64,000 nt of DNA from Stigmatella aurantiaca DW4/3-1 (lineage in GTDB: Bacteria > Myxococcota > Myxococcia > Myxococcales > Myxococcaceae): assembly GCF_000165485.1 (NCBI RefSeq), contig NC_014623.1, forward strand, positions 7,210,893 through 7,274,892, given 5' to 3'. The position numbers and the translations under genes are program-made. Under the pieces are notes generated by a model, which worked only from the letters and a program-made list of their open reading frames with translations, was not told where the DNA came from and did not search any database. Shown here one piece after another: positions 1 through 64,000 of this stretch (the stretch's first letter is position 1; each line of letters begins with the position of its first letter).

Positions 1-1
1 G

Positions 2-394
2 CTGGTCACGGTCAAGGACGGCTTCGGCCGCAACTTCCTGCTGCCCCGCAAGAAGGCGGTGCTCGCCAACGAGCAGAACATCCGCCAGCTGGAGCACGAG
101 AAGTCCGTCATCACCGCGCGCAACGCCAAGCTGAAGGGCGCTGCCGAGGAGACGGCCAAGAAGATCGGCTCGGTGCAGATCGTCATCAAGCGCAAGGTGG
201 GCGAGCAGGACAAGCTGTTCGGCTCCGTCACCGCGCTGGACATCGCCGAGGCGCTCGCCGCCCAGGGCCAGCAGGTGGACCGCCGCGGGCTGCACCTGCC
301 CGAGCCCATCAAGACGGTGGGCAAGCACGAGGTGGAGCTGCGCCTGCACCGCGACGTGGTCGCCAAGATCAAGGTGGACGTGCAGCCCGAGTAG
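2..394 (+). CDS. rplI: 50S ribosomal protein L9 (5' end outside window)
   Basis: This is the C-terminal part of ribosomal protein L9, a large-subunit protein that binds 23S rRNA through its N-terminal domain. The frame is open from base 2. It carries the end of the conserved N-domain (VKDGFGRNFLLP), then the long connecting helix rich in Lys, Glu and Ala, then the C-terminal domain (GSVTALDIAEAL, LPEPIKTVGKHEVELRLH). Only the first 15 or so residues seem to be missing. A strong terminator follows 25 bases after the stop, so the transcript probably ends before dnaB. The identification is firm; the start lies outside the window. Confidence 0.97.
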   Translation: MVTVKDGFGRNFLLPRKKAVLANEQNIRQLEHEKSVITARNAKLKGAAEETAKKIGSVQIVIKRKVGEQDKLFGSVTALDIAEALAAQGQQVDRRGLHLPEPIKTVGKHEVELRLHRDVVAKIKVDVQPE

Positions 395-418
395 TGGGCC
401 ATCCCACCTTTGAGTTCC

Positions 419-458
419 GAGGGCCGCCCGGGCTTCACCGGGCGGCCCTCTTCTTTTG
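419..458 (+). terminator. Rho-independent terminator after rplI
   Basis: A perfect 13-bp stem (419-431 pairing with 438-450) with a 6-base loop is followed by a T-rich run at 451-458. This is a textbook intrinsic terminator between rplI and dnaB. Confidence 0.92.
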
Positions 459-489
459 TCAGGGCAGCCTGTAAACTGGGTCCGCAGCC

Positions 490-1869
490 ATGTCCAACAT
501 CCTTGATGGTCGGGAAGGTCGGCGGGTCCACGAGGATCTCGCCGCGGAGCGCGCGGTGCTGGGTGCCGTGCTGGCCGACAACAGCCTCATCGCCAGCGTG
601 GCGGAGGTCGTCGCCTCGGACGACTTCTCCAGCCCGGCCCACTCGGCCATCTTCGCGGCGATGCTCAAGCTGGACGGCTCCCAGCGGTCGGTGGACCACC
701 TGACCCTGTCCGAGGAGCTGAAGGTGCTGGGGCAGCTGGCCGCGGTGGGCGGCCCCGCGTACCTCATGACGCTGGACCAGGTGGTTCCGCTGGCCAGCAA
801 CGCCGTGCAGTACGCCAAGATCGTCAGCGACCAGGCCATCCGGCGGCGCCTGGCCGTGGTGGGCCGAGAAATCCTGGAGATGGCCAGCCAGGAGACGGGC
901 GACGTGGAGGTCGTCGTCGACGAGGCGGCGCGCAAGATGTTCCTCCTGGCCGAGAAGCGCCGCGAAGGCGACCTGCTCCCGGTCAGCGACTTGATGGAGC
1001 AGACGCTCAACCTGCTCGACAAGATGAAAGCCTCGTCCTCGGGCGTGACGGGCCTGTCCACCGGCTACGTGGACCTGGACATGCAGCTCACCGGGCTGCA
1101 CGCCGGCGAGCTCATCATCCTCGCGGCCCGTCCGGGCATCGGCAAGACGTCGCTGGCGATGAACATCGCCATGCACGCCGCCCTGGAAGAGGAGCCCAAG
1201 GCGGTGGCCATCTTCAGCCTGGAAATGCCCGCGGACCAGTTGCTGATGCGCCTGCTGGCCTCCAGCGCGCGCGTGGACATGAAGAAGCTGCGCGGCGGCC
1301 GGCTCACGCAGCATGACGAGGAGAAGTTCCAGGAGATGGCGGGCAAGCTCTACAACGCCCCCATCTACATCGACGACTCGGGCGGCCTGTCCCCGTTCGA
1401 CTTGCGCGCCAAGGCGCGGCGGCTCAAGCAGAAGGACTCGCGGCTGTCGCTCATCGTCATCGACTACCTCCAGCTCATGCACCAGAAGGGCAAGGTGGAG
1501 AGCCGCCAGTTGGAGGTGAGTGAAATCTCCCGTGGCCTCAAGCAGCTCGCCAAGGAGCTGGAGGTGCCCATCATCGCCCTCAGCCAGCTCAACCGAAAGG
1601 TGGAGGAGCGCAAGGGAGGCAAGCCCATGCTCAGCGACCTGCGCGAGTCGGGCTCCATCGAGCAGGACGCGGACGTGGTGATGTTCATCCACCGCGAGGA
1701 GCAGGAGGAAGGCGGAGACGGCGGAGGCGGCGGCCGCTCGAGCACCGTCATCCCCGTGGAGCTGATCATCGCCAAGCAGCGCAACGGCCCCGTGGGCTCG
1801 ATCGATCTCGTCTTCCTCTCGGAGTTCACACGCTTCGAGAGCCGCGCCCGGGGAGACTTCCAGCAATAG
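490..1869 (+). CDS. dnaB: Replicative DNA helicase DnaB
   Basis: DnaB is the hexameric 5'-3' helicase that unwinds DNA at the replication fork. The 459-residue protein has the usual N-terminal helical domain (about 10-110), a linker, and a RecA-like ATPase domain. Visible motifs are the Walker A sequence ARPGIGKTS near residue 213, IVIDYLQLM (Walker B), LSQLNRKVE and DLRESGSIEQDADVV. Length is normal. One oddity is a glycine-rich stretch (EEGGDGGGGGRS) just before ELIIAKQRNGP, where family members usually have a short polar loop. No strong ribosome-binding site precedes the ATG. The rplI-dnaB neighbourhood is a common bacterial arrangement. The 3' end converges on the ThiD-like gene with 13 bases between. 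Confidence 0.96.
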   Translation: MSNILDGREGRRVHEDLAAERAVLGAVLADNSLIASVAEVVASDDFSSPAHSAIFAAMLKLDGSQRSVDHLTLSEELKVLGQLAAVGGPAYLMTLDQVVPLASNAVQYAKIVSDQAIRRRLAVVGREILEMASQETGDVEVVVDEAARKMFLLAEKRREGDLLPVSDLMEQTLNLLDKMKASSSGVTGLSTGYVDLDMQLTGLHAGELIILAARPGIGKTSLAMNIAMHAALEEEPKAVAIFSLEMPADQLLMRLLASSARVDMKKLRGGRLTQHDEEKFQEMAGKLYNAPIYIDDSGGLSPFDLRAKARRLKQKDSRLSLIVIDYLQLMHQKGKVESRQLEVSEISRGLKQLAKELEVPIIALSQLNRKVEERKGGKPMLSDLRESGSIEQDADVVMFIHREEQEEGGDGGGGGRSSTVIPVELIIAKQRNGPVGSIDLVFLSEFTRFESRARGDFQQ

Positions 1870-1882
1870 CGCCGGCGCCCTC

Positions 1883-2614
1883 TCAGCGGCCCGTCTGAAT
1901 GTACCGGGTCACGAAGGCCTTGGCCCGGCGCGCGGCGGCGGCCACGGAGCGTCCCTTCCCCAGCTCCGCCGCGAAGGCCGAGGCCAGCCGGCACCCCGTT
2001 CCCCGCAGCCCCGGAAGCCGGGCCACGCGGGCTCCCTTCAACAGCCGGGTCTGGCCGGGCAGGCACAGCACATCCACGGCCCCCTGGGGCCGGTGTCCGC
2101 CCTTCACGAACACCGCCCCGAAACCAAGGGAGACCAGCCGCTGGCCCGCCTCCGTGGCCTCCTCCACCGTGCGCACCTCGGGCAGCCCCAGCAGCCACGC
2201 GGCCTCCCCCAGGTTGGGGGTGAGCACGACGCGAGGCCCCGCCAACGCCAGGTAATGCCGGGCGGACAGGCGCGAGAGCGGCTCGCCCCGCGAACTCCTC
2301 ACGACCGGATCCACCACCCACCAGGCCTCCACGTCCCGCAGCGCTTCACGCAAGGCCTTCAACCGGAGGACATCCGGCACCACCCCCAGCTTCACCGCGT
2401 GCAGGGGACCCAGCTCCCGCGCCGCGGCCACCTGGGCGCGCAGCATCCGCGCGGAGGTGGGCTCGGTCTGGAACGTGGTGACCCCCTGCGCCGTCTGCAC
2501 GGTGGGAACGGCCACCGGCGCCGCCCCCAGGGCCCGCACCGTGGAGAGGTCCGCCAGCAGGCCGGCCCGGCCCGTGGGCTCGTGGCCCGCGAGCAGCAAG
2601 ACTCGAGGAAGCAC
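1883..2614 (-). CDS. ThiD-like hydroxymethylpyrimidine/phosphomethylpyrimidine kinase
   Basis: This is a ribokinase-fold kinase of the ThiD type, which phosphorylates hydroxymethylpyrimidine and its phosphate for thiamine synthesis. Visible motifs are GRAGLLADL near the N-terminus, TAQGVTTF, DPVVRSS, LTPNLGEAAWLLG, VFVKGGH and GLRGTGCRLASA; the last holds the anion-hole and catalytic-Cys region. I chose the GTG at 2614 (243 residues) because it lies 2 bases after the stop of the preceding gene and directly precedes the first core strand. A longer frame to 2707 overlaps the neighbour. The usual GGAG in the first motif reads GRAG, so substrate preference could differ from canonical ThiD. It is probably co-transcribed with the amidotransferase upstream. 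No other thiamine gene is nearby. Confidence 0.82.
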   Translation of the reverse strand: MLPRVLLLAGHEPTGRAGLLADLSTVRALGAAPVAVPTVQTAQGVTTFQTEPTSARMLRAQVAAARELGPLHAVKLGVVPDVLRLKALREALRDVEAWWVVDPVVRSSRGEPLSRLSARHYLALAGPRVVLTPNLGEAAWLLGLPEVRTVEEATEAGQRLVSLGFGAVFVKGGHRPQGAVDVLCLPGQTRLLKGARVARLPGLRGTGCRLASAFAAELGKGRSVAAAARRAKAFVTRYIQTGR

Positions 2615-2616
2615 GC

Positions 2617-3384
2617 TCACCGCCGGTGGTCGCGCGCTTTTTGGATGAAGACCTTGTAGAGGCCGCCGTGCACCGGAAGGTTGTTCAGCATGTACTCCGG
2701 GTGCCACTGCACACCCACCGCGAAGAGGTGGGCGCTGGACTCGATGGCCTCGATGACGCCATCGGAGGAGACGGCGCTCACGGTCACCTGGGGCCCTGGC
2801 TTCTTCACGGCCTGGTGGTGCGTGGAGTTCACCATGAGCTGGCCGCGCCCCACGGCTTCCGCGAGCAGCGAGCCCTCGCGGACATCCACCGGATGCTGCG
2901 GCTGGGTGCGGTCATGCTTCTGCTCGTGCTCGCGGGCCTCGGGCAACTCACGGGCGATGTCCTGGTGGAGCGTGCCGCCCAGCACCACGTTGAGCAGCTG
3001 CATGCCGCCACAGATGCCCAAGACCGGCATGTTGCGCTTGAGCGCCGCGCGCATGATCGCGGTCTCGAACGAGGTCCGCCCTTCCTTCAGCGCGCCCATC
3101 CCCTCCCCTGGAGTCTCCCCATACGCCTCGGCGGGAATGTCGAAGGCCCCCCCCGTGACGAGCAGCCCGGAGACGCGGTCCAGGTACGCCTCCACGCACA
3201 ACGGATCCTCCGTGTACGGCAGCACGAAGGGCAGGCCTCCGGAGCGCAGCACCGCGTCCGCATACGGCACCTTCAGCTCATAGCGGGCAAAGGGGGCTTC
3301 CGGGGAAGCGTCGATCCAATCGGGGGTGATGCCGATGTTGGGCCGGCGCGGGGGCAACCCGTGGTGTCTCGGAGGGTGCGTCAT
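2617..3384 (-). CDS. Class I glutamine amidotransferase-like hydrolase (peptidase C26, PuuD type)
   Basis: This 255-residue protein belongs to the gamma-glutamyl-gamma-aminobutyrate hydrolase/C26 family, cytoplasmic hydrolases of gamma-glutamyl compounds. The nucleophile elbow GICGGMQLLNV supplies the catalytic Cys, and WHPEY near the C-terminus supplies the His-Glu pair. VTGGAFDIP and STHHQAV are also typical. A polyamine role (PuuD) is only one possibility; no other putrescine genes are visible. The downstream ThiD-like gene starts 2 bases after this stop, so the two are almost certainly translated together. The ATG at 3384 gives a normal length. Confidence 0.85.
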   Translation of the reverse strand: MTHPPRHHGLPPRRPNIGITPDWIDASPEAPFARYELKVPYADAVLRSGGLPFVLPYTEDPLCVEAYLDRVSGLLVTGGAFDIPAEAYGETPGEGMGALKEGRTSFETAIMRAALKRNMPVLGICGGMQLLNVVLGGTLHQDIARELPEAREHEQKHDRTQPQHPVDVREGSLLAEAVGRGQLMVNSTHHQAVKKPGPQVTVSAVSSDGVIEAIESSAHLFAVGVQWHPEYMLNNLPVHGGLYKVFIQKARDHRR

Positions 3385-3506
3385 GAAGGGTCCTCGAGGC
3401 TATTTCCCCACCGGCCCGTGTCAAACGAGGCCTCCGGGGAAGGAGCGCGGGGAAGCGAAAGGCGATCTGAGACGTTCATCGGCTCCCAGAGGCAGGATGG
3501 GCGGCG

Positions 3507-3532
3507 TTGACAGATGGTCCCTCTGCTATAAG
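3507..3532 (+). promoter_or_regulatory. Candidate sigma-70-type promoter for the 3572-4826 operon
   Basis: A perfect TTGACA lies at 3507-3512 and TATAAG at 3527-3532. The 14-base spacing is short, so this is a candidate only. It sits 40 bases before the first gene of the operon. Confidence 0.4.
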
Positions 3533-3571
3533 GTGACGGGCCCTTTTCCAAGAGATTCCGAGGATTTGAAC

Positions 3572-3883
3572 ATGGCGGACACGCTGGACCCGAAGCACCT
3601 CGATAAGCGCACCGCGGAGCGTTACCTGCGCAGCGGGCAGTTGAACGAGGATGCATACGCTCGCCACCTCAAGGACCTGCCGGACGCGGCCGACAAGGCA
3701 GTCCCCGTGGAGACGGCGATGGATGGCGAGGAGTTCTTCGACGACGAGGACGACGATCTCGAGAACGATGGCGTCGAGACCGCGGCGGACGAGACGGCGA
3801 GCGAAGCGGCGGACGAAGAAGACGGCGAAGAGGAAGACGAGGCCGCGGAAGAGGACACCACGGAGGACGCTGAAAACCCATGA
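3572..3883 (+). CDS. Small highly acidic protein of unknown function
   Basis: A 103-residue cytoplasmic protein with a basic-acidic N-terminal half (MADTLDPKHLDKRTAERYL) and an extremely acidic tail: after about residue 50 it is mostly Asp and Glu. I recognise no family. The ATG at 3572 is chosen because GAGGA lies 8 bases upstream; the open frame continues further upstream without a better start. Its stop overlaps the DUF1844 gene by 4 bases, so the two are translationally coupled. Acidic tails of this kind occur in proteins that bind ribosomes, RNA polymerase or nucleic-acid-binding partners, but nothing here proves that. Confidence 0.75.
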   Translation: MADTLDPKHLDKRTAERYLRSGQLNEDAYARHLKDLPDAADKAVPVETAMDGEEFFDDEDDDLENDGVETAADETASEAADEEDGEEEDEAAEEDTTEDAENP

Positions 3884-4191
3884 CCGACGAGAAGCGGGGA
3901 GAGACGTTCGTGATGCGGGGCGAGACGCAGCCCACGGGAAGTGAGGCCCCCATCGCCTTCACGACCTTCATCATCGGGCTGGCCTCCTCCGCTCTCATCC
4001 ACCTGGGAGACACGCCCAATCCCGAGACGGGCCTCACCGAGCGCAACGTGGAGATGGCCCGTCAGAGCCTGGATCTGCTGGCGATGCTGCGCGAGAAGAC
4101 CCGGGGCAACCTCACCGCGGAGGAGGAGAAGCTGTTCAACACCCTCCTCACCGACCTGCGCCTGCGCTTCGTGGAGGCAAGCAAGCGGTGA
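3880..4191 (+). CDS. DUF1844 family protein
   Basis: A 103-residue protein matching the DUF1844 pattern, a small family common in Deltaproteobacteria and Myxococcota. Visible family features are FTTFIIGLASSALIHLGD, then NPETGLTERN and LLAMLREKTRGNLT, ending in LLTDLRLRFVEA. Its molecular function is unknown. The start overlaps the previous gene by ATGA, and its stop overlaps the next gene's GTG start by 4 bases. The three genes 3572-4826 are therefore one coupled operon. Confidence 0.85.
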   Translation: MTDEKRGETFVMRGETQPTGSEAPIAFTTFIIGLASSALIHLGDTPNPETGLTERNVEMARQSLDLLAMLREKTRGNLTAEEEKLFNTLLTDLRLRFVEASKR

Positions 4192-4826
4192 GCGCGCCCC
4201 CTGCCCCGCGAAAGAGCCTGCCCCGTGGCGTCCACATCGCGGCGGTGCTGTGCCTCATCCTGTCCGGACTGACCGGGATGTTCGCGGCGGTCGAGGCCAC
4301 CAACCTCACCCACCTGTCCGACCTCCGGGATGAGGCCCCCCCGCGCATGAGCGTGCTCGGGGACCCGGCCGTCATCGAGCGCGTGGTGCAGGCGCAGATC
4401 TCCGCCCTGGAGCCCATGCGGGAGCCCCGCTCCCTGATTCTGGGCGCGCTGGCGGTGGCGTGCGCGTTCACCTTCGTGGCCGCGGGCCGGATCCTCCGCC
4501 CCGGGGGACTGCCGCTGGAGGGCATGCGCCGGTTGCTGGGAGGCGCCGCCATCGCTGCGGCCGTCCTGCGCACCATCGATGGCGCCCAGTGGATGGTCGT
4601 CGTCAAGCGCGTGGGGGTCGTCATGGCCGAGGCCATGGGCTCCCTGCCCGAGTTCCAGCACCCCACGGCCGCCGAGCAGGTGAAGAGCACGGTTCCCGTG
4701 TTGATGTCGGCGGGCACGCTGGCCCAGACGATCTTCGTCGCCGGCGCCTTCGTGCTCATCGGCCAGTACTTCCGCAGCGACCGCGTCCGCGAGGCCGTGA
4801 CGGCCCAGGATGGGCCCACCGAGTAG
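4188..4826 (+). CDS. Four-span integral membrane protein, unknown
   Basis: A 212-residue protein with four hydrophobic segments (about residues 15-37, 82-103, 115-140 and 175-198) and a 45-residue hydrophilic loop after the first. No family was recognised. Start is the GTG overlapping the DUF1844 stop, which indicates coupled translation. The location suggests an inner-membrane partner of the two small cytoplasmic proteins upstream, but this is inference from gene order alone. Confidence 0.7.
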   Translation: MSAPPAPRKSLPRGVHIAAVLCLILSGLTGMFAAVEATNLTHLSDLRDEAPPRMSVLGDPAVIERVVQAQISALEPMREPRSLILGALAVACAFTFVAAGRILRPGGLPLEGMRRLLGGAAIAAAVLRTIDGAQWMVVVKRVGVVMAEAMGSLPEFQHPTAAEQVKSTVPVLMSAGTLAQTIFVAGAFVLIGQYFRSDRVREAVTAQDGPTE

Positions 4827-4847
4827 CCTCCCGGCCCGGGGCACCGC

Positions 4848-5468
4848 CTACCGCTTCTGGCGCCGGTCCCCCACCACCCGGGCAGGCACCCCGGCGACGA
4901 TGGCCCACTCGGGCACGTCCCGGGTCACCACGGCGCCCATGGCCACCACCGCATGGTCTCCCACCGTTACCCCATCGGTGACCCCCGCGTTGGCGCCAAT
5001 CCACACGTCCGCCCCCACGCGAATGCCCCGTGACGTCACCGGTTGCTCCCGGATGGGCCTGTCCGGCGCCAGGCCATGGTTGAAGGCGTAGAGGGCCGCC
5101 CCCGTGGCGATGCGCGTGCCGTCCCCGATGTGAATGCCTCCCACTCCCCCATCGAGGCTGGCGCGGGCGTTGACGCTCACGCCCCGCCCCAGCACCACGG
5201 GGCCGTGGATGAACGCATCGGCCGCGATGCTCGAGCCTGAACCGATGACGAGCGTGCGGCCAGGCTCGGCGAACAGACGCGCCTCGGGGGCCACGAAGCA
5301 CCCCTCCGCGATCTCGATGGTCTCCAGTTCCATGAAGCGGGCCTGGACTTCCCGCTGCCAGGCTTCGGCCCAACCCCGGTGACGGGGCTTCAGCGAGAAG
5401 TACAACCAGGGCATCCACGAGAGCCGTCGCTTGTGCTGCTCGCGCCGGCGAGCGTCCCGGTCATCCAC
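4848..5468 (-). CDS. Left-handed beta-helix acyltransferase (maltose/galactoside O-acetyltransferase type)
   Basis: A 206-residue protein with hexapeptide repeats that build a left-handed beta-helix, as in LacA/Maa/WbbJ-like O-acyltransferases using acyl-CoA. Repeats run from about residue 60 (VIGSGSSIAADAF, VVLGRGVSVNARA, IHIGDGTRIATGA) to the C-terminal VWIGANAGVTDGVTVGDHAVV and WAIVAGVPARVV. The NHGLAPD segment carries the His usually assigned as the catalytic base. The acceptor sugar or lipid cannot be read from sequence. It lies 7 bases after the FHA gene on the same strand, so the two may be one transcript. Confidence 0.82.
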   Translation of the reverse strand: MDDRDARRREQHKRRLSWMPWLYFSLKPRHRGWAEAWQREVQARFMELETIEIAEGCFVAPEARLFAEPGRTLVIGSGSSIAADAFIHGPVVLGRGVSVNARASLDGGVGGIHIGDGTRIATGAALYAFNHGLAPDRPIREQPVTSRGIRVGADVWIGANAGVTDGVTVGDHAVVAMGAVVTRDVPEWAIVAGVPARVVGDRRQKR

Positions 5469-5474
5469 GGCGCC

Positions 5475-6017
5475 TCACCGCACGGGACTGCCCGGGAGCC
5501 CTCCCGGACGGGACTGGACCATGCGGGTGAAGACCCAGTCCACGAAGGGCTCGGGCAGCAGGAAGAGCACCCGCACCTCCCCAAAGCCCAAGCTCACCCC
5601 ATTCGTCAGCGGCGCGGGCAGCCGGGGGCTCACGCGGGCGCCATCCACGAAGGTGCCGTTCTGGCTCTCCGCATCGTTCAGGTACCACACACCGGTCCGC
5701 TCCTCCTGCTGGAAGGAGGCATGGAAGCGGCTCACCGTGGAGTCATCCAGCATGATGTCATTGTTGGCGGCCCGCCCCACGGTGATGCCGAACGCCAGCC
5801 CCGAAGGCCGGGCGTGCTCGACCTTGCGCACCTCGAAGATGAGCGGATCCGACGACGTGGGGCGCTGAGAACAGACCCCGGAGTGGGTGACCCATTGCAG
5901 CTCATGCGCCTGCGCGGGAGGTGTCTCCCACACCAGCAAGGGCGAGCGCACTTGCACGAGAAAGCCGGCCCGATCCGTCAACACACTCCGGGCCGCGGCG
6001 GAAAAATGGATTGGCAA
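5475..6017 (-). CDS. FHA-domain protein
   Basis: A 180-residue protein with a forkhead-associated (phosphothreonine-binding) domain in the C-terminal half: ITVGRAANNDIMLDD, STVSRFHASF and ESQNGTFVDGARV hold the Arg, Ser-Arg-His and Asn residues that contact phosphopeptide. The first 70 residues match nothing I know. FHA proteins read Ser/Thr-kinase signals, which are abundant in myxobacteria, but no kinase is adjacent. The ATG at 6017 follows a plausible leader with a perfect TATAAT at 6135-6140 on the minus strand. Confidence 0.88.
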   Translation of the reverse strand: MPIHFSAAARSVLTDRAGFLVQVRSPLLVWETPPAQAHELQWVTHSGVCSQRPTSSDPLIFEVRKVEHARPSGLAFGITVGRAANNDIMLDDSTVSRFHASFQQEERTGVWYLNDAESQNGTFVDGARVSPRLPAPLTNGVSLGFGEVRVLFLLPEPFVDWVFTRMVQSRPGGLPGSPVR

Positions 6018-6134
6018 AGGCGCCGTCCCCTTCGCTCCCGGCCCAGTCGGGAGACTTGTGTGACCTGAGCGGGCCCTCCCCTCTTCGAGGGCAAGGGCTC
6101 ACCCATCCGCGAACGATTGCGCTGGGCAGATCCG

Positions 6135-6140
6135 ATTATA
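6135..6140 (-). promoter_or_regulatory. Candidate -10 element for the FHA gene
   Basis: The minus strand reads TATAAT exactly, about 115 bases upstream of the FHA start. No clear TTGACA lies 16-18 bases further upstream, so the call is tentative. Confidence 0.35.
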
Positions 6141-6178
6141 GAGAAAACCTCGGACGCAGGGCCAGCCAGGGCGCTCGT

Positions 6179-7030
6179 TCACGCATTCAGCGCCGCGGCG
6201 TGGTGGCGCAGGTGGTCCTCCATGAAGGTGGAAACGAAAAAGTAACTGTGGTCATAACCCTCTTGCATCCGCAGTGTGATTGGCTGCCCTGCGGCCACAC
6301 AGGCGTCTCGAAGCTGATCCGGCAGGAGCTGCTCGGTGAGGAACTTGTCCCGCGTGCCCTGATCCACGAGCAGCGGGGGCAAGGGCTGGCGCAGCGAGCG
6401 GACCAGCTCGCTGGCGTCCCAGGCCTTCCACACCTCGGAGTCCGGGCCGAGATATCCCCCGAACGCCTTCTGTCCCCAGGGGCTGCGGATGGGCGCCGCG
6501 ATGGGGGCAAACGCGGAGACCGAACGGTACCGGCCCGGCTGGCGGAGCGCACAGACGAGCGCCCCATGGCCCCCCATGGAGTGGCCGAAGATGCCCTCGC
6601 GATCCGCGCGGGCCGGCAGGTGCGCGGCCACCAGCGCGGGCAACTCCTGGGTGACATACGTGAACATGCGGTAGCGCGAGGACCAGGGCGCCTGGGTGGC
6701 ATCCACATAGAACCCCGCCCCGGTGCCGAAATCCCAGGCATCGTCCTCGCCTGGGATGCCCGCGCCGCGGGGGCTGGTGTCCGGCGCCACGAGCATCACC
6801 CCCAGCTCCGCGGCGAGCCGCTGCGCGCCCCCCTTGGCGAGAAAGGTCTCCTCCGTGCAAGTGAGCCCCGCGAGGTAATAGAGCACTGGCACCTTGCGGG
6901 ACGCGGCCTGGGGCGGCGTGAAGACGCCAAAGCGCATCTCCCCCCCGCAGGCCTGCGAGGCGTGACGGTAGAAGGCCACGCTGCCACCGAAGCAGCGGTG
7001 TTCCGACGCGAGCGTCAGGGGCGCCGTCAT
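6179..7030 (-). CDS. fghA: S-formylglutathione hydrolase
   Basis: FghA hydrolyses S-formylglutathione to formate and glutathione, the second step of glutathione-dependent formaldehyde detoxification. The 283-residue protein has the esterase-D fold: YYLAGLTCTEETF, nucleophile motif GHSMGGHGAL, an Asp in LLVDQGTRDKF and a His in GYDHSYFF. The ATG at 7030 is chosen because it starts 2 bases after the adhC stop and gives the usual family length; the frame stays open upstream only as a shadow of adhC. It is almost certainly co-transcribed with adhC. Confidence 0.95.
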   Translation of the reverse strand: MTAPLTLASEHRCFGGSVAFYRHASQACGGEMRFGVFTPPQAASRKVPVLYYLAGLTCTEETFLAKGGAQRLAAELGVMLVAPDTSPRGAGIPGEDDAWDFGTGAGFYVDATQAPWSSRYRMFTYVTQELPALVAAHLPARADREGIFGHSMGGHGALVCALRQPGRYRSVSAFAPIAAPIRSPWGQKAFGGYLGPDSEVWKAWDASELVRSLRQPLPPLLVDQGTRDKFLTEQLLPDQLRDACVAAGQPITLRMQEGYDHSYFFVSTFMEDHLRHHAAALNA

Positions 7031-7032
7031 GC

Positions 7033-8142
7033 TCAGTACCTCACCACGCTGCGGATCGACTCCCCCCGGTGCATCATGTCGAAGGCCTGCTGGATGCCCT
7101 CCAGCGGCACCGTGTGGGTGATGAGCGGATCGATCTGGATCTTCCCCTCCATGTACCAGTCCACGATGCGAGGCACGTCGGTGCGGCCGCGCGCGCCACC
7201 GAAGGCCGAGCCCTTCCAGACGCGGCCGGTGACGAGCTGGAAGGGGCGCGTGCTGATCTCCTGCCCCGCGGCCGCCACGCCGATGATGATGCTCTCGCCC
7301 CAGCCCTTGTGGCAACACTCCAGGGCCTGCCGCATCGTCTGCACGTTGCCGATGCACTCGAAGCTGTAGTCCGCCCCACCCCGGGTGAGATCCACCAGGT
7401 ACTTCACGAGATCGCCCTCGACCTCCTTGGGGTTCACGAAGTGCGTCATGCCGAGCTTCGTGGCGAGCTCGCGCCGCGCGGGGTTGATGTCCACCCCGAT
7501 GATCATGTTCGCGCCCACCATGCGCGCGCCCTGCACCACGTTGAGGCCGATGCCCCCCAGGCCGAAGACGACCACGTTGCTGCCGGGCTTCACCTGGGCG
7601 GTGTAGACGACGGCGCCAATGCCGGTCGTCACCCCACAGCCGATGTAGCAGACCTTCTCGAAGGGCGCGTCCTCGCGGATCTTCGCCACGGCGATCTCCG
7701 GAAGCACCGTGTACTGGGCGAAGGTGGAGGTCCCCATGTAGTGGTGAATGGGCGTCTTGCCGAGCTTGAAGCGGCTCGTGCCATCCGGCATCAGCCCCTG
7801 GCCCTGCGTCTGGCGGATGGCCTGACAGAGGTTCGTCCTGCGCGACAGGCAGTACTCACATTGCCGGCACTCCGGCGTGTAGAGCGGAATGACGTGGTCT
7901 CCCCGCTTCACCGAGGTGACGCCAGCCCCCACATCCACCACCACCCCAGCCCCTTCGTGGCCGAGAATGGCCGGAAAGAGCCCCTCGGGATCCTTGCCCG
8001 AGAGGGTGTAGTCGTCGGTGTGGCAGACCCCCGTGGCCTTCAGCTCCACGAGCACCTCCCCCGCCCTGGGCCCTTCGAGCTGCACCGTCTCGATGCGCAA
8101 GGGCTTGCCCGCCTCGAACGCGACCGCCGCGCGAACGTCCAT
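7033..8142 (-). CDS. adhC: S-(hydroxymethyl)glutathione dehydrogenase / class III alcohol dehydrogenase
   Basis: This NAD-dependent, zinc-containing dehydrogenase (also called FrmA) oxidises S-hydroxymethylglutathione to S-formylglutathione. The 369-residue length is exactly typical. Visible features are [15 protein letters not shown] (catalytic zinc Cys), GHEGAGVV, the structural zinc lobe [15 protein letters not shown], and the NAD site [15 protein letters not shown]. The ATG at 8142 has GGAGAG about 5 bases upstream; longer open frame beyond it is antisense to the sirtuin region. The product feeds the directly downstream FghA. Confidence 0.96.
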
Positions 8143-8195
8143 GGTCTCTCCGCTGCCGTTGGCCCTTCCGGAAGTGGAAGGCGCCCAAGGAGGAA

Positions 8196-9041
8196 CTATA
8201 GAAGTTGCCGCCCCGGGTCCAATTCCTCTGCGATCCCACGCAAAGCCGCCAGGGCCGTCATCGGCAGGCCAATCCCTTGAGGGGGAACCTGGGGTTCGCG
8301 CACGTTGATGCGGATCAGCGTCCCCCGCCCAGCCGCCGCTGCCTGCTCGCAAAAGCGCCGGACCGAGGGAATGGCCGTGCCAGCCCCGCACTCGACGACC
8401 GCCAGCGTCCCAGGCGTCACCGTCTCGAGCCACGCCACGAGGCGCTGCTCCTGGAGTTCCGTGCGCGAGGAGTCCCACCCCCCATCCCCGAACATGAGGA
8501 TGTTGGGCCGCAGCAGCGCGCCGCAGACAGGACAGGAGGGCAGCGGCGGACGGGCCCGGAAGGACTCGGGGTCCACGTCCACCGTGAAGGGACTCGCGGA
8601 GGCGAGCTCGCCACAGCGGCCCAGGCACTGGACGGAGTGGATGGACCCGTGCACCTCCAGGATGCGGTCCTCGGAAAAGCCCGCTTTCTGAAATTGGCCA
8701 TCCACATTGGAGGTGAAGACGAAGGCGCCCCGCGGCATGCGCTCCGCCCACGAGCGCAGCAGGGCAAACCCCGGGTGGGGCTGTGTCGCGCGGTACAGGC
8801 CGAGCCGGTGGCCGTAGAAACCCCAGGCGAGCGCGGGATCCCTCTGGAACCACTGGGGATTGGCCATGCCGGCGAAATCGAGGCCGAGCTTCGCGTAGGC
8901 GGGATAGGCGCGCCAGAAGCCTTCACTCCCCCGGAAGTCGGGAAGTCCAGAATCCACCCCCATCCCTGCCCCGGCTCCGATCAGGAGCGCTTCAGCGGAA
9001 CGGAGGACGTGCGCGGCGCGGCGGAGGCCGTCTTGGCTCAT
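8196..9041 (-). CDS. Sir2-family NAD-dependent protein deacetylase
   Basis: A 281-residue sirtuin that would remove acyl groups from lysines with NAD. Visible are the NAD-binding [17 protein letters not shown] (about 22-38), TSNVDGQF, the catalytic His in EVHGSIHS, and a zinc ribbon of the form C-x3-C then C-x2-C (CLGRC and CPVC). The first zinc pair has one extra residue compared with the usual C-x2-[12 protein letters not shown] replaces the more common FGE. These features put it in a divergent bacterial subgroup. The ATG at 9041 was chosen over an upstream frame to 9209 that overlaps the divergent hydrolase gene. Confidence 0.86.
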
Positions 9042-9153
9042 GACGCTCCCGGAAGTGTCACGGAGTCCAGCAAAGCGTCTCACAAATTGACTTGCAGTCC
9101 CAGGGCTCCCTGAGCAGTCATCACGCGCTTTTCCACATCCGAAGGAGAAGGAC

Positions 9154-9933
9154 ATGACGCGCATTTTGGGAGTGATGGTGGGCTTGCTGGCCCTGACGGC
9201 GTCGGCCAAGCCGGTGCAGAAGCCGGTGAAGTACGAGTTGGACGGGACAAAGTTCGAGGGGGTGCTGGTCTATGACGACGCCGTGAAGGGGCCTCGTCCG
9301 GGGCTGCTCATGGTCCCCAACTGGCTGGGCATCAACGAGGCCACCTTGAAGCAGGCCGTTCACGCAGCCGGCAAGCAGTACATCGTCTTCGTCGCCGATA
9401 TGTATGGCGAGTCGCTGCGCCCCAAGGATCAGCAAGAGGCGGGCAAGGCCGCCGGTGCGGTCAAGGGTGACCGTCCCCTGATGCGCGCCCGCGTGAACAA
9501 GGGGCTGGAGATCCTGCGCGCCGAGGGCAAGGCCGTGAAGCTCGACGAGAAGAAGGTGGGGGCCATCGGGTTCTGCTTCGGTGGGACCAGCGTGCTGGAG
9601 CTGGCGCGCAGCGGCGCCAACGTGGCCGGCGTGGTGTCCTTCCACGGCGGCCTGGATGCGCCGACGCCCGCCTCCGAGAAGGGGATCACCGCGAAGGTGC
9701 TCGCGCTGCACGGGGCGGATGACCCGTTCGTCCCGCCCGCCGAGGTGAAGGGCTTCGAGGACGAGATGCGCAAGGCCAAGGCGGATTGGGAGCTGGTGTC
9801 CTACGGGGGCGCGGTGCACAGCTTCTCCGAGCCTGAGGCCAATGCCCCGGGACAGGCCCAGTACAACGCCAAGGTGGCCAAGCGGGCGTTCCAGTCGATG
9901 AACAACTTCTTCGCCGAGGTGTTTGGAAGCTGA
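9154..9933 (+). CDS. Secreted dienelactone hydrolase family protein
   Basis: A 259-residue alpha/beta hydrolase with an N-terminal signal peptide (MTRILGVMVGLLALTASA), so probably periplasmic. The nucleophile elbow is GFCFGG with Cys as in dienelactone hydrolases; ALHGADDPFVPP holds the Asp and GGAVHSFSEP the His. The true substrate is unknown; most bacterial members of this group are not involved in dienelactone catabolism. A strong ribosome-binding site (AAGGAGAAGG) precedes the ATG. It is divergent from the sirtuin gene with 112 bases between. Confidence 0.88.
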   Translation: MTRILGVMVGLLALTASAKPVQKPVKYELDGTKFEGVLVYDDAVKGPRPGLLMVPNWLGINEATLKQAVHAAGKQYIVFVADMYGESLRPKDQQEAGKAAGAVKGDRPLMRARVNKGLEILRAEGKAVKLDEKKVGAIGFCFGGTSVLELARSGANVAGVVSFHGGLDAPTPASEKGITAKVLALHGADDPFVPPAEVKGFEDEMRKAKADWELVSYGGAVHSFSEPEANAPGQAQYNAKVAKRAFQSMNNFFAEVFGS

Positions 9934-9952
9934 GCGTCTGCCCGCCGGGCCC

Positions 9953-10609
9953 TCAGGCCGCGTCGAACGTGAGCACCGGCACCTGAGGGCTCGGCAGCAG
10001 GGCTTCCAGCTGCGCCTCCACATCCGAGGCATCCAGCGCCAGCACCGCGCTGGCGGAGGCCCGAGGCAGCCCCAGCAGCTCCTCGCGCTTGAGGCCAAAG
10101 ACGTAGGCCAGATGCCCCAAGGGCCAGCGGGAGCGCATGTGCGCGAAGGCCGCGTCGTCCATCTCCTCCATGGGCACGGGCAGATCGACCTCGTCGTACA
10201 CCACCCGATCTCCCCCTACGCGGCGGCCGTTCCCGTAGGCGATGACCTCCTCCTTGGACGAGGGCTCGTACAGGTAGGCGTGCACGGTGGCATTGGCCGC
10301 ACGTGACAGGCGCTGGGGCAGGACCTCATGCGCCACGTACCAGGAAGCCCCCGCGGAAGGCGCCTGCGGTCCCGCGAAGGCCAACCGCACCACCTTGCGC
10401 CGCCGGATCACCGACACATGCAAGCCTGGCAGGCGGCCGGACAGCCCTTCGCTGGCCAGCGCTTCGCGCACCAGCCGGCCCAGCTCCAGCCGCCGGAAGG
10501 ATTCAATCCGAATGAGGTAACCGCCGTGTGCTTCCAGTGTGTGCCCCCCAGCGAAAGGCGCGCGGCGTATAACCGTTGAAGCTGTTTCAAGCAATCCCTG
10601 AACAGGCAT
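9953..10609 (-). CDS. Conserved-looking hypothetical protein
   Basis: A 218-residue soluble protein that I cannot assign. It has no signal peptide or membrane span. The middle contains VSVIRRRKVVRLAFAG and YGNGRRVGGDRVVYDEVDLPVP, and the C-terminal third is helical with ASAVLALDASDVEAQLEALLP. Codon use is typical of the neighbourhood (GC-rich third positions), which supports a real gene. It converges on the hydrolase gene with 19 bases between and is divergent from clpB. Confidence 0.6.
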   Translation of the reverse strand: MPVQGLLETASTVIRRAPFAGGHTLEAHGGYLIRIESFRRLELGRLVREALASEGLSGRLPGLHVSVIRRRKVVRLAFAGPQAPSAGASWYVAHEVLPQRLSRAANATVHAYLYEPSSKEEVIAYGNGRRVGGDRVVYDEVDLPVPMEEMDDAAFAHMRSRWPLGHLAYVFGLKREELLGLPRASASAVLALDASDVEAQLEALLPSPQVPVLTFDAA

Positions 10610-10669
10610 CTCCAGAGCTTCCTCTCAGCTCAAAACATTCCAGTACGCCCACCTGGCGTTGAACTTGCC

Positions 10670-10687
10670 AAGGGGTCTTCGACCCTT
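10670..10687. repeat. Inverted repeat directly upstream of clpB
   Basis: The sequence AAGGGGTC-TTC-GACCCTT is a near-perfect inverted repeat (one extra G in the left arm) ending 11 bases before the clpB start. It could be an operator or a short leader hairpin; TTGAAC at 10659-10664 could be a -35 element. Confidence 0.4.
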
Positions 10688-10698
10688 ACGGTAAAGAC

Positions 10699-13329
10699 AT
10701 GCGACTCGACAAATACACGGTGAAGGCGCAGGAGGCGATCCACGAGGGTCAGGCCCTGGCCCGTCGTGCGGACAACCCCAGCTACGAGCCCGAGCACTTG
10801 GCGGCCGCGCTCCTGGAGCAGAAAGACGGCATCGTCGAGCCGGTGCTCCGGAAGATCGGCGCGGACTCGAAGCTGTTCGCGGCGCGGTTGGGGGAGGCGC
10901 TCGGAAAGATTCCCCGGATGCAAGGGGGCGAGAGCGCCCTGCTCAGCCAGCGCCTGTTGAAGACCTTCGACAAGGCCGAGGACGAGGCCAAGGGGCTCAA
11001 GGATGAGTTCATCTCCTCCGAGCACCTGCTGTTGGCCCTGACCCATGACAAGGGCACGGTGGGCGAGGTGCTCAAGTCTTCCGGCGTCACGCGCGACCGC
11101 GTGCTGTCCGGCCTCAAGGACGTGCGCGGCTCGGCCCGGGTGACCAGCCAGGACGCGGAGTCCACCTACCAGGCGCTGGAGAAGTATGGCCGGGATCTAA
11201 CGGACTCCGCCCGCTCGGGCAAGCTCGACCCGGTCATCGGCCGGGACGAGGAGATCCGCCGCTGCATCCAGGTGCTCAGCCGCCGAACCAAGAACAACCC
11301 GGTGCTCATCGGCGAGCCCGGCGTGGGCAAGACGGCCATCGCCGAGGGGCTGGCGCGGCGCATCGTCGATGGAGATGTGCCCGAGAGCCTGAAGAACAAG
11401 CGGCTCATCACCCTGGACCTGGGCTCGATGGTGGCCGGGGCGAAGTACCGCGGCGAGTTCGAGGAGCGCCTCAAGGCGGTGCTCAAGGAAGTCGCCGACG
11501 CGGCCGGAGAGATCATCCTCTTCATCGACGAGATGCACACCCTGGTGGGCGCGGGCAAGGCCGAGGGCGCGATGGACGCGGGCAACATGCTCAAGCCGGC
11601 GCTGGCGCGCGGCGAGCTGCACTGCATCGGCGCCACCACGCTGGATGAGTACCGCAAGCACATCGAAAAGGACGCGGCCCTGGAGCGGCGCTTCCAGCCA
11701 GTCATGGTGGGCGAGCCCTCGGTGCACGATACCATCAGCATCCTGCGCGGCCTGAAGGAGCGGTACGAGGTGCACCACGGCGTGCGCATCCAGGATCAAG
11801 CCCTGGTGGCCGCCGCCAACCTCTCCCACCGCTACATCGCCGACCGGTTCCTGCCCGACAAGGCCATCGACCTGGTGGACGAGGCCTCCAGCCGCCTGCG
11901 CATCGAGATCGACTCGATGCCCACGGAGATCGACGACATCCGGCGGAAGATGACCCAGCTGGAGATCGAACGTCAGGGCCTGAAGAAGGAGACGGACCCG
12001 CACTCCCAGGAGCGGCTGGGCCAGATCGAAAAGGAGCTGGCCAACCTCAGCGAGCGCTTCACCTCGCTCAAGGCGCACTGGGACGCGGAGAAGTCGGCCA
12101 TCACGGGCATCCGCGAGCTGAAGGAGAAGTTAGAGAAGGCCAAGAACGACCAGGCCTCGGCCGAGCGCCAGGGAGATCTGAACCGCGCGGCCGAGCTGAA
12201 GTTCGGCGTCCTGCCCTCGCTGGAGAAGGAGGTGACGGCGCAGAACGCGAAGCTGGCCGAGCTCCAGAAGAGCCAGAAGTTCCTCAAGGAAGAGGTGGAC
12301 GCGGAGGACATCGCGGAGGTGGTGGCCAAGTGGACGCACATTCCGGTGTCCAAGCTCCTGGAGGGCGAAGTCCAGAAGCTGGTGAAGATGGAGGACCGGC
12401 TGTCGAACCGGGTGATTGGCCAGCACAGCGCCATCGAGGCGGTGTCCAACGCGGTGCGCCGTGCGCGCAGCGGGTTGCAGGACCCCAACCGGCCCATCGG
12501 CTCGTTCATCTTCCTGGGCCCCACGGGCGTGGGAAAGACGGAGACGGCCAAGGCCCTGGCCGAGTTCCTCTTCGATGACGACTCCTCGATGATCCGCATC
12601 GACATGTCCGAGTACATGGAGAAGCACTCCGTGGCCCGGCTCGTCGGCGCCCCTCCGGGCTACGTGGGCTACGACGAGGGCGGTCAACTCACCGAGGCGG
12701 TGCGGCGGCGTCCCTACTCCGTCATCCTGTTCGACGAAATCGAGAAGGCGCACCACGATGTCTTCAACATCCTGTTGCAGATTCTCGACGAGGGCCGGCT
12801 GACGGACAGTCAGGGGCGCACGGTGGACTTCAAGAACACGGTGCTCATCCTCACCTCCAACATCGGCTCCCAGGCGCTCCAGGAGGGCATGGCGGGCAAG
12901 GAGACGCTGGACGAGCGGACGCGGGGCGAGGTGATGGACGCGCTGCGCAGCCACTTCCGGCCCGAGTTCCTCAACCGCGTGGATGAGATCGTCCTCTTCG
13001 AGCCGCTCAAGCGCTCGGAGATCCACCGCATCGTCGACCTCCAGCTGGCGCGGCTCCAGAAGCTGCTGGCGGACAAGCGGCTGACGTTGGATCTGACGGA
13101 CGCGGCCCGGAACTTCCTGGGCGAGCGGGGGTATGACCCGACGTACGGCGCGCGGCCCCTGAAGCGGGTCATCCAGAAGCACCTGATGGACCCGCTGGCG
13201 CTGAAGGTGCTGGGGGGCGACTTCCTGCCGGGAGACCACATCCAAGCGGATGTCTCCGGAGACGGGCTCTCCTTCGGCAAGGTGCTGGTGGACAACACCC
13301 GCGAGGACAAGGCCGCCCGGCCCGCATAA
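10699..13329 (+). CDS. clpB: ATP-dependent disaggregase ClpB
   Basis: ClpB is the hexameric AAA+ chaperone that, with DnaK, extracts proteins from aggregates. The 876-residue protein has the N-terminal Clp repeat domain (1-145), first AAA+ module with GEPGVGKT at 205-212, the coiled-coil middle domain (about 410-530, Lys/Glu-rich), and the second AAA+ module with GPTGVGKT at 607-614. Pore-loop sequences [12 protein letters not shown] and YVGYDEGG are present. It lacks a ClpP-binding IGF/L loop, consistent with ClpB rather than ClpA. Length is normal. An inverted repeat lies just upstream of the start. Confidence 0.97.
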
Positions 13330-13376
13330 ACGGCGGCCTCCGGGGACGTGGGCGGAGGACGTGGCGAGGGCCCGTC

Positions 13377-14291
13377 CTACGTCCCATCCCCGTCGTCCAG
13401 CACCTGGCTGAGCCCCACGTCCATCTGGCTTTCGATCTCGGCCAGGAGGCTCTCGAACTCGCGTGTCGACAACCGGAGCCGCTCCTGCAAGCGGCTCTTG
13501 GTCCCCTCGTACACGGTTTGCCGGGCGCTCTTGATCCAGCGCGAAATGGTCGATTGGTTGACTTGGAAGAGGGGCCCCATCTCGATGGTCGACAGGCGAT
13601 CGATGAAATGCAGACGCAGCAAGTGCCGCTGATCGTCTGACAAGGCCGAGAAGGCATCGCGCACGGCCTGACGGAACTCCTTGCGGTAGCGCCGCTTGAT
13701 GAGGTCGATCTCGGCGTTGGAGCTGGGCTCGGAGAAGGCCTCGATGAGGGTCATCACGTTCTCTTCGGGTGCCTCCCGGCCCACGCCTCCCTGTTTGAGG
13801 GCCATGCGCACCGCGATGACCCGGATCCAGCTCAGCAGTGCCCCGCGGCCCGTGTACTCCCCGAGCCGGGGTCTCGATTCGGCCGTCCCCACCAGCAGGT
13901 GGATGCGCACGCTCTGGCAGACCTCGTCCAGGATTTGCTCGGGCAGTCTGAGATACGCCAGCGCGTGCGGCAACTTGCCCAGGTAGTGCTGCTCCAACGC
14001 TTCGATCGCCCCCGCCACGCCATTCACACAGGCACACGCGATGTAGAGATCCGCCAGCACCAGGTGCTCGAGCAAGAGAGCGAGCGGCCCTCCCAACTCC
14101 TGGCTGGAAAGCCTCATCGACAGATGGCGGACAAAGACCTCCGCCGGCAAATCCACTCCCGGCCACGCCGCACGGGCGTTGTCCCAAGTGCGCCTCAACA
14201 CAGCCTCAAGCCCAGCCATCTCATCGGCGCCGGTCATTCGAACCGGGGCATTCTTGAGGAATGTTGTGGCGAGAGTGAACGGCTCCACCAT
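13377..14291 (-). CDS. Myxococcales-type sigma-70 family RNA polymerase sigma factor
   Basis: A sigma factor that would direct RNA polymerase to a specific regulon. The C-terminal half has region 2-like GALLSWIRVIAVRMAL and a region 4 helix-turn-helix ALSDDQRHLLRLHFIDRLST then FQVNQSTISRWIKSAR. The N-terminal 110 residues are an extra helical part not found in ordinary ECF factors. The pattern fits the Myxococcales family I remember as TIGR03001 (Sig-70_gmx1). I chose the ATG at 14291 (304 residues) because AGGA precedes it and a TACAAT -10-like element lies between it and the alternative ATG at 14348. It is divergent from the zinc-motif kinase fusion, a probable regulator of it. Confidence 0.85.
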   Translation of the reverse strand: MVEPFTLATTFLKNAPVRMTGADEMAGLEAVLRRTWDNARAAWPGVDLPAEVFVRHLSMRLSSQELGGPLALLLEHLVLADLYIACACVNGVAGAIEALEQHYLGKLPHALAYLRLPEQILDEVCQSVRIHLLVGTAESRPRLGEYTGRGALLSWIRVIAVRMALKQGGVGREAPEENVMTLIEAFSEPSSNAEIDLIKRRYRKEFRQAVRDAFSALSDDQRHLLRLHFIDRLSTIEMGPLFQVNQSTISRWIKSARQTVYEGTKSRLQERLRLSTREFESLLAEIESQMDVGLSQVLDDGDGT

Positions 14292-14433
14292 GTGTTCCAA
14301 TCCTACCCGTGTGATTCCATTGTACCCACCACCTTGACGGGTGGACATGGGATGGTGTCGTCTTCGCTCGCTGCCAGCTGCTGCCCCTCTAGCATGGTTC
14401 AGCCAACAAGCAGATTTGCACTTTGGGCCCCCC

Positions 14434-17400
14434 ATGCCGCGTAATGCTGGCTCGGCCGAGCCACGCTGTTTGACCGATGAACTCCTCGCGGAGCTGATTG
14501 ACGGGCGGCTCCTACCCGAAGAACTCACTCGCATCCATCACCATGCATCGACCTGTCCGGAATGCCATGCGCTGCTGGTGACGGTCCTTCGGGGAGGGGT
14601 GCAGCAAGACATCCCCAACGCCCAACCACCTGAGGGCCCCAAGACCCTCGCGTCCACGGACTCCCTGCCTGCTTCCTTGGAGAAGCCCTGGGTTCCGCCT
14701 GATGCGTTCGATGAGTTCCGCCTCTTGCGGCTGATTGGCCGCGGGGCCATGGGCGTCGTCTACCTCGCGCACGACACCTCCCTGGACAGGGAAGTCGCCG
14801 TGAAGTTCATCGCCTCGCACCAGCCCAACGCACGGGCGCTCGCGCACTTCCAGATTGAAGTCCGCGCCATCGCACGGGTGCAGCATGCGAACGTCGTGAC
14901 CGCCTTCCGGGTGGGAACGGTGGCGGGCCGGCCTTACCTTGTTTCCGAGTATGTGGCTGGACAAAGCTTGGCGGACATGCCGTTGCCCATGCCCTGGCGG
15001 CGCGCGCGGGCCCTGGGCCTTGGCATGGCCCGCGGCCTCGCGGCAGCCCACCGTCAGGGCGTGCTCCATCGCGATCTCAAACCGGCCAATGTGCTCCTCA
15101 CTTCGGGTGGGGAGGTCAAACTGCTCGACTTTGGTCTGGCCGAGCTCGTCGATGGAGACTCGGGTGATGGCCCCCCTGGAGCGCGCACCACGGCGGGCAC
15201 ACCGAGATACATGGCGCCCGAGATCTTCCGGGGCCAGCCGGCAACCCCTCAGAGCGATCTCTACTCCTTGGGCCTTGTCCTCTACGAACTCTGTACGGGA
15301 ACGATCCCGCCCCATCGCCACACGCTGCGCCTGATCAAGAAGGGACAGCCCGAGCCCCTCTCCCCGGAAGCGCCTGTCCAGAGCAGTGCCCCTCCGCTCA
15401 CGGAGCAAGTGCCGGGCATCGACCTCGATTTCGCCTCGCTGATCGATCGCTGTCTCCACCTCAACCCTGCCGAGCGGTTCTCCTCCGCGGAAGCCCTTCG
15501 CGTCGAATTGGAGCGTCTCGGACAACGCCATGACACGGAGAGCCTTCCGGACGGCAGTCCCTACCAAGGGCTGGCTTCCTTTGAAGCGGAGCACCGGGCG
15601 CTCTTCTTTGGCCGAGACGCCGACATCCGCTCCGTGCTCGACCGCCTGCGCCGGCAACCGCTGGTCCTCATCGCGGGGGACTCAGGTGTTGGCAAGTCCT
15701 CGCTGTGCCGGGCAGGCATTCTTCCCCGCGTCGCCCAGGGCGCGCTGGATGACTACCGGGACTTTCGGACCCTGACGCTGACGCCGGGCCGTCTGCCCCT
15801 CACGGTTCTCGCCGCCACCCTGGCCCCCGTGCTCCAACGGACCGAAGCCGAACTCATGGAGCGGCTCACCGGAGAACCGGGATGGCTGGGAGCCACCCTC
15901 CGCGCCACCCATCAAGACGGGCGTGGCGTGCTCGTGTTCGTCGATCAACTCGAGGAGCTCGTCACCCAGAGCGACCCCGTCCAGGCCCTCCGCTTTGCCG
16001 GGCTTCTCGGCGAACTGGCCCTGCCGGCGCCAGGCGTGCGCGTGCTGCTCACCGTTCGCGGTGACTTTCTCACCCGGGTGGGGGCCTTGCCCGGCTTGGA
16101 TGAGGCCATCGAACGCTCGCTGTACCTTCTGCAACACCTCAAGTCCGAGGGGATTCGCGAAGCCATTGTCGGCCCCGCCCGGAGCCGGGGCGTGAGCTTC
16201 GAATCAGAGACGCTCCTTCAGACCCTCATCGACCAAACGTCCCAGGGAGCGGGCAGCCTGCCCCTTCTCCAGTTCACGCTGACCGAGCTGTGGGAACGCC
16301 GCGACGCCTCCCGGGCATGCATCACCCAAGCGTCCCTGGAAGCCATGGGCGGGGTGGAGGGGGCGCTCTCCCGGCACGCGGATCACGTGCTGGCCCGGCT
16401 CAAGCCCATGGAACAGCAAGCGGCACGCCGTCTCCTGGGACGCCTCATCACGCCGGAAGGCACACGCGCCGAACGAAGCGAAGGAGAACTCACGGAAGAT
16501 TCCCCCGAGGCGCGCGCCGCGCTCCAGGTGCTCATCGAAGGCCGTCTGCTTCACGCGCGCACCCAGGAAGGCAGGACGCACTACGAAATCGCGCACGAGG
16601 CGCTGATCTCGAACTGGGGAACCCTGCGCCGCTGGCTCAACGAAGATGCCGCGCAGCGGATGCTCAGACAGCGTCTCGAAGTCGCCAGCGGCGAATGGGA
16701 ACGTGCCCACCGCGCCCGGGATCTCCTGTGGCGTGCAAGTCAACTCAAGGAAGCCCATGCCATGGACATCAGCAGCTTGAGGGATCGTGAAAAGAACTTC
16801 CTCCGCGCTTCGAGGCAAGCGGCGCTCCGACACCGCAGACTCCTCGTGCTTGCCACGATCCTGCTGGTGCTCGCGGCGGTGGGGCTCTACGCCGGACCTC
16901 GTCTGATCGAGCAACGGAACCGGCAACGAGCCATTCAGGCGCTGCTGGAAAATGCCTCGACAGCACTCCAGGCTGGAAAAGCTTCCGCTCAGCAAGCCAC
17001 CTCCCACCGGAAAGAAGCCATCGCACTGTTCGATGGCCAATCCCCCTGTCCCCATACACAGCCATGTCCCCAAGGGCCCCTTCTTCCCGCGGACCGGAAA
17101 AACCTGGCGGAGACCGAATGGGAACAGGCATTGGGTGCGTTCAAACAGGCCAATCTCCGCTTCGCTGCTTCGGAGCAAAAGATTGAAGACGCTCTTGAAC
17201 TCTCCAATCAGGATCCCGATGCGCGCAAACTCCTCGTCGAGACCACCTACGAGCGCCTCACGCTCGCCGAACGCTTCCATGCCCGGGACGAACGCATCCG
17301 GCTCACCGAGAAATTCAAGAAACTGACCTCCGGTGAGCCGCTCTTGCAGCAACCGATTGAAGCTCCCGCAAGACTTGAGATTCAGACCACTCCACCGGGG

Positions 17401-18462
17401 GCGACCGTTGAGCTGGCCTTCATCGGCGATACGTCAGCAGAGCCCCAGCCTGTGTTCGCCAACCCCAGCGAACATCGCATCATCGGCACAACCCCTCTTT
17501 CGCCGTTGACCCTGCCGCCAGGCACTTACCATCTCCGCATCACGGCAGAAGGCCGAGAACCGGTCTCTTTGCCCCTGTGGCTCGAACGGAACGGGCACGA
17601 GCGGCTCCAGTTGACGCTTCCAACCGTTGTTCCAGCAGGCTACGCCTACATTCCTCCCGGCTGCTTTTTCATGGGAAGTGCCGACATTGAAGCCCTGCGT
17701 TCGTTCGTCGAGAGCCCTCCCATTTACCGGAAGTGCCTGACCGGTGGATTCTTCATTGGAAAGAACGAGGTGACCTTTCGCGATTGGCTGGAATATCTGG
17801 AGACGAAGGGTCCGAAGGCGCCAGAACGCCGCATCCTTGAGGAGCCTCTCTTCAATGAGAGCAGTGCCCTGTCCTTGCGGAAACTGCCAAATGGCCGCTG
17901 GCAATTCTCTTTCCACCGAAGAAGCGGAGAAACCCTGACAGCGCTGAACGAAGACATGTTCCGGTATTCCACGCGGAAGAAAAACGAAAGCCAGGATTGG
18001 CGCCAGTTTCCCCTGGCGGGCGTCTCTGCCAATGACATCCAGGGTTATCTCGGCTGGCTCGACCGCTCGGGCCGGTTGAAAGGCGCGCGGTTGTGCAGTG
18101 AGCCGGAATGGATTCGCGCGGCCCGAGGAGCAGATGACCGGCGCTTCCCTCACGGAAACGAACTCGCATCCGCTGACGCCAATATCGATAAAACCTACGG
18201 CCGCCAATTGGGTTCTTACGGACCTGACGAGGTCGGGCGACACCCCGAGTCCGCAAGCTTTTGGGGGCTTCAGGACATGGCAGGCAATGTCTTCGAAATG
18301 GTCCGTGACATGGATCCCCTGAACACCTCACTCCTGCTGAAAGGTAGCGCTTGGTACTACCCGGAGGCCGGTGCATTGGTCGCGGCACGCCAGCCCATCC
18401 CACCCAATCAAGGAGACTCACGGATCGGCGTGCGGGTGTGCGCTTCCCTCCCTACTCCTTGA
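14434..18462 (+). CDS. Fusion: anti-sigma-like zinc motif, Ser/Thr kinase, STAND NTPase, PEGA, FGE-like domain
   Basis: A 1342-residue membrane signalling protein. In order: an N-terminal zinc motif of anti-sigma type, H-x3-C-x2-C (HASTCPEC, about 35-42); a Ser/Thr kinase (about 92-360) with IGRGAMGVVYLA, HRD at 212-214 and DFG at 232-234; a STAND-type NTPase (about 370-780) starting PYQGLASF and FFGRDADI with Walker A GDSGVGKSS near 415; one membrane span (about 800-820, LLVLATILLVLAAVGLYAG); a linker; a PEGA-like domain near 980-1060 (IQTTPPGATVEL, GTTPLSPLTLPPGTYHLRI); and a formylglycine-generating-enzyme/SUMF1-like domain to the end (YIPPGCFFMGS, KNEVTFRDWLEYL, LQDMAGNVFEMV, GVRVCAS). 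The FGE-like end shows KGSAWYYPE where catalytic FGEs have cysteines, so it is probably a binding domain. Kinase residues look intact. The start at 14434 is tentative; the frame is open to 14341. Confidence 0.85.
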   Translation: MPRNAGSAEPRCLTDELLAELIDGRLLPEELTRIHHHASTCPECHALLVTVLRGGVQQDIPNAQPPEGPKTLASTDSLPASLEKPWVPPDAFDEFRLLRLIGRGAMGVVYLAHDTSLDREVAVKFIASHQPNARALAHFQIEVRAIARVQHANVVTAFRVGTVAGRPYLVSEYVAGQSLADMPLPMPWRRARALGLGMARGLAAAHRQGVLHRDLKPANVLLTSGGEVKLLDFGLAELVDGDSGDGPPGARTTAGTPRYMAPEIFRGQPATPQSDLYSLGLVLYELCTGTIPPHRHTLRLIKKGQPEPLSPEAPVQSSAPPLTEQVPGIDLDFASLIDRCLHLNPAERFSSAEALRVELERLGQRHDTESLPDGSPYQGLASFEAEHRALFFGRDADIRSVLDRLRRQPLVLIAGDSGVGKSSLCRAGILPRVAQGALDDYRDFRTLTLTPGRLPLTVLAATLAPVLQRTEAELMERLTGEPGWLGATLRATHQDGRGVLVFVDQLEELVTQSDPVQALRFAGLLGELALPAPGVRVLLTVRGDFLTRVGALPGLDEAIERSLYLLQHLKSEGIREAIVGPARSRGVSFESETLLQTLIDQTSQGAGSLPLLQFTLTELWERRDASRACITQASLEAMGGVEGALSRHADHVLARLKPMEQQAARRLLGRLITPEGTRAERSEGELTEDSPEARAALQVLIEGRLLHARTQEGRTHYEIAHEALISNWGTLRRWLNEDAAQRMLRQRLEVASGEWERAHRARDLLWRASQLKEAHAMDISSLRDREKNFLRASRQAALRHRRLLVLATILLVLAAVGLYAGPRLIEQRNRQRAIQALLENASTALQAGKASAQQATSHRKEAIALFDGQSPCPHTQPCPQGPLLPADRKNLAETEWEQALGAFKQANLRFAASEQKIEDALELSNQDPDARKLLVETTYERLTLAERFHARDERIRLTEKFKKLTSGEPLLQQPIEAPARLEIQTTPPGATVELAFIGDTSAEPQPVFANPSEHRIIGTTPLSPLTLPPGTYHLRITAEGREPVSLPLWLERNGHERLQLTLPTVVPAGYAYIPPGCFFMGSADIEALRSFVESPPIYRKCLTGGFFIGKNEVTFRDWLEYLETKGPKAPERRILEEPLFNESSALSLRKLPNGRWQFSFHRRSGETLTALNEDMFRYSTRKKNESQDWRQFPLAGVSANDIQGYLGWLDRSGRLKGARLCSEPEWIRAARGADDRRFPHGNELASADANIDKTYGRQLGSYGPDEVGRHPESASFWGLQDMAGNVFEMVRDMDPLNTSLLLKGSAWYYPEAGALVAARQPIPPNQGDSRIGVRVCASLPTP

Positions 18463-18496
18463 GGGAGGGCTAAGCCGGGAGCCTGATGGCTCTACC

Positions 18497-18571
18497 CACA
18501 GAGAAGAGAGCGCATGCGCTGGATGCGGGATGTCTCTGCATAGATTGGCCAGCTCGCGCCTCTTCTCTGTG
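18497..18571. repeat. 12-bp inverted repeat between kinase fusion and ADYC gene
   Basis: CACAGAGAAGAG at 18497-18508 is matched by its exact complement at 18560-18571 with 51 bases between. It may be an operator pair or a structured leader; there is no T-run, so it is not a classic terminator. Confidence 0.45.
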
Positions 18572-18657
18572 CAGTAGCTCACATCACGAGCCGCTGCCCT
18601 GGAGGGGTCCCCAGTCAGGGCAGTGGTCCTTCTCCCCACAGCAAAGCGCGAACTCCC

Positions 18658-19695
18658 ATGAAAAAACTGTTCTCAGTTTTTGTCTGTCTTTTGGTCAATT
18701 CGATGTCACTGGCATCCGAGCCCAAACGGGACTCCGCACGCGCCGCCCCTGAGAGGCGCGGCGTCCCTCCCCGGGAGGCTCCCTGCAAAGGACCCCAGGA
18801 TCCACAGCGCATCAGCTGGCCCCAGGGCACGATGCTGTGGGGAATGACAAGACAGTCCGCCGCAGAAGAGAGGAGCAGTGTTCTGACGGCCGTCGCGCTG
18901 GACCGCGTGACGCTGGGAGGAGCGCCACTCAAGGATGTCCGTCTCGAGAATGGCCACTTGACGGCTCCAAACCTTCCCGCTGAGGACCTCTCAGGCGCCA
19001 TCTTTCAGGGAACGGCCAGCGATGGCGGCCCGGTCGAGGTCGCCGTCTGTGGCGCCGAGCCCTCCCAGCAGGATCCAGCGATGCGCTGGTACCGCATCGA
19101 GATCTGGGACAAGCAGAAGGAGTCCTGGGAGAACCCGTGCATCGCGACCCAGCGGGCGCCCAATCCCAAGGCGCTTGCCGTGCAGGGGCTCTGGGACAAG
19201 CAGGGCTCGCGCCATGAAGAGCCGGGAAAATTCACCTTCGCGTGCGAGAACGGCGCCATCGCCAAGTGCATTCACTGGGGCTACAAGCCCTGGGCCACGA
19301 AGGACGGGCAGCCGCTGACGGACATGCACCAGGCTTGCACGCGAATGGCCCGGGCGGACTATTGCGGCAATGGGCGGAGCCATACCCGCCAGGACAATGT
19401 CATCGACATGTATGACAGCCTCGGGCTCCAGGCCCGGACGACCCAGGCCTCCACGAACTGGGTCCCCGAAAAGGCTTCGTTCGAGGCAGCCTGGTCCCCG
19501 GAGGGCGCGACGTGTCTGGCACGCACCCGGGACGGACAGGACGCCCAGACCATCTTGAAGGAGTGTCCTGGGCGCTTTGAAGCGAGGGCGAAGGATCTCG
19601 GAGAGGGGGATCACTGCAGCGTGCGCCTCAAGGGCAAGCACGCCGACACCGTCCTTCTGAGAAATCACTCCTACGGGCCGTCACCACGAATTTAA
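18658..19695 (+). CDS. Secreted ADYC-domain protein
   Basis: A 345-residue exported protein with a signal peptide (KKLFSVFVCLLVNSMSLA, then SEPK). The C-terminal half holds the ADYC signature (RMARADYCGNGRSHT) preceded by CIHWGYKPW, which fits the ADYC domain, a family of unknown function frequent in myxobacteria. Several cysteines (CKGP, CGAE, CIAT, CENG, CIHW, CTRM, DYCG, CLAR, CPGR, CSVR) suggest disulfides outside the cytoplasm. It lies downstream of the kinase fusion after 195 bases containing an inverted repeat, so it may be a separate unit. Function unknown. Confidence 0.75.
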   Translation: MKKLFSVFVCLLVNSMSLASEPKRDSARAAPERRGVPPREAPCKGPQDPQRISWPQGTMLWGMTRQSAAEERSSVLTAVALDRVTLGGAPLKDVRLENGHLTAPNLPAEDLSGAIFQGTASDGGPVEVAVCGAEPSQQDPAMRWYRIEIWDKQKESWENPCIATQRAPNPKALAVQGLWDKQGSRHEEPGKFTFACENGAIAKCIHWGYKPWATKDGQPLTDMHQACTRMARADYCGNGRSHTRQDNVIDMYDSLGLQARTTQASTNWVPEKASFEAAWSPEGATCLARTRDGQDAQTILKECPGRFEARAKDLGEGDHCSVRLKGKHADTVLLRNHSYGPSPRI

Positions 19696-19749
19696 GGCCC
19701 TGCCAGCCGGTTTCCCCGAACCGGGTTCTCCCGAGCCGCTCCCCTTCTC

Positions 19750-20163
19750 TCAGGGGAGCAACCGCAGGGACTGCTCGAGCTGCTCTCGCACCTCTCCCAG
19801 CCGGGAGGGGTGCTTCACCGCGATGAACACCGTGTCGTCTCCCGCGATGGTGCCCGCCACCCCCTCCATGCCCACCGCGCGATCCACCATCACCCCGACG
19901 ATCTGCGCGTAGCCTGGCGCCGTCTTGAGCACGAGCATGTTGGGTGGCGCCTCCATCACGGTCGCCCTCAACGGGGGCGCTGGCGCCCGCTCGACGCGCT
20001 GGTAACGCCCATTCACCTTCTGGACCGACAGGCGCTTGAGGTGCCGGGAGAGCGTGGACTGGCTCGGCGCCTGCCCCTCGTTCTCCAGCAACTGCTGGAG
20101 CACCGCCTGATCCGTGATCTCGTTCGCCTCCAACAACCGGAGGATCGCTTCGTCCAGATCCAT
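19750..20163 (-). CDS. argR: Arginine repressor ArgR
   Basis: ArgR is the arginine-sensing hexameric repressor of arginine biosynthesis. The 137-residue protein has an N-terminal winged helix (SQSTLSRHLKRL is the recognition region) and a C-terminal hexamerisation and arginine-binding domain (GVAGTIAGDDTVFIAVK includes the GD motif that binds arginine). The ATG at 20163 matches family starts; the longer frame to 20199 begins inside an operator-like sequence. It is divergent from the arginine operon, and TGCAT-rich boxes lie just upstream of both transcription units, which suggests autoregulation. Confidence 0.93.
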   Translation of the reverse strand: MDLDEAILRLLEANEITDQAVLQQLLENEGQAPSQSTLSRHLKRLSVQKVNGRYQRVERAPAPPLRATVMEAPPNMLVLKTAPGYAQIVGVMVDRAVGMEGVAGTIAGDDTVFIAVKHPSRLGEVREQLEQSLRLLP

Positions 20164-20173
20164 GCCCCAGACG

Positions 20174-20199
20174 ATGCATGCGCCTGCATATGCATGCAA
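20174..20199. promoter_or_regulatory. Candidate ARG box on the argR side
   Basis: The sequence ATGCATGCGCC-TGCATATGCATGCA contains overlapping palindromes built from TGCAT half-sites, resembling ArgR operators (in E. coli TGAAT/ATTCA) with C in place of A. It lies 10 bases before the argR start. Confidence 0.6.
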
Positions 20200-20243
20200 G
20201 GGCCTCGTGAAATTCCCCCTGAATATCCCTGGAAATTAATCTC

Positions 20244-20271
20244 TTGCGCTGCGCGTCGAGGTGAATACTAT
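20244..20271 (+). promoter_or_regulatory. Candidate promoter of the arginine operon
   Basis: TTGCGC at 20244-20249 and TACTAT at 20266-20271 are spaced by 16 bases. The predicted start of transcription, near 20278, lies about 20 bases before the second ARG box. Confidence 0.45.
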
Positions 20272-20298
20272 GCGCCCTTCCTGCGGGCAGGCGCCTAG

Positions 20299-20318
20299 TT
20301 ATGCATGCATATGCAGGC
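20299..20318. promoter_or_regulatory. Candidate ARG box on the argF' side
   Basis: TTATGCATGCATATGCAGGC is an overlapping palindrome sharing the TGCATATGCA core with the box at 20174-20199. It sits between the candidate promoter and the argF' start, a position where a bound repressor would block elongation or RNA polymerase. Confidence 0.6.
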
Positions 20319-20358
20319 TCATCTCACCGCCCCCCAAGGGCACTGCGAGGAGTCGTCC

Positions 20359-21363
20359 ATGAAGCACCTGACCCACATCCGGGACCTCGGTCCTGAAGGC
20401 GTCGAGACGATCCTCGCGCAGGCCGCCGCCTGGAAGGGCAAGGCTCCCGAGCCCCTGTTCCTCGGCCGCATTCTGGGCATGGTGTTCTTCAACCCCTCGC
20501 TGCGCACGCGCGCCTCGTTCGAGTCGGTGATGCTGCGCGGAAGCGGCAATGCCATCGTCATGGATGTGGGCAGCGGTGTGTGGAAGTTGGAGGACCGGCC
20601 CGGGGCGGTGATGAATGGAGACCGCGCCGAGCACATCAAGGAGGCCGCGCCCGTCCTGTCGCGCTTCGTGGACATGCTCGGGGTGCGCACCTTCTCGGCC
20701 GGTGGGGACGATGAGCAGGACGAGGTGGATCCCGTCATCTCCGCCTTCCGGCGCCACGTCACCGTGCCCCTGGTCAGCATGGAGTCCGCGCGAGAGCACC
20801 CCTGCCAGGGGCTCGCGGACATGCTCACGCTGCGCGAGAACTTCGGCTCCACGAAGAAGCTGCCGGTGACGCTCACCTGGGCGCCGCACATCAAGCCGCT
20901 CCCCAAGGCGGTGCCCAACTCCTTCCTGCTCACCGCGGCGGCGGCGGGCTGCGAGGTGCGGGTGGCCCACCCTCCCGGCTTCGAGCTGCACCCGCAGGTG
21001 CGCGCCGAGGCCGAGGCCTACGCGAAGGCCACCGGCGGCAGCATCACCTACACCCATGATCAGGCCGAGGCCCTGGCTGGCAGCCACGCCGTCTACGCCA
21101 AGTCCTGGGGGCCCGCCACGCGCTCCGCGCACACCGCCGGAGATGTCTCCGCGCTGCTGGCCTCGCACGCGGACTGGATGACCACGCGCAAGACCCTGGA
21201 GCAGGCCGCCGCGGACGCGCTCTTCCTCCACTGCCTGCCCGTGCGCCGCAACGTCGAGGTCGCCGACGACGTGCTGGACCACCCGTCCAGCCGCGTCATC
21301 GACGGGGCGGAGAACCGCTTCCACGTCCAGCGCTCCATCCTCTCCTGGCTGCTGTCGGCCTGA
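20359..21363 (+). CDS. argF': N-acetylornithine carbamoyltransferase
   Basis: This transcarbamylase should make N-acetylcitrulline from N-acetylornithine and carbamoyl phosphate. Visible motifs are the carbamoyl-phosphate loop SLRTR at 47-51, a Trp at 75, HPCQ at 148-151, and the HCLPVRRNVEV and ENRFHVQ segments. The LPxRRN form and the Trp match Xanthomonas acetylornithine transcarbamylase rather than ordinary OTCase. Glu91 (in DRAEHI) aligns with the Glu reported to set acetyl versus succinyl specificity. The ATG at 20359 is preceded by GAGGAG 7 bases upstream; the frame is open further upstream through the ARG box. First gene of a seven-gene arg operon. Ordinary OTCase is the alternative, less likely. 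Confidence 0.88.
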   Translation: MKHLTHIRDLGPEGVETILAQAAAWKGKAPEPLFLGRILGMVFFNPSLRTRASFESVMLRGSGNAIVMDVGSGVWKLEDRPGAVMNGDRAEHIKEAAPVLSRFVDMLGVRTFSAGGDDEQDEVDPVISAFRRHVTVPLVSMESAREHPCQGLADMLTLRENFGSTKKLPVTLTWAPHIKPLPKAVPNSFLLTAAAAGCEVRVAHPPGFELHPQVRAEAEAYAKATGGSITYTHDQAEALAGSHAVYAKSWGPATRSAHTAGDVSALLASHADWMTTRKTLEQAAADALFLHCLPVRRNVEVADDVLDHPSSRVIDGAENRFHVQRSILSWLLSA

Positions 21364-21381
21364 GGCCCCCCGAGGTCCGCC

Positions 21382-22194
21382 ATGCCCTTCTCTCCCAATC
21401 CCTACGCCGCGCTGCGCTCCGCGGCCCGCTACGTCCGGCAGTTCCGCCGCAAGACGTTCGTGGTGCTGCTCGACGGCACCGTCATCGGCGATCCGAAGCT
21501 GCGGCGCGCGGCCTGCGAGCAGATCGGCCTGCTGTGGGCCTTCTCCATCCAGCCCGTGGTGGTGCACAGCGCGAGCCCGGAGCTGGACACGCCCTTCGAC
21601 ACCGGCTCGCCCATCACCGGCCGGCTGCGCACGGACCTGCTGACGGACCTGCAGGCCGCGGGCGTGCCCTGCGTGGGCCTGAGCGGCGTGGACGCGGGCC
21701 TGCTCAAGGCCCGGCCCATGCACGCCGGCACCTCGGGTGACATCGAGTCCGTGGACACCCGGCTCTTGCAGCACCTGCGCTCGGGCGAGTACGTCCCCGT
21801 GGTGGCGCCCCTCGCGGGCGACCCGACGGGGGCCGTTCACAACGCCAGCGCGGACACGGTGGCTTCCCTGCTCGCGGTGGCCCTCGGCGCCGAGAAGCTC
21901 TTCTTCCTGCTCACCACGCCGGGGCTGCTGCGCGACGCGTCCAACCCCAACTCGATCATTCCCCTCGCCTCGTTGCAGGACCTGGCGGAGCTGGAGAAGG
22001 AAGGCCAGCTGTCCGGCAACCTCAAGCCCAAGGCCCACGCCATCCGTCACGCCCTGGAGGGCGGCGTCGGCAGCGTGCACCTGGTGAGCGGCACCTTGCC
22101 GGACGCGCTCCTGGAAGAGGTCTTCACCAACGAGGGCAGCGGCACCATGGTCGTCCGCGAGTCTCCCGCGCGGGGCGCTGGGGGCTCCACGTGA
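21382..22194 (+). CDS. argB: Acetylglutamate kinase, divergent
   Basis: An amino-acid-kinase-fold protein (270 residues) that would phosphorylate N-acetylglutamate. Supporting motifs are GRLRTDLL, NASADTVASLLA, LTTPGLLRD, LKPKAHAIRHALEGGV and SGTMVV. The N-terminal glycine-rich loop is altered: VVLLDGTVI stands where most family members have a K-x-G-G motif, so the usual catalytic Lys appears to be missing. Unlike the Xanthomonas enzyme there is no fused GNAT acetyltransferase domain. It starts 18 bases after argF' and overlaps argE' by 4 bases. Gene context makes argB the best call, but activity should not be assumed. Confidence 0.82.
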   Translation: MPFSPNPYAALRSAARYVRQFRRKTFVVLLDGTVIGDPKLRRAACEQIGLLWAFSIQPVVVHSASPELDTPFDTGSPITGRLRTDLLTDLQAAGVPCVGLSGVDAGLLKARPMHAGTSGDIESVDTRLLQHLRSGEYVPVVAPLAGDPTGAVHNASADTVASLLAVALGAEKLFFLLTTPGLLRDASNPNSIIPLASLQDLAELEKEGQLSGNLKPKAHAIRHALEGGVGSVHLVSGTLPDALLEEVFTNEGSGTMVVRESPARGAGGST

Positions 22195-23261
22195 CGCCTG
22201 CCGCACTGCTCGAAGCCCTGGTGGCCACCCCCAGCGTCTCGGGAAACGAGGCGGCGATCGCGGATCAGGTGGCCTCGTGGGCCGAGGGCTGGGGTGCGCG
22301 CGTGCATCGCCAAGGCAACAACGTGTGGTTCTCCGTGGGCCAGGGCCCGCGGCGGCTGCTCGTCAACTCGCACCTGGACACCGTGCCCCCGTGCAGCGGG
22401 TGGACGCTGGAGCCCCTGCAACCCCTGTGGCGCGAGGGACGGCTCTATGGCCTGGGGAGCAATGACGCCAAGGGCTGTGTGACGGCGATGCTGCTCGCGG
22501 CCCGGGAGCTGCTCGCGGACCGCCAAGCCCTGGAGGGCAAGGGAGAGGTCGTCTTCGCGTTCACCGCCGAGGAGGAAACGGGAGGCAAGGGACTGGGCAC
22601 GCTGCTGGGAGACTTTGGTCCCCTGGATGCCGCCGTGGTGGGCGAGCCCACCGGGCTGAAGCCCTGCACGGCCCAGCGGGGCATGCTGTTGCTGCGCTGC
22701 GTGGCCCACGGCACCTCTGGGCACGTGGCGCACGCGCACACCACCCAGACGGAGAACGCCATCCACGTGGCGGCCCGGGACATCGCCGCCCTGGCCGAGC
22801 TGCGCTTCCTGCCCCACCCCCTGCTGGGCGAGGCCCGCGCGCAAGTCACCCAGATTCAGGGAGGCCTGGCGCGCAACCAGATCCCCGACCGCTGCGAGTT
22901 CTTCGTGGACTTGCGCACCACGCCGGGCATGGACCATGCGGCCATCGCCCTTCAACTGGGCCGGACGCTGAAGAGCGAGGTGACGGTGCACTCCGCGCGC
23001 TACCTCCCCAAGGGGACCGCGCCGGGCGAGCCCATCGTGCGCGCGGCCATGGCGGCCTCGGGCCACACGGCCCCCGTGGGCTCCAGCACCACCTCCGACT
23101 GGGCCTTCCTGGGCGACCTGCCCGCCGTGAAGGTGGGCCCAGGCGACACGCTGCGCTCCCACCGGCCCGACGAGCACCTCGCCCTGGTGGAGTTGGAGGC
23201 GGGCATCACCTTCTACCAGAAGCTCATCCGCGGCTACTTCGAGGAGGTGGCACGTGGCTGA
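22191..23261 (+). CDS. argE': M20-family deacetylase (acetylcitrulline/acetylornithine deacetylase)
   Basis: A 356-residue zinc-dependent amidohydrolase of peptidase family M20. Metal ligands and the catalytic pair are visible: His61 in NSHLDTVP, Asp92 in GSNDAKG and the Glu pair at 127-128 in TAEEETGG, then VVGEPTG. TSDWAFLGDLPAVKVGPGD and SHRPDEH complete the active site. Its place between argB and argH, with an acetylornithine-type transcarbamylase upstream, suggests that it deacetylates N-acetylcitrulline to citrulline. It starts at a GTG overlapping argB by 4 bases and overlaps argH by 8 bases. Confidence 0.88.
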   Translation: MTPAALLEALVATPSVSGNEAAIADQVASWAEGWGARVHRQGNNVWFSVGQGPRRLLVNSHLDTVPPCSGWTLEPLQPLWREGRLYGLGSNDAKGCVTAMLLAARELLADRQALEGKGEVVFAFTAEEETGGKGLGTLLGDFGPLDAAVVGEPTGLKPCTAQRGMLLLRCVAHGTSGHVAHAHTTQTENAIHVAARDIAALAELRFLPHPLLGEARAQVTQIQGGLARNQIPDRCEFFVDLRTTPGMDHAAIALQLGRTLKSEVTVHSARYLPKGTAPGEPIVRAAMAASGHTAPVGSSTTSDWAFLGDLPAVKVGPGDTLRSHRPDEHLALVELEAGITFYQKLIRGYFEEVARG

Positions 23262-24606
23262 AGAGACGCTTTGGGGCAAGGGCCTGGCGCTGGACACCAT
23301 CATCCACGGCTTCACCGTCGGGGATGACCCCCAAGTGGATCTCGCGCTCGCCCCCCATGACGCGCTCGGCAGCGCCGCCCACGCCCGGATGCTGGCGCGC
23401 GTGGGCCTGTTGTCCCCCACGGACATGCGGGCCCTGGTCACGGCCCTGCGCTCGCTTCACGACGAGGCGCGGGCTGGAGCGTTCACCATCCGCCCAGAGC
23501 AGGAGGACGGACATACGGCGCTGGAGGCCGCCCTCGTGGAGCGCGTGGGTGAGCCCGGCCGGCGCATCCACCTGGGCCGCTCGCGCAATGATCAGGTGCA
23601 ACTGGCCCTGAGGCTCCTGCTGCGCGAGGAGGTGCTGGTGCTCGGCGCCCGCGCGGCGGAGCTGGCCGGGGCCTTCCTGGACTTCGCCCAGGCCCACGCG
23701 GACAAGCCGATGCCCGGCTATACCCACATGCGGCGGGCCATGCCGAGCACGTTCGGGCTGTGGGGCACCGCCTTCGCCGAGGCCCTGCTGGAGGAGCTGG
23801 AGGCCTTGAAGGGCCTGTGGGCGCGGGTGGACCGATGCCCCCTGGGCGCCGCCGCGGGCTTTGGCGTGCCCCTGCCCATCGACCGGGAGTATGTGGCCAC
23901 GCTGCTCGGTTTTTCTCGCGTGCAACGCAGCCCCATCGATGTCCAGAACAGCCGCGGACGGCTCGAGACGGCGACGCTCTCGTGGGCGTGCTCCATCTCC
24001 GGCGGGCTGGAGAAGTGGCTGTGGGACCTGGCGCTCTTCACCACCGAGGAGTTCGGCTTCATCACGCTGCCCGATGCCTTCACCACCGGCTCGTCCATCA
24101 TGCCTCAGAAGAAGAACCCGGACGTGGTGGAACTGGCGCGCGGCCGGTGCCGGGAGCTGCGCGGCATGGCCCGTCAGGTGGAGGAGGTGGCCAGCGGCCT
24201 GCCCTCCAGCTACCACCGCGACTTCCAGCTGCTCAAGCGCCCCACCCTCACCGCGCTCACCTCCCTGCGGGAGCTCCTGGAGGTGGCCACGCGTCTGGTG
24301 CCCGTGCTCCAGATCCGCGCCGAGGCCGCCGCCCGCGCCTGCGACGACACGCTGTACGCGGCCCACCATGCCTTCACGCTCGCCGGGCGGGGCCTGCCGT
24401 TCCGCGATGCTTACCGCGAGGTGGCCCACCAGCTCGCCGATGGCACCTTCCGGCCGGACCGCGCCGCGCTGACCGCCACCCACCTGGGCGGCGCCGGCAA
24501 CCTGGGACTGGAGCAGGCCCGCGCCGAGCTGGCCACCTCCCGCGCCTGGCTCACCGACACCCACCGCGCGCTCGCGGACTGTGCCGAGCGCATCTGGCAC
24601 CCCTGA
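23254..24606 (+). CDS. argH: Argininosuccinate lyase
   Basis: ArgH cleaves argininosuccinate to arginine and fumarate. The 450-residue protein of the fumarase/aspartase superfamily carries the signature GSSIMPQKKNPDV, HLGRSRNDQV near the N-terminus and GYTHMRRAMP. Length is normal. The GTG start at 23254 is inside the end of argE', with GAGGAGG upstream, so translation is coupled. Some bacteria order argG before argH; here argH comes first. Confidence 0.95.
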   Translation: MAEETLWGKGLALDTIIHGFTVGDDPQVDLALAPHDALGSAAHARMLARVGLLSPTDMRALVTALRSLHDEARAGAFTIRPEQEDGHTALEAALVERVGEPGRRIHLGRSRNDQVQLALRLLLREEVLVLGARAAELAGAFLDFAQAHADKPMPGYTHMRRAMPSTFGLWGTAFAEALLEELEALKGLWARVDRCPLGAAAGFGVPLPIDREYVATLLGFSRVQRSPIDVQNSRGRLETATLSWACSISGGLEKWLWDLALFTTEEFGFITLPDAFTTGSSIMPQKKNPDVVELARGRCRELRGMARQVEEVASGLPSSYHRDFQLLKRPTLTALTSLRELLEVATRLVPVLQIRAEAAARACDDTLYAAHHAFTLAGRGLPFRDAYREVAHQLADGTFRPDRAALTATHLGGAGNLGLEQARAELATSRAWLTDTHRALADCAERIWHP

Positions 24607-24628
24607 CACACGAAGGAATCGACATCCC

Positions 24629-25819
24629 ATGAGCAAGAAACCCGTGGTGCTGGCCTTCTCCGGCGGTCTGGACACCTCCTTCTGCGTCGTCTACCTGCGC
24701 GAGCAGGGCCACGCCGTCACCACCGTCACGGTGGACACCGGCGGCTTCTCGGCCGATGCCCTCAAGCGCATGCCCGAGCAGTCGGCGCGCCTGGGCGCCG
24801 TGGCCCACCACACGGTGGATGGCCGCGCGCTCCTGTTCAACGATTACCTGCGCTACCTGCTCGCCGGCAACGTGCTGCGCGGCCAGGCCTACCCGCTGAG
24901 CGTCTCCGCCGAGCGCGTCTGCCAGGCCACCGAGGTGGTGCGCATGGCCCGCGAGGTGGGCGCCCAGGCGCTGGCCCACGGCTCCACCGGCGCTGGCAAC
25001 GATCAGATCCGCTTCGATGTGGCCTTCCGGGCCCTGGCCCCGGACCTGGACCTCATCACCCCCATCCGGGATCTCTCCCTGAGCCGGGCCCAGGAGATGT
25101 CCTTCCTGGCCGAGCGTGGCTTCCCCATGCCCGCGAAGACGGCCGCCTACTCCGTCAACGAGGGCATGTGGGGCACCTCCGTGGGGGGCAAGGAGACGCA
25201 CGACTCCTGGAGCGCGCTGCCCGAGGCCGCGTACCCGGGCGGCGTGGTGCCCAATGATCTGGCGCCCCGCACGCTGGTGGTGGGCTTCGAGAAGGGCCGT
25301 CCGGTGTCGCTGGATGGCAAGGCCCTGTCCCCCGTGGAGATCATCTCCGAGCTGAACGCCGCGGGACAACCCTACGGCGTGGGGCGCGGCGTGCACCTGG
25401 GCGACACCATCCTGGGCATCAAGGGCCGCGTGGGCTTCGAGGCCCCCGCCGCGGTGATGCTCATCACCGCGCACCGGGAGCTGGAGAAGCTGGTGCTCTC
25501 CGGCAAGCAGCTCTTCTGGAAGGAGACGCTGGGCAACCTCTACGGCACGCTGCTGCACGAGGGGAACTTCTTCGATCCGCTGGCGCGCGACCTGGAATCT
25601 TTCCTGACGTCCTCCCAGGAACGGGTGACGGGCGAGGTGCGGCTGACGTTGCAGCCGCGCGCGCTGCTGGTGGAGGGTGTGCGCTCGCCGTACTCGCTGA
25701 TGGATGCCAAGGTGGCCAGCTACGGTGAGGCCAACCACATGTGGACGGGTGCCGAAGCCGCGGGCTTCGCCAAGGTGTATGGCGTGGCACAAACCCTGGC
25801 CCTCAAGGTGAAATCATGA
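24629..25819 (+). CDS. argG: Argininosuccinate synthase
   Basis: ArgG joins citrulline and aspartate with ATP to give argininosuccinate. The 396-residue protein has the P-loop AFSGGLDTSFC at the N-terminus, HGSTGAGNDQIRFD, NEGMWGTSVGG and ITPIRDL, all typical. The ATG at 24629 was chosen for the family-conserved start and the AAGGAA 10 bases upstream. It is 22 bases after argH and overlaps the P-loop NTPase gene by 4 bases. Confidence 0.95.
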   Translation: MSKKPVVLAFSGGLDTSFCVVYLREQGHAVTTVTVDTGGFSADALKRMPEQSARLGAVAHHTVDGRALLFNDYLRYLLAGNVLRGQAYPLSVSAERVCQATEVVRMAREVGAQALAHGSTGAGNDQIRFDVAFRALAPDLDLITPIRDLSLSRAQEMSFLAERGFPMPAKTAAYSVNEGMWGTSVGGKETHDSWSALPEAAYPGGVVPNDLAPRTLVVGFEKGRPVSLDGKALSPVEIISELNAAGQPYGVGRGVHLGDTILGIKGRVGFEAPAAVMLITAHRELEKLVLSGKQLFWKETLGNLYGTLLHEGNFFDPLARDLESFLTSSQERVTGEVRLTLQPRALLVEGVRSPYSLMDAKVASYGEANHMWTGAEAAGFAKVYGVAQTLALKVKS

Positions 25820-26880
25820 AGGTACACGTCGACAAGGTGGGCAGCGTCACCCGCAACCTGCGGCTGGGGCGCACCGTGAGCCTCACCTCCGACATCCAGG
25901 CGGTGGAGGGCGCCGTCATCGCCGCGCGCATTCACGGCGAGAAGTCCGTCTACAACCAGCTCGAGGACGTCCACGGCCGGCTGGTGACGCTGCACGGCGG
26001 GGACATCATCGTGGGCGCGCTCGGCCACCGCAACGCGCTGCACGGCTACGAAGGCGTGGTGCCCGAGAAGGTGGAGGCGGGCCAGCGGCTGCACGTGCTC
26101 AACATGGGCGGCGTCATCGGCCAGTGCACCTCGCACAACCCGGGCGTGGGCACCCCCTTCGAGGCCGAAGTGCTCGGCCAGGTGCTCGTGTTCCCCGAGT
26201 TCCAGTCCCGCACGGGCCAGCCAGCCCACATCCGCGCCGGCGCCCTCCGGGGCTCGGAGAAGCCGGTGACGTGCCCGGTGGTGTACGTGGTGGGCACCTG
26301 CATGAACGCCGGCAAGACGTACGCCGCGTGTGCCCTGGTGCGCAGGCTCGCGCAGGCGGGCTACCGCGTCGGGGGCGCCAAGCTCACCGGCGTGTCGCTC
26401 ATGCGCGACACGCTGAGCATGCGGGACTCGGGCGCCGAGGTGGTGATGGACTTCACCGACGCGGGCACCGTGTGCACCAGCGCGCGGACCGCCTCCGATG
26501 TGTCCCGCATCATCTTCTCCGAGCTGGCCGCCGCCGAGGTGGACGTCATCGTCGCGGAGACGGGGGACGGCATCATGGGCGAGTACGGCGTGCAGGCCAT
26601 CCTCGCGGACCCGGGCCTGCGGGGCCTGGGCAGCTCCTTCGTGCTGTGCGCCAATGATCCGGTGGGTGCCTCCGGAGGCGTGCGCCACCTGAAGGAGACG
26701 TACGGCATCCCGGTGGACGTCGTGGCGGGTCCCGCCACCGACAACCGGGTGGGCATCCGCTTCGTCGAGCGCGAAGTGGGAGTGCCTGCCCGCAACGCCC
26801 GCGCGGATGCGGCGGGCCTCGGCAATCTCATCCTGGAGCGCCTGGCGCCCCATCTCGGTACCGGTAGGAGGAGCGCATGA
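25816..26880 (+). CDS. P-loop NTPase of unknown function inside the arginine operon
   Basis: A 354-residue protein that I cannot assign to a named arginine enzyme. The first 145 residues look like a beta-rich domain (LRLGRTVSLTSDI, GGDIIVGALGHRNAL). The rest is a P-loop domain: GTCMNAGKTYAACAL is a Walker A, followed by AKLTGVSLMRDTLSMRDSGAEV and VIVAETGDGIMGEYGVQA, reminiscent of MobB, dethiobiotin synthase or DUF1611 proteins. It overlaps argG by ATGA and argC by ATGA, so it is translated with them. A ligase, kinase or metabolite-sensing role in arginine synthesis is possible, but nothing proves one. Confidence 0.75.
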   Translation: MKVHVDKVGSVTRNLRLGRTVSLTSDIQAVEGAVIAARIHGEKSVYNQLEDVHGRLVTLHGGDIIVGALGHRNALHGYEGVVPEKVEAGQRLHVLNMGGVIGQCTSHNPGVGTPFEAEVLGQVLVFPEFQSRTGQPAHIRAGALRGSEKPVTCPVVYVVGTCMNAGKTYAACALVRRLAQAGYRVGGAKLTGVSLMRDTLSMRDSGAEVVMDFTDAGTVCTSARTASDVSRIIFSELAAAEVDVIVAETGDGIMGEYGVQAILADPGLRGLGSSFVLCANDPVGASGGVRHLKETYGIPVDVVAGPATDNRVGIRFVEREVGVPARNARADAAGLGNLILERLAPHLGTGRRSA

Positions 26881-27947
26881 GTCGGATTCACGCCTATATT
26901 CTGGGAGCGTCGGGCTTTGGTGGAGGGGAACTGCTGCGGCTGCTGGCAGGGCACCCCTCCGTCGCGGGCTTGAGGGCGGTGTCCAAGCCTCATGCGGACA
27001 CCCTGTTCTGGAAGGTGCACCCGCACCTGCGGAGCCTGGTGGACGGCCACTTCGAAGCCGAGCCGGACTGGAAGTGGCTCACGGACTCTCCCCAGCCGGT
27101 GGTCTTCTCGTGCCTGGAGGACGAGGAGCTGGCCAAGCAACTTCCCGCCCTGGAGCAGACGTGGGCGGAGCTGGGGCTGACCGACCGGATGATCCTCATC
27201 GACTTGTCCCCGGACTTCCGGCTGGACCACGCGGGGCGCTATGCCGCCACGCATGGCCGCCCGCACCCCACGCCGGAGCTGCTCGAGCGCTTCGTCTACG
27301 GCCTCACCGAGTGGCGCCGCGACAAGCTCAAGGGGGCCAAGCGCATCTCCAACCCGGGTTGCTTCGCCACCGCCGTGCAACTCGCGCTGCTCCCGGTCGC
27401 GGCCACGCCGGGCCTGGGCCTCATCGCCGCCTCCGCCGTCACGGGCTCCTCGGGCTCCGGGGCGGCCCCCGGCGACGTGACGCACCACCCCACCCGCGCG
27501 CATGACTTCCGCGCCTACCGCCCGCTGGAGCACCAGCAAGAGGCGGAGATCGACGTGATGCTCGTGGCGCACAAGGCCTCGCGCCACCGGTTCACCTTCG
27601 TGCCGCACTCGGCACCGCTCGTGCGCGGCATCTTCGCCACCGTGCAGTTCGAGTGGCCAGAGACCGCCGGCGGCGTGAGCACCGCGTCCCTCACCCAGCA
27701 GTACCGCAACTACTACACCGGCGCACCGTTCATCCGGCTGGTGGAAGGCAGCCCGCGGCTGGCCTCCGTGGTGGGCAGCAACTTCGTCGACATCGCGGTG
27801 GCGACGCGCGGCCGCTCGGTGGCGGTGATGGTGGCCCTGGACAACCTGGTGAAGGGCATGGCGGGCCAGGCGGTGCAGAACCTGAACGTGGCCCTCGGGC
27901 TACCGGAGGACACCGCCCTGCGGCAAGCCGCGTGCTATCCCTGCTGA
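26877..27947 (+). CDS. argC: N-acetyl-gamma-glutamyl-phosphate reductase
   Basis: ArgC reduces N-acetylglutamyl phosphate to the semialdehyde with NADPH. The 356-residue protein has the Rossmann start ILGASGFGGGELLRLL, the catalytic Cys in RISNPGCFATAVQLAL, and GSSGSGAAP and HHPTRAHDF downstream, typical of the family. The ATG at 26877 overlaps the NTPase stop. It is the last gene of the operon. A 9-bp GC-rich hairpin follows at 27986-28018. Confidence 0.93.
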   Translation: MSRIHAYILGASGFGGGELLRLLAGHPSVAGLRAVSKPHADTLFWKVHPHLRSLVDGHFEAEPDWKWLTDSPQPVVFSCLEDEELAKQLPALEQTWAELGLTDRMILIDLSPDFRLDHAGRYAATHGRPHPTPELLERFVYGLTEWRRDKLKGAKRISNPGCFATAVQLALLPVAATPGLGLIAASAVTGSSGSGAAPGDVTHHPTRAHDFRAYRPLEHQQEAEIDVMLVAHKASRHRFTFVPHSAPLVRGIFATVQFEWPETAGGVSTASLTQQYRNYYTGAPFIRLVEGSPRLASVVGSNFVDIAVATRGRSVAVMVALDNLVKGMAGQAVQNLNVALGLPEDTALRQAACYPC

Positions 27948-27985
27948 CGTTCCCTGGGCAGCAGACGAGGAGAACTCCTCGGCTC

Positions 27986-28018
27986 CGGAGGGGGTGTTCG
28001 CGCTATAAGCCCCCTCCG
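27986..28018. terminator. GC hairpin between argC and the hisN-like gene
   Basis: A perfect 9-bp stem (27986-27994 with 28010-28018) encloses a 15-base loop. There is no T-run, so it is a weak terminator candidate. The loop contains TATAAG, which could instead be a -10 element for the downstream gene. Confidence 0.35.
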
Positions 28019-28046
28019 CCAGCAGCACCAGCCCCAGGAACGGTGC

Positions 28047-28844
28047 ATGACGACGGAAGCCCAAGGATTGATGCAGGCCGCCGCGGAAGTCGCGCGCAAG
28101 TCGGGAGATGTGGCGCTCGAGTTCTTCCGCCAAGGCGTCACGGTGGACATCAAGAAGGACGGCACGCCGGTGACGGTGGCCGACCGGACCGCCGAGAAGA
28201 CCGCCCGCGAGTGGATTGAATCCCACTTCCCCCAGGACGGCATCCTGGGGGAGGAGTTCGGCGAGACGCGGCCTGGAGCCCGCCGCCGGTGGATTCTGGA
28301 TCCCATCGACGGGACGAAGACCTTCATCCGGGGCGTCCCGCTCTGGGGAACCCTGGTGGCGGTCGCCGAGGGCGAGCGCATCCTCTGCGGGGCGGCCTAT
28401 TTCCCCCCCGTGGGGGAGTTGCTGGTGGCCGCGCCCGGCGGGGGATGCTTCTGGAATGACAAGCCCACCCGGGTGTCCGAGCTGGCCGATCTGTCCCAAG
28501 CCCTGGTGCTGTGCACGGACGAGCGCTTCCAGGTGCATCCGGACCGGGGAGAGCGGTGGCGGACGCTCGCGGCCCGCTCGGCCATCGCCCGCACCTGGGG
28601 CGATTGCTACGGCTACCTGCTCGTGGCGACGGGCCGTGCCGACGTGATGGTGGATGAGCTGATGTCCCCCTGGGACGCGGCGGCGCTGCAGCCCATCATT
28701 GAAGAGGCGGGCGGTGTCTTCACCGACTGGGCGGGGGCCCGGACCGCCTTTGGCGGCAACGCCATCGCCACGAACGCGGCCCTGGCCTCCCAGGTTCGCG
28801 AGATTCTGGGGGCCGTGTCCCCCGCGAAGGCGCCCCAGCCCTGA
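28047..28844 (+). CDS. hisN: Inositol-monophosphatase-family phosphatase, HisN-like histidinol-phosphatase
   Basis: A 265-residue metal-dependent phosphatase. Motifs are GEEFGE (Glu69-70), the metal motif DPIDGT at 85-90 and the C-terminal DELMSPWDAAALQPIIEEAGG. The combination GDCYGYLLVATGRADVMVD resembles the HisN type of histidinol-phosphate phosphatase more than inositol or CysQ enzymes, so histidine synthesis is the likely pathway, but no other his gene is near. The ATG at 28047 has AGGAA upstream. Substrate assignment is by similarity of motifs only. Confidence 0.78.
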   Translation: MTTEAQGLMQAAAEVARKSGDVALEFFRQGVTVDIKKDGTPVTVADRTAEKTAREWIESHFPQDGILGEEFGETRPGARRRWILDPIDGTKTFIRGVPLWGTLVAVAEGERILCGAAYFPPVGELLVAAPGGGCFWNDKPTRVSELADLSQALVLCTDERFQVHPDRGERWRTLAARSAIARTWGDCYGYLLVATGRADVMVDELMSPWDAAALQPIIEEAGGVFTDWAGARTAFGGNAIATNAALASQVREILGAVSPAKAPQP

Positions 28845-28868
28845 AGCTCCCGGGCACGCCGCCTGCCC

Positions 28869-29456
28869 TCACCGCTCGGGCGTAGGCGGGGGCGCTTCTC
28901 CCACGGGTTCGCTCGGGGCGGAGCGCTCGCCGCCCTTCTCGGCCTCGCGCAGAAACTCCAGGTATTCGGCCTTCTGGGCCTCCGCGCGGGCCTGGGCCGC
29001 CGCCGCGGTGCGCGCCGATGCCGCGCGCCCCTTCGCCACCGCGCGATGGCTCAGGAACACCCCGGCTGAGAAGGCGAGCAGGCGAAGCACGGCCGCCTCC
29101 CACCCGCTCCACAGCCCTTCCATGCCGTCCCGCACGAAGTCGAGCGAGAGCACGAAGAACTCCCCGGAGAGGGCAGCGCCCAGGGAGGTGCTCAGGGGCT
29201 TCAACTCCAGAATGCGCGCGGCGCCGTAGCACAGCAGGGGCAGCGCGCCGAGCACCCACAGGTTCTGGAGGACGATGCCAATCACCAGGCGGGGCAGCTC
29301 CCCGGGCAGATCCTCGACGCGCGTGCTCAGCCTGTAGGCCAGGGAGACGCTCACCACGGAGCCGATCATCAAGGCCAGGAAGCCGAGCCCCAGAATGAAC
29401 TGGAAGCGGCGGAGACGGACACGCAGGGGCTCAAGCATTCCGGGAGGGGAGCTCAC
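28869..29456 (-). CDS. Integral membrane protein, unknown
   Basis: A 195-residue protein with about four hydrophobic segments (residues 20-43, 55-82, 90-108 and 120-138) followed by an Ala/Arg-rich helix and a charged tail with Glu and Pro. No family recognised. The tail (AQARAEAQKAEYLEFL) could form a coiled coil. It is on the same strand as truA, 37 bases downstream of it, so the two may share a transcript. Confidence 0.6.
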   Translation of the reverse strand: MSSPPGMLEPLRVRLRRFQFILGLGFLALMIGSVVSVSLAYRLSTRVEDLPGELPRLVIGIVLQNLWVLGALPLLCYGAARILELKPLSTSLGAALSGEFFVLSLDFVRDGMEGLWSGWEAAVLRLLAFSAGVFLSHRAVAKGRAASARTAAAAQARAEAQKAEYLEFLREAEKGGERSAPSEPVGEAPPPTPER

Positions 29457-29492
29457 GCGGCGGGAGCCTACCGCAAGCCCGCGCGGAGGGCC

Positions 29493-30290
29493 TCAAGCGC
29501 TGTCTTCGAACACGTCCGCCGAGTCCCCAGCCTGGCGAGGAGGCGGACCGTCTCCATAGAAAACCTCCTCCAGCACCAGGCCGTGCGGTGGGGCTGTCGG
29601 ACCCGCCAGGGTCCGGTCTCCCGAGGCGAGCACTTCGGCCACCCAAGCCTCGGGACGGCGGCCCTTGCCCACCTCCACCAACGTGCCCACGAGGTTGCGC
29701 ACCATGTGCTTGAGGAAGGCGGTGCCCTCCACGACGAAGGCCACGGCATCTCCAGGAGTGCCCTCCACGCTCAACCGGCGCACTTCCCGCACGGCGTGCG
29801 CCGCCTGGCAGTCCGAGGCCCGGAAGGCGGAGTAGTCGTGCCGCCCGAGCAGGGAGGTGGCCGCACGCGCCATGGCCTCCACCTGGAGGGGGGCATAGAT
29901 TTCCCAGTGGGTGTGGCGGCGCAGCGGCGAGCGGGACGGCAGGTTGCTCACCCGGTAGCGGTAGCGCTTCCCCCGCGACCAGCGCCGGGGATCGAACGCC
30001 GCGGACACCTCCTCGGCCCGGACCACCGCGATGTCCTCGGGCAGCAGGCCGTTGAGCCCCCGGTGGTAGGCCTTGAGCGGCAGCTGACGCTCCGTGTCGA
30101 AGCACACCACCTGTCCCGTGGCGTGGACCCCCGAGTCGGTCCGCCCCGCGGCCACCACTTCCACGTCCCCTCCGAGCAACCGGCCCAGCGCTTCGCCCAG
30201 CTCCGCTTGGACGGAGCGGCCGTTGCGCTGCACCTGCCACCCCACGTAGCGGGAGCCGTCGTATTCGATCGTCAATTTCAGGCGAGGCAC
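29493..30290 (-). CDS. truA: tRNA pseudouridine(38-40) synthase TruA
   Basis: TruA makes pseudouridine at positions 38-40 of tRNA anticodon stems. The catalytic Asp lies in AGRTDSGVHATGQV. IEYDGSRYVGWQ near the start, GKRYRYRV and FLKHMVRNLVGTL are family-typical. I chose the GTG at 30290 (265 residues) because it directly precedes the first core strand with GGAGC about 8 bases upstream; the frame is open to an ATG at 30377, which would add 29 basic residues with no family counterpart. Confidence 0.93.
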   Translation of the reverse strand: MPRLKLTIEYDGSRYVGWQVQRNGRSVQAELGEALGRLLGGDVEVVAAGRTDSGVHATGQVVCFDTERQLPLKAYHRGLNGLLPEDIAVVRAEEVSAAFDPRRWSRGKRYRYRVSNLPSRSPLRRHTHWEIYAPLQVEAMARAATSLLGRHDYSAFRASDCQAAHAVREVRRLSVEGTPGDAVAFVVEGTAFLKHMVRNLVGTLVEVGKGRRPEAWVAEVLASGDRTLAGPTAPPHGLVLEEVFYGDGPPPRQAGDSADVFEDSA

Positions 30291-30395
30291 CGTCAGCGGC
30301 TCCAGGCGTCCTGGGCGACGCCATTTCCAAAGGAGGCGAACGGTATCCGAGTCGAGCGCTTTGCGCTCCTTGCGCAACAGCGCGAGTGCTTACCT

Positions 30396-31388
30396 TCAGG
30401 GGGCGGCGCTCGCCAAGCCGCCCCCTGGCCTCGTCTCGAAGCGTCTCCCGATCGATTCCAAGTAGCGGTAGAAGTCCGAGTTCGCGCTGATCATGAGGGT
30501 GGTGTTGGCGCCCATCGTCTCGCGGTAGGTCTCCAAGGTCTTGAGAAAGCCGTAGAACTCGGCATTCTGGCTGTAGGCTTGGCCATAGATGTGGGTCACC
30601 TGAGCATCGGCTTCCCCTCGGATCTCCTCGGCCTTGCGCGAGGCCTCCGAGCGAATGATCTGGAGCTCTCTCTGCATCTCCCCGAGAATTTCCTCGCTGC
30701 GGCCTCGGCCTTCGGAGCGGAATTTCTCAGCGATGCTCTGGCGCTCGGAGATCATCCGGTTCTCCACCTGCTCCCGGACGCTGGCAATGTAGTTGACTCG
30801 CTTGATGCGGACGTCCAGCAACTCGATGCCGTAGTTGGAAATCTGAGCCTGGGCGGCCTTCAGGATCTCTCGCTCCAGTTCCTCGCACCCGCGATCAGGG
30901 GTGAGCGCCAGGTTCACGTCGGTCTGGAGGGCTCCCCCCTCTTCGAGCGAATGAGAAGGGGCCCTCCAGTCGGAGGACCGAATGATCTCTTCGAGCCTGG
31001 CGCCGGAAACCTTGTTGCGCACGACGGAGTGGAGGATGTCGTCGAGGCTGTTTTGCGCGCCGCGCTCATCGTGCACGCTCTCCAGGAACAAGCGTGGGTT
31101 CGTGATCCGCAAGCGGGCGCTGGTGCTGACCAGGATGAACTCCCGGCCGAGCGTTGGAATTTGCTCGACATCACCCTCCCAGACCAGCAGGCGCTTGTCG
31201 AAGCGGCGGATCTCATCGATGAAAGGCCGCTTCCAGTGAAGCCCGGGCTCGGTGATCGCCTCGCCCTTGATCTCTCCAAACTGGACGATGAAGGCCTGCT
31301 CGGTCTCGCCCACGCAGAAGGCCGAGGAATAAACAGTGACCAGAACAAAGCCAAAGAGGATGCCAACGCCGGCCATCTTGGATTTCAT
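30396..31388 (-). CDS. hflC: HflC, SPFH-domain membrane protein
   Basis: HflC is an inner-membrane SPFH/prohibitin-like protein that with HflK forms the cage around the FtsH protease. The 330-residue protein has an N-terminal membrane anchor (GVGILFGFVLVTVYSSAF), QAFIVQFGEIKGEAITEPGL, and the long C-terminal helix (ASVREQVENRMISERQSIAEKF, GEADAQVTHIYGQAYSQ). Start overlaps hflK by 4 bases. No ftsH or hflX is near; instead hflKC follows an unusual transporter gene. Confidence 0.92.
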   Translation of the reverse strand: MKSKMAGVGILFGFVLVTVYSSAFCVGETEQAFIVQFGEIKGEAITEPGLHWKRPFIDEIRRFDKRLLVWEGDVEQIPTLGREFILVSTSARLRITNPRLFLESVHDERGAQNSLDDILHSVVRNKVSGARLEEIIRSSDWRAPSHSLEEGGALQTDVNLALTPDRGCEELEREILKAAQAQISNYGIELLDVRIKRVNYIASVREQVENRMISERQSIAEKFRSEGRGRSEEILGEMQRELQIIRSEASRKAEEIRGEADAQVTHIYGQAYSQNAEFYGFLKTLETYRETMGANTTLMISANSDFYRYLESIGRRFETRPGGGLASAAP

Positions 31389-32380
31389 TTCTGGGCCCCT
31401 CCCTGTTCGTTCAAGTGAAAGAAGGACTGCGGGCGGCTTTCCCCCTCCTGCACGACGATGATCTTGCCTGCTTTGGGCACGACCTCCCGGATGGCTTCCA
31501 GGTAAAGGCGTTTGCGGGTCACTTCCGGCGCCAAGAGGTACTCCTTGAGGATGGCCTGAAACCGGGCCACGTCCCCCTTGGCACGATGGGTGCGCTCCAC
31601 CGCGTAGGCCTCGGCCTCGGCGATGGTCCGCTTGGCCTCGCCGATGGCCTTCGGGATCGCCTGGTTCTTCTGCTTGATGGCCTCGTTGATCATCCGCTCT
31701 CGCTCTTGGCGAGCCTCGTTGACTTCATTGAAGGACGAGCGCACCCGTTGAGGCGGCACCACGGACTGCAGTTCCACGGCAGTGATGCGGAGGCCGGAGT
31801 TGTAGCCGTTCATCGCCTCCTGGATCCCGTCGCGCGCCAGCAAGGAGATCTCCGCCCGGCCCGTGGTCAGCACATCACGGGCCAGGCGATTGCCCACCAG
31901 ATGGCGCATGACTGCCTCCGAGGCATCCCGCAGCGTCCGCTCGGGCTCTCTCAGCTGATGGAGATACTTGATCGGATCCTGGATCTGATACTGCACCACC
32001 CAGGAGACGTCGATCATGTTGAGGTCTCCGGTGAGCATCTCGCGCTCCTCCTCGTACCCCTCCGTGAGGGCGCGGTTGCGGCCGCCCTCACCGCTCGACT
32101 CCATGCGAAACCCAAACTCCTGCTTGAGGACGCGCTCGGTGGCCACCTTTTGGACTTCATCGATACCGAAAGGCAGCTTGAAATGAAGCCCTGGCCCCGT
32201 CTGACCGATGACCGCACCGAAACGGGTGATCACGGCGCGCTCCTCTGGCTGGGCGGTATAAAACAGGTTCTGGGCTGCCATGCCGCCGAGGATGAGCGCC
32301 GCAACCAAGAGGTTGATGGACAAGACGCTTGATTCCGCGGGCGCGGAACCCCCTTTCACGGGTGCGGATTCATCTTTCAT
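31385..32380 (-). CDS. hflK: HflK, SPFH-domain membrane protein
   Basis: HflK pairs with HflC in the FtsH-regulating SPFH complex. The 331-residue protein has one membrane anchor (about 19-41, LSINLLVAALILGGMAAQNLF), then RAVITRFGAVIGQTGPGLHFKLPF, SWVVQYQIQDPIKYL and the coiled region (EARQERERMINEAIKQKNQAIPK). The Gly/Pro/Gln-rich N-terminal tail of many HflK proteins is absent. Its start lies within the last 11 bases of the MFS gene, so translation is coupled to that gene. Confidence 0.92.
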   Translation of the reverse strand: MKDESAPVKGGSAPAESSVLSINLLVAALILGGMAAQNLFYTAQPEERAVITRFGAVIGQTGPGLHFKLPFGIDEVQKVATERVLKQEFGFRMESSGEGGRNRALTEGYEEEREMLTGDLNMIDVSWVVQYQIQDPIKYLHQLREPERTLRDASEAVMRHLVGNRLARDVLTTGRAEISLLARDGIQEAMNGYNSGLRITAVELQSVVPPQRVRSSFNEVNEARQERERMINEAIKQKNQAIPKAIGEAKRTIAEAEAYAVERTHRAKGDVARFQAILKEYLLAPEVTRKRLYLEAIREVVPKAGKIIVVQEGESRPQSFFHLNEQGGAQK

Positions 32381-34103
32381 GAGGAAAGCCCTCTGGGGCA
32401 GAGCCGAGGCCCTTGTGCAGGGTCAAAGCCAAGACGGGTGGGGAGGCGATGGCCCGGGTGTGCGAGTCTGCCACGGCCAGTGCTGGGCTCTGGTCCGCCG
32501 CTGCCAATATCTCTTTCGGGCTTGGGTAGAACTCCCTGACGAGAGGGTATTTGTCCCACACGAGGCTCAAGAATCTCGACGCCTCTTCGCGTTCGAGCCA
32601 TCGCTTTTTTCCAAAGAGCGCCTCGAATTCCCTCTGCAGTTTCATGTCCAGCAGGAAACGCCGAACGGAATTCCGGGCGGAGAACTCCGGGGATGGACGC
32701 GTGCGGCTTGCCAAGTCGAGGGGCTGCTCGGATTGACCCGTGCGCCAGAAGCGCTTCGAGACGAGGCCGAAGCTGAACTCGAACTGCGCGTCCGGGCGGC
32801 TGCCTGGCTCCAGCAACGCAGGGCGTGAGCCCTCCTCAAGACCTTCCGCGCGCTCGCCGCCAGGCGAGTCCACGGAAGCGGCCGGCGCTCCCGTGGACCT
32901 TGGCGTCTGGAGGTGAAGCGACAGGAACGCCAACACACCGGCGAGAAGCGCGACCATCGTCCAAGACACGTACCGGTACGACTGGGCCAGGGAGGACTGA
33001 TCGGCCAAAAAACCTATCACGTAGGAGATGCTCTTGGCGCCCAGGGTGCCTGCCATCAGGCCAATGCCCGACAGCATGGCGCTCTTCGTGGGAGCGCGCT
33101 CCATCGAGAGGCCCAGCAGCAGTGGAAAGAGCGCCCCCAGGCCAAAGCCGAACAGGAAGTTCAGGATGCAGAGGGCGGAGTAGCTCTGGTAGTCCAGGAG
33201 GGAGATCGCCGCGACGGTGGCGCTCGAGACAAGTATCGCCATCAAGGTCGTGGATCGGAAGAGCCATATGAGCCAGCTGCTCAGCAGCCGCGACGAGGCC
33301 ATCCCGACCAGGAAGAAGCTGAAGGCCTCCCGGGCCCGTTCGGGGGAGAGCCCCACCGCCTCCGTTGCGTACGTGACGAACCAGACGCAGTGTCCCCACT
33401 CGGTGGCCTGCAGGAAGAGGCACCCCAACATGAAGATCAAGAAGATGGGGTTGGCGAGGAGCGCCAGGTAGCCAGCGCGGGGGCCGGCGGAGCTCACCGG
33501 ATGTGGACTCGCGTGCTCCACGATGCGCGTGGCCAGCCCCATGGACACGGCCAACAGGGCCGCCGCGACCAGGAAGACGAGCCGCCAACCGCTGCCCGTC
33601 CAGTTCCCAGAAGCGGTGAAGTAGTTCACCAGCAGGGGCGTCGACACGCTCCCCATGCTGAACAGGAAGTCCATGAAGCTCAGAATCGACACCGTGTTGT
33701 TGTGGCCGGCCTTGGCGGCGGTCGCATGCCCTGCGGTGAAGAACAGGCTCCCCGACAGGGAGAGGGCAAACACGTAGAGTTTGTAGCGTCCAAGATCCCT
33801 TTCGCCGTAAAGCAGCAGGAGGCAGACGATCGAGGACAGGGCGGTCGCAAGGAACAAGGTCCTTGCTTGTGCGAAGTAAAACGCCTTCCCCCCCACGTAT
33901 GCGCCCAACAGGACCCCGGCCGACCAGTAGACGAACACCATCCCCGCGTGCTCGTTGGCAACGCCAAACTCTTGCTTGATGTTGGGCACCGTGACGCCGA
34001 TGACCGTGCTGAGAAGACCGAAGACAAAGAACCCAATGCACAGAATCAAGAGCGCGTTCTTGCGCTCTCTGTCCTCCCCCACGGGAGTGTCTGGCGACGT
34101 CAT
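32370..34103 (-). CDS. MFS transporter with extra cytoplasmic C-terminal domain
   Basis: A 577-residue protein. The first 405 residues are a major-facilitator transporter with twelve likely spans (NALLILCIGFFVFGLLSTV at the start; FGFGLGALFPLLLGLSMER near the middle of the second half). Its substrate cannot be read. After a Pro/Ser/Gly linker (about 410-450) follows a soluble part, about 450-577, with an aromatic- and Arg-rich helical stretch near 477-540 (RNSVRRFLLDM, LFGKKRWLEREEASRFLSLV) that I do not recognise. It overlaps hflK by 11 bases. Upstream on the same strand, 122 bases away, is the DUF1993 gene. Codon use looks less GC-biased than the flanks. Confidence 0.8.
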   Translation of the reverse strand: MTSPDTPVGEDRERKNALLILCIGFFVFGLLSTVIGVTVPNIKQEFGVANEHAGMVFVYWSAGVLLGAYVGGKAFYFAQARTLFLATALSSIVCLLLLYGERDLGRYKLYVFALSLSGSLFFTAGHATAAKAGHNNTVSILSFMDFLFSMGSVSTPLLVNYFTASGNWTGSGWRLVFLVAAALLAVSMGLATRIVEHASPHPVSSAGPRAGYLALLANPIFLIFMLGCLFLQATEWGHCVWFVTYATEAVGLSPERAREAFSFFLVGMASSRLLSSWLIWLFRSTTLMAILVSSATVAAISLLDYQSYSALCILNFLFGFGLGALFPLLLGLSMERAPTKSAMLSGIGLMAGTLGAKSISYVIGFLADQSSLAQSYRYVSWTMVALLAGVLAFLSLHLQTPRSTGAPAASVDSPGGERAEGLEEGSRPALLEPGSRPDAQFEFSFGLVSKRFWRTGQSEQPLDLASRTRPSPEFSARNSVRRFLLDMKLQREFEALFGKKRWLEREEASRFLSLVWDKYPLVREFYPSPKEILAAADQSPALAVADSHTRAIASPPVLALTLHKGLGSAPEGFPHER

Positions 34104-34225
34104 GGCGCATCCTTAGGTTGGCTGGCCCCTTGGGTGCGGCCAGTGGGTGGCGGCCGGGCAGCGGCAGCCCGCGGTCACTCCAACGACTCCCCGTGCTCCC
34201 CTCTCACCTGGCGAACGGCCTCGAC

Positions 34226-34813
34226 TCAGGCCTGGCCCAAGCCAGCGGTTTGAATGCGGTAGGCAGGGGTCCCTTCGAAGTCTTTCTTCCCGAGGTTGAC
34301 CCCCGCCGACCTCAGCAGGGCGTATACGGTGGTGATATGGAAGTAGAGGTTGGGGAGAACATAGTCGAGCACGAAAGAACGGGGTTCGAAGATGCGCGCC
34401 TCCCCTGGCTTGGCGACCGTGATCGAGGCCGGCGCAGCATCCACCTCCTCGCGGGAGATGGTCTTCAGGTAAGCAACGGCCTCTCCAATCAGCGTCTGGA
34501 GACTCGCAAAGGATGTCAGCCGATCGCCAAAGGATTTCTCGTCCCCTCTGTTGAAGACCGCGAATTCCGGAGATTCATCCCCCGGGCTTAGACGGCCCGC
34601 CAGCCGGGCGGCACTCCCCTTGGCACCGGAAACCACGATCTCCACCTGACGCGAGAGCGAAAACATGTCCGGAGCGAGACGCCGCTCGAGCAGGGCATCC
34701 GGACTCACCCCCTCTTGGCCTGCGAAAGCGGACGCCTGTTGGAGGATGTGCGCCAGGTTCTGCAACATCCGGGTCATGGCGGGCACGCTGGCGTCATATA
34801 GGGAGATGCTCAT
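34226..34813 (-). CDS. DUF1993 family protein
   Basis: A 195-residue soluble protein of the DUF1993 family (DinB-like four-helix fold is likely). Diagnostic features are SLYDASVPAMTRMLQNLAHIL at the N-terminus, LAPDMFSLSRQVEIV, FGDRLTSFASLQTLIGEAVAYL, and YFHITTVYALLRSAGVNLGKKDF at the end. Function is unknown; related folds bind metals or thiols. It lies between the fatty-acid hydroxylase and the MFS gene, same strand. Confidence 0.85.
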   Translation of the reverse strand: MSISLYDASVPAMTRMLQNLAHILQQASAFAGQEGVSPDALLERRLAPDMFSLSRQVEIVVSGAKGSAARLAGRLSPGDESPEFAVFNRGDEKSFGDRLTSFASLQTLIGEAVAYLKTISREEVDAAPASITVAKPGEARIFEPRSFVLDYVLPNLYFHITTVYALLRSAGVNLGKKDFEGTPAYRIQTAGLGQA

Positions 34814-34853
34814 GGACGTTACCTGTCTACGCGGTCATCGCGTTGAATGCGCC

Positions 34854-36062
34854 TCAGTATTTGCAAGTCGCTGGCACGGGAGGCTCATAGGACGCCGGAC
34901 CGAAGAGGATCGCCGGCCAATGCCTGACTTTGTTTCCGCGAAGCTCCTCAAGCATCCTGATGTAGGGTTGAAAGATGAATCGCAGCGGGTTGCGGCAATA
35001 GTCCGACTTCTCGTCGAACAGGCCTGCGTCGGGGATGTAGGAGGGCGGTTCGACGTAAGTCCCGAACAGCCTATCCCAGAGGGACAGCCGCGCTCCGAAG
35101 TTGCTCCCATCGGAGATGTTGTGCGCTTGCTCCCTGGAGTGGTGGGTGAAATGCACGGCGGGGGTGATCAGGATGGACCGGAACAGCCTCAGCACCCTGA
35201 ACTTGTTCTCCGCGTGATAGAGCACCACGGAGTGGGACGGGTTGGTCCAGGCATCGAGAATCAGCAAGACGACGAACATCCACCCGCTGCCGCGAAAGTC
35301 GAGCGAGAAGAGCTTCGTCAACAAGGGGAGCAGGAGCAGCACGAACGCCCGGCCCCCGGCCACATCCAAGAGCGATGATTGGGGATCGACGACCTGAGTG
35401 AGTTGCGACAGATTGCGCGAGCGGTGATGGTGAATGTGCCCGAGATTCCAGAAGAACCTGATCTTATGACACCACCGGTGTGACCAGTAGTAACAGAAGT
35501 CAGCGATGAAGCACGCAACGGCCAGCGCGACGGCGCCGTTCAGGTTCACGAGGGTGGGGACGCGCTCTATCAGGCGCACGTAGTGCCGCAGCACCTCTTG
35601 AACGGATGGGTTCATGAAGGTGAACAGCGCGGTCGACAAGAATACGAAGTTGACGATGGCGGTGTTGATCAGGGCCTCCCAGTCAAAGGGACGGCCCATG
35701 ATCTTTTTGTAGAACACCATGTCAGCCACGCCGACGAGCATCCCGAAGACAATGCGAAAGATCGCAGCGGCGATGATCCAGGAGGCGAGCGACGCATCGA
35801 CACTGGAGAGTATCAGCGCTTCGACGTTGTAAAAAATCACCACGCTTTTCGCGTGCAGGGTGTCAAAGAGCCCAAGCCCATTGTGATGATAGGACAGCTC
35901 AGCGAAGAGCGCGGCGACGGAGAGAAGAACAAGAGCAATGGCTTGCAGCCCGGTTCTTTCGAAGGACATGTCCCGGTCCCACAACCCGTGTTTCAGCCGC
36001 TTGAACCACAGAGCGCCATCAGCCGTCTCGTGGGCGCGGCGCATGGAGATTCTGATTTCCAT
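34854..36062 (-). CDS. Fatty-acid hydroxylase / sterol-desaturase superfamily membrane protein
   Basis: A 402-residue membrane di-iron enzyme. Histidine boxes are visible: SHRWCHK (HxxxH), LGHIHHHRS (HxxHH) and HFTHHSREQAHN (HxxHH), together with several spans (GLQAIALVLLSVAALFAEL, SWIIAAAIFRIVFGMLVGVA). It could hydroxylate or desaturate a lipid tail; the substrate is unknown. The ATG at 36062 is chosen over a GTG at 36155 because AGGGAG precedes it about 10 bases upstream. Upstream on the minus strand is a perfect TTGACA (36225-36230). First gene of the likely unit hydroxylase-DUF1993-MFS-hflK-hflC. Confidence 0.85.
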   Translation of the reverse strand: MEIRISMRRAHETADGALWFKRLKHGLWDRDMSFERTGLQAIALVLLSVAALFAELSYHHNGLGLFDTLHAKSVVIFYNVEALILSSVDASLASWIIAAAIFRIVFGMLVGVADMVFYKKIMGRPFDWEALINTAIVNFVFLSTALFTFMNPSVQEVLRHYVRLIERVPTLVNLNGAVALAVACFIADFCYYWSHRWCHKIRFFWNLGHIHHHRSRNLSQLTQVVDPQSSLLDVAGGRAFVLLLLPLLTKLFSLDFRGSGWMFVVLLILDAWTNPSHSVVLYHAENKFRVLRLFRSILITPAVHFTHHSREQAHNISDGSNFGARLSLWDRLFGTYVEPPSYIPDAGLFDEKSDYCRNPLRFIFQPYIRMLEELRGNKVRHWPAILFGPASYEPPVPATCKY

Positions 36063-36416
36063 ATCGAGTGGGTTGCTCCCTGATTGTAGGCCTTCGCCCA
36101 CCGCGCTGCGGACCGTGCACTTGGCTTTGACCACGCGCCTACCGCTGCCGCTCACTGCAAGGGCTGCCTGAACCTGTCACTGGCTTTAACTTGGATTCCT
36201 TTAAACTACGAAATTACCGCGACATGTCAAGGTCTCAATAAATTCACACGCGCCAGCGCATGAGCCTCAATCCCACATCGCAGAAAGCCCCACATCTTTG
36301 ATTGAGAAATCTATTGAATCCAACCCTGCGCGTTGGACAGCGTCCAGGGGATTGGCTAGGTTCCATGGCCAGCGCCGGTGCACGCTGAGCTTCCTCCGCC
36401 CCCCGCGGACACCCGA
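36063..36416. other. 354-base gene-free, AT-richer region
   Basis: This stretch holds no convincing gene. It is noticeably AT-richer than the flanks. On the minus strand TTGACA (36225-36230), followed by AGTTTAAAG 17 bases on, is the best promoter candidate for the hydroxylase gene. Nothing else is recognised. Confidence 0.5.
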
Positions 36417-37640
36417 TCAGCGGTACTTCAGCCAGGCCGCGAGGAGCTCCGCCACCATCTTGTTCACGGAGATGCCGTTGCGCTGCGCCACCGACTCCAG
36501 CGCGGCGAGCTGCTCCGCGGGAAGGGGAACGCTCAGGAGCCGCTCGGAGAGGTTGCGCTTCTCGCGGGGGGGCGGGACGGCGGCCGGCACCACGCTGGGG
36601 ATCCCCGCGGGAGCGGCGGGATCGGACTTCGCCTCCTCCAGCTCCAGCACCTCCTCCAGGCCCGAGGTCTGCTGGACCAGCCGCCCCTGCTCCGCCTGCA
36701 TCTCGTCCAGGAAGAGCTGGCGCAGGAAGTTGGAGAGGTGGAGCTGGGTCGGGGTGAACTCGTAGGCGTTGAGGAAGGCGTCGATGGCCGCGCGCATCTC
36801 CGCCGCCGACTGGTAGCGGCGCTCCCGGTCCTTCTCGAGCGCCTTCATCAGAATGGCCTCGACCGGCTCGGGGATGTCCGCCTTGAAATAGGAGGGGGCG
36901 TAGATCTTTCCCTCGGTGATGCTGCGCATCACCGCCACATCGGACTCGCCCGTGAAGAGCTTGAAGCCGGTGAGCCACTCGTAGAGCGCCACCCCCACCG
37001 AGAAGATGTCGCTGCGGCAGTCCACGGCCTTGCCCTGGCACTGCTCGGGGCTCATGTAGCTGAGCTTGCCCTTGAGTTCGCCAGAGCGCGTCTCCTCCAC
37101 CTGGTTGGTGGCCTTGGCGATCCCGAAGTCCAGCACCTTCACCATGCCGTCGAACGCCACGAAGATGTTCTCCGGCGTCACGTCCCGGTGAACGATGTTC
37201 AGCGGGTTGCCGTAGAGATCCACCTTGCGGTGCGCGTAGTGCAGTCCCGCGCACACGTCCGAGGCGATCTTCAGCGCGTACACCAGGGGGAACGGGATGC
37301 CCAGCTCCTCGGCCTTGGGGATGATGCGCCGCATGTCCCGGCCGAAGATGTACTCCATGGCGATGAAGTAGCTCTCGCCGATCTTCCCCAGATCATGGAT
37401 CTGCACGATGTTGGGGTGGTTGAGCTGGGCGGCGAGCCGGGCCTCGTTGAGGAACATCTTCACGAAGCTGGCGTGCTTGGACAGATGCGGGCGGATGCGC
37501 TTGATGACGACGGGCGTCTCCAACCCCTCCCCATCCACCTGGTGGGCCAGGAAGATCTCCGCCATCCCCCCAACCGCGATGCGGTCGATGAGCTGGTACT
37601 TGCCGAACCGGCTGGTGTCTCGCGAAGCAACGGTGGACAT
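36417..37640 (-). CDS. Ser/Thr protein kinase with ribbon-helix-helix-like C-terminus
   Basis: A 407-residue soluble kinase of the bacterial Pkn type. The domain runs from 14 to about 300 with GGMAEIF, Lys47 in VVIKRI, HRD at 151-153, DFG at 171-173 and SYMSPEQCQG. A Pro-rich linker (about 320-360) follows. The last 45 residues (LLSVPLPAEQLAALESVAQ then GISVNKMVAELLAAWLKY) match the strand-helix-helix pattern of ribbon-helix-helix DNA-binding proteins. No membrane span is seen. It lies 42 bases downstream of the methyltransferase gene on the same strand, so it may be co-transcribed. Confidence 0.88.
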   Translation of the reverse strand: MSTVASRDTSRFGKYQLIDRIAVGGMAEIFLAHQVDGEGLETPVVIKRIRPHLSKHASFVKMFLNEARLAAQLNHPNIVQIHDLGKIGESYFIAMEYIFGRDMRRIIPKAEELGIPFPLVYALKIASDVCAGLHYAHRKVDLYGNPLNIVHRDVTPENIFVAFDGMVKVLDFGIAKATNQVEETRSGELKGKLSYMSPEQCQGKAVDCRSDIFSVGVALYEWLTGFKLFTGESDVAVMRSITEGKIYAPSYFKADIPEPVEAILMKALEKDRERRYQSAAEMRAAIDAFLNAYEFTPTQLHLSNFLRQLFLDEMQAEQGRLVQQTSGLEEVLELEEAKSDPAAPAGIPSVVPAAVPPPREKRNLSERLLSVPLPAEQLAALESVAQRNGISVNKMVAELLAAWLKYR

Positions 37641-37682
37641 CGGACCGCTACGATAGCCGATAACCGAGACAGAACCGCGAGA

Positions 37683-38660
37683 CTAACGCAGTTGCAGGAC
37701 GTGGACCTTGAGCCCCGAGGGGGCGTCCGGCGAGGACGGGAAGTCGACCGGAGAGGGGCCGAGCGAAATCACGGGGTGGGCCTCCCGGCCCGCCCGGGCC
37801 ACCCCCTCGTCCACCATGGCCTCGAAGCGGCGCGGCGTCAGGGGCGCCAGATTGCAGCAGGCCACCAACCGCCCCCCGGGGGCCACCACCCGCGCGGCGG
37901 CCTCGGCCAGCAGGGGATAGTCCCGGGCCGCCGAGAAGCGTGTGCTGCGCGTGGTGGAGAACGAGGGCGGATCCGAGATGACGACATCGAAGCGCTCGCC
38001 CTTCTTGGCCAGGCGCCCGAGCCAGTCGAAGACATCCCCGGCGACATAGTCATACCGATCCACGGCCTGCCCATTGAGGCGGGCGTTCTCCTCGCCCCAG
38101 TCCAGCACCCGCCGGCTGGTGTCCACGTTGAGCACCCGCTTCGCCCCGCCCGCCGTGGCCACCACGCCAAAGGCGCACGTGTAGGAGAAGAGGTTGAGCA
38201 CCGTGAGCCCCTGCACCTGCCCGCGCAACCAGCCCCGCGTCTCGCGCATGTCCAGGTACAGCCCCACCGAGAGCCCTTGCGCGGGACGAATCAGGAAGCG
38301 CAAGCCGTTCTCCAGCGCCTCCAGGGCCTCCACCGGCGCTCCCCGCGCGGGCTGCTCGGGGGCCACCACCTCGCGGGCCACGTTGGCCAGCACCCGGGCC
38401 TCCCGGGGACGGCGCTTGAGGTAGAGGCTGCGCGGCGCCCAGGCCTCCCAGGCCGCGTCCAGCAGCGCCTGCTCCTCTGCGGGCGCGAAGTCCCGGTACA
38501 GGCTGACCACGGGAAGACCCGAGAAGCAGTCCACGGTGACGTCGGGCACGCCGTCCGGGGCGCCATTCACCAGGCGGAAGGCGGTGGTGCTCGGCTCCGA
38601 GAGCAGCGCGCCCCGCCGGGCCCGGGCCTCGCGAAGCCGCTCGGTGAGGGAGGCGCTCAT
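37683..38660 (-). CDS. RlmI-like class I rRNA cytosine methyltransferase, lacking PUA domain
   Basis: A 325-residue SAM-dependent methyltransferase of the RlmI/YccW type, which makes m5C in 23S rRNA. The EEHD-type part begins near the start (FRLVNGAPDGVPDVTVD), the Rossmann part has VLNLFSYTCAFGVVATAGG and the catalytic segment VVISDPPSFS. E. coli RlmI is about 396 residues with an N-terminal PUA domain; this protein begins after the point where PUA would be, so it is short. Start ATG overlaps the amidohydrolase stop by 4 bases; the open frame continues to 38960 inside the neighbour. Confidence 0.83.
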   Translation of the reverse strand: MSASLTERLREARARRGALLSEPSTTAFRLVNGAPDGVPDVTVDCFSGLPVVSLYRDFAPAEEQALLDAAWEAWAPRSLYLKRRPREARVLANVAREVVAPEQPARGAPVEALEALENGLRFLIRPAQGLSVGLYLDMRETRGWLRGQVQGLTVLNLFSYTCAFGVVATAGGAKRVLNVDTSRRVLDWGEENARLNGQAVDRYDYVAGDVFDWLGRLAKKGERFDVVISDPPSFSTTRSTRFSAARDYPLLAEAAARVVAPGGRLVACCNLAPLTPRRFEAMVDEGVARAGREAHPVISLGPSPVDFPSSPDAPSGLKVHVLQLR

Positions 38661-39985
38661 CCGGAAAGCCGGGCCCGGGTCCATACGCTGGCGAGCGCGG
38701 CGGTGGCCTCCCGGGACAGTTCCACGAAGTCGGTGCCGAGCAGCTGGCCCTCGCGCACCGTGACGCGGCCGTTCACGATGTTCCACGCCACGCGCGAGCG
38801 GGCCAATTGCCCCACCAGGTCCGGCGAGTAGCCCGTCTCCGGATCCGCCGTCGGCACGTAGTCGTAGACCACCAGATCGGCCAGAAAGCCCTCCTCCACC
38901 CCGCCCGAAGGCACGTTGAACAAGCGGGTGCACAGCTCGGCGGGACCGCTCACCAAGCACTGCGCCAGCGCGCTGTCCGGATCCGGCAAGCGGCCCGCGC
39001 GGGAGATGCGCAACAGTGTCACGAAGGTGGCCAGGGCTTCGTCCCAGAGCGTTCCATGGCCACTGGTGCCCAGGCCCACCAGGTGCTGCCGCAGGAGCAC
39101 CGTCTCCAGGGACTCACCGGTGCGCTCGCTGGTGAGATAGGAGCGGGGGCTGATGGCCACGAAGGTGTGGGTGGCCACGAGCCGCTCGGACTCCGCCGTG
39201 TCGATGGTGCGCGCATGCGCGGCGATCGAGCGGGTGCCCAGCAGCCCCAGCTCTTCCAATCGGGGGACCACGCGCTTGCCGTGCCGCGTATACGTCATGG
39301 TGAGGTCCTCCTGCCCTTCGGAGAGGTGGAAGAGCAGGGGCGCCCCCGACGCCTCGGCCATGTCGCGGATGCGGCACAACAGCGCATCGTCACAGGTGTG
39401 GGAAGACAGGAAGCCCACCGCCCCCCTCACCAAGGGGTGCTCCCGGCGGCGGCGCGCGAAGTCCGCGTTGGCCTCGAGCCAAGCCGCGGCGGCCGCCTCG
39501 CCCTGGAGGTTGTGGGTGAGGTGGCCCGACACCAACCGGAGGCCGAGATGGGCCGCCGCGGAGGCCTGGGCCTCGAGGGCTCCGGCCACATCCGAGGGGG
39601 CCTCCAGGTGCTCCACGGCCAGGGTGATGCCATCCCGCAGCGCCCGGGCGATGGCGAACCGGGACAGGGCCTCCACCTCCCCCGGGGTCAGCAGCGAGGC
39701 CACATACCGGCGCCGCTCCATGCGGGTGGAGGGAGAGCTCAGCAGGAAGTTGCCCGAGGGGGGCAAGAGCTGACCGCCCACCAGGTGCGTGTGGCAATCC
39801 ACCAGCCCGGGCGCCACCAGCCGGCCCCGGCAGGCCACCTCCCAATCCCCCGGCAGAACGGGGAGCTCCTCATTGGGCGCCACGCGGCGGATCCGGCCTT
39901 CCTCGACCAGCAAGGCCATGCCCGTACGGACCCGACCGTCCGCGCGGAACACGGCGCAGTTCTTGAGCACCAGGCGGCCTTCCAT
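38657..39985 (-). CDS. Amidohydrolase-superfamily enzyme (SsnA/TRZ-like)
   Basis: A 442-residue metal-dependent hydrolase. The PGLVDCHTHLVGG motif gives the HxH metal ligands; HLSEGQEDL, AAHARTID and TSGHGTLWDEA match the later metal and catalytic positions of the SsnA/chlorohydrolase group of putative aminohydrolases. A GFLADLVVYDYVPT end is typical. The substrate (deaminated purine or aminohydrolase substrate) cannot be read. Its stop overlaps the methyltransferase start, so the two are coupled. Divergent from the STT3-like gene with 105 bases between. Confidence 0.85.
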   Translation of the reverse strand: MEGRLVLKNCAVFRADGRVRTGMALLVEEGRIRRVAPNEELPVLPGDWEVACRGRLVAPGLVDCHTHLVGGQLLPPSGNFLLSSPSTRMERRRYVASLLTPGEVEALSRFAIARALRDGITLAVEHLEAPSDVAGALEAQASAAAHLGLRLVSGHLTHNLQGEAAAAAWLEANADFARRRREHPLVRGAVGFLSSHTCDDALLCRIRDMAEASGAPLLFHLSEGQEDLTMTYTRHGKRVVPRLEELGLLGTRSIAAHARTIDTAESERLVATHTFVAISPRSYLTSERTGESLETVLLRQHLVGLGTSGHGTLWDEALATFVTLLRISRAGRLPDPDSALAQCLVSGPAELCTRLFNVPSGGVEEGFLADLVVYDYVPTADPETGYSPDLVGQLARSRVAWNIVNGRVTVREGQLLGTDFVELSREATAALASVWTRARLSG

Positions 39986-40090
39986 GGCCCTCTACTATGG
40001 CCCGAGCCCCGCCCTCCGGCCACCTTCCATTCGAGCAGGGAGCGTCTCTTGCCCTCCCGGTCCCGGACGAGCGCTAAGCTCCGGGCCTTC

Positions 40091-42247
40091 ATGCTCCCCC
40101 GCCTTCGGCCCGCCTCCCACCCCGGGCCCGATGCCCCCAACCCCCCCGAGCAGGGCGCCGCAAGCGCGCCTTCGCAATCCTCCCAGATGGCCTTCTGGCT
40201 CGGATGGGGAGCACTGCTCACACTCTCCTTCCTCGCGCGGGTGGCGAACTGGCGCCGCGTCTTCCTGGACGGGGCCGTGGAGCTGATCCCCACCGACTCG
40301 CATTACTACGTCCGCTACGCCCTGCTGCAGCAGCACGCCTTCCCGTTCTTCGACCGGTTCGATCCCTACATCAGCTTTCCCAGCGGGGCCTCCATCATCT
40401 GGCCGCCGCTGCACACCTGGCTGGTGGCCCTGTTCCTCGCGCTCGGGCCCTCGGATCCCGAGCGGGCCGCGGCCTGGGTGGGCCCCGGGCTCGCGCTCGT
40501 GGAACTGGGGCTGCTCACGCTCCTGGCGCGGCGGTGGCTCGGCGGAGAAGTAGCGCTGGGCGCGCTCGTGCTGATGGCGCTCGTGCCCGCGGCGGTCGCC
40601 TCGGGCTCGCTGGGCAACGCGGATCACCACGTCCACGAGCTGACCCTGTCCGCCCTCGCCGCGCTCCTGCTCGGCCGGGCCCTGGTCCAAGGCTCCCCCC
40701 GGCTGGGAGCAATGGCCGGGGTGGCCCTGGGACTCGGACGGATGTTCACCACCACGAGCTTCACGTTGGTGCCCGGCATGGCCGCCGCCATTCCCCTGGC
40801 GGCCCTGCTCGCCCGAAGCGCGCCCGGGGCCGCCAGCCGCGTGGGTCTGGCCGCCGGGGCGGGGCTCGCGCTGGCCCAGGGGCTCGCCGTGCTCTGGTTT
40901 GGTGCCCCCACATCCCTGGCCTACTACGACATCTCGCTCTTCCAGCCCCTCTTCGGCCTGTGCCTGTTCGGAGCGGGGGCCGGTGTGGCGGCCCTGCTGG
41001 AGCACCGCCGGAGTTGGCCCCTGCCCCTGGCCCTCGCGGCCCTCTGCGCCCTGCCCCTCGCGGCGGAAGTCGCCCGCGCCTTCGGACACCTCGCGCACCA
41101 GGATCCCCTCCTCAACATCGTCTCCGAATCCATCCCGCTCTGGAGGAACCGGACCTTTGCCCGGCAGCTGCTGGGGGCGATGTGCTTGCTGCTGCCCCTG
41201 GGCCTCGTGGCGGCCTCCGTCCGGCTCTGGCGCGAGCGCGACCTGATGACGGCCACCCTCGTGGCGAGCACCCTGCCCCTCATCGGCGCCTCGCTGCTCC
41301 AGGCCCGCTTCACCCAGCCCCTGCTGGGCAGTGGCGCGTTGCTCACCGCCGCGGGGCTCGGCTGGGCGCTGCGCCAGGCATCTCCACGCATCCGCCATGT
41401 GTCCTATGCCCTGCTCGGGCTGGTGGGACTGTCCCTGCTGGCCTCCCTCCTCCCCCTCCGGCGGGCCTCGGCGCCCACGGACGAGGGCCTCATCCGCTCC
41501 ACCCTCGCCTGGATGCGAACGCACACCCCGCCCCCGTCTTCCGCCTGGGACACCCGGGTGCCTCCGGCCTATGGCGTGGTGGCCTACTTCAACCTGGGCC
41601 ACCTGCTGGCGCTCTGGGCCGAGCGCCCCGCGGTGGCCACCCCCTTTTCCCAGGTGCCCGAGCACGTCCAGGCCAACCTCGCGGCCACCGAGGTGCTCAG
41701 CGCCGAGGAGGACGAGACCGCCTATGCGCGGGCACACGCCCTCTCCACGCGCTACCTGTTGCTCATCCCCATCGAGTACTTCCTCGGACGGCTGAAGGTG
41801 CCTCCCAGCCAGACGGTGCATGACTGGCTGCTGGAGCACGCGGGCATGGGCCAGGGCCGCCGGACCGCCAGCAGCCATTTCCGGCTCATCCACGAGTCCA
41901 CGGAGCCGCGCCCCGGCAACCCCTCGCTTCCCTACGCGCGCCTCTTCGAGATCGTCCCCGGCGCGGAGCTCCGAGGACACTGCGCTCCCGGCGCCTCGGT
42001 GTCCGCGCGGCTGGTGCTGACCACCCCCCGGGGTACGACCTTGAACTACACCCCTCAGACCACCGCCGACGCCCAGGGGGCCTTTTCCCTTCGCGTGGCC
42101 TACCCCACCGATGGAGACACGAAGGTGTCGGAGGTGCGCGCCACGGCGCCCTACGAGGTGACGTGCGAAGGAGGCGACACCACCGCCTCCGTCCCCGAGG
42201 CGGCCGTGCGCGAAGGGACGGCGCTCGACCTCGATCGGATGCGGTGA
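40091..42247 (+). CDS. STT3-like oligosaccharyltransferase / membrane glycosyltransferase
   Basis: A 718-residue membrane protein with about 11-13 spans followed by a periplasmic C-terminal part of about 260 residues. The first loop has TDSHYYVRYAL (acidic DxD-like site), GNADHHVHELTLSAL resembles the second acidic site of STT3/AglB, and AWDTRVPPAYGVVAYFNLG is in the position of the WWDYG signature. This points to a polyprenyl-linked glycan transferase, but the WWD motif is not intact. The ATG at 40091 is used; ATG at 40187 is an alternative and neither has a strong ribosome-binding site. The frame is open to 38807 only as antisense shadow. Confidence 0.75.
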   Translation: MLPRLRPASHPGPDAPNPPEQGAASAPSQSSQMAFWLGWGALLTLSFLARVANWRRVFLDGAVELIPTDSHYYVRYALLQQHAFPFFDRFDPYISFPSGASIIWPPLHTWLVALFLALGPSDPERAAAWVGPGLALVELGLLTLLARRWLGGEVALGALVLMALVPAAVASGSLGNADHHVHELTLSALAALLLGRALVQGSPRLGAMAGVALGLGRMFTTTSFTLVPGMAAAIPLAALLARSAPGAASRVGLAAGAGLALAQGLAVLWFGAPTSLAYYDISLFQPLFGLCLFGAGAGVAALLEHRRSWPLPLALAALCALPLAAEVARAFGHLAHQDPLLNIVSESIPLWRNRTFARQLLGAMCLLLPLGLVAASVRLWRERDLMTATLVASTLPLIGASLLQARFTQPLLGSGALLTAAGLGWALRQASPRIRHVSYALLGLVGLSLLASLLPLRRASAPTDEGLIRSTLAWMRTHTPPPSSAWDTRVPPAYGVVAYFNLGHLLALWAERPAVATPFSQVPEHVQANLAATEVLSAEEDETAYARAHALSTRYLLLIPIEYFLGRLKVPPSQTVHDWLLEHAGMGQGRRTASSHFRLIHESTEPRPGNPSLPYARLFEIVPGAELRGHCAPGASVSARLVLTTPRGTTLNYTPQTTADAQGAFSLRVAYPTDGDTKVSEVRATAPYEVTCEGGDTTASVPEAAVREGTALDLDRMR

Positions 42248-42276
42248 GCGCCGCACGCCTGTGCTCCCCCCAATGA

Positions 42277-42308
42277 AAAAGAGCGGCCTCCCGAAGGAGC
42301 CGCTCTTT
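42277..42308. terminator. Bidirectional terminator between STT3-like and pilin genes
   Basis: An imperfect hairpin (AAAGAGCGGCCTCC, loop CGAA, GGAGCCGCTCTTT with one bulged base) is flanked by A-run and T-run, so it can end both convergent transcripts. Confidence 0.8.
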
Positions 42309-42332
42309 CCCACCAGCGCTCGGCCCAACTCC

Positions 42333-42587
42333 TTAGTAGGAGTTCTCCTGAGCGAAGTTCTTGATGTTCTTGTTGTGCAGCGCGTCCGTGGTCTCCTGCG
42401 TCTGGACCTCGTAGTTGTCGTTGCCAGCGAGCGCGCTGGCCGAGGCGCCGAACAGCTTGCGGACGTTGTCGCCAAAGAGGGTGATGACGCCGATCGCCGC
42501 GATGGCAATCAGGGCAACGATGATGATGTACTCGGTCATGCCCTGGCCACGGGCCTTGCGGAACTGCTTGCGGGTCATCGCCTTCAT
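42333..42587 (-). CDS. Flp-family type IVb pilin
   Basis: An 84-residue prepilin. The predicted peptidase site is Gly14/Gln15 with Glu at +5 (RGQGMTEYIIIVALIAIA), the G-x4-E-Y arrangement of Flp pilins, followed by a single hydrophobic helix (about 20-38) and a short hydrophilic tail. The ATG at 42587 has AGGAG 7 bases upstream. Type IVb pilins form Tad/Flp fibres or act as minor subunits. No tad, cpa or rcp genes are in the window. It is divergent from mrpA with 288 bases between. Confidence 0.87.
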   Translation of the reverse strand: MKAMTRKQFRKARGQGMTEYIIIVALIAIAAIGVITLFGDNVRKLFGASASALAGNDNYEVQTQETTDALHNKNIKNFAQENSY

Positions 42588-42875
42588 GGGGGACTCCTGG
42601 GGGGTTGAATGGAAGGGGGGACAACAGCCCCGGGTGCTGCGAGGGTGTGCGGACACTAGAGGGCTCATTCCCACAGGTCTATCCGTCATCGGGAGGATGC
42701 CCCCGAAAGGCATGTAACTCCGGTACCTTGCGCTCGCGGAGAAAGCCCTCCGGCCCTCTGAATCCGGTAATCTCGCGGGAGCGGCGGGAAGCACGAAACA
42801 AGATGTTACATGGCGCCACAGGCTCCAGGCAGGGGACAGCCTGGAACCCAAATCGTTAAGGTCCCGAACCGACCT

Positions 42876-43850
42876 ATGAACGCTCTGCTCCTGCAAGCCG
42901 TGCAGCTCGCCTGGTCCCCTGGCCTGCGGGTGACCGTTGTCGACGGGGACAGCTCCACCGTCCTCCGGCGCCCCGCGGCGGAGTTGGTGGATACCCCCCT
43001 GCACGTGGCGCTCGGCATCTCGCCGGAGCGGGCCCGGGACTTGAACGCCCTGGCCCAGGAGAACCGCCACGCCGTGGAGTTCCTCTCCGCCCAGTTCGGA
43101 TCCGGGGAGCCCACCTCGCTGCGGCTGGTGCTCGGCCTGAGCGAGGGGGCGCCCGCCGCCGCCATCCTGGACCTGAACGCCCTGCTCATCGGGGCCCCGC
43201 CCGTCCAGATTTCGGGCCTCTCGTCCTCGCTCAGCCATGAAATCCGCAACCCGCTCAGCTCCGTGAAGATGGCGGTGCAGACACTCCAGCGGAACACGGG
43301 CCTGTCGGACCGGGACAAGCGCCGCCTGACGATCGCCAACCGGGAGATCCGCACCATGGAGCGGATGCTCTGGATGCTGTCCGAGTACGGCCGCGACAGC
43401 GTGCCCAACCTGGACTCCCACCCCCTGCGCTCCGTCCTCCAGGAGGCCCAGACCATGGTGGCCCCGGAGCTCGCCGAGCGCCGCATCGAGCTGAACATCG
43501 AAGAGGACCCCGAGCTGCCCCGGGCCCGGGTGGACTCCCTGCGGCTGCGGCCCGTGCTTGCTCAGTTGCTGCTCAACATTGCCATGGGCCAGCCCGAGGG
43601 CTCTCAGGTCCAGGTGCACCTGCGCGCCAGCCCCACCGGCCAGGCCCAGCTTCTGCTGAAGGATCCCGTGGCGGCCCTGCCCCCGGAGGAGCGCGCCACC
43701 CTGTTCGAGCCCTTCGGCTCGCGGCTGGCGCACGGCGCGGGGCTCTCCCTTGCCGCCCTCCGGCGTGTCATGCTCAACCAGGGGGGTGCCGTGTCCGCCG
43801 AGGGAAGTGCCGAGCCCGGAATGGTGTTTACACTCACCTTCGCCGTGTGA
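42876..43850 (+). CDS. mrpA: MrpA-like cytoplasmic sensor histidine kinase
   Basis: MrpA is the sensor partner of the NtrC-like regulator MrpB in myxobacterial development. This 324-residue protein has no membrane span, an N-terminal domain without recognisable motifs, the phospho-acceptor His121 in SSSLSHEIRNPLSS, an N-box LLLNIAMG and a reduced ATP-binding part (GAGLSLAALRRVM). The ATP site lacks some of the usual glycine boxes. The call rests on gene order (kinase, sigma-54 activator, CRP-family protein) and on the strong match of mrpC. Start 42876 is tentative; 42810 is possible. Confidence 0.85.
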   Translation: MNALLLQAVQLAWSPGLRVTVVDGDSSTVLRRPAAELVDTPLHVALGISPERARDLNALAQENRHAVEFLSAQFGSGEPTSLRLVLGLSEGAPAAAILDLNALLIGAPPVQISGLSSSLSHEIRNPLSSVKMAVQTLQRNTGLSDRDKRRLTIANREIRTMERMLWMLSEYGRDSVPNLDSHPLRSVLQEAQTMVAPELAERRIELNIEEDPELPRARVDSLRLRPVLAQLLLNIAMGQPEGSQVQVHLRASPTGQAQLLLKDPVAALPPEERATLFEPFGSRLAHGAGLSLAALRRVMLNQGGAVSAEGSAEPGMVFTLTFAV

Positions 43851-43859
43851 GTGAGTCGC

Positions 43860-45302
43860 ATGGAGACCCTTCTCATCATCGATGACGACGTGGGCCTCCT
43901 GGAGAACCTCCAGATGCACTTCGAGGAGATCCTTCAGGATGACACGCCGCGTTATAACGTGGTGACGGCCACCAGCGCCGCCATGGGGCTGAAGGCGGCC
44001 CAGGAGTCCATGCCCAGCGTGGTCATCCTGGACATGATGCTGCCGGACCGCAGCGGCCTGGAAATCATCGAGGAGATGAAGACGCTGTGTGGGGACGCGC
44101 GCATCATCCTCGTCACCGCGCACCACGACATGGAGACGACGATCCGGGCCATGAAGGCCGGGGCGTTCGACTACATCCACAAGCCCTTCCCGGATCCCGC
44201 CGCCCTGGATCTGGTGGTGGAGCGGGCGCTGGAGTACCGGCAGCTGTCGCGGCGGGCCGCGTCGGTGAATGTGGAGAACGCGGCGGCGCGCCTGGGCGAC
44301 ATCGTCGGCACCAGCCCGCTGATGCAGCAGTTGGTGAAGGAGATCGGCAAGGTCACCAGCAGCCACGCCACGGTGCTCATCAACGGGGAGAGCGGCACGG
44401 GCAAGGAGCTGTTCGCCCGTGTCATCCACAACTACTCCTATGACGAGGCCAAGCCCTTCATCGGCATCAACTGCTCGGCCATCGTGGACACGCTGCTGGA
44501 GAGCGAGCTGTTCGGCCACGAGAAGGGCTCGTTCACCGGCGCCACCAGCACCAAGCAGGGCAAGTTCGAGCTGGCCGAGGACGGCACCGTCTTCCTGGAC
44601 GAGATCGGCGACATGTCGCTGATGCTCCAGGCCAAGCTCTTGCGCGTGCTCCAAGAGCGCGAGTTCGAGCGCGTGGGCGGCGTCAAGCGCATCAAGCTGC
44701 GTGCGCGCGTCATCGCCGCCACCCACCGCACCCTCTCGGAGGAGGTGGCCACGGGCCGCTTCCGCGAGGACCTTTACCAGCGCCTCAAGGTCATCACCCT
44801 CCAAATCCCCCCTCTGCGGGAGCGGCGCGAGGACATCCCCCTGCTGGTGCACCACCTGTTGGAGCGCATCAACGAGAAGGTGCACAAGCGCGTGCTCCGG
44901 GTCCCTCCAGAGGTGCTGGAGCACCTGACCCGGCTGCCCTGGCGCGGCAACGTGCGCGAGTTGGAGAACGTCCTCACCCGGGCCGTGGTGCTCGCCCCCG
45001 GCGAGGTGCTGCTGGGCGGGGACCTGCCCGCCCTCGAGCCCTCCCCCCTGTTGCCGGAGTCTGGACGGACCCAGGCCTCCCCCGGCCCCCTCTTCACGGC
45101 CCCGCCCGTGGATGACGCCAGCCAGATTCCCACTTTGGAAGAAGCCGAACGCGTGCTCATCCAACGCGCCATGGCCGTGACCAAGGGGCACAAGGGCAAG
45201 ACGTGCCAGATTCTGGGAATCAGCCGCCCAACTCTTGAGAGAAAACTCCAGAAATACGCGCTTTCCCAGCCAACCACCTCGTCCTTGGGTGGACAGGGGT
45301 AG
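43860..45302 (+). CDS. mrpB: MrpB-like NtrC-family sigma-54 activator
   Basis: A 480-residue enhancer-binding response regulator. Receiver domain (1-125) with the phospho-Asp58 in VVILDMMLPD and HKPF; AAA+ domain (about 150-385) with GESGTGKE near 176-183, ELFGHEKGSFTGAT (the sigma-54 contact loop, here GSFTGA) near 223-228, and WRGNVRELENVL; C-terminal helix-turn-helix (TCQILGISRPTLERKLQKY). It activates mrpC from a sigma-54 promoter in Myxococcus xanthus. Nine bases after the mrpA stop; GTG at 43851 is an alternative start. Confidence 0.93.
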   Translation: METLLIIDDDVGLLENLQMHFEEILQDDTPRYNVVTATSAAMGLKAAQESMPSVVILDMMLPDRSGLEIIEEMKTLCGDARIILVTAHHDMETTIRAMKAGAFDYIHKPFPDPAALDLVVERALEYRQLSRRAASVNVENAAARLGDIVGTSPLMQQLVKEIGKVTSSHATVLINGESGTGKELFARVIHNYSYDEAKPFIGINCSAIVDTLLESELFGHEKGSFTGATSTKQGKFELAEDGTVFLDEIGDMSLMLQAKLLRVLQEREFERVGGVKRIKLRARVIAATHRTLSEEVATGRFREDLYQRLKVITLQIPPLRERREDIPLLVHHLLERINEKVHKRVLRVPPEVLEHLTRLPWRGNVRELENVLTRAVVLAPGEVLLGGDLPALEPSPLLPESGRTQASPGPLFTAPPVDDASQIPTLEEAERVLIQRAMAVTKGHKGKTCQILGISRPTLERKLQKYALSQPTTSSLGGQG

Positions 45303-45365
45303 TGTTGTCCCCCCAACGCGTCCTCCTGCCGACACTGTCCGACCTGGAACAGGCCGTCCCCAGAA

Positions 45366-45413
45366 TTGAACGTTCTGTTCACGTTGATCAGACTGTTTGA
45401 ACGTTCCGTTTCA
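45366..45413. promoter_or_regulatory. Tandem enhancer-like repeats upstream of mrpC
   Basis: Two copies of TTGAACGTTC (45366-45375 and 45397-45406, 31 bases apart) contain the palindrome GAACGTTC. They lie about 100-140 bases upstream of the sigma-54 promoter, the expected place for MrpB enhancer sites. A palindrome GACACTGTC also lies at 45331-45339. Confidence 0.65.
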
Positions 45414-45507
45414 AGTTTTGGACAGAGCGCCAGAGGAGGCGACGCCCTTTAGCGCTAAGTTCCCAGCATTCTTGGGTTTGTTGCCCCCGGAGCATTTCAT
45501 TCCCCTT

Positions 45508-45523
45508 TGGCACAATCCTTGGA
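45508..45523 (+). promoter_or_regulatory. Sigma-54 promoter of mrpC
   Basis: TGGCAC at 45508-45513 and TTGG at 45519-45522 have the exact -24/-12 spacing (TGGCAC-N5-TTGC consensus; only the final C differs). It is 61 bases upstream of the mrpC start. Confidence 0.8.
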
Positions 45524-45583
45524 GATGAGGTCCTGCGTTCGTTGCTCGGGATTCAGCCAACCCTCCGCTCGCAGGAGTCACTC

Positions 45584-46330
45584 ATGCACGGCTTCAACCG
45601 CCCCCTCGGCCCCATCGGTTCCAACGTTGTCGCTCCGCTGCAGACGACCAGCTCCGGGATGATGGTCACGGCCAACAAGATCGTTCCTGGCCAGGAATCG
45701 ATCGATTTCAAGGGCTACTTCAAGGTCGAATCCTTCCCCCACAACTCGGTCATCTACCGCTATGGGGACACGACCGACCGCGTGTACCTGCTCAAATCGG
45801 GCCGCGTGCGCCTGATGCGCGTGGGCAAGAATGGCACCCGCTCGGTGGTGAGCATCCTGCGCCCCGGGGAGATCTTCGGCGAGGTGTTCCGCCCCGAGGG
45901 CACCACCATCGAGGAGATGGCGATTGCCTCCGGCGAGGCGGAAGTGTGGAGCATCGAGGGCCGTGACTTCCGCGCGCAGCTCGAGGCGCGCCCCGCCCTG
46001 GCGCTGGATGTGGTGCGCGCCTACGCCGAGCGCGTGCGTGCGCTGCGCAAGCGCGTGCTGGGCCTGACCTTCAAGGAAGTCCCCGCGCGGCTGGCGGACA
46101 CCCTGCTGACGCTGGTCGAGGCGCACGGTGAGCGCTGCCCGCACGGCGGTGAGACGGACCTGCGCGGCATCACCCAGCAGGATCTCGCGGACCTGGTGGG
46201 CGCCTCGCGCTCCTTCGTCTCCACGCTCATCAACGAGATGAAGCGCGATGGCGTGCTGGGCAACGTCGGCCGCATCCTCTGCGTGCGCGACCAGAAGGCG
46301 CTGCGGAAGATCGCCGGCAAGGAGAAGTAA
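45584..46330 (+). CDS. mrpC: MrpC, CRP/FNR-family developmental transcription factor
   Basis: MrpC is the CRP-like regulator that activates fruA and other developmental genes in Myxococcus xanthus and represses its own transcription. The 248-residue protein starts MHGFNRPL as I remember the M. xanthus protein, with a cyclic-nucleotide-type beta barrel (SVIYRYGDTTDRVYLLKSG, SILRPGEIFGE) and a helix-turn-helix near the end (GITQQDLADLVGASRSFVSTLINEM). An internal Met26 matches the start of the truncated MrpC2 form. The ATG at 45584 has AGGAG 7 bases upstream. A good sigma-54 promoter and two enhancer-like repeats lie upstream. Confidence 0.95.
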   Translation: MHGFNRPLGPIGSNVVAPLQTTSSGMMVTANKIVPGQESIDFKGYFKVESFPHNSVIYRYGDTTDRVYLLKSGRVRLMRVGKNGTRSVVSILRPGEIFGEVFRPEGTTIEEMAIASGEAEVWSIEGRDFRAQLEARPALALDVVRAYAERVRALRKRVLGLTFKEVPARLADTLLTLVEAHGERCPHGGETDLRGITQQDLADLVGASRSFVSTLINEMKRDGVLGNVGRILCVRDQKALRKIAGKEK

Positions 46331-46482
46331 ACCCTCCTTTCGAGCACAACGAACACTCACGGGCTCGATCGCATGGTGCGGTCGGGCCCGTCGTGCGTTT
46401 CACGGCCCGGCATTCCTTTCCCCACCCCGTCCAGCGCGCCGCTATCCTCCCGCCTCGCCAAGCCACCCCGTACCCGGGCCTT

Positions 46483-48330
46483 ATGACCGTTCCAGCCGAG
46501 CCTTCTCCTCACCGCACGTACACCGAGCGCCGCGCCGCCACCCAATCGAGACTCGCGGACCTGGACCGGCTCAACGCCCGCTACGCGAACCTGCGGGGCC
46601 TGATCTTCGTGGCGGCGGCCATTGTCGGGGGGATGACCCTCTTTGGCCGGCTGCCCCGTGTCTATTGGTGGGGGGTTCTAGGCGCGGTGGCCGTCTATGC
46701 CGTGTTGGCCGTGCTGCACAACGCGGTCTTCCGCAAGGAAGCAAGGGAGCGGTTGTACGTAACGTTGAATGAGCGCGGGCTGGCCCGGCTGAGCGGCGCG
46801 TGGCGCGAGTTCGCCGAGCGGGGGGAACGGTTTCTGTCCCCCTCACATCTGTACACCCCAGACCTGGATGTTTTCGGGCAGGCCAGCCTCTTCCAGCTCT
46901 TGAACGAAACGGCGACCCGGGCTGGAGAAGAGCGGCTCGCCTCCTGGCTGTCCGCCCCGGCCGACGCCGACACCGTCGTCACGCGGCAGGGGGCGGCACG
47001 GGAGCTGTCGTCTCAAGTCGCCTTCCGGCAAGACTTGTGCGTGGAGGCGCGCATCGTGTCCCGAGAAAAAGCGGACCCGCGCCTCTTCATTCAGTGGGCC
47101 GAGTCGGGCCCCGCGCTTCAGTCCATCCGCTGGTCCCGGCCGCTGGCCCTCCTCCTGCCGCCCATCACCCTGACGCTCTACGTGCTCGGTCAGCTGACCC
47201 TCGTGCCGGGCTGGTCCTGGTGGATCGGCCTCTTCGCGCAACTCGGCGTGGTGCTGGCCACCAAGGGGGCCCTGCGGCAGATGGAGGAGCGCCTGTCCGC
47301 GGGAGAAAATGGCTTCGCGCGCTATGCCCCCCTCTTCGCCCGGATCGAAGGGCAACCCGTCCAGCACCCGCTGCTCCAGCGCCTCCAGGCGGGGCTCCAG
47401 CGGCCGGGCGAGGCGCCCGTCTCCACACACTTCCACCGCTTCAGCCGACTCTACTCCTTCGTCGAGTTCAAGCGGCACCAGTTCCACCCGGTGGTGCACC
47501 TGTTCACCCTCTGGGACATCCACGCCCTGTTCCCGCTGGAAGCCTGGCGCGAGAAGCACGGCGCCCAGGTGCGGCACTGGTTCGAGGCCCTCGCGGAGTG
47601 GGAAGCGCTCTCGTGCCTCGCGGGCTTCGCGCACGACCGGCCGGACTTCACCTGGCCCACCCTCGTGCAGGAGGGCCCCCGCGTGGAGGCCCAGGCGCTG
47701 GGCCACCCGCTGCTGGACAACCCCGTCCCCAACGATGTGTCCCTGCCGGGGCCGCGCCACGCGCTGCTCATCACCGGCTCCAACATGTCTGGGAAGACGA
47801 CCCTGATGCGGGCGGTGGGCGCCAACGTGGTGCTGGCGCTGGCTGGGGCCCCCGTGTGTGCGCGCACGTTCACCCTGTCCCCACTTCATGCACTCACCAG
47901 CATGCGCGTGAAGGACTCGCTGGAGCGCGGCGTGTCTTACTTCTACGCCGAGGTGCAGCGCATCAAGGCGGTGCTGGACGCGGCGGCGGCGGCCAAGGGC
48001 CAGGCGCTGTTCCTGCTGGATGAAATCCTCCTGGGCACGAACACGCGCGAGCGGCAAATCGCCTCCCGCGAGGTGCTGCGGCTGTTGTTGAGCACGGGGG
48101 CGTGCGGCGCGGTCACGACGCATGACCTGTCCCTGGCGGTGCTGGCGGACGAGCCCGGTGCCCACGTGGTGAACGTCCACTTCCGGGACCACCTGGAAGA
48201 CGGAAAAATGGTGTTTGACTACACCTTGCGTCAGGGCGTGGTGGACACCACCAACGCGCTCCGGGTGCTGCGCATGGCAGGCGTTCCGGTGACCGAGACC
48301 GAGGAGCCCGCCCCACCTCCCGGGGCCTGA
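46483..48330 (+). CDS. Membrane-anchored MutS-like ATPase
   Basis: A 615-residue protein with four N-terminal-half hydrophobic segments (LIFVAAAIVGGMTLF, WGVLGAVAVYAVLAVL, LALLLPPITLTLYVLG, WWIGLFAQLGVVLA) and a C-terminal MutS ATPase domain: Walker A GSNMSGKTTLMRAVG, signature VKDSLERGVSYFYAEV, Walker B ALFLLDEILLGTNTRER. The mismatch-recognition domain I of MutS is absent, so it is a MutS-related ATPase, not the classical repair MutS. Function unknown. The start at 46483 is the most likely ATG; an upstream frame from 46393 is open. Confidence 0.85.
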   Translation: MTVPAEPSPHRTYTERRAATQSRLADLDRLNARYANLRGLIFVAAAIVGGMTLFGRLPRVYWWGVLGAVAVYAVLAVLHNAVFRKEARERLYVTLNERGLARLSGAWREFAERGERFLSPSHLYTPDLDVFGQASLFQLLNETATRAGEERLASWLSAPADADTVVTRQGAARELSSQVAFRQDLCVEARIVSREKADPRLFIQWAESGPALQSIRWSRPLALLLPPITLTLYVLGQLTLVPGWSWWIGLFAQLGVVLATKGALRQMEERLSAGENGFARYAPLFARIEGQPVQHPLLQRLQAGLQRPGEAPVSTHFHRFSRLYSFVEFKRHQFHPVVHLFTLWDIHALFPLEAWREKHGAQVRHWFEALAEWEALSCLAGFAHDRPDFTWPTLVQEGPRVEAQALGHPLLDNPVPNDVSLPGPRHALLITGSNMSGKTTLMRAVGANVVLALAGAPVCARTFTLSPLHALTSMRVKDSLERGVSYFYAEVQRIKAVLDAAAAAKGQALFLLDEILLGTNTRERQIASREVLRLLLSTGACGAVTTHDLSLAVLADEPGAHVVNVHFRDHLEDGKMVFDYTLRQGVVDTTNALRVLRMAGVPVTETEEPAPPPGA

Positions 48331-48438
48331 GGTTCCGGGGCCGTCTGGCGAAAACTTCCAACTCCTGGGAAAATCGCCCCCTGGGCTCCCGGCTCCTCGG
48401 TTTTTAGGACCTATGGGAGCCCTCCAAGGGGGGGAGCC

Positions 48439-50094
48439 ATGATTCAGAACATGACCATCGCGCGCAAGCTGCTGCTCGGATTCGCCGCGATGGTGTTGAT
48501 CCTGCTCGGTCTGGTCTGGGCTTCCTACGAGAGTTTCTCCCGGCTCCAGGCCGCCAGGCTCCTGGACGTGCACTCCTATGATGTCCTGCTCGAAGCGCGC
48601 GCGCTGATGAAGAGCGTGGTCGACATCGAGACGGGCAAGCGCGGCTTCCTGCTCACCGGGGATGAGAAGTTCCTCGATTCATTGATCCACGGGCGCTCGG
48701 CCTTCACCGAGCACATGGCGAAGTCCCTGGTGCTGGCCGCGGAGACGCCCCAGCAGAAGCAGCGCCTCCAGAAGTTCCAGGAGGCCTACCAGCAATGGAT
48801 GAACACCCATGTCGAGCCCATGCTCGCGGCCCGCCGGTTGGTGACCCAGGGCCAGGCGGACTTCAGCACGATCGTGGACAAGGTGCGCGTCACCGAGGGC
48901 AAGCGGTTCGTGGATGACATGCGCACCCTCAGCGCGGAGATCGAACAGGAGGAGTCCGCCCTGCTCGTCCAGCGCACCGCGACCAGCAGCCTCCTGACGG
49001 AGAACATGTACCAGATGCTCCTGGGCGGGGGCCTGCTGGGAGCCCTGCTGGCCACCCTCCTCATCACCTTCCTGTCGCGGAGCATCATGCAGGGGCTCGA
49101 GCAGATGCTGACCATCATCCGCCGGCTCGCCACGGGAGATCTGACGGTTTCCATCGATTCCCCCGTCAGCGGCGAAGCGGGGCAGATGATGGCGGGCATG
49201 CATGAAGTCATCCGCCGGCTCTCCGAGGTGATTGGAGAGGCGCGCTCGGCGACGTTCGCGCTCTCCTCGGCCGCGGAGCAGGTCTCCTCCGCCTCCCAGG
49301 CCCTGTCCCTGGGGACGAGCACCCAGGTGGCCGCCGTGGAGGAGACCACCACCCACCTGAATCAGTTCAATGTCTCCATCAACCAGAACGCGGAGAACAG
49401 CCGCCGGATGGAGCAAGCGGCCCTCGATGGGGCGCTGCATGCCGAGGAGAGTGGCCAGGCGGTGAAGGAGACCGTCGCGGCGATGAACTCCATCGCGGAA
49501 AAAATCTCGATCGTGGAGGAGCTGGCCTACCAGACCAACCTCCTGGCGCTGAATGCCGCCGTCGAGGCCGCGCGCGCGGGCGACTACGGCCGTGGGTTCG
49601 CCGTGGTGGCCACCGAGGTGCGCAAGCTCGCCGAACGAAGCCGGACGGCGGCCCGGGAGATCGGCGTCCTGGCGAACTCCAGCGTGAAGGTGGCCAATCA
49701 CTCCGGCGAGCTGTTGACGAGCCTGGTGCCCACCATCCGCAAGACCGCGGCGCTCGTGCAGGAGGTCTCCACCGCCTGCAAGACCCAATCCGAGGGCGTG
49801 GGGGTGATCAGCCGGGCCATGCTCCGGGTGGATGAGATTACCCAGCGCAACTCCTCGGCCGCCGAGGAGCTCATCTCCACGGCGGAGGAATTGGCCGCGC
49901 AGGCCGAGGCACTGCAACGGACGATGAACTTCTTCCAGGTCGCGCAGGAGTTTCATCCTCCCGCCTTCGCCGGCCGCATGCCCCGCTCCCCCACGAAAGC
50001 CTTGCAGACGGCCGCCCAGGCCGCGGGATCGCTTTCTTTGCCCCGATCGCCCGCCCGTGCCCTTTCCGAAGACAAGGACTTCAAGCGCTTCTAG
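48439..50094 (+). CDS. Methyl-accepting chemotaxis protein with CHASE3 sensor
   Basis: A 551-residue transmembrane chemoreceptor. First span ([18 protein letters not shown]), a periplasmic CHASE3 domain with the marker [16 protein letters not shown], second span ([19 protein letters not shown]), HAMP, and the signalling domain with [20 protein letters not shown] and [15 protein letters not shown]. The C-terminal tail is short and basic with no obvious NWETF pentapeptide. No che genes are next to it. The ATG at 48439 has AAGGGGGGA upstream. Confidence 0.93.
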
Positions 50095-50105
50095 AGTGCG
50101 GAGCC

Positions 50106-50726
50106 ATGTTCCGCACCGAGGATCTCGGGGCTCGGACCGACGAGCTCATCCGGGCAGGCCGCTTTTTTTTCGAGCGAGGCTGGGTGCCTGCCACCGCGGG
50201 CAACTTCTCCGCGCGGCTGGATGAACGCCACCTGGTCATCACCGCCTCCGGCCGCCACAAGGGCGAGCTGGATGCCGAGGGCTTTCTCGTGGTGGGACAA
50301 GAGGGCGAGGTGCTCTCCCCGGGCCGCAAGCCCTCGGCCGAGACCGCGCTGCACTTGATGCTCTACCGGCGGGAGCCCTCCCTGGGCGCCGTGCTGCACA
50401 CCCACTCGCGCTCGGCCACGTTGCTGTCTCGCCTGAGCCCCGGCGGGGTGGTGCTGGAGGGCTATGAAGTGCTCAAGGCCCTGCCGGGCGTGGACACCCA
50501 CGCGGCGCGGCTGGAAGTTCCCGTGTTTCCCAACGACCAGGACATTCCCCGGCTCGCCGCCCAGGTCGAACATTTCTTTCGCGAGCACCCCGAGCCCCGG
50601 GGCTACCTCATCGAAGGCCATGGCCTCTACACCTGGGGCCGCACGGTGGGGGATGCCCGGCGCCACGTGGAAGCGTTCGAGTTTCTGTTCGAGTGTGAGT
50701 TGGAGATGAGGAGGCTGACGAGATGA
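50106..50726 (+). CDS. mtnB: Methylthioribulose-1-phosphate dehydratase
   Basis: MtnB, a class II aldolase-fold zinc enzyme of the methionine salvage pathway, dehydrates 5-methylthioribulose 1-phosphate. The 206-residue protein shows VPATAGNFSARL, the zinc site VLHTHSRSATLL and EGHGLYTWGRTVGDA. Start lies 11 bases after the chemoreceptor stop; its stop overlaps the next gene by ATGA. Length is normal. Confidence 0.93.
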   Translation: MFRTEDLGARTDELIRAGRFFFERGWVPATAGNFSARLDERHLVITASGRHKGELDAEGFLVVGQEGEVLSPGRKPSAETALHLMLYRREPSLGAVLHTHSRSATLLSRLSPGGVVLEGYEVLKALPGVDTHAARLEVPVFPNDQDIPRLAAQVEHFFREHPEPRGYLIEGHGLYTWGRTVGDARRHVEAFEFLFECELEMRRLTR

Positions 50727-51265
50727 GCGAGCTAAGGGTCTTCGACGAGGCAGATGGCGCCCACCCCCGCATCCACACCCGGGACTTCGACACCATCCGC
50801 AGAGAGCTCGATGCCGTGGGCATCCGCTTCGAACGCTGGGAGGCGCGCCAGCCGCTGGCCCCGGGCGCCAGCCAGGCGGACATCCTGGCGGCCTACCATG
50901 ACTCCATCGATCGGCTGATGAAGGAGCGGGGCTTCAAGACGGCGGACGTGCTGGGCATGGTGCCGGACCATCCCGACAAGGCCTCGCTCCGCAAGAAGTT
51001 CCTCGATGAGCACACCCACAGCGAGGACGAGGTCCGCTTCTTCGTCGAGGGCCAGGGGCTCTTCAGCATTCACAAGGAAGGGCGCGTCTTCCACATCCTG
51101 TGCGAGAAGGGAGACCTGCTCAGCGTTCCTCATGGAACCCCCCACTGGTTCGACATGGGCCCCGCCCCGCGCTTCACCGCCATCCGCCTCTTCACCAACA
51201 CCGAAGGCTGGGTGGCCCGCATGACCGGAAGTGATATCGCCGCCTCCTTTCCCCGCTTCGAGTAG
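50723..51265 (+). CDS. mtnD: Acireductone dioxygenase
   Basis: MtnD, a metal-binding cupin, oxidises acireductone to formate and 2-keto-4-methylthiobutyrate. The 180-residue protein has the cupin metal motifs EHTHSEDEVRFFVEG and SVPHGTPHWFDMG. Its ATG overlaps mtnB. Fe versus Ni form decides the product and cannot be read from sequence. Confidence 0.94.
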   Translation: MSELRVFDEADGAHPRIHTRDFDTIRRELDAVGIRFERWEARQPLAPGASQADILAAYHDSIDRLMKERGFKTADVLGMVPDHPDKASLRKKFLDEHTHSEDEVRFFVEGQGLFSIHKEGRVFHILCEKGDLLSVPHGTPHWFDMGPAPRFTAIRLFTNTEGWVARMTGSDIAASFPRFE

Positions 51266-51298
51266 CCCTTTCGAGCCCCTCCCTTTCGAGTCCATCTC

Positions 51299-51976
51299 AT
51301 GGTGCAGGCCATCGTCACCGACATCGAGGGGACCACGTCGAGCCTGTCCTTCGTGAAGGAGGTGCTCTTCCCCTACTCGGCCCGCCACCTGCGGGACTTC
51401 GTCCACACCCACGGGCAGGATCCCGCGGTGCGGCGCCTGCTGGACGAAGCGCGCCAGGTGGACGGAGGGGCGCGGGAGGACGGGCCGCTCGTGGACACCT
51501 TGCTGCGCTGGATTCAAGAGGACCGAAAGATCGGGGCCCTCAAGGGCTTGCAGGGCCTGCTGTGGGAAGAGGGCTACCGGCGCGGCGACTTCCAGGGCCA
51601 CGTCTACGAGGACGCCGCGCGCCGGCTGCGCGAATGGCACGGCCGGGGGCTCCGCCTCTATGTCTACTCCTCGGGCTCGGTGCAGGCGCAGGTGTCGCTC
51701 TTTCGCCACACGGCCTTTGGCGACCTCACCCCGCTCTTCCACGGCTACTTCGACACCCGCGTGGGCGGAAAGAAGGAAGTGGCCTCCTACGAGGCCATTC
51801 GCCGGGAGTTGGGCCTGCCGCCCACGAAGATTCTCTTTCTCTCGGACGTGAGGGAGGAGTTGGACGCGGCGGCGGCCGCGGGCCTGCGCACCGGGTGTCT
51901 GGCGCGGGGGGAGGGCCCTCCGGTCGATCCCGGTCCCCATCCGGTGGCCCGGAGCTTCGATGACCTGCCCTTGTGA
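51299..51976 (+). CDS. mtnC: Enolase-phosphatase E1
   Basis: MtnC, a HAD-superfamily bifunctional enolase-phosphatase, produces acireductone from 2,3-diketo-5-methylthiopentyl-1-phosphate. The 225-residue protein has the nucleophile motif DIEGTTSSLSF, GLRLYVYSSGSVQAQ and FLSDVREELDAA. It follows mtnD by 33 bases. The mtnA (isomerase) and nucleosidase/kinase steps are not in the window, so they must be elsewhere or missing. Confidence 0.93.
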   Translation: MVQAIVTDIEGTTSSLSFVKEVLFPYSARHLRDFVHTHGQDPAVRRLLDEARQVDGGAREDGPLVDTLLRWIQEDRKIGALKGLQGLLWEEGYRRGDFQGHVYEDAARRLREWHGRGLRLYVYSSGSVQAQVSLFRHTAFGDLTPLFHGYFDTRVGGKKEVASYEAIRRELGLPPTKILFLSDVREELDAAAAAGLRTGCLARGEGPPVDPGPHPVARSFDDLPL

Positions 51977-52092
51977 GTTTTTCTTGTGCGAGCCAGCTTC
52001 TCAGCTAACTCCCCGCGAAGCTCCCCCGATGCACGGTTCCAAATTTCGATTGTTCGAGGTCCCTGGGCTCACTAGGCCGGGGGACGCCATCC

Positions 52093-53760
52093 ATGAGTAA
52101 TCTCGACCCCTATCTCCTGTCCCTCGTGGTCTTCCTTCCCCTGCTGTTCACGGGGATTCTGGCGTTCATTCCGGCCCAGGAACACGGACCCATCCGGGTC
52201 TTGTCCCTGCTGGGACTTCTGGCGGACGGAGCGGTGAGCCTCTGGGCGTGGCTGCGCTTCGACCCCGCGGGGGCTGAGTTCCAACTGGAGCACCGCGCGA
52301 GCTTCCTGGAGCTGGGCGGGGTGTCCTACCACGTGGGCGTGGATGGGCTGGCCATCTCGCTGGTGATGCTCACGGCGCTGCTCGGGCCCGTGGTGGTGCT
52401 GGCCAGCTGGCGCTCGGTGCAGGAGCGGGTGAAGGAGTTCCACCTGGCGCTCCTCGTGCTCCAGGTCTTCACGATGGGGGCCCTGGTGTCCCTGGACCTG
52501 ATGCTCTTTTACATCTTCTTCGAGGCCTCGCTGCTGCCCACGGGCTTGCTGGTGGGCGTGTGGGGCGGGGCGCTGCGCAACAAGGCCAGCGCGCGCTACT
52601 TCCTGGCCTCGTTCGCCGGCAGCGTGCTCATGCTCGTGTCGCTGCTGGCGGTGTACAGCGTGGCGCTGCCGGCGGGGCAGCGGACGTTCGACTACGCCCT
52701 CGTCTCCAACACCTTGCAGGAGGCCCACCGGGAGCTGGCCGCCTGCCGCACGCCGGTGGCCGAGTGCGGGGCGCTCTCCCCGCTGGCCCAGTCGGTGGGC
52801 AACTGGGGCACGTGGATCTTCGCCGGCTTCGCCCTGGCCTTCGCGGTGAAGTCCGCCCTCTTCCCTGTCCACCGGTGGCTGGCCGAGACGCAGTCCGAGG
52901 CGCCCCGGGCGGCCTCGGTGCTCCTGGCCATCAAGCTGGGCGCGTTCGGCTTCTGGCGCTTCGGCTTCCCGCTCTTCCCCGACGCCAGCCAGCAGTTCCG
53001 CGGCCTGCTCACGGTGCTGGCCGTCATCAGCATCGTCTACGGGGCGCTCATGTGCCTGGCCCAGCGCGACATCCGCCGGTTCCTCGCCTACGCGACCATC
53101 AGCCACCTGGGCAGCATCCTGCTCGGCATGCTGACGCTCACCGAAGAGGGCGCCACCGGCAGCGCCTACCACATGATCAACCAGGGCCTCTCCACCGCGG
53201 CGATCTTCCTGCTGGTGGGCTTCCTCCAGGAGCAGCGCGGCAGCAAGCAGGTGCAGGACTATGGCGGGCTGGCCCGGACGATGCCCCGCTTCGCGGGCGC
53301 CTTCGTGCTCATCACCTTCAGCCTCATCGGCCTTCCCGGCACCAATGGCTTCGTCAGCGAGTTCCTCGTGCTGCTGGGCGCCTTCAAGAGCAACCTGAGC
53401 CCCGCGGTGGGCGCGCTGGCGGCCACGGGCGTCATCCTCAGCGCGGCGTACATGCTGTGGCTGGTGCAGAAGGTGCTCTTCGGACCGGTGCGGCACCCGG
53501 AGAACCACGCCCTGCGCGACCTCCACGGGCGCGAGTGGGTGATGACGGTTCCGTTCCTGGTGCTGGTGGTGGTGCTGGGCCTCAAGCCCCAGCCCATCCT
53601 CGACCGGCTCGAGCCCGCCAGCCGCCGCTTCGTGGCGCGCTCGAGCGTGGGCATGGAAGGGGCCAACCCCCCCGCGGAGCTGCTCCGGGTGACCTCCGCG
53701 CCGCTGCCCGAGCAGGCCTCGAGGGACCGCGTGCCGGACCTCGCCCACCCCGTGCAGTAG
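52093..53760 (+). CDS. nuoM: NADH-quinone oxidoreductase subunit M (NuoM-like)
   Basis: A 555-residue membrane protein of the Mrp/NuoLMN proton-pumping family. The NuoM pattern is clear: GVDGLAISLVMLTALLGPVV, FYIFFEASLLPTGLLVG, FAFAVKSALFPVHRWL written here as FALAFAVKSALFPVHRWLAE, LRRFLAYATISHLG as IRRFLAYATISHLG, and GLPGTNGFVSEFLVLLGAF. About 13-14 spans. It stands alone; no nuoL, nuoN or other complex I genes are adjacent. It could be an extra subunit, or part of a dispersed complex I. A GC hairpin follows the stop. Confidence 0.9.
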   Translation: MSNLDPYLLSLVVFLPLLFTGILAFIPAQEHGPIRVLSLLGLLADGAVSLWAWLRFDPAGAEFQLEHRASFLELGGVSYHVGVDGLAISLVMLTALLGPVVVLASWRSVQERVKEFHLALLVLQVFTMGALVSLDLMLFYIFFEASLLPTGLLVGVWGGALRNKASARYFLASFAGSVLMLVSLLAVYSVALPAGQRTFDYALVSNTLQEAHRELAACRTPVAECGALSPLAQSVGNWGTWIFAGFALAFAVKSALFPVHRWLAETQSEAPRAASVLLAIKLGAFGFWRFGFPLFPDASQQFRGLLTVLAVISIVYGALMCLAQRDIRRFLAYATISHLGSILLGMLTLTEEGATGSAYHMINQGLSTAAIFLLVGFLQEQRGSKQVQDYGGLARTMPRFAGAFVLITFSLIGLPGTNGFVSEFLVLLGAFKSNLSPAVGALAATGVILSAAYMLWLVQKVLFGPVRHPENHALRDLHGREWVMTVPFLVLVVVLGLKPQPILDRLEPASRRFVARSSVGMEGANPPAELLRVTSAPLPEQASRDRVPDLAHPVQ

Positions 53761-53766
53761 CCCCCC

Positions 53767-53789
53767 GGCCCAGGGTGCCACCCTGGGCC
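53767..53789 (+). terminator. Hairpin after nuoM
   Basis: An 11-bp perfect inverted repeat (53767-53777 with 53779-53789) around a tight centre follows the nuoM stop. It lacks a T-run, so it may be a weak terminator. Confidence 0.5.
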
Positions 53790-53791
53790 TA

Positions 53792-53805
53792 TCCGTTATA
53801 ACGGA
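53792..53805. promoter_or_regulatory. Perfect palindrome, operator-like (left site of pair)
   Basis: TCCGTTATAACGGA is a perfect 14-bp palindrome, 50 bases upstream of the porin ATG. It closely matches the site at 53834-53847, centre-to-centre distance 42 bp (four helical turns). Confidence 0.65.
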
Positions 53806-53833
53806 CGCAAGCGCTTGTCTGGCCGCCTGGACG

Positions 53834-53847
53834 TCCGTTATATTGGA
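53834..53847. promoter_or_regulatory. Imperfect palindrome, operator-like (right site of pair)
   Basis: TCCGTTATATTGGA differs from the left site at two bases of the right half. It ends 7 bases before the porin ATG, overlapping the translation start region. Probably bound cooperatively by one regulator with the left site. Confidence 0.6.
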
Positions 53848-53854
53848 CGCGGCC

Positions 53855-55150
53855 ATGACGAAGGCACGCTTGTCCCTGTTCCTCACCCTGTTCCTGGCGG
53901 TCATCCCCCCCGCCTGGAGCCAGACCTCCTCCTCCACCCCTGTCGCGGGCCCACAAGAGCCCACCCCCTCGGGTCCGGCGTCCACCGCCGAGCCGGTCCC
54001 GGCTCCGGCCCCGCCTCAACCCCCGCCCCCCCCGGCCAACCCCGCCCCCACCATCACCGCGGAGCCCGGACGGGGCATCCTGGTGAAGGGGCCCGGTGAC
54101 CGCTACTCCTTCGGCATCCGGGCGCGGATCCAGTTCCGGGACACGTTCCTTCACTTCGACCAGAGCGATACCAACGAGATCAACATCCGGACGCTCCGGC
54201 TCACCGTGCACGGCAACGTGCTGTCACCGGACCTGCGCTACACCATCCAGCTTGCCTTCGGCGGCAATGATTTCGAGACGGGCAGCAGCTCTCCCATCTT
54301 CGATGCCTTCGTGGACTACACCCGGCACCGGGACCTCAACATCCGCGTGGGACAGTTCTTCGTTCCCTTTGACCGCGCCCGGACCATCCGCGAGTTCGCC
54401 CTGCAGATGGTTGACCGGCAGCAGGTGGTGCGAGAGCTGACGCTCGACCGGGACGTGGGCGTGATGTTCTCGTCCACCAACCTCTTCGGGCTTCACGAGT
54501 GGCTCGGCTACAACCTCTTCATCGGCGGAGGGGACGGACGCAACCGCTTCGCGGCGTACGAGGCGGGGCCGCTCGCCGTCTTGCGGCTCACGCTGCGGCC
54601 CTTCGGGACCTTCGATGACGATCAAGAAGGAGACCTGACGCGTGCGGCGAGGCCCCGGCTGGCCCTCGGTCTGGCGGGCGCCTACAACTACAAGACCTCC
54701 CGCCGCAACAGCACCTTCGGAACCGCCTTCACGGCCGGCACGGTGAACTACACGAACCTGGCGGCGGACCTGGTGTTCAAGTACCGGGGCTTCTCCCTGC
54801 TCGCCGAGGGGCTGTGGCGCAAGGCCAGCGAGGATGTGCTCGAGGGGACCGTCAATGGCACCGTCACGCGCGAGCCCACCCGCTCCGGCTATGGCTACTT
54901 CGTGCAGGGCGGCTTCCTGGTGAACCCCACGGTGGAGCTGACCGCGCGCTGGGAGGAACTCTTCGCCCGGCATGGCACGGATCCGCAGCTCCAGCAGCTC
55001 GTGCAGACGCAAGGCAAGCAGGCCGGCGGCGGCGTCAACGTCTACCTGAACGGCCATGCCTTCAAGCTGCAAGGCGACTACTTCTACATCTTCGGTCCCG
55101 AGGGAGAGCCGCGCCATCTCGCCCGCATTCAGCTCGACGCGAGCTTCTGA
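53855..55150 (+). CDS. OprP/OprO-like outer-membrane porin
   Basis: A 431-residue beta-barrel protein. A signal peptide (KARLSLFLTLFLAVIPPAWS, then QT), a Pro/Ala-rich linker (about 25-65), then alternating amphipathic strands typical of the phosphate-selective porin O/P family: YSFGIRARIQFRDTF, INIRTLRLTVHGNVLS, FDAFVDYTRHRDLNIRVGQF and a C-terminal Phe (LARIQLDASF). Pairs of aromatic and charged residues fit a 16-18-strand barrel. Substrate could be phosphate or another anion. Two operator-like palindromes precede it, so it is likely regulated. Confidence 0.82.
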   Translation: MTKARLSLFLTLFLAVIPPAWSQTSSSTPVAGPQEPTPSGPASTAEPVPAPAPPQPPPPPANPAPTITAEPGRGILVKGPGDRYSFGIRARIQFRDTFLHFDQSDTNEINIRTLRLTVHGNVLSPDLRYTIQLAFGGNDFETGSSSPIFDAFVDYTRHRDLNIRVGQFFVPFDRARTIREFALQMVDRQQVVRELTLDRDVGVMFSSTNLFGLHEWLGYNLFIGGGDGRNRFAAYEAGPLAVLRLTLRPFGTFDDDQEGDLTRAARPRLALGLAGAYNYKTSRRNSTFGTAFTAGTVNYTNLAADLVFKYRGFSLLAEGLWRKASEDVLEGTVNGTVTREPTRSGYGYFVQGGFLVNPTVELTARWEELFARHGTDPQLQQLVQTQGKQAGGGVNVYLNGHAFKLQGDYFYIFGPEGEPRHLARIQLDASF

Positions 55151-55174
55151 GCCCGCCCGGCGGCGAAGGCGCGC

Positions 55175-56152
55175 CTACGCGTCCTTCGCCCCGCCCTGCT
55201 GGGCATACCGTCGCGCGAGCACGGCGCAGACCATCAACTGAATCTGGTGGAACAGCATCAACGGCAGCACGATGGCCCCCACCGACGAGACGGGAAACAG
55301 CACGCTCGCCATGGGCACCCCGCTGGCCAGGCTCTTCTTCGAGCCGCAGAACACGATGGTGATCTCATCCTGGCGCGGGAAGCCCAGCCCGCGGCTGATC
55401 AGCGTGGTCAGCACCAGGATGGCCCCCAGCAGGGCCGTGGCGAGCCCCCCGAGCAGCACCACGTCCCTCGGCCCCAGCTGCTGCCAGAGCCCATTCACGG
55501 CCGCCTCACTGAAAGCGGTGTAGACCACCAGCAGGATCGAACCCCGGTCGACGAGGCTCAGGAGCTTGCGCTGCCGCTCCACCCAGGCACCCACCCAGGG
55601 GCGCATGAGGTGGCCGGCCAGGAAGGGAATGAACAGCTGCACGAAGATGGCGCCGATGGCCCGCCCTGAGATTCCTCCCCCTTGCAGGTGCATCAGCAGG
55701 CCCACGAGCACCGGCGTCAGCACCACCCCCAGCAGGTTCGAGAGGGACGCGCTGCAAATCGCCGCCACCACATTCCCGCCCGCCATCGACGTGAAGGCGA
55801 TGGAGGACTGGACCGTCGAGGGCAACAGACACAGAAACAGGAAGCCCTGGAGGAGACTGGGCTCCATCCATCCCCCGAGCGCGCCTTGCATGCCCCACCC
55901 CAGCAGGGGGAAGAGCACGAAGGTGGAGGCCAGCACCGTGAGGTGAAGCCTCCAGTGCGTGAGGCCCGCGAAGACCGCGCTTCGCGAGAGCCGGGCGCCG
56001 TGAAGAAAGAAGAGCAGCGCAATCGCCGCGTGGGTGGTGGCGCTGAAGAGGGGGACTGCCCCCCCGCGGCAGGGCAGTACGGTGGCCACCCCCACCGTGG
56101 CGATGATCGCCAGGGTGAAGGGATCAGGACGAAGGCGGGACAGGTTCGGCAT
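55175..56152 (-). CDS. SBF-like bile acid:sodium symporter family transporter
   Basis: A 325-residue membrane protein of the SBF-like (YfeH/ PF13593-type) group with about 10 spans. Visible features are FFLHGARLSRSAVFAGL, LLPSTVQSSIAFTSMAGGN and FCGSKKSLASGVPMASVLF, the last two lining the sodium site. Substrate unknown. The ATG at 56152 has AGGAG 5 bases upstream. It converges on the porin gene with 24 bases between. Confidence 0.87.
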   Translation of the reverse strand: MPNLSRLRPDPFTLAIIATVGVATVLPCRGGAVPLFSATTHAAIALLFFLHGARLSRSAVFAGLTHWRLHLTVLASTFVLFPLLGWGMQGALGGWMEPSLLQGFLFLCLLPSTVQSSIAFTSMAGGNVVAAICSASLSNLLGVVLTPVLVGLLMHLQGGGISGRAIGAIFVQLFIPFLAGHLMRPWVGAWVERQRKLLSLVDRGSILLVVYTAFSEAAVNGLWQQLGPRDVVLLGGLATALLGAILVLTTLISRGLGFPRQDEITIVFCGSKKSLASGVPMASVLFPVSSVGAIVLPLMLFHQIQLMVCAVLARRYAQQGGAKDA

Positions 56153-56181
56153 GCAGCTCCTGCCCACACCATAGGCGACTT

Positions 56182-58038
56182 CTACTTCAAGGAATCCAGG
56201 TACGGGCGGTGACTGTTCGTGAACTCAAAATTCGCGAACGCATCCCAGTTCACCGACCAGGACATCAGCCCCCGGAAGCCCTTGTTGTTGGCCGGGTTGC
56301 TGCGCAGGGTATAGGACCCGATCGAGGTCCCCTTGACCAGGGCGTTCACCGCCTTCTGCACCTCGGCGGGAGCGGTATAGCCACCACCCGCGTTCACGTT
56401 GGCCGGCAAGCCGATGGCCACCTGATCCGGACGCAGCGCGGGGAAGATGCTGTTGGGGTTCTTGGCGACCGGGAAGCCCGCCAGCAACATGTCCGTCATC
56501 GCCACGTGGAAGTCCGCGTTCCCCATGCTGTGGTACTGATCATCCAGGCCGGTGATCGGCCCCGAGTTGTAATCCTGCACCTGCAGCCAGCTGAGGATGT
56601 CGCGCACCGCGTAGATGACCGGCAGGTAGGCCCCCGCCCGGTTGTCGCAGGAGATGCAGCTGCCGCCGTAGAAGGAGTAGCCCAGCTGGACGAAGAACGT
56701 CTCGGGCGCCATGGTGAGCAGGAACTTCGCGCCGAAGCGCTCACGCAGGGCCCGGATGGCGGCGATGAGGTTCGTGACTACCGGCGTCCTCGGGTTCTTG
56801 AAGTCCGCATCCCCCGCATCGAGGGACAGCGAGTGGCCCTCGAAATCGATGTCCATGCCATCAAACCCATACTTCTCGATGATGGCGCCCATCGAGTTGA
56901 CGAAGGCCGTCCGGGACGTGGCGTTCTCCAGGCGGACCTGTCCGTTGGCCCCGCCGATGGAGATGATCACCTTCTTGCCCTGGCTCTGAAGGTAGGCAAC
57001 GTCCGCCTTGAAGTCCGCGTCGGTGTAACTGTACGGCGTGAAGCCAATCGTCCCACCCGTGGCGCCATTCGTCGGCTCGGCGAAGGAGATGTTGATGACG
57101 TCCCACTTGGGGGACACATTGCGCAGGCGGATGAAGCCCGAGCCATTGTCGAAGTTGTGCCAATAGCCCACGAGAATCTTGCTGGGCACATCCCCCGAGG
57201 GAGCAGGCTGCGTCTTGACGCTAAGCGCAGCGCTGGCCGCGGAACGGTTCCCGGCCGCATCCCGGGCCTTCACCGTGAAGCTGTAGGAGGTGTTGGCCGC
57301 AAGCCCGGACACCGTCACGCTCGTGGCGCCCGTGGTGGTGGCCGCCGCGGTGGCCGAACCGCCGATGAAGACCTCGTAGCCCGTCACCCCCACGTTGTCC
57401 GTGGAGGCATTCCACGCCAGCGACACGCTGCTGCTGGCCGTCCCCGTGGAGCGCAGGCTCGCGGGGACCGTCGGCGCTTGCGTGTCCGTGCTGGGCGGAT
57501 TCGTCGTCACGCTGAAGGCCGAGCTGGCCGCGGAACGGTTCCCGGCCGCATCCCGGGCCTTCACCGTGAAGGTATACGTGGTGTTGGCATTCAGTCCGGA
57601 CACCGTCACGCTCGTGGCGCCCGTGGTGGTGGCCGCCGCGGTGGCCGAACCGCCGATGAAGACCTCGTAGCCCGTCACCCCCACGTTGTCCGTGGAGGCA
57701 TTCCAGGTCAGGGAGACGCTGTTGGCCGTCTTCCCCGAGGACGTCAGCCCCGTCGGCGCGGTGGGCGCCTGGACATCGACGGACCCCGTCTTCTCCAGCC
57801 ACAGGGCAGGAACGTTGGGCGGCTCCCACCCTGGCAGAGACTGGTGCGACTGGCGGCAGTCGTATCCCTTGCCGCCATACGTGACGCTGTCCCCCACCAC
57901 GTAGTTGACATACGCCGCCCATGCGCCGCGATCCGCCGCGAACGCCAGCGAGGGGAGGAGATTCACCAGGAGGGCCAAGACCGCCACCCCTGCGAACAAC
58001 TTCTGACCTTGTGTCCGGGCTACTCCGTACTGGCTCAT
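56182..58038 (-). CDS. Secreted GH18 chitinase with carbohydrate-binding and two FN3 domains
   Basis: A 618-residue secreted chitinase. Signal peptide (QKLFAGVAVLALLVNLLPSLAFA), a CBM5/12-type chitin-binding part (about 35-80, AAYVNYVVGDSVTYGGKGY), two almost identical fibronectin type III repeats (about 90-180 and 187-277), and a GH18 catalytic domain from about 285. The catalytic DxxDxDxE motif is intact in FDGMDIDFEGH. SKILVGYWHNF and the final FRGLMSWSVNWD are typical. The ATG at 58038 has GAGGGAG upstream; the frame is open a little further. The product degrades chitin during fungal predation or nutrient recovery. Confidence 0.92.
   Translation of the reverse strand: MSQYGVARTQGQKLFAGVAVLALLVNLLPSLAFAADRGAWAAYVNYVVGDSVTYGGKGYDCRQSHQSLPGWEPPNVPALWLEKTGSVDVQAPTAPTGLTSSGKTANSVSLTWNASTDNVGVTGYEVFIGGSATAAATTTGATSVTVSGLNANTTYTFTVKARDAAGNRSAASSAFSVTTNPPSTDTQAPTVPASLRSTGTASSSVSLAWNASTDNVGVTGYEVFIGGSATAAATTTGATSVTVSGLAANTSYSFTVKARDAAGNRSAASAALSVKTQPAPSGDVPSKILVGYWHNFDNGSGFIRLRNVSPKWDVINISFAEPTNGATGGTIGFTPYSYTDADFKADVAYLQSQGKKVIISIGGANGQVRLENATSRTAFVNSMGAIIEKYGFDGMDIDFEGHSLSLDAGDADFKNPRTPVVTNLIAAIRALRERFGAKFLLTMAPETFFVQLGYSFYGGSCISCDNRAGAYLPVIYAVRDILSWLQVQDYNSGPITGLDDQYHSMGNADFHVAMTDMLLAGFPVAKNPNSIFPALRPDQVAIGLPANVNAGGGYTAPAEVQKAVNALVKGTSIGSYTLRSNPANNKGFRGLMSWSVNWDAFANFEFTNSHRPYLDSLK
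57231..57414. repeat. FN3 DNA repeat copy in the chitinase gene (lower coordinates)
   Basis: Segments 57231-57280 and 57306-57414 recur 291 bp further on, essentially identical, giving two 97-codon FN3 units. The near-identity in DNA shows a recent duplication or gene conversion. Confidence 0.85.
57522..57705. repeat. FN3 DNA repeat copy in the chitinase gene (higher coordinates)
   Basis: Partner of the repeat at 57231-57414, offset by exactly 291 bp. The two differ mainly between the identical blocks, where the encoded loop changes from ANTS to NANT. Confidence 0.85.
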
Positions 58039-58099
58039 CAAGACTCCCTCGGGAAAGCCTTGATAGATGGAAGAGCCCAATTTTTCGGGTCAACTCTGC

Positions 58100-58753
58100 T
58101 TACCGGGGGATATCTGTCGGGCGCTGTAAGCCTGGGCCCACTTTAAAAAAGAGCGGGGAAGCAAACAGTCCCACCTGCCCGAGGCCCGGCCACGACTCCC
58201 GCCCGCCGGATTCCGCCCAGATCTCCTCCGAAGCCCGCTTCGAGGACAGGAGGAGGGGTCCATCCAAGGCGCGCTCGTACACCCTGTCCCAATCCGGAAT
58301 GAGGCTTCCAACGAATGCGCCCAGCCCGCCGATCACGAGGGCCCCTCCCGCCCCGATCAACCCACCCCACGGAAGGCATCCCTCCGACGAGGAACCGTCA
58401 TCGAGCAGGCAGAAGAACATGCCCAGAAATGCGCCTGCGGACAGACCCACCGCAGACCCAACGGCGGCCCCCATTCCCACCTGGCGTCCCCGGACGTAAA
58501 CCTCCTGGACACCGGACAGCTGAAAAGGGGCGGGGCTGAACTCGGACACGCCGATGTCGAGGGTGAGGGACTGGGCGCTCATCTCCAGCAACCGGCCCTC
58601 CATGAAACCATTCTCGCCCACCAGCAAGACGGGCGCCCCCAACGCGCCCTCCACGGCACGGGATGCCTTGGAGGGCGCGTCCGCTGCCAAAGGCGGCTCA
58701 GCGCGCCCCGCGGTCCCCACCAAGAGACAAACCAGCATGAACGCGATGCGCAT
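58100..58753 (-). CDS. Secreted or membrane protein with glycine-zipper-like segments, unknown
   Basis: A 217-residue protein with a signal peptide (RIAFMLVCLLVGTAGRA). Two Gly/Ala-rich hydrophobic segments (GMGAAVGSAVGLSAGAFLG and GGLIGAGGALVIGGLGAFVG) resemble glycine-zipper regions of outer-envelope proteins. The N-terminal part has a beta-rich VLLVGENGFMEGRLLEM pattern. No family recognised. Divergent from the PepSY gene. Confidence 0.7.
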   Translation of the reverse strand: MRIAFMLVCLLVGTAGRAEPPLAADAPSKASRAVEGALGAPVLLVGENGFMEGRLLEMSAQSLTLDIGVSEFSPAPFQLSGVQEVYVRGRQVGMGAAVGSAVGLSAGAFLGMFFCLLDDGSSSEGCLPWGGLIGAGGALVIGGLGAFVGSLIPDWDRVYERALDGPLLLSSKRASEEIWAESGGRESWPGLGQVGLFASPLFFKVGPGLQRPTDIPR

Positions 58754-58904
58754 GGGCGTCTCCAGGGGGTTGTCTCCTCAGGCAAAAGGGCCTGAGCGAA
58801 TCCTGCGCAGGGCAGAACGGACGCCCTCGGGGATCTTCCCTCCCGAATGCGATTTCATTCCCCCCGCCCCTATCCGCGCCGCTCCCCACCACATTACCAA
58901 ACCG

Positions 58905-58910
58905 TATAGT
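58905..58910 (+). promoter_or_regulatory. Candidate -10 element upstream of the PepSY gene
   Basis: TATAGT lies about 90 bases before the PepSY start in a stretch of lower GC. No matching -35 is evident, so this is weak. Confidence 0.25.
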
Positions 58911-58997
58911 TCCCGAAAAAACCCAGCAATCCACGGTGTGCATGATGGAAGCTGTCTGGGCATGGAGCCCGGACGCTTCGCGGAGCTGGAGAGACCC

Positions 58998-59300
58998 ATG
59001 TCACGACTGAACAACGCCTTCGCCGCCCTCGCCCTCATGACCGGACTGGCGGGAGGAACCGCACTCGCCTCGGATGCGGACGAAATCAAGATGCTCGCCC
59101 AGACGAAGATCACCTTGCAGCAGGCGATCGAGCTGGCCCAGCAGCACCAGGGAGGCCAGGCCTTCGAAGCCTCCATCGACGATGACAGCTTCAAGCCGGT
59201 CTACGAGGTCAGCGTCGTCAAGGACAACCGCGTCTACGACGTCTGGGTCGACGGGGTGGAGGGCAAGGTGCTGGGCGCCCGTGAGGACCGGAAGCACTGA
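58998..59300 (+). CDS. Small secreted PepSY-domain protein
   Basis: A 100-residue exported protein: signal peptide (RLNNAFAALALMTGLAGGTALA, shortened here), then a PepSY domain (TLQQAIELAQQHQGGQAFEAS, VYEVSVVKDNRVYDVWVDG). PepSY proteins are often found beside two-component systems and may bind metals or inhibit proteases. The ATG at 58998 has GGAGAG 4-5 bases upstream. The response regulator and kinase follow, so they may form one unit. Confidence 0.85.
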   Translation: MSRLNNAFAALALMTGLAGGTALASDADEIKMLAQTKITLQQAIELAQQHQGGQAFEASIDDDSFKPVYEVSVVKDNRVYDVWVDGVEGKVLGAREDRKH

Positions 59301-59374
59301 GCCGCGGCGGCGCGCGGGGCCAGAGGGGCATGGCCCCCGTCTGGCTCCCCCGGCCGCCTCCGTGGGAGAATGGC

Positions 59375-60052
59375 TTGCGCATTTTGCTGATCGAGGACGA
59401 CGCGCAGACGGCGGAGTATGTGCGCCGGGGCCTGACCGAGCTCGGGCAGCTCGTCGACCATGCCCAGGACGGCCAGGAAGGCCTGCTCATGGCGACAGGC
59501 GGCCACTACGACGTGCTGGTCATCGACCGGATGCTGCCGAAGCTCGATGGGCTGACCCTGCTGCGGATGCTGCGCGAGGCGCACATCCGGACGCCCACGC
59601 TGTTTCTCACCGCCATGGGCAGCATCGATGACCGGGTGAAGGGGCTGGAATCCGGCGGGGACGATTACCTGGTGAAGCCCTTTGCCTTCTCCGAGTTGTA
59701 CGCCCGCATCTGCTCATTGGGACGCCGCCCTCCCCTTCAAGACGTCCAGACGGTCTTCACGCTCGCCGATCTGGAGATGGATCTCATCAAGCGGACGGTG
59801 ACGCGCTCCGGGAAGACCCTCGACTTGCAGCCCACGGAGTTCCGGCTGCTGGAATACCTGCTGCGCCATGCCGGGCGGGCCGTCACGCGCACGATGCTGC
59901 TGGAGCACGTCTGGAACTTCCATTTCGATCCGAAGACCAACATCGTCGAGACGCACATCAGCCGCCTGCGGGCCAAGCTGGACCGTGGCTTCACCCCGGA
60001 GCTGATCCACACGGTCCGTGGGGTGGGATACAAAATCGATGTGGCGTCCTAG
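59375..60052 (+). CDS. OmpR-family response regulator
   Basis: A 225-residue DNA-binding response regulator. Receiver domain with Asp51 in VLVIDRMLP and LVKPFAF, and a winged helix-turn-helix (LQPTEFRLLEYLLRH, ETHISRLRAKLDR, VRGVGYKID). I chose the TTG at 59375 because GGGAGA is 6 bases upstream and it begins exactly at RILLIEDD; an ATG at 59330 would add 15 residues. It overlaps the kinase by 14 bases. Confidence 0.9.
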   Translation: MRILLIEDDAQTAEYVRRGLTELGQLVDHAQDGQEGLLMATGGHYDVLVIDRMLPKLDGLTLLRMLREAHIRTPTLFLTAMGSIDDRVKGLESGGDDYLVKPFAFSELYARICSLGRRPPLQDVQTVFTLADLEMDLIKRTVTRSGKTLDLQPTEFRLLEYLLRHAGRAVTRTMLLEHVWNFHFDPKTNIVETHISRLRAKLDRGFTPELIHTVRGVGYKIDVAS

Positions 60053-61424
60053 GGTCCTGCGGACGGCGAACTTCCGCCTCGCCCTGAGCTATGCCGCCGT
60101 TTTCAGCCTGTCCGTCTTCCTCCTCGGGGTGATCGTCTTCTTCGGGGTCCGCTCATCGCTCGAGCAGCAGCTGCGCGGCCAGGTCGAGGCGGAACTCCGC
60201 CAGCTCATGGTGGACTACCGCGACGATGGACTGGAGGAGCTCCGGCATGACATCCGCGAGCGCATCGAGGCCAACCCCGCCAGACGGCTGTACTACGCCA
60301 TGCAGAGCCCGGACGGCCGCGTGGTCTTCGACCGGCTGCCGTCCATTCCCACCCCCGACGGCTGGCACCGCGTGAGGGCCCCCTCTCGGGGCGATCGAGA
60401 CGCGGACATCCCCGTCCTGCTCCAGGCCCTCACGCTCGACGGTGGATACAAGCTGGCGGTGGCGGCAGATCTGGCCCCCCTCCAGGACGCCGAGCGGGCC
60501 ATCCTCCGTGCCTTCGGCTGGGCCTTCCTGTTCACCCTGCTGGCGGGAGCCATCGGCGGGCTGTGGATTGGCCAGCGCTTCCTCTCCCAGGTTGACGCCA
60601 TCACCCGGGTGGCGGATCGGATTGGCCAAGGAGACGTGAAGGACCGTCTCCCCTTCCGGGGAACGGGCGATGACCTGGATCAGCTCGCCGCGGTCATCAA
60701 CCGCATGCTGGACCGCATCCAGCGGCTCCTGGAAAGCGTGCAGCAGGTGAGCACGAGCATCGCGCACGATCTGCGGACACCGCTCGGCCACCTGAGACAG
60801 ACGTTGGAGGCAATGCGCCAAGAGACCGGCTCCCCGGAGCGGATGGACGCGCTGCGGGAGGAAGCCTTGCAGCAACTGGATGCCACGCTGGAGACGTTCA
60901 CCGCCTTGCTGCGCATCGCCGAGGTGGAGTCCGGCTCACGAAAGGGGGGCTTCGAGCGCCTTTGCCTCTCCGAGGTGCTGGAGAACCTGGTGGAGGCCTA
61001 CCGGCCCGTGGCCGAAGACCATGGCCAGCGCTTGACGGCGAGCATCTGCCCGAAGCTCTTCATCCAGGGCGACCGCAGCCTGCTGGCACAGCTCTTCGCC
61101 AACTTGGTGGAGAACGCCTTGCGTCACAGCGGCCGGGGCAGTGCGATTCATCTCGGGCTGGAAGCAGGAGCCGACGGAGGATTCACGGTCACCGTGTCCG
61201 ATACGGGACCCGGAATCCCAAGCACGGAGTACGAGAACGTCTTCAAGCCTTTCTACCGTTTGGACAAAAGCCGCACAGGAAAAGGCAGTGGGTTGGGAAT
61301 GAGCTTGGTCGCAGCCATCGCGGGGCTCCACACCCTGTCCATCACGCTCGAGGACAACGCACCCGGCTTGAAGGTACGCCTCCAGGGACACTCCACACCT
61401 CACCCTCCGCCTGCGGCGGGTTGA
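60039..61424 (+). CDS. Membrane sensor histidine kinase
   Basis: A 461-residue sensor kinase with two spans (about 16-36 and 158-178), a periplasmic sensor domain between them, HAMP (about 180-232), His243 in SIAHDLRTPLGHL, and ATP boxes NLVENALRHS, DTGPGIPS and GSGLGMSLVAAI. It is the QseC/CusS/PmrB-like type, common for metal, antimicrobial-peptide or envelope stress. The ATG at 60039 overlaps the response-regulator gene. Partner of that regulator; PepSY protein upstream may be a target or accessory. Confidence 0.92.
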   Translation: MWRPRVLRTANFRLALSYAAVFSLSVFLLGVIVFFGVRSSLEQQLRGQVEAELRQLMVDYRDDGLEELRHDIRERIEANPARRLYYAMQSPDGRVVFDRLPSIPTPDGWHRVRAPSRGDRDADIPVLLQALTLDGGYKLAVAADLAPLQDAERAILRAFGWAFLFTLLAGAIGGLWIGQRFLSQVDAITRVADRIGQGDVKDRLPFRGTGDDLDQLAAVINRMLDRIQRLLESVQQVSTSIAHDLRTPLGHLRQTLEAMRQETGSPERMDALREEALQQLDATLETFTALLRIAEVESGSRKGGFERLCLSEVLENLVEAYRPVAEDHGQRLTASICPKLFIQGDRSLLAQLFANLVENALRHSGRGSAIHLGLEAGADGGFTVTVSDTGPGIPSTEYENVFKPFYRLDKSRTGKGSGLGMSLVAAIAGLHTLSITLEDNAPGLKVRLQGHSTPHPPPAAG

Positions 61425-61438
61425 AGTACCCTGGAGCC

Positions 61439-63364
61439 ATGGTTGACCCACTGCCGCCTTTTCGCTGTGTCCCCCCCCGTGAGCCGTACCGCCGCACGGG
61501 GCGCCTGGGTGTGCTTTTCGCCAGCCTCGCCACGCTTGCCTCGGGGTGTCAGGGCAACGGTGAGGAGGCACTGAGCGCGCCGCAGGCGGATGAAATGACC
61601 GCCCGGTCCGCCGCCCTGGAGGCGCCCCGGGGCAACACCCTGTATGGGTCCTGGAGCAGCTCAGGGGGCCCTGTTCCTTCCAGCGCTGGCAACCGGCGGT
61701 TTCTCGTGGAGTACACCGGTGCAACGGGCCCAGTGACCTTCGAACTCGACGCGAGCGCCAATCCTTCGCTCTACCTGCTGAATGCCAACGGGCAGGTGGT
61801 GCAGGAGGCCCACAGTGGGACGGGCACCCAGGCCCGTATCTCCCTCTCCCTGGCGCCGGGGAACTACACGCTGGTGGCGGCAACCACGGTGGCGGGACGG
61901 ACGGGAGAGTTCACGCTCCGCTCGGACAAGGCCCTGCTGCGCTATCCGCAACGCCTCTGGGTCAAGGCGGCCACTCAGTTCCATTGGATCTATGACGACG
62001 CGGGGACGGGCGCCGATAACGATGTCTCCATCTGGCGGCCCAACCTCAGCCAGATGCCCGGCTACGTCTCGCTGGGGGATGTGGCCATGCCCTCCCATGG
62101 ACAGCCCCCCCGGACGGCCTTCGTGGTCTCCGGCGAAGGCGACCTGCTGGCGCGCCCCATCGGCTACACCTGGATCTGGAGCGATTGGGGCTCCGGCGGA
62201 ACACACGACGTCTCCTTCTGGGCGCCGGTGGCACCTTCCGGCTACACCTGCCTGGGCTCGGTCGCCGTGCAGGGCTACAGCGCGCCCTCTCCGGAGCTCA
62301 TCCGGTGCGTCAAAAGTGAATACGTGCTCCAGGCCAGCAGTGGCTGGGTGTGGAACGACAGCGGCTCTGGCGCGGATTACGACATCGCCCTCTGGCAGGC
62401 GAACCCCCGGGACCACCGGAGTCTGGGCGCGTCCACGTTGGTCGCGCAGGGACACCATGGAAACCCGGAGGCCGGGCGCTTCTGGGCCCTCAACAAGAGC
62501 GCGACCGCCCACCCGGAGCTTCAAGGGACCCCGGTCGATGCCACCACGGCGCTTCAGTACGCGCCCCGCATTTGGCTCCATCACGAGGAGTATTACTTCC
62601 CGTCCTCGGTCGAGTTCTTCCTCCCCAACGTGCACGAGGCCCAGGGCTACCTGGTGACGAACCAGCCGCTTGGCTGCGACTCCTGCACGGATCCCCAGTT
62701 TCTCGATGGCCAGCGGCCCGATCAGACCCACGTGCCCGCGTATGCGCAGATCGTCATCCGGACCCAGGGAGGCGTTCCCACGAACATCACGGACGTCATC
62801 TACTGGAGCTTCTACCCGTACAACAATGGCAAGCGGGTGTGCATCGGCTGGTACACGAGCCTGGGCTGCGTGGGCGCCTACTCCACCTTCGGAAACCACG
62901 TGGGCGACTGGGAGCACCTGACGGTGCGCTTCGTCGATGGCCGTCCCTCGCAGGTGTACATGAGCCAGCATGCCAACGGGCAGACCTTCACCTTCGGGGA
63001 CAAGGCGGTGGCCCTCGACGGCTGGCATCCCGAGGCCTACTCGGCGAAGGGCTCGCACGGCCTCTATCCGGATGCCGCGCGGCACACCTACGAGACCCTC
63101 TTCAATGGTGACACCCTCAACGATGACACCAGCCGGGGCATTGCCTGGAACACCTGGGACAGGCCGGTCATCTTCACCTGGCAGCCCCTGGGCACCTTCA
63201 CCGGGAGCCTCTCCTGGCTCAACATCCCGAGCGATTGGGGCAACCCCGCCTCGGGCTGCGACAACATCATCTCCGAGCAGTCAGGCCAGTGCGTGCTCAA
63301 CAGCGGCCCCACGGCGCCGCTCAAGAAGGGCTTCGCCAGCCCGAGCGCCATGACGTTGGAGTGA
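61439..63364 (+). CDS. Secreted Vps62-related (DUF946-like) protein
   Basis: A 641-residue exported protein. The N-terminus is a signal peptide or lipoprotein signal (LASLATLASGC-like, with Cys about residue 37). Next is a beta-sandwich of about 100 residues (VTFELDASANPSLYLLNANG), then repeated Vps62/DUF946-type modules (DNDVSIWRP then GYVSLGDVA; THDVSFWAP then GYTCLGSVA; ADYDIALWQ), and a C-terminal region with ITDVIYWSFYPYN and GDWEHLTVRFVDG, typical of Vps62 proteins. Function unknown; related proteins are found in fungi and myxobacteria. It follows the kinase by 14 bases. ATG at 61439 has GGAG upstream. Confidence 0.78.
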   Translation: MVDPLPPFRCVPPREPYRRTGRLGVLFASLATLASGCQGNGEEALSAPQADEMTARSAALEAPRGNTLYGSWSSSGGPVPSSAGNRRFLVEYTGATGPVTFELDASANPSLYLLNANGQVVQEAHSGTGTQARISLSLAPGNYTLVAATTVAGRTGEFTLRSDKALLRYPQRLWVKAATQFHWIYDDAGTGADNDVSIWRPNLSQMPGYVSLGDVAMPSHGQPPRTAFVVSGEGDLLARPIGYTWIWSDWGSGGTHDVSFWAPVAPSGYTCLGSVAVQGYSAPSPELIRCVKSEYVLQASSGWVWNDSGSGADYDIALWQANPRDHRSLGASTLVAQGHHGNPEAGRFWALNKSATAHPELQGTPVDATTALQYAPRIWLHHEEYYFPSSVEFFLPNVHEAQGYLVTNQPLGCDSCTDPQFLDGQRPDQTHVPAYAQIVIRTQGGVPTNITDVIYWSFYPYNNGKRVCIGWYTSLGCVGAYSTFGNHVGDWEHLTVRFVDGRPSQVYMSQHANGQTFTFGDKAVALDGWHPEAYSAKGSHGLYPDAARHTYETLFNGDTLNDDTSRGIAWNTWDRPVIFTWQPLGTFTGSLSWLNIPSDWGNPASGCDNIISEQSGQCVLNSGPTAPLKKGFASPSAMTLE

Positions 63365-63381
63365 GACGTTGGCGTGAAATG

Positions 63382-63416
63382 AAAAGGGAGGCAGCCTTGC
63401 CGGCCGCCTCCCCTTT
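63382..63416. terminator. Bidirectional terminator between Vps62-like gene and thiolase
   Basis: An inverted repeat (AAAAGGGAGGCAGCC, loop TTGCC, then GGCCGCCTCCCCTTT with mismatch near the loop) with A- and T-runs at the ends can terminate both convergent transcripts. Confidence 0.78.
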
Positions 63417-63439
63417 CCAGTCCTACAGCGCTGCTGGGA

Positions 63440-64000
63440 TTACTTCGCCAGCTCGATGAGCGCCGCGGCGCCCATGCCGCCACCAATGCACATGCTGACG
63501 ACGCCGTAACGGCCGTTGCGGCGCTTCAGCTCGTACAGGAGCGTGCCCACCATGCGCGCACCGGACACACCCAGCGGGTGGCCCAGGGCGATGGCGCCCC
63601 CGTTCGGGTTCGCCTTGTCCAGCGGGATGCCCAGCTCCCGCAGGCAGTACAGCGCCTGCGCCGCGAAGGCCTCGTTCAGCTCGAAGACGTCGATGTCCTC
63701 CACCTTGAGCTTGTTGCGCGCCAGGAGCTTCCTCACCGCCGGAACGGGGCCAATCCCCATGATGTCCGGGGGCACGCCCGCCACCTGGAAGTCCAGGAAG
63801 TAGCCCAGCGGCTTCACCCCGAGCTCCTTCGCCTTCTCCTCGCTCATCACCACCGCGGCGGCCGCGCCGTCCGTCAGCGGCGAGGCGTTGCCCGCCGTCA
63901 CCACGCCCTTGGGGTTGAAGGCCGGCCGCAGCTTCGCCAGCCCCTCCGCCGTCGTCTCCGGGCGCAGGATGGTGTCGAACGTCACCGTCACCTGCTTCGC
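63440..64000 (-). CDS. Thiolase (acetyl-CoA C-acyltransferase), 5' end outside window
   Basis: C-terminal 186 residues of a thiolase; the gene continues beyond the window. Visible are [33 protein letters not shown], the active-site His in [19 protein letters not shown], and the catalytic Cys in [15 protein letters not shown]. The frame is open at base 64000. Degradative (FadA-type) versus biosynthetic (PhbA/AtoB-type) cannot be settled without the rest. Confidence 0.93.

Follow-up and report, generated by a model that had tools for sequence, protein, structure and literature searches.

The window analyzed here, a stretch of 64,000 nucleotides from the genome of Stigmatella aurantiaca DW4/3-1 (10,260,756 bases), encodes an ECF sigma factor and, head-to-head with it, a Ser/Thr kinase that carries an anti-sigma-type zinc domain ahead of its catalytic domain. 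The two proteins likely act together. The sequences show directly the domain architecture, intact residues for zinc ligation and catalysis, and a pairing of the two genes that is near-universal. The kinase protein is best read as a membrane anti-sigma factor or a docking kinase. The pairing suggests that in myxobacteria a single protein leads from an external signal to the activation of genes.

Organization of the Gene Pair

The sigma factor gene (13377–14291, minus strand; 304 aa) and the kinase gene (14434–18462, plus strand; 1342 aa, an ORF from the ATG at 14434) diverge from a shared upstream region at 14292–14433, confirming the head-to-head arrangement described in an earlier sequence-only reading of this DNA. 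The −10-like site which that reading placed in the shared region was not recovered: a sigma-70-type scan of 14200–14500 gave 0 sites, a conserved promoter was not found between the genes, and divergent relatives, compared over 47 distinct upstream regions, have no common footprint, the top 8-mer occurring in 14 of the 47. By NCBIfam match the sigma factor belongs to TIGR03001 (Sig-70_gmx1; 336.4 bits, cut-off 154.6), and it also matches the sigma70-ECF superfamily model TIGR02937 (58.5 bits, cut-off 42.9). Directly downstream of the kinase gene lies a further ORF (18658–19695, plus strand), a possible target or partner, whose N-terminus is hydrophobic and whose sequence includes the letters ADYCG.

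Conservation of the Pairing

Of the 147 genomes in the window's class, 98 have TIGR03001 matches at E≤1e-20, as do 109 of the 195 in its phylum, with up to 22 matches in one genome. To catalogue their neighborhoods we used 177 loci, the window and 176 others, a non-random set of mostly high-scoring TIGR03001 matches that includes 40 weaker ones chosen largely by size of contig. A locus was called paired where a kinase lay within 2 kb and carried H-x3-C-x2-C no more than 125 residues ahead of its kinase domain, which was the case at 165 of the 177; these loci are related, and the pairing counts are therefore not independent draws. Half of the 12 misses fall at contig ends (L055, L056, L085, L099, L142, L192), and three have no kinase of any sort within 2 kb (L017, L062, L093). 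The others comprise L076, where kinase frames are present and the motif is absent; L084, whose neighboring kinase has a zinc-less, anti-sigma-like N-terminus; and L173 (identical to L197, Pyxidicoccus fallax), where the kinase, similar in other respects, has Tyr in place of one zinc-ligand Cys. The sequence-only reading had expected close relatives to keep the His/Cys residues, and this holds for 165 of the 168 neighboring kinases with a readable N-terminus, the exceptions being the single Cys lost in L173/L197 and the motif-less L084 and L076. By eye, the usual C-terminal Ser pattern is also missing from the sigma factor of L084.

A scan of named genomes with two short patterns (best 80 of 158 relatives) yielded 79 loci that partly overlap the 177-locus set, of which 67 are paired. 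All 79 come from myxobacterial genera or from bins labeled Myxococcota, Deltaproteobacteria or Proteobacteria; capped at the best 80 of 158, this sample says little on other phyla. Its misses comprise the Cys loss (L197), a motif-less kinase (L230), a motif kinase 3.3 kb off (L260), four loci with nothing near (L232, L245, L259, L272) and five at contig ends (L240, L251, L255, L267, L270). The kinase-less L017 is another locus of the S. aurantiaca genome itself (G000:C1:9081674-9082396), and TIGR03001 genes without a kinase within 2 kb thus occur in this genome and in Hyalangium versicolor (L245). Among plasmids, 868 records match, and the best by coverage (Rhodococcus, L274) is a kinase without the motif.

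The association was also followed from the kinase side. In five complete genomes, each of 41 sigma matches lies no more than 3.5 kb, match to match, from a motif kinase; a 42nd sigma row was removed as a fragment of its neighbor. Conversely, among those listed of 450 kinase matches, 46 kinases align from the zinc domain, and 41 of these have TIGR03001 within 3.5 kb. The five unpaired kinases among the matches listed (L275–L279) lie in two genomes, G104 and G075. Near one of them is an ORF with a sigma-like motif, about 2.3 kb off; no ORF there matched the sigma model. The five kinases may have their partners among sigma factors that are distant or orphan. The earlier expectation that every close homolog adjoins a homolog of this sigma factor is thus sustained for the great majority (165/177, 67/79, 41/41 and 41/46) and fails for the five unpaired kinases and, from the sigma side, for the kinase-less L017, L062 and L093.

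Within the S. aurantiaca genome, the zinc-domain profile has 23 matches at E≤1. The top four are kinases that each adjoin one of the genome's five TIGR03001 genes, four of which are thereby accounted for; inspection by eye placed none of the remaining 19 ahead of a kinase among the matches listed. The same genome holds 153 kinase matches at E≤1e-10. Four further regions with zf-HC2 in long frames contain no kinase, and a separate zf-HC2 match (G000:C1:2647485-2647604, minus strand) is separated by about 1.2 kb from the kinase gene at 2645475-2646242 (minus strand). Other kinases within the 177 loci carry the motif in only 3 of 30 cases: a second copy in tandem at each of L077 and L167, and an L180 kinase that sits beside a second sigma gene of its own.

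Co-variation of Sigma Factor and Kinase

The evolutionary distances of the sigma factor correlate with those of the zinc domain at 0.885 (300 within-architecture shuffles gave a mean of 0.26 and a maximum of 0.32) and with those of the kinase domain at 0.868. Co-inheritance of the sigma factor and the kinase protein is thus strong but not specific, and the mirror-tree result speaks for co-inheritance only. Direct coupling analysis between zinc domain and sigma factor was uninformative, with about 54 effective sequences and unclustered top pairs. A candidate charge pairing between sigma K254 and an acidic residue at zinc-domain position −14 (34 of 35) was set aside, all 34 being of the nSTAND1+FGE type and the pairing probably reflecting one event.

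These data bear on the idea that the genes are co-inherited without contact of their products, the zinc domain serving another purpose. That the kinase domain tracks the sigma factor nearly as well as the zinc domain does, and that the sole charge pairing seen is restricted to one architecture, would suit it. The 165 pairs, however, occur in four gene orders (kinase–sigma 66, sigma–kinase 48, divergent 47, convergent 4), and the only zinc-domain matches ahead of kinases in the S. aurantiaca genome, by eye and among the matches listed, are the four beside sigma factors. We hold linkage without contact to be very improbable. Pairing also occurs with differing C-terminal kinase parts.

The Zinc Domain

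The motif on which the sequence-only reading had been founded, HASTCPEC, is present at residues 37–44 of 1342, not at the extreme N-terminus as had been described. It belongs to a zf-HC2/anti-sigma-type domain at residues 12–54 (14467–14595, plus strand) with three predicted helices, in which a candidate upstream ligand position would complete the set C12, H37, C41 and C44; Cys12, 25 residues ahead of His37, could be the fourth ligand. Profile searches support the anti-sigma-type assignment. Residues 1–100 match PF13490 (zf-HC2) at 25.0 bits (cut-off 22.2), the full-length protein scoring slightly below the cut-off at 21.2 bits. A family profile was built from 40 diverse relatives, of which 32 were aligned and eight divergent ones, most without the Cys at −25, omitted; all 32 of the aligned relatives left by this omission match PF13490 at E≤1. 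Searched against the PDB, the zinc-domain profile finds the solved anti-sigma factors RslA (3hug, 3.6e-6), DdvA (3.1e-5) and ChrR (about 2.7e-4), the three structures spanning E-values of 3.6e-6 to 2.8e-4. RsiW follows at 0.05, and the profile further matches a CHAT protein (0.0015) and weaker, unrelated chains.

The C-H-C-C set raises the prospect of a redox switch, in which an RsrA-like thiol sensor would free the sigma factor on oxidation and the kinase would act on something else. RsrA has its ligands at C11-H37-C41-C44, and the Cys at −25 from the motif, found in 155 of 165 paired kinases, gives an RsrA-like spacing; the NCBIfam RsrA model matches weakly (18.5 bits, far under its cut-off of 62.5). 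Set against this are the retained catalytic residues of the kinase, the varied C-terminal parts, which suggest other signals, and the structural role that zinc can play in anti-sigma domains, as stated in the accessible part of one source (PMC7406223). We consider a redox switch improbable.

A structural model of residues 1–372 (mean pLDDT 83.2) has helices at 15–22, 28–40 and 42–54, then a low-confidence stretch, then a confident kinase from about residue 94. The low-confidence stretch corresponds to a linker at residues 55–93 (14596–14712, plus strand), with pLDDT below 50 at 56–66 and 68–81. The fourth, sigma2-contacting helix of class I anti-sigma factors is absent from the model, the domain stopping at residue 54, and across the 165 loci the linkers are mostly short and Pro/Ala/Gly-rich, with a Pro/Gly-free run of at least 12 residues in 10 of them. 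Given the three-helix model and the Pro/Gly-rich linkers, the zinc domain looks like the sigma4-binding half of an anti-sigma domain. The RslA structure, by its entry title solved with the sigma4 domain of SigL, offers a precedent for a sigma4-only grip, and a fourth helix may fold upon sigma binding. Three helices on a flexible linker, with no sigma2-blocking part seen in the model, would also serve the main rival to a restraint-and-release reading. This is a docking kinase, whose zinc domain would recruit the kinase to the sigma factor without inhibiting it, and whose phosphorylation of the sigma factor would activate or tune it, as in an ECF43-like system with a built-in docking domain.

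Kinase, NTPase and C-terminal Domains

The linker leads into a Hanks-type Ser/Thr kinase domain at residues 96–356 (14719–15501, plus strand; Pkinase, 170.7 bits) with a complete set of catalytic residues: K124, E142, H212-R213-D214, N219 and D232-F233-G234. Paired kinases keep HRD in 163 of 165 cases and DFG in 164 of 165, and the near-constancy of these residues also favors a docking kinase. In an alignment of 49 kinases (the window's and 48 of the 67 paired kinases from the named-genome scan), Cys12 and the catalytic residues are invariant; the invariance of H37, C41 and C44 in these 49 is built in, the motif having been the entry condition.

Beyond the kinase domain lie, all on the plus strand, an nSTAND1 NTPase domain at residues 376–762 (15559–16719; 345.9 bits), a predicted transmembrane segment at residues 803–821 (16840–16896; mean hydropathy 2.53 over 19 residues), a weak PEGA match at residues 1017–1062 (17482–17619; 19.6 bits against a cut-off of 20.8) and an FGE-sulfatase-like domain at residues 1072–1294 (17647–18315; 70.8 bits, cut-off 23.3). 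Because a single transmembrane segment is predicted, the FGE-like domain would sit outside the membrane. By a simple hydropathy rule, at least one such segment is predicted in 129 of the 165 paired kinases and none in 36. Among the matches listed, it mostly falls about 270–310 residues past the kinase start; for kinases of the nSTAND1+FGE type the distance is mostly about 700 residues, which puts the segment behind nSTAND1. The predicted domain order is the one that inserting a kinase into a membrane anti-sigma factor would give.

The Sigma Factor

The sigma factor comprises an N-terminal extension of predicted helices (residues 1–76; 14064–14291, minus strand), an ECF core of sigma2 (79–169) and sigma4 (193–272) delimited by profile and structure comparison (13476–14057, minus strand), and a C-terminal tail (13380–13475, minus strand) with a predicted helix at 276–298 that includes Ser281. 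Within the extension, W43, F53 and H56 recur in 137, 141 and 135 of the 165 paired loci. Profile matches of the sigma factor include E. coli sigma-E and others. Residues 77–273 align with ECF structures at Z up to 11.4, but values of this size can arise between helical proteins by chance. Foldseek returned no match for the sigma factor at E≤0.001, the best being 2.1e-3.

The sigma factor's region 2.2 and its tail weigh differently on a docking kinase. The factors of the ECF43 group are without the acidic motif of region 2.2 and gain the charge by phosphorylation, according to the part of PMC8999054 available. Here, position 123 is acidic in 165 of 165 paired sigma factors (122 and 123 both in 136), and a Ser or Thr occurs anywhere in 121–124 in only 16; the sigma factor should therefore not need phosphorylation to bind polymerase. 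Phospho-charging of the ECF43 type is accordingly unlikely, and with it the EcfP route for a docking kinase. The C-terminal helix with its Ser281, which is Ser in 161 of 165, could provide another site for such a kinase. Six sigma factors that have no kinase close by (L017, L062, L232, L245, L259, L272) also carry this residue, and by eye that of L093 does not; Ser281 is therefore not tied to the neighboring kinase, which weakens it as the pair's switch. Overall, we judge a docking activator to be an unlikely account of the pair, if a serious one.

A Proposed Model for Restraint and Release

Our preferred reading, which we hold to be probable by a modest measure, is restraint of the sigma factor by the kinase protein, followed by release through phosphorylation. 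The pair would form a single signaling unit, in which a membrane kinase would use a zinc anti-sigma domain at its cytoplasmic tip to bind the adjoining ECF sigma factor, most likely gripping it through sigma4 and keeping it at the membrane. The outer FGE-like part or the nSTAND1 NTPase would receive a signal and switch the kinase. The kinase would then phosphorylate its own zinc domain or linker in cis, or else the bound sigma factor, with the conserved C-terminal Ser281 as a candidate site, and so free the sigma factor to RNA polymerase. A precedent for such release is the phosphorylation of zinc anti-sigma factors by PknB, which frees their sigma factors (accessible parts of PMC8999054 and PMC13147305). 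The sequence-only reading, that this one protein binds the sigma factor and releases it through kinase or ATPase activity, is thus supported in part; we infer the binding, the direction of control, the phosphorylation and the signal, and release by either activity belongs with them. Several observations count against restraint and release: the fourth helix not seen in the model, the 36 of 165 kinases without a predicted transmembrane segment, the 5 of 46 unpaired kinases, the kinase-less L017, L062 and L093, and the presence of Ser281 in unpaired sigma factors. A broader proposal, that such pairs are one-protein transmembrane switches throughout Myxococcota, with a fused zinc domain and Hanks kinase, a sigma4-only hold, release by cis-phosphorylation and interchangeable outer sensors, is put forward tentatively, as an idea that may well prove wrong.

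Comparison with Known Systems

The class I zinc anti-sigma factors RsrA, ChrR, RslA and RsiW share with the kinase protein a zf-HC2-type domain, the H-x3-C-x2-C motif, a helix bundle, an adjacent sigma gene and, often, a membrane segment; they differ in that here a full Hanks kinase follows the domain and the fourth helix is not seen in the model. SpoIIAB unites anti-sigma and kinase activity in one protein, and its kinase, like that of RsbW, has the GHKL fold, unrelated to Hanks kinases. RsbW resembles the window's protein in the same respect, as far as the accessible part of its source describes it, and both act on an anti-anti-sigma factor, unlike our reading of the window's kinase.

The ECF43 pairs EcfP–PknT and EcfK–PknS likewise have an ECF sigma gene beside that of a Ser/Thr kinase (available parts of PMC8999054 and PMC13147305); here, in contrast, the acidic residue of region 2.2 is kept and the kinase has an anti-sigma-type domain. 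ECF59, 61, 62 and 217 are tabulated as phosphorylation-regulated ECF sigma factors, with examples from Planctomycetes, in the accessible part of PMC8999054, and the likeness, kinase regulation of an ECF sigma factor, goes as far as that table entry. Searches of open-licence literature listed no title or abstract opening on a Ser/Thr kinase with a fused zinc anti-sigma domain, and none with TIGR03001. The kinase-controlled ECF systems described in the accessible parts of PMC8999054 and PMC13147305 have the Hanks kinase and, where there is one, the anti-sigma factor as distinct proteins. A functional likeness is offered by Mycobacterium PknB, whose targets are RshA and another zinc anti-sigma factor related to it, where, in the same partial sources, a Hanks kinase controls a zinc anti-sigma factor as two separate proteins, whereas kinase and zinc domain are fused here. 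If true, this fused version would account for some of the wealth of kinases and sigma factors in myxobacteria and name a testable partner for many uncharacterized kinases.
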